DNA of 22,263 nt, from IMG/VR virus record IMGVR_UViG_3300044997_000317, positions 1-22,263 of that record; one strand, 5' to 3'. This DNA comes from a virus. Shown piece after piece: positions 1-22,263 of the stretch (position 1 is the first letter of the stretch; every line of letters starts with the position of its first letter). Under the pieces are notes generated by a model that was not told the origin of the DNA, did no database searches, and saw only the letters and a program-made list of their open reading frames with translations. The translations under genes and the position numbers were made by a program.

Positions 1-655
1 TTAACCCATTAATTCCGTTTTCAAAATTATAGATATTCATTTTATCTAAATTTGAGACAACCCCTTTTGAAACTGCTTGAACCGATACTCCTACGCTTTT
101 TGCATAATCAGTAACTTCTTTCATTATTTCACCCACATTATATATTGATACACCAACTTCTCTAAAATTTTTCGCTAAATCTTCGAATCCTAAACCTGTA
201 ATTTGTGAAGCGGCTCCTATTTCTCTTAACGCTTCTTGTCCTACAACACCAGTTGTTCCTAAAGCATCACCTAGTTTTATTATTATTTTTGCAGCATCTT
301 CTTGTGATAATCCGAACATAATTAACTCAGGTGCTAAATCTGCAATGGATTGTTTAAATTCACCAACACGTTGTTTTGAAACTCCGAATGCATTTTGTAT
401 TTCAGTGGCCTCAATTTCTAAAAATCCCATAGCATCTCCTAAATCCATATTATTTCTGGTTTCTTTGATTGCGTCATTTATTTTAGCAAATCCAGGTAAT
501 ATACTTCGAGTGTAATTTTCAAAAGAAGAAAAATTTAGGTTAAATTTACTTGATGTTTCTGAAAACGCCGATTGTACTCTACCAAATTTTTCGTTGGCAG
601 CCTTTAATTCTTTCTCTAACTCAGCAATTTTTTTTTCTTGTTCTGTTTGTGGCAT
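1..655 (-). CDS. Tail tape measure protein, N-terminal part (partial, runs off window start)
   Basis: The reading frame opens at ATG 655 and stays open to the window edge (218 codons). The protein begins with a charged, coiled-coil-like stretch (MPQTEQEKKIAELEKELKAA), followed by helical segments rich in Ala, Gly and Ile such as LGDALGTTGVVGQEALREIG. This is typical of the start of phage tape measure (minor tail) proteins, which set tail length and occupy the tube lumen. Position supports the call: it lies directly downstream of a frameshift-type tail assembly chaperone and the tail tube gene, the usual order in contractile-tailed phages. A TATTTAT promoter-like motif lies 13 nt before the ATG. 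There is no Shine-Dalgarno sequence; the leader reads AAAACCCAAAATG. Family assignment is inference from composition and synteny, because the diagnostic long body lies outside the window. Confidence 0.7.
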   Translation of the reverse strand, partial: MPQTEQEKKIAELEKELKAANEKFGRVQSAFSETSSKFNLNFSSFENYTRSILPGFAKINDAIKETRNNMDLGDAMGFLEIEATEIQNAFGVSKQRVGEFKQSIADLAPELIMFGLSQEDAAKIIIKLGDALGTTGVVGQEALREIGAASQITGLGFEDLAKNFREVGVSIYNVGEIMKEVTDYAKSVGVSVQAVSKGVVSNLDKMNIYNFENGINGL

Positions 656-668
656 TTTGGGTTTTTAA

Positions 669-676
669 ATAAATAT
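669..676 (-). promoter_or_regulatory. Late-promoter-like motif ATATTTAT before tape measure
   Basis: The sense-strand octamer ATATTTAT ends 13 nt before the tape measure ATG at 655. It touches the stop codon (676-678) of the chaperone extension frame. It is one of ten oriented copies found at transcription-unit starts in the window. Confidence 0.6.
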
Positions 677-900
677 TACTTGTTAAAGTTTTGATAAAGT
701 TCAACAATTTTATCAATCAAATACTTTCTTTCATAAGTTGGGATAGTCCAAAATTCTGAATATTGGATATTCAATTGTTTGTTTAAAACAAAAAACTCGT
801 CTAATAAATGGGTTTTATACCCCAAAGAAAGGCCGAAAAAATTCCACCCCAAAGGATATCGAGAACGATACCTTTTCTCCAGACGGGGCGTTTGTTTCTT
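676..900 (-). CDS. Second reading frame of the tail assembly chaperone (frameshift extension)
   Basis: This frame is open from 900 (after an in-frame TAA at 901-903) to a TAA at 676-678. It lies +1 relative to the gene at 815-1588 and overlaps its last 28 codons. It has no ATG. The part beyond the upstream gene's stop encodes about 44 residues, including QYSEFWTIPTYERKYLIDKI. That looks like real protein and recalls the small helical second product of tail assembly chaperone pairs (possibly gp51-like in T4 phages). It ends 20 nt before the tape measure ATG. Expression most likely needs a +1 (or -2) ribosomal frameshift in the 818-900 overlap. Candidate sites are TTT-TTT-CGG (841-833) and TTT-GGG-GTA just before the TAA. 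Initiation at a TTG (825 or 852) is the alternative. Confidence 0.6.
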   Translation of the reverse strand, partial: KKQTPRLEKRYRSRYPLGWNFFGLSLGYKTHLLDEFFVLNKQLNIQYSEFWTIPTYERKYLIDKIVELYQNFNK

Positions 901-1588
901 TTAGTAATTCCAATCTAGGTTCATTATCATTTAAGAATTTTCTTAAAAATTTGGAATCCGCGATTGGCATATTTTCACAAAATGTTGAGATTTTATTTCT
1001 ATCATCACTACCGTCCATTGAAACAATATGCTTGTTTAGTTTTGTGGTTACTGTTGGTGGTGTTCTTTCTGATGGATATGAATCAATTATTCTATCAATT
1101 TCCATAGTGTCTCGTAATGTTAAAGGTTTTACCTTAACTTTAGTTTTAGAAATTGGTAATTCAATTGTCCATGTACCATCTTCATCAGGTTTAACATTTG
1201 ATCGCTTTATATTTAAAGCGTCTAAAGCGAAGGTATGTGGAAATCTTTTATTAGTTATTGGATCTTCCAATGATATTTTGTATTCAGGTCCAAATGATGT
1301 GTTTCTTAAAAAGATTAAAATTGCTTCAATATCTGTTTCTAATAAATCTTCGGGTCTAATGTCTTTCTCGTATAATCTATTTCTTAATAAAGGTAATATG
1401 ATAGATTCTTTAATACTTTTTCTTGACTCAACATTAGAAATTATGTTTTCGTCGGCCGCGGTTAAATAACCAACCCTAACACTTTTCTTTTTGGATGTGT
1501 AAAAAATACCACCTGAAGGAAGTGTAATAACATCATGTGGTAATTTTAAATATTGATGTGCTAAAGTATATTCATCTTGATTTTGCAT
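815..1588 (-). CDS. Tail assembly chaperone / T4 gp26-like baseplate hub assembly protein
   Basis: A 257-residue protein starting at ATG 1588. Near the N-terminus it has LPSGGIFY (residues 23-30) and VGYLTAADENIIS (39-51), which I associate with the T4 gp26-like base plate family. These proteins bind the tape measure and assist hub/tail initiation without forming much of the final virion. It sits between tail tube and tape measure, where chaperone genes with programmed frameshifts are found in tailed phages. A second frame, +1 relative to it, continues past its TAA (815-817) for 44 codons. No TATTTAT motif precedes it. It lies 81 nt below the tail tube gene, behind a predicted terminator, so it may depend on read-through, which would keep it at lower abundance than the tube. 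Role is well supported by context; exact family by eye only. Confidence 0.7.
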   Translation of the reverse strand: MQNQDEYTLAHQYLKLPHDVITLPSGGIFYTSKKKSVRVGYLTAADENIISNVESRKSIKESIILPLLRNRLYEKDIRPEDLLETDIEAILIFLRNTSFGPEYKISLEDPITNKRFPHTFALDALNIKRSNVKPDEDGTWTIELPISKTKVKVKPLTLRDTMEIDRIIDSYPSERTPPTVTTKLNKHIVSMDGSDDRNKISTFCENMPIADSKFLRKFLNDNEPRLELLKETNAPSGEKVSFSISFGVEFFRPFFGV

Positions 1589-1611
1589 AGTATTTGTATT
1601 TTAATCAAAAA

Positions 1612-1650
1612 ATAAAAAAAAACAGTACATAGTAAAGTGTACGGTTTTAA
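1612..1650 (-). terminator. Intrinsic terminator after the tail tube gene
   Basis: On the minus strand the sequence reads as a hairpin, CCGTACA / TGTACTG with one mismatch and a short loop (stem arms 1623-1629 and 1638-1644). A run of nine T follows at 1622-1614. It lies 23-56 nt past the tube stop and just before the chaperone gene, so it probably limits transcription from the very abundant tube gene into its neighbour. Confidence 0.65.
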
Positions 1651-1669
1651 TATTAAATGATAATGAATT

Positions 1670-2158
1670 TTAGTATACTAATACACAACGATCCATTTGG
1701 ATTTGACAAGTAACTCCCGCAATACTTTCACTACTATATGAAAGTGAACCTCCATCATATCCTAAAAGAAATGCCCCCTCTAAAATCCATTTTTCTACAA
1801 CAACACCTGTTGGGTCTAACATCTCAAGGTCAACATTTTTTTTGTACCCTGCAGCATATCCCATACGTCCAGTCACAGATTCAGCACACAAACGAATCCA
1901 TTCCATAATCGCTTGAGAAGCTGAAGGACCGATAGGGTCACGAAATTTAATTGATAACGAATCCCATTTAAATCTACCAGCAACATAGGTTGAAGTATTT
2001 AAAAATTGAATTTCCGTAGATCCGATAGTCATTTTAGGTCGAGAGAATGTTTCAACATACCACTCATTTATACCCAATGAAGACGGAAATCTTACTATCC
2101 ATCTATTCTCCCTTTTCGGTTCGTAAGGGATAGGCATTTTCATTAACAAATCAGCCAT
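1670..2158 (-). CDS. Tail tube protein (T4 gp19-like)
   Basis: A 162-residue protein, almost the length of T4 gp19 (163 aa). The opening (PIPYEPKRENRWIVRFPSS), the central FKWDSLSIKFRDPIG and the beta-rich C-terminal half (DPTGVVVEKWILEGAFLLGYDG) match the tail-tube fold: hexameric rings stack inside the sheath to form the DNA channel. The gene follows sheath and HAD genes and precedes chaperone and tape measure, the expected order. It starts at ATG 2158 after a 41-nt A/T leader with a GTATTTAT motif and no Shine-Dalgarno. A terminator directly follows. I see nothing abnormal in the protein. Confidence 0.88.
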   Translation of the reverse strand: MADLLMKMPIPYEPKRENRWIVRFPSSLGINEWYVETFSRPKMTIGSTEIQFLNTSTYVAGRFKWDSLSIKFRDPIGPSASQAIMEWIRLCAESVTGRMGYAAGYKKNVDLEMLDPTGVVVEKWILEGAFLLGYDGGSLSYSSESIAGVTCQIQMDRCVLVY

Positions 2159-2199
2159 TTTTTATAGTTTTTTAATTTTTTTATTTTTTTTATTTTATT

Positions 2200-2207
2200 A
2201 TAAATAC
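2200..2207 (-). promoter_or_regulatory. Late-promoter-like motif GTATTTAT before tail tube
   Basis: The sense-strand octamer GTATTTAT is followed by AATAAAA and an A-rich leader, 41 nt before the tube ATG at 2158. It is a member of the recurrent oriented motif family. Confidence 0.55.
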
Positions 2208-2275
2208 TATGAAATAAAAATTTTTCTATTTACTTCAATAATTTTTCGAGTTATATCTTTTATAGGCCTATTTTT

Positions 2276-3106
2276 TTATTCAAATTTAGTTTTCTTTCCT
2301 CCTCCAGTATGATAAATGTCTAGTCCAGATTCATCATCAAAATGTTTTTTCATTGTTTGTACATTCTTTAAATCATCATCTGAAAAACCAATATAAGGTG
2401 TAAAATAATTAGATATTTTGTTTTTCATAAATGCCTTTTCTTGTAATCTTTGAGATAGGTTTTTAACATTCTTTATAAATTGTCTCATAGCACTGACTTT
2501 TAACTCTTCAGGATTGACAGCTGAACCTTCTCCGAAACTTACAGGATGCCATTTACACATCTCCAAATAAGTCTTAACAAGTTCGTCATCAGATAAATCG
2601 TCTTCATCAGTAATATCTCTATACTTTCTAAGATTTTTAACAAGTTTTTTTTTATTTAATCCATGCATATTTTTTTGAATTAAATTATAAACCGCGTTTT
2701 TTAAAACACTTGGGGTATGTCCTCTTGCGGTAATTATTGCAAAAATAGACCCATTATTAACCGCCTCAACAAAGTCGTCCCATGCCGGTCCTATTGGGGC
2801 TCTCATTGCATCGACTAAAAACTTTTTATCACCAGTAACTCTGAAGTCTCTAAACGCGTTTTCATCAAAACTTACAATAGTATGACCCTCATATTCAAAT
2901 GGTTCATTACCTATCTCAGTTCGGTATTCTGCAAAATCTTCAGTAGACATACCAACACTTTTTCCATTTTTATCTTTTAAATAAATTTTGGTTGGCATAT
3001 ACATAAGATTGTCATCCCAGTCAAAAGCATAATACTTCATTGTTGGTGTCATCTGATCTTGAATTATTTCAGATATAATTTGGTTAACTAAATTTTTGTA
3101 ATTCAT
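2276..3106 (-). CDS. HAD-superfamily hydrolase encoded between sheath and tube
   Basis: A 276-residue protein with the HAD phosphatase motifs in order. Motif I is FDWDDN, with nucleophile D29 and acid/base D31. Motif II is IITARG (Thr, near residue 127). The acidic motif IV is GFSDDD (near residue 243). The C-terminus is basic (GGGKKTKFE). HAD enzymes transfer phosphate through an aspartyl intermediate; substrate cannot be told from sequence, and a nucleotide, a polynucleotide end or a phosphoprotein are all possible. A lysine normally found between motifs II and IV may lie in the long charged insert after ITARG, but I cannot place it. Its place inside the tail gene cluster is unusual for an enzyme. 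It starts at ATG 3106, only 4 nt after an ATATTTAT motif, so its mRNA may be nearly leaderless. Confidence 0.75.
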   Translation of the reverse strand: MNYKNLVNQIISEIIQDQMTPTMKYYAFDWDDNLMYMPTKIYLKDKNGKSVGMSTEDFAEYRTEIGNEPFEYEGHTIVSFDENAFRDFRVTGDKKFLVDAMRAPIGPAWDDFVEAVNNGSIFAIITARGHTPSVLKNAVYNLIQKNMHGLNKKKLVKNLRKYRDITDEDDLSDDELVKTYLEMCKWHPVSFGEGSAVNPEELKVSAMRQFIKNVKNLSQRLQEKAFMKNKISNYFTPYIGFSDDDLKNVQTMKKHFDDESGLDIYHTGGGKKTKFE

Positions 3107-3110
3107 AATA

Positions 3111-3118
3111 ATAAATAT
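3111..3118 (-). promoter_or_regulatory. Late-promoter-like motif ATATTTAT directly before the HAD gene
   Basis: The sense-strand sequence GGATATTTATTATTATG places the octamer 4 nt from the ATG at 3106. This is the tightest spacing of all copies. If the element acts like a -10 box, transcription would begin at or very near the start codon. Confidence 0.55.
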
Positions 3119-3125
3119 CCATATA

Positions 3126-3156
3126 AATTAAAAAGGGGAACAAAAGTCCCCCTTCT
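3126..3156 (-). terminator. Intrinsic terminator after the tail sheath gene
   Basis: On the minus strand an AAGGGGGA arm (3154-3147) pairs with TCCCCTT (3139-3133) around a short loop. A T run then leads into AATTTATATGG. It begins 23 nt after the sheath stop codon and ends just before the HAD promoter-like motif, insulating the highly expressed sheath gene. Confidence 0.75.
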
Positions 3157-3176
3157 TATTTTAATTATCAAACATC

Positions 3177-6100
3177 TTATATATTCTCAAAAGACGCTCC
3201 CGTAGGTGTGATGTAGAATGTAATATCGATGAATTCAAGTGATCTTGTTGGTTTAATATAAATTTTACCAGTCAATTGATTTCTGTCGATATCTTCAGGG
3301 TCACTTGATACCGTAACTCTAAAGTCATATAAACCTCGGTCTCTTCTGATAGCATCTAAGATAGGATTCACCGCATTTAAAAAGTCTTGTCTAACTTGTG
3401 CGTCGTTTTGTTCAAACAACAACCTTACAGATACTGCTGAAATCAATTTACGTGCTTGTAATAACAATCTTCTAACGTTAATTCTATCAAGAGCGGATTC
3501 TCTAATTTGTAGAGTTTTATTACCCCAAATTACCGTACCAACATCAGAGAAAGTTGCAATCGGGTTAATTCTTCCACCATATAGAATGTCTCTATCTTCT
3601 TGAGTTAATTTTTTACGAGCTTTAATACAATTTACAATACCACGAGTGTAACCTGCTGCTGCAAACCATGGGTAAGCAATATTGTCGGTTAATGCTAAGT
3701 TTCTTGTAACCTCAGCCGTTGGTGGAATATAGATTTGAGTGTTATTAACCGTATCTCTTGTTAATACCCAAGGATAATAAGTTGCCGTATAGTTTGAGTC
3801 AATTCCTGAATCAGACAATAAATCAACGGCTTCAGTTGGGTATATTAGGTTATCATCTCCTGTTGTAGTTGGTGAGAATAAGTTGTAATCAGGACAAGTG
3901 GTTACATATAACGAATCCGCTCTATCGAATTCAATCATATTGATTGCCGACTCAACAAGATTCGAGTTATTCATAAAATCAATACCGGGAGTAACAAATA
4001 CATTAATGTTTGTGGCTTCAGGGTTTGCAAATGTTTGCTGACCTAACAAATATGCGTAATAGTCAGTGTTTGCAAAATCTTGAGTACCATCACCAACAGA
4101 TATTTGTTTGAATGCTCCCCATCCACTTGCGTTAGGGTATCTATCTGATGGACAAGCTCCCCTTAAGAAACCAGGTCTACCTAATACAAATCTATCGGTA
4201 TTTGTTCTTGATTCTCTATAGATATCCCATCCGTTAAATCCTCCTTGAACTAATAAAGTAAACTTACGTGCGAATAATCTGTAGTAGTCGTTAGCAGGGT
4301 CTTGAGGATCATTAATGAATGAATAATTACCACATACAAATCTTGGATTTCCACTTGTACTAAATCCTCCACCTATTGTAATACCTGAAGCATTTTTATC
4401 CATATGGAAACCAGCCGATCTGTAGTTCCAATCAATACCATCGATATCACAACTATTTACAGGATTTCTCTTACCAACATATTCAAAATATGAAGAATCC
4501 CATCCGTAGAAATTACCAATACCTAAGTATGTTCTTCTGATATTATCACCACTACTTACAATAACATCATCAACGCCAGTACTTGTACCGAAAGGTGGGT
4601 TCCAGATTGGTTCTCCAGGGAAGTTGTATTTTGATTTAATAATAGGAAAAGATGGTTGAGCTCCTTGATATAATCTAAAGTTAAATCCGTTGAACCCACA
4701 AGGAAGTGCGTCAATCGGTGCGTCCTCATTAATTTCAACCATAACATATCTCGAATTTAAAACGTATTCACCATTAAATGTACCTATTTTAACACCAATA
4801 AAGTTATTTTGTTCAGGATCCATACCACAATTTGTGAATTTCTCAAGTACAACAGGATTTGCATCGGTATCGAAATAATCTCTAACTAATACCGTAAATG
4901 TACCATTCGAGAAAGATAGATCAACAATTGATATTTTAACTAATGTGTTAGCACCATCACCATCAGATACGGTATAGAATTTAAATAGGTCATAAACCTT
5001 GTTACCTCTAAGTTCAGAAACTAACCATGGGGAACTCGGGGTTTGCCATCTATCTAAATACCACCCAATTGAATGAACGTCACCGCTTTGAGCAGAATCT
5101 AATTCGATTAGGTTTGGATTTAAACCTCTAATATAACCTTTTCTCCAAGAATAGTTTAACCATGATTGGAATCTTTCTTCACAGAATAAAGGAACTTCTA
5201 ATCTTGGTTTTTGGAAGTTAGTAACGCCAAATACTTTAGTAATATACTCAGGATCGTTTTGTAAGAAAGACGTTTCAAAAGTATAGTTTTGTCCGTATCT
5301 GTTTTTAGCGTTCACCGCAAATGTTGCGTATGGGTTTTTAAGAACAGATGAATACTGACCTGCCATATTTAAAGACACATCTGTTGTACCAGTAACTTCG
5401 TAAGTTGGGTTTTCATCATTAGTATATAATGAAACTCCTCTAGAACGTAATGTACCAATAACAACATTATCATATTGAGTGTAAGATGTACCTGTATAAT
5501 AATATATTTTAACGACCAAATTACCTGAATAACAATTAACAGGTACAGGTGATGGTGTTGGTGTAACATTCACTTGTGGTGAAGGTGTTATACAAGGATT
5601 TTGTGCCGAAGGTGTTGGTGTCGGAGTTGCTGACGCAATTATCGTAGGTGTTGGTGTTGGAATTGGACTGTAGTTTTGTAAGTTTTGTACTATACCAAAG
5701 AATGAAAATCCTGAATACCCAAACCCAATTGCCTCGTGGTCAAATAAGGAATAATACCAAGAATCGTTAAATCCTGATGATAAATTATTCTCAGTAAATG
5801 GAATTGATGGTACTTGGAATACATTTGTAGTTCCTGTAAACCCTGTCATTGATAAGTGATAATAATCTTCATCAGCAACAGAACCAAAGTAATAAATTTT
5901 TTCATCTTCAGCCAAGAATGGTGTAGGACTTGTTATTACATCAAATACCAAATCTTGAAGTTGAGTTAACAATGTTGAATTTCCACCTTGTGGTGTTTCA
6001 TAAGACTCATTTAATTTAACCAACAATTCTTGAGGAAACGCCGATGATGATAAGAATGACACCGATGTTGGTGAATCTGTACATGCGGAAAATGGAATTG

Positions 6101-6545
6101 AATAACTTTCCTCCCTTGGAATTAAACAAATTGGATCACAAGGATCTTCAGGTAAAGTCCCTCCACTTAAACACCACACATCAATTGTAGATGGGTCAAC
6201 GTTGGCCGTTGTTGTTATAGACCAAGACGGACCTGCGTCATATCCTGATAAACCTAATATTCTTGTTACGAATAATTGATTAGATTGTTGTAAATATGCT
6301 TTAGCGATATAAGCCGCTTCATATTTAGGAATTTGTGTATTCACAAATTTTTCTGGTGAAGTACCTCCGAAGTATTGAGTAAATTCATCAAAATTAGTGA
6401 TGAAAATAGGTTCAAATGCCGGACCGATAATAGTTTCACCAACGATCCCCAAAGTTGTAACACCAACGCTTTGAGCTACAAAACTCAAATCTACCTCTGA
6501 TGTATAAACTCCAGGTGAAACAAATACTTTACTGTTAGTTGCCAT
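3177..6545 (-). CDS. Tail sheath protein (T4 gp18-like), greatly enlarged
   Basis: A 1122-residue sheath subunit; T4 gp18 has 659. The N-terminus (VFVSPGVYTSEVDLS, then GVTTLGIVGET and IFITNFDEFTQYFGG) and the C-terminal ~240 residues (YPWFAAAGYTRG, FSDVGTVIWGNKTL, then RRLLLQARKLI and the final beta arm with GKIYIKPTRSLEFIDITFYI) are classical sheath features. These two parts form the contractile core and inter-subunit mesh. Between them, roughly residues 110-880, are extra beta-rich domains that should project outward. They are split by a Pro/Thr-rich linker (residues ~293-337, with repeated PTPTPT units) flanked by Cys-containing NPC and VNCYSG. The gene starts at ATG 6545, 36 nt after an ATATTTAT motif, and is closed by a strong terminator, so it is probably its own transcription unit. 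Function is secure; the role of the inserted domains is unknown. Confidence 0.93.
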   Translation of the reverse strand: MATNSKVFVSPGVYTSEVDLSFVAQSVGVTTLGIVGETIIGPAFEPIFITNFDEFTQYFGGTSPEKFVNTQIPKYEAAYIAKAYLQQSNQLFVTRILGLSGYDAGPSWSITTTANVDPSTIDVWCLSGGTLPEDPCDPICLIPREESYSIPFSACTDSPTSVSFLSSSAFPQELLVKLNESYETPQGGNSTLLTQLQDLVFDVITSPTPFLAEDEKIYYFGSVADEDYYHLSMTGFTGTTNVFQVPSIPFTENNLSSGFNDSWYYSLFDHEAIGFGYSGFSFFGIVQNLQNYSPIPTPTPTIIASATPTPTPSAQNPCITPSPQVNVTPTPSPVPVNCYSGNLVVKIYYYTGTSYTQYDNVVIGTLRSRGVSLYTNDENPTYEVTGTTDVSLNMAGQYSSVLKNPYATFAVNAKNRYGQNYTFETSFLQNDPEYITKVFGVTNFQKPRLEVPLFCEERFQSWLNYSWRKGYIRGLNPNLIELDSAQSGDVHSIGWYLDRWQTPSSPWLVSELRGNKVYDLFKFYTVSDGDGANTLVKISIVDLSFSNGTFTVLVRDYFDTDANPVVLEKFTNCGMDPEQNNFIGVKIGTFNGEYVLNSRYVMVEINEDAPIDALPCGFNGFNFRLYQGAQPSFPIIKSKYNFPGEPIWNPPFGTSTGVDDVIVSSGDNIRRTYLGIGNFYGWDSSYFEYVGKRNPVNSCDIDGIDWNYRSAGFHMDKNASGITIGGGFSTSGNPRFVCGNYSFINDPQDPANDYYRLFARKFTLLVQGGFNGWDIYRESRTNTDRFVLGRPGFLRGACPSDRYPNASGWGAFKQISVGDGTQDFANTDYYAYLLGQQTFANPEATNINVFVTPGIDFMNNSNLVESAINMIEFDRADSLYVTTCPDYNLFSPTTTGDDNLIYPTEAVDLLSDSGIDSNYTATYYPWVLTRDTVNNTQIYIPPTAEVTRNLALTDNIAYPWFAAAGYTRGIVNCIKARKKLTQEDRDILYGGRINPIATFSDVGTVIWGNKTLQIRESALDRINVRRLLLQARKLISAVSVRLLFEQNDAQVRQDFLNAVNPILDAIRRDRGLYDFRVTVSSDPEDIDRNQLTGKIYIKPTRSLEFIDITFYITPTGASFENI
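5540..5668 (-). repeat. Pro/Thr linker-coding repeat in the sheath gene
   Basis: Degenerate GGTGTT-type hexamers (plus strand) encode PTPTPT and TPTPTPS runs on the minus strand. The same kind of linker occurs twice in the fibre-like gene at 20022-20092 and 20389-20494. Confidence 0.75.
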
Positions 6546-6581
6546 AATTTATTTTTTCCCGATTAATTATTTTATTTTCTT

Positions 6582-6589
6582 ATAAATAT
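6582..6589 (-). promoter_or_regulatory. Late-promoter-like motif ATATTTAT before tail sheath
   Basis: The sense-strand sequence AATATTTATAAGAAAATAAA places the octamer 36 nt before the sheath ATG. A divergent copy for the small plus-strand gene lies at 6624-6631, so the gap 6546-6669 is a two-way promoter region. Confidence 0.6.
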
Positions 6590-6623
6590 TCATTTATTAA
6601 GCAAAAACTTTACAAAACAAAAA

Positions 6624-6631
6624 GTATTTAT
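6624..6631 (+). promoter_or_regulatory. Late-promoter-like motif GTATTTAT before the small RHH gene
   Basis: GTATTTAT on the plus strand, 38 nt before the ATG at 6670. It is divergent from the sheath motif at 6582-6589. Confidence 0.5.
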
Positions 6632-6669
6632 ATTTTGGTAAGATTTTATTCTGACTTTTTTCTACCATT

Positions 6670-6831
6670 ATGTCTAAGGATAATAAGAAAATAAAAAATT
6701 TGAAGATTGACATCTCAGTACATGAGATACTAAAAAAATATTGTGATAAACGAGGAATAAAAATGTACAAGTTTTTAGAACATCTAATTTTAGAAAAATG
6801 TACTGAGAAAAGAGATATATACGGAGAGTAA
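6670..6831 (+). CDS. Small ribbon-helix-helix-like protein (53 aa)
   Basis: ATG at 6670, TAA at 6829-6831, 53 codons. The translation starts MSKDNKKIKNLKIDISVHEI and continues KKYCDKRGIKMYKFLEHLILEKC. A short beta strand (LKIDIS), a helix, a Gly turn (KRGIK) and a second helix give the Arc/MetJ ribbon-helix-helix pattern of small dimeric DNA-binding regulators. It is the only plus-strand gene inside the minus-strand tail cluster. Its stop codon directly abuts the stop of the convergent gp15-like gene (6832-6834). A GTATTTAT motif lies upstream, opposite the sheath promoter. It could regulate that divergent promoter; this is inference. RHH assignment is by pattern only. Confidence 0.6.
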   Translation: MSKDNKKIKNLKIDISVHEILKKYCDKRGIKMYKFLEHLILEKCTEKRDIYGE

Positions 6832-7872
6832 TTACAAAAGATCTTCAGAAAACTCTAAAGTAGAAACCAAATTAGTGTCGTTTTTCACAATATCTATTTT
6901 TAACAAATCATTGGTGTTAATTCGAATTTCGAATAAATCCGAACCAAAATAAAAATCATTTATGTATATATCGTATGAAGATACATTTTCGGACTTTATT
7001 AGTGACATATTACAAGTGTATTCAAATTCTTTAGATAGTTCATTAACACCTAATTCATAATTAAATGTTGTTGATTGTGGAATATTAGGTATAGGTCTTT
7101 TTTGTTTTTTCTTTTTTGTTTTACCATCAACCTCGAACATCGTGAATGTTCTTGAAATTGCGGGACTGACTTCAAAATCATCCTCATCTAAAAGAAATCC
7201 CATCATTGTAAAATCATATTTTTGAATATAATATTTTCTTTTATCAACATCCATAACAGATTCATCCGTCATACCATCATTTATTATAGGAATATAATGA
7301 CCTTTTATAACTTGATATGCCTGTCTTGATGCAAATGTTTGATTTATGTTTTGATTAAATTTATTTATTTCTCGCATTCTGTTACAAACAATCGCAACTT
7401 GAAATTTAATGTCGACAGGTATTGGCTGAGGTATTTTGTATATGTCCATTACATTTCTTTGTCCATCCCATGTTGGAACTTGCATATAATAATAAGTTCT
7501 TCTATTTGGAATATTATACATTACCGATGGATTATTTCCGTATTTAACTTCAGGAATTCTAATTATAGTTATAAAAGGAGGTTCTACGTTTTTATCTATG
7601 TTTTGAAAATCCCAAGTCTCAACAAATTGACTCCAATTTTGACTTGTAATTAAAATGTCGACCACAGGTATTTTGGTACCTTCAACTATTGTCTCTAAAC
7701 TTTCTTTGACGAAATCTAAAAATCCTCTGTCCAAATCCGCATGTAGTAATGACTTAGGTAGATAAGTACCATCATTAGAAATCATATCGGCAATCTGATG
7801 TCTTCTTGCCAATAATGTTTTTGGGTAAGTCAAGGGAAGATATGATTTAACTTGTTTTTTCGGAAGCGCCAT
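6832..7872 (-). CDS. Tail sheath stabiliser / completion protein, T4 gp15-like
   Basis: A 346-residue protein with no signal peptide or membrane segment. Segments such as VDIKFQVAIVCNRMREINKF, then FASRQAYQVIKGHYIPII and YDFTMMGFLLDEDDFEV, resemble the terminator-type fold of gp15/gp3-like proteins, which cap the tail tube and sheath and form the joining surface to the neck. T4 gp15 is shorter (272 aa). A lysine-rich loop (GKTKKKKQKRP, near residue 250) is unusual. It lies 2 nt after the gp14-like gene and before the sheath gene, matching the T4 order 14-15-(16-17)-18. It is probably co-transcribed with the gp14-like gene, although an extra ATATTTAT copy lies inside that gene at 7947-7954. 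A gp3-like tail completion role is the main alternative. Confidence 0.5.
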   Translation of the reverse strand: MALPKKQVKSYLPLTYPKTLLARRHQIADMISNDGTYLPKSLLHADLDRGFLDFVKESLETIVEGTKIPVVDILITSQNWSQFVETWDFQNIDKNVEPPFITIIRIPEVKYGNNPSVMYNIPNRRTYYYMQVPTWDGQRNVMDIYKIPQPIPVDIKFQVAIVCNRMREINKFNQNINQTFASRQAYQVIKGHYIPIINDGMTDESVMDVDKRKYYIQKYDFTMMGFLLDEDDFEVSPAISRTFTMFEVDGKTKKKKQKRPIPNIPQSTTFNYELGVNELSKEFEYTCNMSLIKSENVSSYDIYINDFYFGSDLFEIRINTNDLLKIDIVKNDTNLVSTLEFSEDLL

Positions 7873-7874
7873 AA

Positions 7875-8387
7875 TTAAAGAGCTCTAAATTCGTCAGTAC
7901 CGACAGGTGATCCAGTTATGGTTCGATAGAAAGGTTTATACCCTTTATAAATATGTTTTAAATCAGAATATACACGACCATCGTCCACTACGGTATAATA
8001 TCTTACAAAATTTTCACTATCGTAATACCCAACATAATCTCCCAAATTTATGTCAATTTCTAAGTCATTTAATGTTTTAATATAAACAGACATTGTAATA
8101 TTTCCTGGTTCGCTTTGAACTATTTTAGTAGACCCAATTTTTGTGTTTGTTGGGGCAACTATTTGAACGTAAGCATTAAATTCGACAGGGGGTAAAAATT
8201 TTATCCCGTCTTTTAAGACTTCACCATAAACATCATCAATTTTAATTTTGTTTTTATCAACTCTATATAATACGCAAGTAAAATTCATATCTCCTACCAA
8301 CCACTCTTGTCCCATGCTGATCTCCAATTCAAAATCACTGTCACCAAAAAATTTACCTAACCTCGTTATAGGAACATTACTTTTCAT
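7875..8387 (-). CDS. Neck / head-completion protein, T4 gp14-like
   Basis: A 170-residue, beta-rich protein. The segment EWLVGDMNFTCVLYRVDKNK followed by IDDVYGEVLKDGIKFLPPVEFNAYVQI resembles the pattern of T4-group neck protein gp14, in which an E/Q-x-L-(x)-D-L region precedes an 'I-D-x-hydrophobic-G-E' turn. It is shorter than T4 gp14 (256 aa). Such proteins close the portal vertex and help form the collar to which the tail joins. It starts at ATG 8387, 15 nt after an ATATTTAT motif, and is the first gene of the leftward virion cluster. The gp15-like gene follows after 2 nt. Assignment leans on synteny; a different small virion protein is possible. Confidence 0.45.
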   Translation of the reverse strand: MKSNVPITRLGKFFGDSDFELEISMGQEWLVGDMNFTCVLYRVDKNKIKIDDVYGEVLKDGIKFLPPVEFNAYVQIVAPTNTKIGSTKIVQSEPGNITMSVYIKTLNDLEIDINLGDYVGYYDSENFVRYYTVVDDGRVYSDLKHIYKGYKPFYRTITGSPVGTDEFRAL

Positions 8388-8399
8388 TTGGGTGTTTTA

Positions 8400-11309
8400 T
8401 TGATAAATATACATTTTATTGTTATTTTTAGTGAAAGACTTGAATTGGATAATATATCGTCTTTAGTTGAACACAAAGCTCTTGAACTACTTGATTCTTA
8501 TAGTGGTGCAAATAACTACATACTTTTTTTAAAACAGAAAAAAGAAACATCCAAAAAGTTTTATCCTACCCGAGCCCAAGCAGATTATATTATAAATTAC
8601 TTTGAAACAACACCAAAGGTTGCAAGAAAGTGGGTTGAGTTAGACACCTACTTCGCTAAGAAATTTGCCGAAGAAAAATATTTGTTACAAACTCCTGAAA
8701 AAATTTATATAGAAAAATTACTCGTAGAAAAAGAAAAATCATATCACGTTTGGGGAAAGTTTTTTAAAAAGGACCAATTGTCTGAATTTTGGGTCCCCAA
8801 ATCAGCACTTATAAAAACACACAATGTTCAGAGTGTTGAAATTGATTATTCAAAGTATTCCCACCGACCGCCATTAAATCATCAAAAAATTGCAATTGAA
8901 AGGTTGGTAGGATCCAAAAGATTTATTTTGGCAGATGATATGGGGGTGGGGAAATGCGAGTATGTAAAAAACGAAGTATTTACCCCGATTGGTAGAAAAA
9001 AAATTGGTGATTTAAAAGTGGGTGACAAAGTAATTGGTAGTGATGGAAAATCTCATAATGTTATTGGTGTATTTCTACAGGGTGTCAAAGAAACATATAA
9101 AATCACATTTAATGACGGATTTTCAATTTTAGTGGGGGATGAACATTTATGGTCAGTATCATCACCAAATTATGGCCAAAATACAAAAAACAAAAGACGA
9201 AAAAAATCTTTAGTATTATCAACTAAACAAATGTTTGAGGGGGGTAAAATAAAAGTTAAAGGTGTTGGTCATAATAAGGATAAGGAATATGAAATTGAAA
9301 CTTACTTCAAGTCAACAAACGGAAATAATAAATGGCAAATTCCTATTGTTCAACCAATTCAATTTGAACGAAATGATAACCTTCCTATTGATCCTTATTT
9401 ATTAGGTTTAATTTTAGGGGATGGACATCTAACTAAATCATCTTGTGTATTTACAGTACATAGTGATGATTATGATGAATTATTTGGTGGTTTCAATTTA
9501 AGTGAAAATAAACAAATTGACAACAAAAGAAAGGGAAATAAATTTATTGGTAGAGACATATTATGTAATCTTAAATTAAATGAGTCTCGTTCACACAATA
9601 AATTTATACCAGAAATATACAAATATTCATCAATTGAAAATAGATTATCTATACTACAAGGGTTAATGGACACTGACGGTCATTGTATGTATAATGAACA
9701 AGAAAATTTTTCAGGAACCGAATACTCAACAATTTCAAAACAACTTTGTGATGATGTTGTTGAGATTGTTCAAACATTAGGAGGTATTGCGAGAGTTAAA
9801 ACTCGTATTCCGACATATACATATAATGGTGAAAAAAAGAAAGGTCAGTTATCATATAGGGTTAATATTAAACTACCAAAAGGAATGAACCCTTTTAGAT
9901 TAAAACGAAAAGCTGAAAAGTACATTGAACCTATAAAATACCCAACTGGTAGATTTATTAAAAATATTGAAAAAGTTGGATTTGAAGAAAGTGTTTGTAT
10001 TTCAGTAGACTCTCCCGATAAACTATATGTGACCGAACATTGTATTGTTACACATAATACAACATCTACAATTATCGCATCCTTAGAAACAGGATCAAAA
10101 AAAATATTAATTGTTTGTCCCGCATCACTTAAAATAAACTGGCAAAGAGAAATTGAAAACTATTCAGATCGTTCTGTTTTTATTTGTGAAGGAAAAAAAT
10201 TTTCAACCGAACATGATTTTGTGATTATCAACTACGACATACTAAAGAACTTTCACGATCCAAAAAGTAAGGAACCAACCTTATTAGAACAATGCAATTT
10301 TGATTTAGTTATTTTAGATGAAGCCCATATGATTTCAAATGCACAAGCCCAAAGAACAAAAATCATAAATAGTTTTGTAAAAAAAATTAATCGAGTGTGG
10401 TTATTAACGGGAACACCAATGACTTCACGACCCATGAATTATTACAATCTTTTGAGTATCATCGAAAGCCCTGTAGCACAGAATTGGATGGCCTATGCCA
10501 TTCGATACTGTCAAGGGTATCAGTTTAAGGCAGGAAATAGAAAAGTATGGAACGTAACAGGAGCGTCTAACTTAGAAGAGTTAAGAGATCGGACCTCAAA
10601 ACAAATTCTTAGAAGATTAAAAGAAGAAGTTTTGGATTTACCCGATAAAATCATTACACCTGTTTATTTGAGATTACAATCGAAAGAATATGAAAATTTA
10701 ATGGGTGAATATTATGATTGGTATGATAAAAATCCTGACGAATCTTCATCACTTACCGTACAGTTTTCAAAATTAATGAAAGTTCGAAAAGTAATTGCAA
10801 ATGAAAAAACAAAACAAACAATTGAATTTGCGGAAAATATTTTAGAACAAGAGAAAAAAGTTATTATTTTTACCAACTTTACAGACTCACTTCGAACAAT
10901 CTACCATCACTTTAAAAATCAAGCGGTTTATTTGGATGGTAGTTGTTCTAACTCAGTTCGTCAACAAGCCGTCGACTCATTTCAAAATGACGATAAAATA
11001 AAAGTTTTTGTTGGTAATTTAAAGGCGGCTGGTGTTGGTTTAACATTAACATCTGCTGAGGTTGTTATTATAAATGATTTATCATTTGTTCCTGCAGAAC
11101 ACGCACAAGCGGAAGATAGGGCATATCGTTATGGTCAAAAATCAAACGTGTTGGTTTACTATCCTTTATATGAAAATACAATAGAGGGTGTGATTTATGA
11201 TATTTTGAATAAGAAAAAAGAAATTATCAGAACCGTGATGGGTGATCAAATACCTGAAAATGTTGGTGATGTTGTCGAGGAAATATTAAACCTAATTAAC
11301 AAAAGGTGA
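8400..11309 (+). CDS. SNF2-type DEAH helicase interrupted by an intein
   Basis: About 970 residues as translated, about 600 after removal of the 368-residue intein (8955-10058). Extein motifs in order: Walker A ADDMGVGK|TT (split by the intein), motif Ia ILIVCPASLKINW, motif II LVILDEAHMIS, motif III WLLTGTPMTSRP, and motifs V-VI GVGLTLT ... AEDRAYRYGQ. This is a SNF2/SMARCAL1-like ATPase that moves on or remodels branched DNA. In a T4-like phage the likely role is replication-fork or recombination processing, comparable to UvsW. No in-frame ATG exists before the Walker motif. TTG occurs at 8388, 8400 and 8445. I chose 8400 (product starting M-INIHFIVIF) because 8388 directly abuts the divergent gene's ATG; 8445 is equally possible. 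No TATTTAT motif precedes it in sense orientation, so it may be under other control than the virion genes. It ends with TGA. Confidence 0.88.
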   Translation: MINIHFIVIFSERLELDNISSLVEHKALELLDSYSGANNYILFLKQKKETSKKFYPTRAQADYIINYFETTPKVARKWVELDTYFAKKFAEEKYLLQTPEKIYIEKLLVEKEKSYHVWGKFFKKDQLSEFWVPKSALIKTHNVQSVEIDYSKYSHRPPLNHQKIAIERLVGSKRFILADDMGVGKCEYVKNEVFTPIGRKKIGDLKVGDKVIGSDGKSHNVIGVFLQGVKETYKITFNDGFSILVGDEHLWSVSSPNYGQNTKNKRRKKSLVLSTKQMFEGGKIKVKGVGHNKDKEYEIETYFKSTNGNNKWQIPIVQPIQFERNDNLPIDPYLLGLILGDGHLTKSSCVFTVHSDDYDELFGGFNLSENKQIDNKRKGNKFIGRDILCNLKLNESRSHNKFIPEIYKYSSIENRLSILQGLMDTDGHCMYNEQENFSGTEYSTISKQLCDDVVEIVQTLGGIARVKTRIPTYTYNGEKKKGQLSYRVNIKLPKGMNPFRLKRKAEKYIEPIKYPTGRFIKNIEKVGFEESVCISVDSPDKLYVTEHCIVTHNTTSTIIASLETGSKKILIVCPASLKINWQREIENYSDRSVFICEGKKFSTEHDFVIINYDILKNFHDPKSKEPTLLEQCNFDLVILDEAHMISNAQAQRTKIINSFVKKINRVWLLTGTPMTSRPMNYYNLLSIIESPVAQNWMAYAIRYCQGYQFKAGNRKVWNVTGASNLEELRDRTSKQILRRLKEEVLDLPDKIITPVYLRLQSKEYENLMGEYYDWYDKNPDESSSLTVQFSKLMKVRKVIANEKTKQTIEFAENILEQEKKVIIFTNFTDSLRTIYHHFKNQAVYLDGSCSNSVRQQAVDSFQNDDKIKVFVGNLKAAGVGLTLTSAEVVIINDLSFVPAEHAQAEDRAYRYGQKSNVLVYYPLYENTIEGVIYDILNKKKEIIRTVMGDQIPENVGDVVEEILNLINKR
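8403..8410 (-). promoter_or_regulatory. Late-promoter-like motif ATATTTAT before the gp14-like gene
   Basis: The minus-strand sequence TGTATATTTATCAATAAAAC places the octamer 15 nt before the ATG at 8387. It overlaps the first codons of the divergent helicase frame, so either the helicase start is further in or the two units share this sequence. Confidence 0.6.
8955..10058 (+). mobile_element. Intein with LAGLIDADG homing endonuclease, inserted in helicase Walker A
   Basis: 368 codons in frame with the helicase. It begins with Cys1 (CEYVKNEVFTPIG, block A) directly after Walker A GVGK. Block B is around LVGDEHLWSV. Two LAGLIDADG-type helices are present: LLGLILGDGHL (block C) and LQGLMDTDGHC (block E). 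Block F is VCISVDSPDKLYVTEHC. It ends in IVTHN (block G, penultimate His and terminal Asn), followed by Thr as the +1 nucleophile. All residues expected for splicing and the catalytic Asp of both endonuclease helices are present, so it looks active. Splicing would restore GVGKTT, the ATP-binding loop. Insertion at such conserved sites is typical of inteins, since imprecise loss kills the host protein. AT content resembles the surrounding gene. Confidence 0.93.
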
Positions 11310-11316
11310 TATTTAT
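11309..11316 (+). promoter_or_regulatory. Late-promoter-like motif ATATTTAT
   Basis: The octamer overlaps the helicase TGA and ends 17 nt before the ATG at 11334. It is followed by an inverted repeat (ATTTATTTAGAAATAAAT). It probably starts the 11334-13971 unit. Confidence 0.6.
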
Positions 11317-11333
11317 TTAGAAATAAATAAATT

Positions 11334-11762
11334 ATGCCAACAAAATTAGATCAGGACCAAATTAGTGGGTTGAGTGATGAACTTAGTTCGTTAGATTCAA
11401 TAGATGAATCATTAGAAACAAAAATTTTACCAGAAGATTCAATAAATGATCAAATAGATGTTGATTTACAAGGTCAAATTAATAATCTTAAAACTACTAT
11501 GTTATCTTTAGTTTTTGAAAATAAATTGAACGTGATGATCAATGGGTCGGATTTATTTGCAATAACACCCACTGAATTTGCGATACCCGTAATTTCAACA
11601 ACATGGGATTGGCATCTTAATACGGAGATTATTTCTGGCGAAACCTCAAGTTTTTATAGACCTATGATAACAGGTAATTATAAAACGTCTGTAAACTACA
11701 TAACAAATTTAGGACAATATGTTTTAGAGTCCGATTCTACATTCTTCGAAGTTTCGAAATAA
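11334..11762 (+). CDS. Small protein of unknown function, probably virion-associated
   Basis: A 142-residue protein that I do not recognise. The first ~45 residues are acidic and rich in Ser, Leu and Asp (ISGLSDELSSLDSIDESLE), suggesting a helical or disordered, possibly coiled-coil stretch. The rest has alternating hydrophobic residues and aromatic clusters (TTWDWHLNTEI, SSFYRPMITGNYKTS) that look like a small beta-sheet domain. No signal peptide or membrane segment. A promoter-like motif lies 17 nt upstream, and the next gene starts 1 nt after its TAA, so the two are a translationally close pair. Presence of the late-type motif suggests a virion or assembly role; this is inference. Confidence 0.6.
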   Translation: MPTKLDQDQISGLSDELSSLDSIDESLETKILPEDSINDQIDVDLQGQINNLKTTMLSLVFENKLNVMINGSDLFAITPTEFAIPVISTTWDWHLNTEIISGETSSFYRPMITGNYKTSVNYITNLGQYVLESDSTFFEVSK

Positions 11763-11763
11763 T

Positions 11764-13971
11764 ATGAAAGTATCTATCAATTACGAAAATAAAGATTTTA
11801 GAAAACATTCTGACTTTGTTAATAAGTTTATTAAACTTCTACAAAGAGAATTTCCGTTAAAAAATGATTTGGAAATATTCTTTTTAAATCAAAAAAAAGG
11901 TGCTATGTCAACAGGTAGTAGAAGGTCTGATAACGTTATTAAGGTCTTAGTTGGTGATCGAATGAATAGAGATATCATGAGAACCTTAGCTCACGAATGG
12001 ATTCACGAACATCAAATGGATGTTTTAAAAAGAGAAAAAGGACCAAACATTGGTGGTAAAAATGAAGATGAAGCAAATGCCTTTGCAGGAAGACTTGTTA
12101 AGATGTTTGAGAAAGAAAACCCTGATCACGAACCAAAAATGTATGAAAATAAAGGAATTCAAAAAAAATTAAATTTATTAAACGAATCTATTCTTTTAAC
12201 TGAAAAATATGAAATAGAAAAAACTCTAATAAATGAAATGAAAAAAATTGGTATTGAAAAATTACCATACTCATATTCATCACTATCTAGGTTTATAGAT
12301 TCTAAAACAATGGACGTACATTATAATAAACATTATATAGGGTACGTCGATAAGTTGAATAAAGAATTAAAAAATAAAAATGGAAATCTTGAGCTCGATG
12401 AAATAATAAAATCGATCAGCAAGTTCAATGATAAAGTGAGAAACAACGCCGGAGGCGCCTTCAATCACGCATTGTTTTGGAAAATGTTATCACCAAAAAA
12501 ACAAAAACCAAGAGGGAATGTTTTAAAACAAATCAACAAAGATTTTGGAAACATCAAAAGAATGAAGGATGAGTTTAATCAAGCTGCTAAAGATAGATTT
12601 GGTTCTGGTTGGGCTTGGTTATATTTGACTAAAGATGGAAAATTAAAAGTTATGTCCACAACAAATCAAGATAATCCTTTGATGGATATTGTTAAAGGAG
12701 GTGGGTATCCTGTTTTGGGTCTTGATGTTTGGGAACACGCCTATTATTTGAAATATCAAAACAAACGGGATGAATACATTAAAAAGTTTTGGGATGTTGT
12801 TAATTGGAATTTTGTTGAAGAGTTATTTAATATGAAAGCTAAAAACAAAGAATCGAAAGGATCTTTAATTAGTGAGTCAAAAAAAACTGAAGGGTCTATA
12901 ATTGATTATTTATGTGGATTCGCAACCAAAAGAAAGATCGAGAACTCACCATATTGTAGATTAAAAAAAATTAAAGATGATATGACCGATGAGTTTTTGA
13001 AAAACTCTTTAGAAAAAAGTATTATTATTTTAGATAATTTTTTTAGAAATAAAAATGTTGGTGTATTTCCTGCAATTGTAAATTTAGCACTTAAAAATGA
13101 GGAAAGAGTTGTAAGTTATTTAAATCTAATTGCCCTATTTATAACTGATGAAGATTATAATGATGACGTAACTAAAAAGACTCTTAATAAATTTAGAAAC
13201 TCAACAATTGTCCCTAATGATATATCTGATATAACAGATACCGCAAAATTAAAAGAGTATCAAAAATATGAAAAAAGATTTGAGGGTAAATTTTTTAAAT
13301 ATAAACCAACTAATTTGAGATTGAATTATCATTGCAGTGATGATACAAAAGAAAAACTAATCGACACTTTAATGAAAATACACAATAAAGAAGAAACTAT
13401 TGATTATCATTTTTTTAGGATCGTTGGGTGCATATCTCAATCATTTAAATCAGGTTCGTATTATATTAAATCAGATTTAGAGTCTATTGAAGATTTAAAA
13501 AATGAGGATGGAGAAGTTATTTTCCCTAAAGGATCTTTATTTGAGGTAAAAAAAATGGACCCATTTATTGATAGTTATTTATCTGAATTCTTTTCAATTT
13601 TTAAACAAAGTTCAATATCGGATAAAAAATCTGTTGTAGGTGATCTATATAATAATTTAATAGATAGAATTTATAATTGGTTGATTAAAAATGCAACGTC
13701 AAAAGATTATCTAACTAAAGTTAAAAATCAAATGTCAGGGATTATTTATGATGACGACTTCATTGTACCAATCGAATATATTGAATTGTATTGGTCGAAC
13801 AAAGGTCAAAAAGGTTGTGACGAGAAAAGAATATCAATTAGGTTTAGAATAAACCCTGAATATAGTAAAATTGTTGGATATAAATTCATAGATGACGATA
13901 CGTTAAAAACCGTAACGTTAAATGTTCCTTCGTCAGAAAAACAACTTGTTATTTGTACTGAAAATAAATAA
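11764..13971 (+). CDS. Fusion: zincin metallopeptidase + Fe/Mn superoxide dismutase + unknown C-terminal domain
   Basis: A 735-residue multidomain protein. Residues 1-120 carry H77-E-W-I-H81 and, downstream, NEDEANAFAG with E101/E103. This HExxH plus E-x-EAN arrangement resembles ImmA/IrrE-like (M78) zinc peptidases. Residues ~165-355 are a complete Fe/Mn superoxide dismutase: metal ligands H186 (MDVHYNKHYIGYV), H235 (AGGAFNHALFW), D321 and H325 (LGLDVWEHAYY) are all present, with GSGWAWL and TTNQDNP also intact. SOD converts superoxide to oxygen and peroxide. Residues ~360-735 are charged, unrecognised and lack obvious membrane segments. Between domains lie Glu-ending motifs (LNESILLTE, SLISES) that could be linkers or, speculatively, prohead-protease sites. 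The gene starts 1 nt after the preceding stop. Possible roles include protecting phage or host from oxidative stress, or a packaged internal protein. Both catalytic domains look active; the fusion is unusual. Confidence 0.85.
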   Translation: MKVSINYENKDFRKHSDFVNKFIKLLQREFPLKNDLEIFFLNQKKGAMSTGSRRSDNVIKVLVGDRMNRDIMRTLAHEWIHEHQMDVLKREKGPNIGGKNEDEANAFAGRLVKMFEKENPDHEPKMYENKGIQKKLNLLNESILLTEKYEIEKTLINEMKKIGIEKLPYSYSSLSRFIDSKTMDVHYNKHYIGYVDKLNKELKNKNGNLELDEIIKSISKFNDKVRNNAGGAFNHALFWKMLSPKKQKPRGNVLKQINKDFGNIKRMKDEFNQAAKDRFGSGWAWLYLTKDGKLKVMSTTNQDNPLMDIVKGGGYPVLGLDVWEHAYYLKYQNKRDEYIKKFWDVVNWNFVEELFNMKAKNKESKGSLISESKKTEGSIIDYLCGFATKRKIENSPYCRLKKIKDDMTDEFLKNSLEKSIIILDNFFRNKNVGVFPAIVNLALKNEERVVSYLNLIALFITDEDYNDDVTKKTLNKFRNSTIVPNDISDITDTAKLKEYQKYEKRFEGKFFKYKPTNLRLNYHCSDDTKEKLIDTLMKIHNKEETIDYHFFRIVGCISQSFKSGSYYIKSDLESIEDLKNEDGEVIFPKGSLFEVKKMDPFIDSYLSEFFSIFKQSSISDKKSVVGDLYNNLIDRIYNWLIKNATSKDYLTKVKNQMSGIIYDDDFIVPIEYIELYWSNKGQKGCDEKRISIRFRINPEYSKIVGYKFIDDDTLKTVTLNVPSSEKQLVICTENK

Positions 13972-13983
13972 TAAAGTTATTAG

Positions 13984-13991
13984 ATATTTAT
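13984..13991 (+). promoter_or_regulatory. Late-promoter-like motif ATATTTAT before the neck gene
   Basis: AGATATTTATAAAAAAACAA on the plus strand; the octamer ends 14 nt before the ATG at 14006. The A-rich leader has no Shine-Dalgarno. Confidence 0.6.
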
Positions 13992-14005
13992 AAAAAAACA
14001 ATCAC

Positions 14006-15130
14006 ATGGCAGTTATCAATGAACCAGAAAGAAGTCAGTTTTACCAAAAAGTTAGACACTTATTGGGTGCTCCGTTAAGATCTGTTGAGTTGGAAGATGA
14101 AATGATGGATACTCTGTTGGAGTATACAATTGACGATTATTCACAATACGTTCAAGACTGGTTAATAGAGTCTCAATGGACTTCACTCTATAATTTAGAT
14201 TTGGATACACAATCATTATCAAAAGCCTTTTTAACTAAAAGTTTAGATTTCGAAACAAGGTATACTTATGCATATTCTAAGATAGTGGGTTTACAAGCGG
14301 GAGGTGATTGGGTCTTAAAAAAAGATTATGTACAATTAGTCCCCAATCAACAGATATATGAAATACCTGCAGGTAGAGAACTAAATGAAGTACTTTGGTT
14401 TACGCCACCAACTTTAAATAATTTATTATTCGACCCTTGGGCTTTTGGTGGTATTGCAGGTGGTGGTATATCAGGACCTGCAGGATATGCTCAAGTTGGT
14501 AATATGTCGGGTAGTTACTTTTTAATGCCGGCATTTGACATGTTACTCAGAATGCAAGAGATTAATATTCAAAAAAGAATAATAGCTGGTGAGTTAACTT
14601 ACAGAGTTACTGCATTACCAGGAGGTAAAAAAGCATTACACTTAATGAACACACCAGGTGGTAAATTTGACTTTGGTAATTCAGAATTAATGCAAGGTAG
14701 AGTTTGGTATTGGTATTACGACATTGATGGTGGTGATAGAGACCAATGTTTGAAAGATAATCCTGATATTATTAAATTACCATCTGATGTACCTTTTGAA
14801 AAAATTAGTTGGTACGAGTTAAATAATCCCGCACAAATATGGGTTAGAAGATGGTTTACGGCATATTGTAAAGAAACTTTAGCAAGAGTTAGAGGTAAAT
14901 TTTCAGGTAGTTTAAAAACTCCTGATGGGGATTTGACTATGGATTACGCCGCTCTGGCAACTGAAGCTAAAGATGAAAAAACAAAATTAATTGACGAGTT
15001 AATTGGTACGGAGGGTAGATTAACAAGACTTCGTCCTGAAAAAATAATGGAAAGAGAATCTTTATTAGCTGAAAACCTAAATAAACAATTAAAGTTTAGA
15101 GCTATGCCTAAACAAATATATGTTATATAA
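14006..15130 (+). CDS. Neck protein, T4 gp13-like
   Basis: A 374-residue protein. The N-terminal ~45 residues (FYQKVRHLLGAPLRSVELED, then MMDTLLEYTIDDYSQY) look like the small helical head-completion domain found in connector proteins. The C-terminal part (WVRRWFTAYCKETLARVRGK, FSGSLKTPDGDLTMDYAAL, then a Leu/Glu-rich helix) is the hallmark of gp13-like neck proteins of T4-group phages. These sit under the portal and, with gp14, stop DNA leakage and bind the tail. A glycine-rich insert (GGIAGGGISGPAG, near residue 155) is a flexible loop. T4 gp13 is 309 aa. It has its own promoter-like motif 14 nt upstream, and the next gene begins 1 nt past its stop. Confidence 0.7.
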   Translation: MAVINEPERSQFYQKVRHLLGAPLRSVELEDEMMDTLLEYTIDDYSQYVQDWLIESQWTSLYNLDLDTQSLSKAFLTKSLDFETRYTYAYSKIVGLQAGGDWVLKKDYVQLVPNQQIYEIPAGRELNEVLWFTPPTLNNLLFDPWAFGGIAGGGISGPAGYAQVGNMSGSYFLMPAFDMLLRMQEINIQKRIIAGELTYRVTALPGGKKALHLMNTPGGKFDFGNSELMQGRVWYWYYDIDGGDRDQCLKDNPDIIKLPSDVPFEKISWYELNNPAQIWVRRWFTAYCKETLARVRGKFSGSLKTPDGDLTMDYAALATEAKDEKTKLIDELIGTEGRLTRLRPEKIMERESLLAENLNKQLKFRAMPKQIYVI

Positions 15131-15131
15131 T

Positions 15132-15479
15132 ATGTCGATTTTCACTGGAAGACCAACAAGAAAAACAATAATTAGAGGAGACAGATCATTTGTGTATGAT
15201 ACTCATGAAACTGCGGTTATTAGCGAGAATTTCTACGCTACAAATGGTGAAGAATTAATAATTGTTAAAGATGTTAATCAATCAAAAATAAAATTAAATT
15301 CTTTAACTACGGAAATTGTAACAATAAAAACACTGACAAGTGTGACTATTATACCCGACATTGGTCGAATAGACGAAGATTGGGATGAAATTTCACTATC
15401 AAGAGGAGCTTGTATCAATTTTAGATTTGTGTCAGGAACTTGGTATATATTATCTAGTGATGGTATTAAACTTGACTAA
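15132..15479 (+). CDS. Small beta-rich protein, probably virion-associated
   Basis: A 115-residue protein beginning MSIFTGRPTRKTIIRGDRSF. I chose ATG 15132, 1 nt after the neck gene's stop, over ATG 15120, which overlaps it by 11 nt; the former fits the tight spacing elsewhere. Strand-like segments alternate throughout, and the end (CINFRFVSGTWYILSSDGIK) resembles beta-structured decoration or tail proteins, but I do not recognise a family. It shares the neck gene's promoter, so it is likely made with it. Its 3' end overlaps the 3' end of the convergent polymerase gene by 30 nt, so no terminator separates the two transcripts. Confidence 0.6.
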   Translation: MSIFTGRPTRKTIIRGDRSFVYDTHETAVISENFYATNGEELIIVKDVNQSKIKLNSLTTEIVTIKTLTSVTIIPDIGRIDEDWDEISLSRGACINFRFVSGTWYILSSDGIKLD

Positions 15480-18269
15480 ATCATTTTCGGGAACGTATCT
15501 TAACATACTATTATCCGCTAACTTATACATGTGATATGGAGTTTCACCAACTCTATTCCAAAACGACATTTCTTCATCCGATATTTCCATAACATCTTCT
15601 AACTTATCTTGATCTTCTTCATGAAAAGGTTGTCCATTGATTAGTTCACATTGATCTTTAGTGAAGAATGGTCTGTCCTCAGGGTTTTTAACTAACAATC
15701 CGTTTCTAACTACTTGTTTAAACACTACAAGTAATGGTTCCACTCTTTTGTTAAATGTTGCGATTGCTCGTTGGATGTTATACTGACCTTTCATAATTGG
15801 GTTATTTTCTAAATCCGAAGGGTCAATACGATAACAATTAAGTTGTATTATCGACTCTAAGTTATCAGGAATAGATCCACCATAAGTATTAATATGTTCT
15901 TTAGACCATCCTTTCTTTGGTTTATTAACTTTCTGAACATCACCGTGTGAAGTCTTAGTTCCGTTATTTACATAAAAGATTACATCACCAAGATTTACAT
16001 TGAGACCTTCTTTGATAGCAAGTTCCATATGTGCTTGACGAGACATTAAACTTCCTGCCTTTGTTGTTTGTTTACTAAGAATAATATAGTCATCAATACT
16101 TTGTTTTACTTTTGCTTTGTTTGCAATATCCAACAAAGGTATTTGTAAATCAAATATCTGTTGTAAATATTCATAATAATACTCAACAAATTCTTGGCCT
16201 TCACCATCTAAAAGAAGTTTGATCCCTTTATCTAAGAACTTCTCAATATAAATTGGCATTTTCTTAGATTTAATTGAGTTTCCTGTAAGTTTAATTTTAC
16301 CTTTAGAGGTTATAAGTGCGTAGTTTTTACGAGATAAGTTAATGCACGCAGGCCATTGTCCGTCGGCATCAAGAGCCATCTCACCTCTCATCGCAAGATC
16401 ATTAAATTCCATCACATCTGCTTCTTCACCAATATATTCTTTACCTTCTTTTACCTTCCAATTCAGACCTTTACCAACATATCGTCTTTCCTCAACACCA
16501 TCAGGAACAGAGAAGTTAATACCGTCCGTGTCCATTACAAGAGGTGTATATCCACGATCCATAAAGAAGTTAATCATCATACGAAGATACTGACGACCTG
16601 TACAAGTAATCATCTCACCCTTGTCCATATCACCCCAATGAAATACTTGTGGGGCTGACAAGGATCCAAACATTGAGTTTATGAAGATCTTAATTGGTAA
16701 TTGTTTACGGTCATAAGAAGTTGATTTCTTTTTGTCTATTGTCGCATACTCCTCAGCAAGTTGTTTGTATTTGATACGAGTGTTACGGAAGTAAGACAAT
16801 AAACCTTTCATTGCACCTGTCACATCACATTCGGGGAATACATCGTGAACCAACTGAATGGACGGATATAGAGACGAGTAGTCAAGTTTTAATACGTTCT
16901 TGGAGTATCCTGTTCGAATCAAACGGGAAAGTCCTCCTACAAAGTTCCCTTTGTCATTCTTCGCGGGAATTGCAAGTCCATGTTTATAAGACCATGCCAA
17001 CATCAACATTTTCCATAATGTTGCCGTTCCCATCGTTGAAACTCTTTCATATGTTGTTGGAAGAAGTGATGCCAACAAAAACGAACCTTGGTTGAATTCT
17101 TCGTCAACCAATAGAGTTTCTTCAAGGTCATCGTCAAGATAACGCTCAATAATGTCGTCCCCAGTTGTTTTCAAATATACATTTGAGTGTCTCGAACAAA
17201 CCTCATCAATCTTTGTGTCTACACCAACTTTCTTGTATTTACCATTTTCAATGTTTAACCAATACTCTTCTTTCTCACGATACATCGATCCGATTTTATT
17301 ATGTTCAACATAAACACGATCAGGAGCCTCAGCCTCAATATATTTTGTAATATACTTCAAACCAGCTTCTTTGATGTTTGAGTTGATGGCTTGGGCTCTT
17401 CTAACAGAATGTAAAATGTCAATAATGTTATAACCCCACATTTGAGTTTGAGTAAATTTCTCTACCTCGTTTGCAAGTTTCAACATGGACTCTTTTTGTG
17501 AAATAGATTTCGCAGGGTTTAAAGATTTTGCAACTCGTTTGATATCAATATTCAAGATTTTACATCTTTCATAAATCCAATACCAGTCGAAGTTGAATGA
17601 GTTGTATCCTGAAAGAATTGATGGTTTTTGTTCTTCTATTATTCTAAAGAACTCCGTAATACCTCTTCGTTCTTCATCTTCGTTAGTGCACTCAATAACT
17701 TTTTTGAATCCTTTGTTTGTTTTGATTCCAATCATGAAGATACGACCATCCTTGGGTTCAAGTGAGGTCGTCTCAAGGTCGAATACCATCCTCGTGATGT
17801 CATTGTATTCCTCGAATCCTTTGAATAGTCGTTTTTCTTTTGAGATAAGGTATTGCTCAACAGGGGGAAGAACCATGATAAGGTCTCTTACATTTTCACC
17901 CCAAGGATCAACTCCACCTTCTCTAAAAAACTGAATAAGGTTTCTATAACCTTTCATGGACTTAACAAGAAATGTTAATCCATTATCTAAACGCTCGTTT
18001 TTGTCAGTTCGTAGTTTTTCTATAATGATACCATGTTTTGTCATGGCTTCTTTCTGTAGAGCCTTAGATTTAGAATAAAAATTTAGATTTCGTAAATCTC
18101 CGACCCAAGCAAAAGATATTAATGTATCTTTTTGGATTCGTTTTCCTTTACCAGGAACTTCTTTGATTTTAAAAATTTTGTCGGATAAGTAATCGTATTC
18201 TACGGATACGATAAATTCTTCAGGATCATTTCCCTGAAGAAATTGTTCAATTTCTTCTTGTGATATCAT
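15450..18269 (-). CDS. Family B DNA polymerase (T4 gp43-like)
   Basis: A 939-residue replicative polymerase (T4 gp43: 898). The 3'-5' exonuclease domain has ExoI MVFDLETTSLEP (D164, E166) and ExoII GYNSFNFDWYW (N223, D228), with a likely ExoIII around YNIIDILHSVRRA. Polymerase motif A is LKLDYSSLYPS (near residue 465), motif B KIFINSMFGSLS (near 530) and motif C VMDTDGINFS (near 581), with both catalytic Asp. All catalytic residues are present, so it is probably active and proofreading. The C-terminus would bind the sliding clamp. It starts at ATG 18269 with a 56-nt leader after a TATATTTAT motif; a 6-bp hairpin lies in that leader. T4 gp43 represses its own translation through a leader hairpin, so similar control is possible. 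Its end overlaps the end of the convergent small gene by 30 nt. Confidence 0.96.
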   Translation of the reverse strand: MISQEEIEQFLQGNDPEEFIVSVEYDYLSDKIFKIKEVPGKGKRIQKDTLISFAWVGDLRNLNFYSKSKALQKEAMTKHGIIIEKLRTDKNERLDNGLTFLVKSMKGYRNLIQFFREGGVDPWGENVRDLIMVLPPVEQYLISKEKRLFKGFEEYNDITRMVFDLETTSLEPKDGRIFMIGIKTNKGFKKVIECTNEDEERRGITEFFRIIEEQKPSILSGYNSFNFDWYWIYERCKILNIDIKRVAKSLNPAKSISQKESMLKLANEVEKFTQTQMWGYNIIDILHSVRRAQAINSNIKEAGLKYITKYIEAEAPDRVYVEHNKIGSMYREKEEYWLNIENGKYKKVGVDTKIDEVCSRHSNVYLKTTGDDIIERYLDDDLEETLLVDEEFNQGSFLLASLLPTTYERVSTMGTATLWKMLMLAWSYKHGLAIPAKNDKGNFVGGLSRLIRTGYSKNVLKLDYSSLYPSIQLVHDVFPECDVTGAMKGLLSYFRNTRIKYKQLAEEYATIDKKKSTSYDRKQLPIKIFINSMFGSLSAPQVFHWGDMDKGEMITCTGRQYLRMMINFFMDRGYTPLVMDTDGINFSVPDGVEERRYVGKGLNWKVKEGKEYIGEEADVMEFNDLAMRGEMALDADGQWPACINLSRKNYALITSKGKIKLTGNSIKSKKMPIYIEKFLDKGIKLLLDGEGQEFVEYYYEYLQQIFDLQIPLLDIANKAKVKQSIDDYIILSKQTTKAGSLMSRQAHMELAIKEGLNVNLGDVIFYVNNGTKTSHGDVQKVNKPKKGWSKEHINTYGGSIPDNLESIIQLNCYRIDPSDLENNPIMKGQYNIQRAIATFNKRVEPLLVVFKQVVRNGLLVKNPEDRPFFTKDQCELINGQPFHEEDQDKLEDVMEISDEEMSFWNRVGETPYHMYKLADNSMLRYVPENDLVKFNTITR

Positions 18270-18294
18270 GGTTATTTACTTTTGGTGTATTAGC

Positions 18295-18312
18295 TGTCGA
18301 ATAAGGTCGACA
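18295..18312 (-). promoter_or_regulatory. Hairpin in the DNA polymerase leader (possible autoregulatory operator)
   Basis: A perfect 6-bp stem (TGTCGA / TCGACA) with a 6-nt loop, beginning 25 nt upstream of the polymerase ATG. It is GC-rich compared with its surroundings. T4 gp43 binds a leader hairpin with a larger loop that overlaps the ribosome site; here the hairpin lies further upstream, so the analogy is only suggestive. Confidence 0.35.
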
Positions 18313-18325
18313 TTTACCTTCGTAA

Positions 18326-18333
18326 ATAAATAT
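18326..18333 (-). promoter_or_regulatory. Late-promoter-like motif ATATTTAT before DNA polymerase
   Basis: The sense-strand sequence CTATATTTATTTACG places the octamer 56 nt before the polymerase ATG, the longest leader among the copies. The gap 18270-18373 otherwise holds only the leader hairpin. Confidence 0.5.
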
Positions 18334-18433
18334 AGAAGTAAAAATTACCTAAATCAATCAACTATTTTAATTTTTAAGAGTTAATATTTACGATAGTTAA
18401 TACATCCGAACCATCATAGTAAGATAATCTTTG

Positions 18434-18811
18434 TTAAGATATTGTGTTTAAAAACAAATCACAATTGTAATTTCCGTAAACAGGTGTCGCACTTGTAAAA
18501 TCCGTATAACTTAATGAAAACTTAATATTGTTAAGTTGAAAAAAGTCCGCAATCGTATTAGAATAAAATCCATCGGCAATCACATTATTATAAAAATATT
18601 CACCAATCGTGTTATTGTGAAAATAATTTCCAATTTCATTACCTTGACTAGTACTGAACCCATAACCAAAACGGTCACCAATATTGTTGTTCTCAAAGTA
18701 GTTTCCTATTTGGATATACCCAAAAACACCTAAAATTGTGTTACCTTGAAAGTAATTACCTACTTTATTTCCATTAAAATTATATGAACCAAAATTAGTC
18801 GGGTCGTCCAT
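18434..18811 (-). pseudogene. Fibre fragment 4: end of Asn-rich repeats and C-terminal segment
   Basis: Stop-free stretch with an ATG at 18811 (125 codons). It encodes GNYFQGN-type nonapeptide repeats, then KFSLSYTDFTSATPVYGNY. It is in the same frame as 19001-19525. The frame stays open upstream of 18811 to the TAA at 19001 (repeats continue), so the ATG is likely just an internal Met. Past its TAA another 19 codons (QRLSYYDGSDVLTIVNINS) follow to 18374. Confidence 0.6.
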
Positions 18812-19310
18812 TGTGTTTCCGTCAAATATTTCACCAATAACATTTTCATAAAAGCTTAAGTATATTCTATTATTATTATAACCACCACCAATTATATTCC
18901 CATAAAAATTAAAATAAGTTTTATTATTATTGAATCCATTTGCAACTTCGTTTTTATAGAACTGACCGTTTATAATATTGTTATTGTATGCATTTCTAAT
19001 TTAGTTATTTTGAAAATCTCCATTAGTTATTACATTATTTTCAAATTGGTTACCTATATCATTTCTATAAAATAATCCATTAATAATTGTATTATTATTA
19101 AAATCATCCCCAACTCTGTTTCTTTGGAAATTAGCGGTAATGTAATTATTGTGAAAATTGTTACCAATTAAATTATCATCAAAATCGTCATCTGTGGTAT
19201 TATTATAAAATAAATTACCAATTATGTTATTTGAACAATCGTCATCAAATGTATTATTAAAACAAGAGTTTCCAAATGTATTATTTACATAGGACAGATT
19301 TCCATAAAAT
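18520..19310 (-). repeat. Asn-rich nonapeptide repeats (beta-solenoid) in the fibre gene
   Basis: The coding unit is 27-30 nt, peptide consensus N-x-(I/V)-(G/A)-x-x-F-x-x, for example NTIGEYFYN, NVIADGFYS, NLIGNNFHN, NYITANFQR. Roughly 25 degenerate copies run across the TAA at 19001 without loss of phase. Confidence 0.75.
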
Positions 19311-19525
19311 ACATTGTTGGACAAAATAAAAGAATTATTATTTAAGTTATCTGTGTTGGCGTAATTACCAATAAAATTATTTATCACAATATCTGATGGT
19401 TCGCCAAAAGTTAAATACTCGACAAAACTTTCCGTATCTCCTGTAAAATTAGTTTGTTTGTAATTCAAAGATTTATAACCTAAATCATTTGCCGGTAAAT
19501 TTGAGGTAATTCCCGTAAAATTCAA
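19001..19525 (-). pseudogene. Fibre fragment 3: middle domain end and start of Asn-rich repeats
   Basis: Stop-free stretch (174 codons from a TTG at 19525), but the same frame is open further up to the TAA at 19784, adding LLFAIAGGVKTTNVQIQNVV and flanking residues. There is no ATG or promoter-like motif before it. It ends at TAA 19001-19003 in the middle of a repeat unit (DFQNN-stop-IRNAYNNNI). Confidence 0.6.
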
Positions 19526-20001
19526 ATTTAAATTAGATAATGTTACATTTATGTCTGATGGGTCGATAAAAGATAAATAACTATTTACAACATTTTGAAT
19601 TTGAACATTTGTAGTTTTAACTCCACCAGCAATTGCGAATAATAAATAATGTATTTGAGTGACTCCTATTAAGTTAGAAATAGTATCTATATCGTCTTCG
19701 GTTGAAAAATCGATATTGTGTGTAATACTTTCGTCAATTGTGTTTACGATATAGATATGGTTTACGGATGGATCTTGAGCATCTTAAACTGATTTAGTGT
19801 AAACAGAATAATCAATCCCACCAAAAGTTAAAGTATAATCATGAATATCCGCCTGACCATCTCTATCAGAACCTAAATTACCATCTATTTCAAAATCTGT
19901 AATTGCAATATCATAAGCACTCATCACAAACAAACCAGACTAACAATTTGTAAAATAAGTAGATTCTAAATTAAAATACGAGTCCCCATTTTCTGTTATT
20001 A

Positions 20002-20298
20002 TTAGATCAACCAAAATCTCAATTGGGTTGTTGGAATTGGCGTGGGGGTAGGAGTTGGTGTTGGTGTATTAGTAGGTGTTGGTGTTAGGGTTAAAGGATA
20101 GGTTTTAGTTATTTGCCAAGTTGAGTCACTTGGGAAAACAATAACATTACCGAATGCATCTTCTCGATTTAAGTTATCAAAATTTTCGTCCAAAGTTACG
20201 ATCGTAGTTCCAATGATGTCTCCTGTATTTATAGTAACTCCCGTAAAAATAGAAATACTATTTCCAGTGTACGTCCCTAAAATGTGATTGAAAAACAT
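20002..20298 (-). pseudogene. Fibre fragment 2: beta domain plus second Pro/Thr linker
   Basis: 98 codons from an internal ATG at 20298, in the same frame as the N-terminal fragment. It carries a beta-rich domain (GVTINTGDIIGTTIVTLDEN) and a TPTPTPTPIPTT linker. After the linker the sensible protein continues in the neighbouring frame (PIEILVDLIITENGDSYFNL); adding one C to the ACCC run would join them. Confidence 0.6.
20022..20092 (-). repeat. Pro/Thr linker-coding repeat, second copy in fibre gene
   Basis: Degenerate CCAACA-type hexamers on the minus strand encode a TPTPTPTPTP-like linker. The frame change of the fibre gene lies at its 3' end, in a run of C. Confidence 0.7.
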
Positions 20299-20382
20299 TG
20301 CAGTTTCTTACTCAACATTTTTATTAGATTCTAACACATATGTTATTTTAACCGATTCTGAGTCTATAATTGCATTTAATTC

Positions 20383-20928
20383 TTATATCAATGGTGATGG
20401 AGTCGGACTCGGTATCGGTGTTTCTGTTGGTATCGGAGTTGATGTTGGTATCGGTGTTTCTGTTGGTATCGGAGTTGATGTTGGGGTTGGGCTAATAAGA
20501 ATCGGTCCAGGATCAACACAACACGGAAAATCAACTACATAACAACTCTCATATTCCAAATCATCGGCAATAAAACTTTCTTGAACATTGATGAATAGTT
20601 CATCCCTTATTGGTAATATTAAAGTACCTTGATCATTTCTAAAAAGAAATTGTCCTACATATCTTCCTGGTTTGTTTGTATCCTTAGGTGTGAATTGATA
20701 ATAAACATAATATTCAGGATCAGCATTGGGTTCTATTAATATTTTTTCTACAAACCCTGCGGGTCTTGTTGATATTTTTGGAATTCCAGTTTCAGTATTG
20801 ACCATTGAGAAAAATATTGCACTTTCCTCAATAAAATCCATCATTTTGTTATAATCACTACGACCATCCTTTACTACTTGCATTTTTAATAAAGGGAGAG
20901 TTGCATTTTTTTTAATAAAGAATTCCAT
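20383..20928 (-). CDS. Fibre N-terminal segment (181 codons to first stop)
   Basis: Starts at ATG 20928, 14 nt after an ATATTTAT motif; the TTG one codon earlier is not needed. Residues 1-140 form a beta-rich domain (FIKKNATLPLLKMQVVKDG, then IFFSMVNTETG, VYYQFTPKDTNKPGRYVGQF) that resembles N-terminal attachment domains of baseplate or fibre proteins (BppU-like). A CCVDPGP turn leads to a Pro/Thr linker with two copies of TSTPIPTETPIP. The TAA at 20383-20385 then stops the frame, which continues on the other side (ELNAIIDSESVKITYVL). If the stop is obeyed, this segment alone could still be made as a truncated protein ending in its linker. Confidence 0.65.
   Translation of the reverse strand: MEFFIKKNATLPLLKMQVVKDGRSDYNKMMDFIEESAIFFSMVNTETGIPKISTRPAGFVEKILIEPNADPEYYVYYQFTPKDTNKPGRYVGQFLFRNDQGTLILPIRDELFINVQESFIADDLEYESCYVVDFPCCVDPGPILISPTPTSTPIPTETPIPTSTPIPTETPIPSPTPSPLI
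20389..20494 (-). repeat. Pro/Thr linker with a perfect 36-bp tandem duplication
   Basis: Two identical 36-bp units abut at 20411-20446 and 20447-20482, each coding for TSTPIPTETPIP on the minus strand. Related hexamers flank them. Unit length is a multiple of three, so copy-number change would lengthen the linker without shifting frame. Confidence 0.85.
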
Positions 20929-20942
20929 CAATAGTTTTCTTT

Positions 20943-20950
20943 ATAAATAT
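20943..20950 (-). promoter_or_regulatory. Late-promoter-like motif ATATTTAT before the fibre gene
   Basis: The sense-strand sequence TAATATTTATAAAGAAAACT places the octamer 14 nt before ATG 20928. It lies in the 27-nt gap after the glycosyltransferase stop. The intact promoter suggests the fibre gene is still transcribed. Confidence 0.6.
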
Positions 20951-20955
20951 TACAA

Positions 20956-22263
20956 TTAACATTCTTTTCTCTCTTCGGACTTATAAAAATCAAATCTATT
21001 GTGTTCTGTTGGTGTCATTAGTAACACTGATGAATTGATTCTACCTTTGATAGTTTGTTGATAACAATAAGACATTAGAGTTTGCTCATACGGATGAGTA
21101 AACTTTGTTTCTAAATAACACTTGAAATTACCTTCTTTTGACATTATAATTGGCCAATTAGAAAGATAGATTTCGCCATTTGCGTATGGAACCCCATTTA
21201 ATGATTTTATATTTATAAATTCTAAATTTGGACTATTTGAGTCTTGTCCATGTGTTGGTAAATGTGAGTTGTTAGGCCAACGTTTTTCTCTGATACTTTG
21301 TGGTACATTGTACCAAGACCATTGTTTTTCATGACTACCAAAAAATTCTGTATAATTAAATTTTAAAAAATCAAAGTTTTCTTTTTTCATGATTTCTAAA
21401 ATTTTGTTATATAAATTTGGTACATATCGGTTAAAACCATTTTTACATGTACCTTCTTTTCTGTTGTAGAATAACATATCATCTTCAAAAAACATGTAAT
21501 ACTCTAAATCTGTTTTATCAAAATGGTCCGCAATAAAAACACGACCACCAGTGATTCCAAGATTATCTTTTTTAATGTGAGTAAAACCATATTGATCACA
21601 AAATTTTTGATATTCCTCTGTGGTGGATAAATCAGTTGAATTGTTTAATAAAAATTTTTCAGTTTTTTCTAAAAAATTAGAGTCGTAATCATACATCGTA
21701 TTGACTAATGTCTCGAATTGCTTTGGGCTATTAAATGTTATAACATATAACCCAACTTTTCCTTTTGAAGATTTTTTTATAGTTCTTTTTTTTGTGGTAT
21801 TTTTAATCTCGACATTATTGTTTTTTAAATTTACGAAAAATGTATATAAAAGACCATCAGAATTAATTTCAAAATAATCAATCATGTATGGATGATTATA
21901 TAATAAAATAGTAAATAAACTTTCTTCAGTACCCATTAATCCTTTAGATAGTGTATCACCCATCAAGTTATAGTAACTCGTATTTAAAGGTTCTATCATG
22001 TGTTTAGGGCCACCAAAAAATCCACCTCTTGCAACTTTATCTACTTTGGCGTTTGCATATTCGTTCATTTTTGAATATTCGAATCCATGTATTTCATTAT
22101 TTGCATGATACGGAAAACATATGAAAGTAAAATTTTCGAATTGGTCTACTTTTTCTAATATATTATCGTGAGTAAAATAACCCATATTTACGGTATTTGC
22201 CAAACCAGCGTCAATCCAATATAATTTTTCAGAAACAAATTTATCTAAAATTCTTGCATCGTT
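20956..22263 (-). CDS. Two-domain glycosyltransferase: HtrL/YibB-like plus GT-A domain (partial, 5' end outside window)
   Basis: The frame is open from the window end to TAA 20956 (435 codons); a TTG at 22203 is not the start, because sensible coding (KLYWIDAGLANTVN) continues upstream. The first ~150 residues resemble the HtrL/YibB family: YWIDAGL, then ARGGFFGGPKHMIEPL and MGTEESLFTILLYNHP. After a lysine-rich linker (KKRTIKKSSKGK) the second domain has the GT-A pattern: VGLYVITFNSPKQFETL, then LGITGGRVFIADHF and YYMFFEDDM, whose EDD is the likely metal/nucleotide-sugar site (near residue 260 of the visible part). It also has NGEIYLSNWPIIM near the end. Such enzymes add sugars to lipid, protein or DNA acceptors. 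In a phage it may decorate virion proteins or host surface glycans. It sits directly upstream of the fibre gene; the substrate is unknown. Confidence 0.75.
   Translation of the reverse strand, partial: NDARILDKFVSEKLYWIDAGLANTVNMGYFTHDNILEKVDQFENFTFICFPYHANNEIHGFEYSKMNEYANAKVDKVARGGFFGGPKHMIEPLNTSYYNLMGDTLSKGLMGTEESLFTILLYNHPYMIDYFEINSDGLLYTFFVNLKNNNVEIKNTTKKRTIKKSSKGKVGLYVITFNSPKQFETLVNTMYDYDSNFLEKTEKFLLNNSTDLSTTEEYQKFCDQYGFTHIKKDNLGITGGRVFIADHFDKTDLEYYMFFEDDMLFYNRKEGTCKNGFNRYVPNLYNKILEIMKKENFDFLKFNYTEFFGSHEKQWSWYNVPQSIREKRWPNNSHLPTHGQDSNSPNLEFINIKSLNGVPYANGEIYLSNWPIIMSKEGNFKCYLETKFTHPYEQTLMSYCYQQTIKGRINSSVLLMTPTEHNRFDFYKSEERKEC

Follow-up and report, generated by a model that had tools for sequence, protein, structure and literature searches.

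The window examined here, a 22,263-nucleotide stretch of viral DNA, raises the question of why a reading frame on its minus strand stays coherent through six stop codons, next to neighboring genes that are open. The frame opens with an ATG at 20928 and contains TAA at 20385-20383 (stop 1) and TAA at 20310-20308 (stop 2). Within a repeat of Pro and Thr codons (about 20085-20026, minus strand) the coherent frame changes, and in the post-shift frame, on the same strand, TAG at 19942-19940 and TAA at 19786-19784, 19003-19001 and 18436-18434 precede a terminator TAA at 18376-18374. The first-pass annotation read the region (18374-20928) as one fiber of ~850 codons whose stops mark glutamines. The coherent-frame signal exceeds chance: the upstream part (gene A, see below) has 2 stops in the coding frame vs 25, 28, 19, 10 and 27 in the other five, and the downstream part (gene B, 539 codons) has 4 vs 39, 85, 30, 49 and 41. 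The interruptions reported in that annotation (five TAA and one TAG in frame, and the frame change) proved to be real and are identical in a second phage contig. This record (IMGVR_UViG_3300044956_000373, a 69.9 kb contig) spans the window over its full 22263 bases and differs from it at 6 positions (128, 507, 508, 520, 521 and 1132), none of which is within the broken region.

Related loci (denoted by L numbers) carry two genes, A and B, at the place where a single fiber had been annotated. The first 147 residues of gene A (A1) had 239 relatives in viral contigs, the window's own contig counted, and the best 80 of these were analyzed; the polymerase comparison used below was based on the best 80 of at least 598. 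In many relatives, the long ORF that follows gene A is a second gene, with a protein start resembling MALTGKTIG. A scan with the B1 region of gene B returned seven loci, namely the window's own contig and six others in which gene B is separate and unbroken (1122 aa in L083, 818 aa in L084-L086, and 971 aa in L087 and L088). The region divides into the following parts:

20383-20928, minus strand: 5' ORF of gene A, 181 aa from the ATG, ending at stop 1; A1 anchor domain (20928-20488) and Pro/Thr linker
20086-20382, minus strand: remnant of the second domain of gene A (A2), holding stop 2; matched by relatives in 31 tblastn rows at 30-55% identity
20026-20085, minus strand: second Pro/Thr linker, site of the frame change
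19994-20027, minus strand: remnant of the gene A C-terminal tail up to the deletion junction, limits approximate; ILVDLIITEN vs VLINPIITEN in L031 and L013
18377-19993, minus strand: fiber remnant of gene B, 539 codons, with the B1 region, beta-solenoid repeats, C-terminal tag and stops 3-6; aligned to the unbroken gene B of L083, L084 and L087
18374-18376, minus strand: original TAA terminator of gene B; position matches the terminators of L083, L084 and L087

At the junction, the gene A tail ILVDLIITENG runs in one frame into the middle of gene B (GDSYFNLESTYFTN; the L083 counterpart is GDTYFNLGSTYFTN). Compared with the relatives, the region lacks the end of the gene A tail, the intergenic gap and a part of gene B that comprises about 320 residues as judged by L084 and L087 (more by L083). 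Because the gene A and gene B sequences are similar to each other around the junction, we infer that the deletion probably paired short similar stretches. The TAG at 19942 was considered as the natural end of gene A and dropped, since gene B homologs read across this position. Measured against L083, L084 and L087, the locus carries six stops, a frame change and the loss of the N-terminal part of gene B, disabling changes of the kind expected in a pseudogene. In the predicted model of the unbroken gene B of L084, blocks within residues 571 to 760 had mean pLDDT values of 69-94 and short regular strands (the whole-model mean was only 45.3); on this model, gene B has the regular repeats of a beta-solenoid tail fiber. 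A scan with A2 returned only the window's own contig. Genes A and B appear to belong to an uncultured group, since A1 and B1 had no protein matches in a phages collection at the limits used; there were no DNA matches in it either. No PHROG was assigned to four fragments of the broken genes or to two unbroken proteins of gene B, and the gene A of L008 matched unnamed PHROGs only weakly; Pfam gave no match for the gene A ORF, the L008 gene A or the same two gene B proteins. A query of 86 residues from L008 gave no hit that would point to another start of gene B within the contig, and our literature search found no title on the locus.

A local sequence or assembly error, one of the options in the first-pass annotation, is unlikely because the second record agrees over the region at the contig level. 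Both records are metagenome contigs, which leaves some room for an error or for a strain mixture collapsed into one contig. However, the neighboring genes are open in addition to the agreement of the two records, and base errors would not produce the missing N-terminal part of gene B. We regard error or mixture as quite improbable.

The residues found in relatives at the stop sites bear on the glutamine claim. At 20385, where linker ends were compared by eye, relatives have V (L008, L009, L031, L015 and L064), L (L063) or I (L026). At 20310, the 31 tblastn rows, also read by eye, gave Q in 6 (L008-L010, L026, L030 and L032), E in 6, N in 7, I in 4, F in 4, D in 3 and G in 1, with Q in 3 of the 4 best rows. 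In L083, L084 and L087, respectively, the residues are Y, F and Y at 19942, W in each at 19786, K, Q and K at 19003, and L, Q and L at 18436, where L007 has S. Thus, Gln occurs in some relatives at three of the six stop sites and, at the other three (V/L/I, Y/F and W), in no relative read, which argues against stops that mark glutamines. The observation that all stops are one C-to-T step from glutamine is empty by construction, as every TAA and every TAG can be reached from CAA and CAG, respectively, by a single C-to-T change. The residue that a TAA or TAG replaced can be told from homologs alone, and the C-to-T distance to Gln is uninformative. Hypermutation from C to T also lost its basis with the three sites that lack Gln in the relatives read and with a composition like that of unbroken relatives (third-position C was 0.137 in the window, and 0.146, 0.117 and 0.140 in L083, L084 and L087, respectively). 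The change from W to TAA at 19786 needs two substitutions; at this site alone, deamination of the other strand could have acted, as the change could equal two G-to-A steps.

The extent of decay in the gene B part was assessed by counting, for each sequence, unique changes at positions invariant in the other three. These amounted to 19 of 217 in the window (including the stop at the W site), 13 of 211 in L083, 26 of 248 in L084 and 78 of 277 in L087. The mean BLOSUM62 score of the unique amino-acid changes was -0.22 for the window (18 changes), 0.92 for L083, 0.23 for L084 and -0.32 for L087, and changes scoring -1 or below made up 11 of 18, 3 of 13 and 8 of 26 in the window, L083 and L084, respectively. 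Judged from this alignment, the unique changes of the window exceed those of L083 and L084 in harshness, but the distant L087 has changes that are just as harsh. The stop at the W site is adjoined by two more changes at invariant positions, C to T and R to S.

We also fitted a codon model in which the final segment of the branch leading to the window evolves neutrally, stops being left out. The best segment length was 0.009 to 0.02 substitutions per codon, which was no better than zero, so that amino-acid changes by themselves do not demonstrate relaxed constraint on this branch, and the upper limit was about 0.065 to 0.07; a neutral segment of 0.05 cost 0.4 log units for the window vs 4.9 when L083 was substituted. 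At a length of 0.02, 0.6 stops would be expected in gene B, and the probability of four or more is 0.004. About 2 would be expected at the upper limit of ~0.065 with overall base frequencies (probability of four or more 0.11-0.22), and about 0.9 at ~0.07 with third-position base frequencies. A model in which the entire branch since L083 evolves neutrally was rejected (lnL -5468.45 vs -5451.45 with one omega). A fit to B1 only gave an omega of 0.142 on the window's branch vs 0.026 elsewhere, with a gain of 1.4 log units that was not significant; a separate fit to the repeats and C-terminus hit bounds in 3 of 4 runs and was excluded, and the L087 branch was at its bound in most codon-model fits. 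These tests of relaxed constraint are weak because synonymous sites are saturated, and the stop count is biased, as the window was picked for its stops. The fit of the last segment, the low probability of four stops at its best length, the rejection of a neutral whole branch and the equal harshness of L087 all speak against simple decay. The gene B part reads as young decay with one loose end, namely that stops are more numerous than the amino-acid changes suggest.

That amino-acid decay is slight for so many stops would also fit read-through, in which suppressor tRNAs of the phage or host, or natural read-through, would yield a full-length A-B fusion protein. Read-through has been proposed for in-frame stops of bacteria that go with a low dN/dS (PMC7918605). 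In the published account of phAss-1, TAG occurs in 41 ORFs, three suppressor tRNA genes are present and the TAG codons of the gene discussed lie at Gln positions conserved in relatives; the same account mentions recoded phages without suppressor tRNA genes (PMC10607447). Our locus resembles phAss-1, as described there, in having an in-frame TAG in a virion gene. However, its stops are mostly TAA, occur in few genes and often lie at non-Gln places, and no suppressor was found. No tRNA genes were detected in the window or in the 69.9 kb contig, which is itself a fragment, and tRNAs were present in 5 of the 10 records searched, the window's contig among the ten. In stretches of three of these five related records, ARAGORN detected no suppressor anticodons among 52 tRNAs (one of them undetermined).

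Broken frames occur at two or more places in the contig. The second broken virion gene, outside the window (positions 7453-8664 of L091), has one frame with TGA at 7531, TGA at 7807 and TAG at 7927. Similar genes occur in 118 phage records, of which most belong to cyanophages and all fall below 60% identity; among the 12 matches listed, the names given are virion structural protein, phage structural protein or hypothetical protein. A scan with this second broken gene returned only the window's own contig. Read-through would therefore need all three stop codons, TAA and TAG in the region and TGA and TAG in the second gene, to be decoded. The gene studied here is, moreover, also broken by the frame change, and relatives lack Gln at half of its stop sites. 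Genome-wide reassignment had been judged unlikely at the outset, and the terminators of the 13 intact genes in the window (12 TAA and one TGA) bear this out. Decoding limited to this one protein, the other version offered in the first-pass annotation, found no support, given a second gene broken by TGA and TAG and the lack of a detected suppressor tRNA. Recoding of either kind was rejected on the basis of aligned residues, terminator usage and the suppressor search. Read-through is kept as a very improbable explanation because of the low-dN/dS precedent and the recoded phages without suppressors.

A hypervariable slot separates gene A from the DNA polymerase gene. Among 39 distinct classed slots (identical first 1500 bases counted once), 23 had an ORF of at least 300 aa, 10 were empty (86-188 bp) and 6 were neither; this count leaves out 15 entries, comprising 12 distinct loci that have no downstream polymerase gene in the stretch and 3 in which gene A runs off. 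The six that were neither are the window's contig, L007, L046, L029, L045 and L073, and the ORFs of up to 250 aa in the last three may be ordinary small genes. Slot contents differ even between relatives whose polymerases are 91-95% identical. The gene B C-terminal tag gave 37 rows, of which 4 come from the window's contig, 27 belong to ORFs 639-1266 aa long, 5 belong to remnants (L007; L032 and L136; L149 and L152) and 1 is cut by the locus end. The remnants retain the first codons and the C-terminal end of gene B, and their internal deletions differ (L007 7201-7700; L032 6841-7170; L149 750-940). The gene B remnant of L032, 93 codons long, has kept an open frame, and a further long ORF comes after it. 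Between L013 and L015 (6001-7500), whose gene A is otherwise similar, a deletion from the Pro/Thr linker moves the gene A end from 470 to 324 aa. The occupied, empty and remnant forms of the slot constitute a natural series for the loss and replacement of receptor-binding genes. Pseudogenized tail-fiber and receptor-binding genes occur at mosaic phage fiber loci, and the window resembles these in that a fiber gene has acquired a deletion, a frame change and stops while housekeeping and structural genes next to it are intact, and in the swapping of slot contents among relatives; it differs in that its remnant is an A-B fusion and that its genes belong to an uncultured group.

We consider it highly probable that the region represents young pseudogenization of an anchor and fiber gene pair after a deletion at the hypervariable slot. 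This reading is supported by the six records with unbroken gene B, the in-frame A-B joint, the stop at an invariant W and the harsher changes, and further by remnant or empty related slots, the other broken virion gene and the TAA that ends nearly all intact genes. The first-pass option of recent decay in one receptor-binding gene was correct as to decay, but missed that two genes had been fused by a deletion, and the hypermutation attached to it is unsupported. Gene A encodes a conserved anchor domain that continues into Pro/Thr linkers and exchangeable domains, and gene B is a separate long fiber that has a beta-solenoid and ends in a conserved tag. Comparison with relatives shows that a deletion in this lineage removed the last residues of gene A, the intergenic gap and at least 320 N-terminal residues of gene B, leaving the gene A tail and gene B in frame. 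The linker frame change and the six stops presumably arose with or after this deletion. The 181-aa gene A ORF has probably stayed in use, and the remainder has become a pseudogene. Attachment of the phage probably proceeds via other open fiber genes of the same contig; open fiber-like ORFs near the second broken gene are 540 aa and 884 aa long, the latter starting near the contig end and perhaps cut. The locus is ordinary in kind, a case of gene decay where related viruses repeatedly gain and lose such genes. It provides an example of how a fiber locus dies, through a deletion between adjacent adhesion genes, stops and a frame change, with the anchor ORF still open.

A more far-reaching idea, which we consider highly improbable, is that several adhesion genes stay interrupted by stop codons of all three types and yet constrained, forming a store of receptor-binding variants that is used through low read-through expression or revived by recombination. 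Least probable is a living slot that keeps dead fiber pieces as recombination donors for incoming fiber genes: its hypervariability, with occupied, empty and remnant forms, and the retention of both gene B ends in remnants would suit such a role, but simple internal deletions also leave both ends and a donor-recipient pair was not among the loci compared.

Young pseudogenization of the pair, as preferred here, would have spared the anchor. In 48 distinct A1 sequences, there were no stops in the first 139 codons, and the A1 of the window departs only once from positions at least 95% conserved. Eight distinct relatives (L011, L027, L047, L049, L050, L051, L054 and L075) have a gene A of only 147 to 163 aa, and the 181-aa ORF is probably still functional because such equally short versions exist. 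The predicted A1 model is a beta-sandwich (mean pLDDT 74.1). Among the 995 solved chains compared, its best match, with Z 8.1 and an rmsd of 3.5 across 101 residues, was a chain of 4v96, a phage injection device of 1.8 MDa. Next came an immunoglobulin fold that is unrelated (Z 7.3), and two other phage baseplates scored Z 7.1 and 6.7. We take the matched chain of 4v96 to be BppU. BppU is described as having an N-terminal globular domain of residues 1-122 (PMC3893620). The modeled beta-sandwich and the best match may be points in common with BppU-type baseplate anchor proteins of TP901-1-like phages. However, the match is barely above the immunoglobulin-fold background (Z 8.1 vs 7.3), the phage of the window has a tail sheath and the ORF has no Pfam assignment. 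An A1 profile searched against the sequences of solved structures gave only two weak, unrelated matches, and an A1 scan of genome contigs gave 39 pattern matches and no relatives. In L097, L099, L104, L107 and L130, A1 is present as two tandem copies, each in an ORF of its own, upstream of the polymerase gene.

Judging by the tail-sheath gene in the window (3177-6545, minus strand; 1122 aa, with the sheath match at the C-terminal end), the phage is tailed and has a contractile tail. The sheath protein has an inner Pro/Thr-repeat stretch that resembles the fiber linkers. Upstream of gene A, two genes (L091 8720-11640, partly window 20956-22263, minus strand) match PF11397 Glycosyltransferase (GlcNAc) (E 2e-69) and PF09612 HtrL_YibB (E 1.6e-14); a tie between these genes and the Pro/Thr linkers would be a guess. 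The window also contains a helicase-like ORF of 973 aa (8388-11309, plus strand), which, by motif, may contain an intein.
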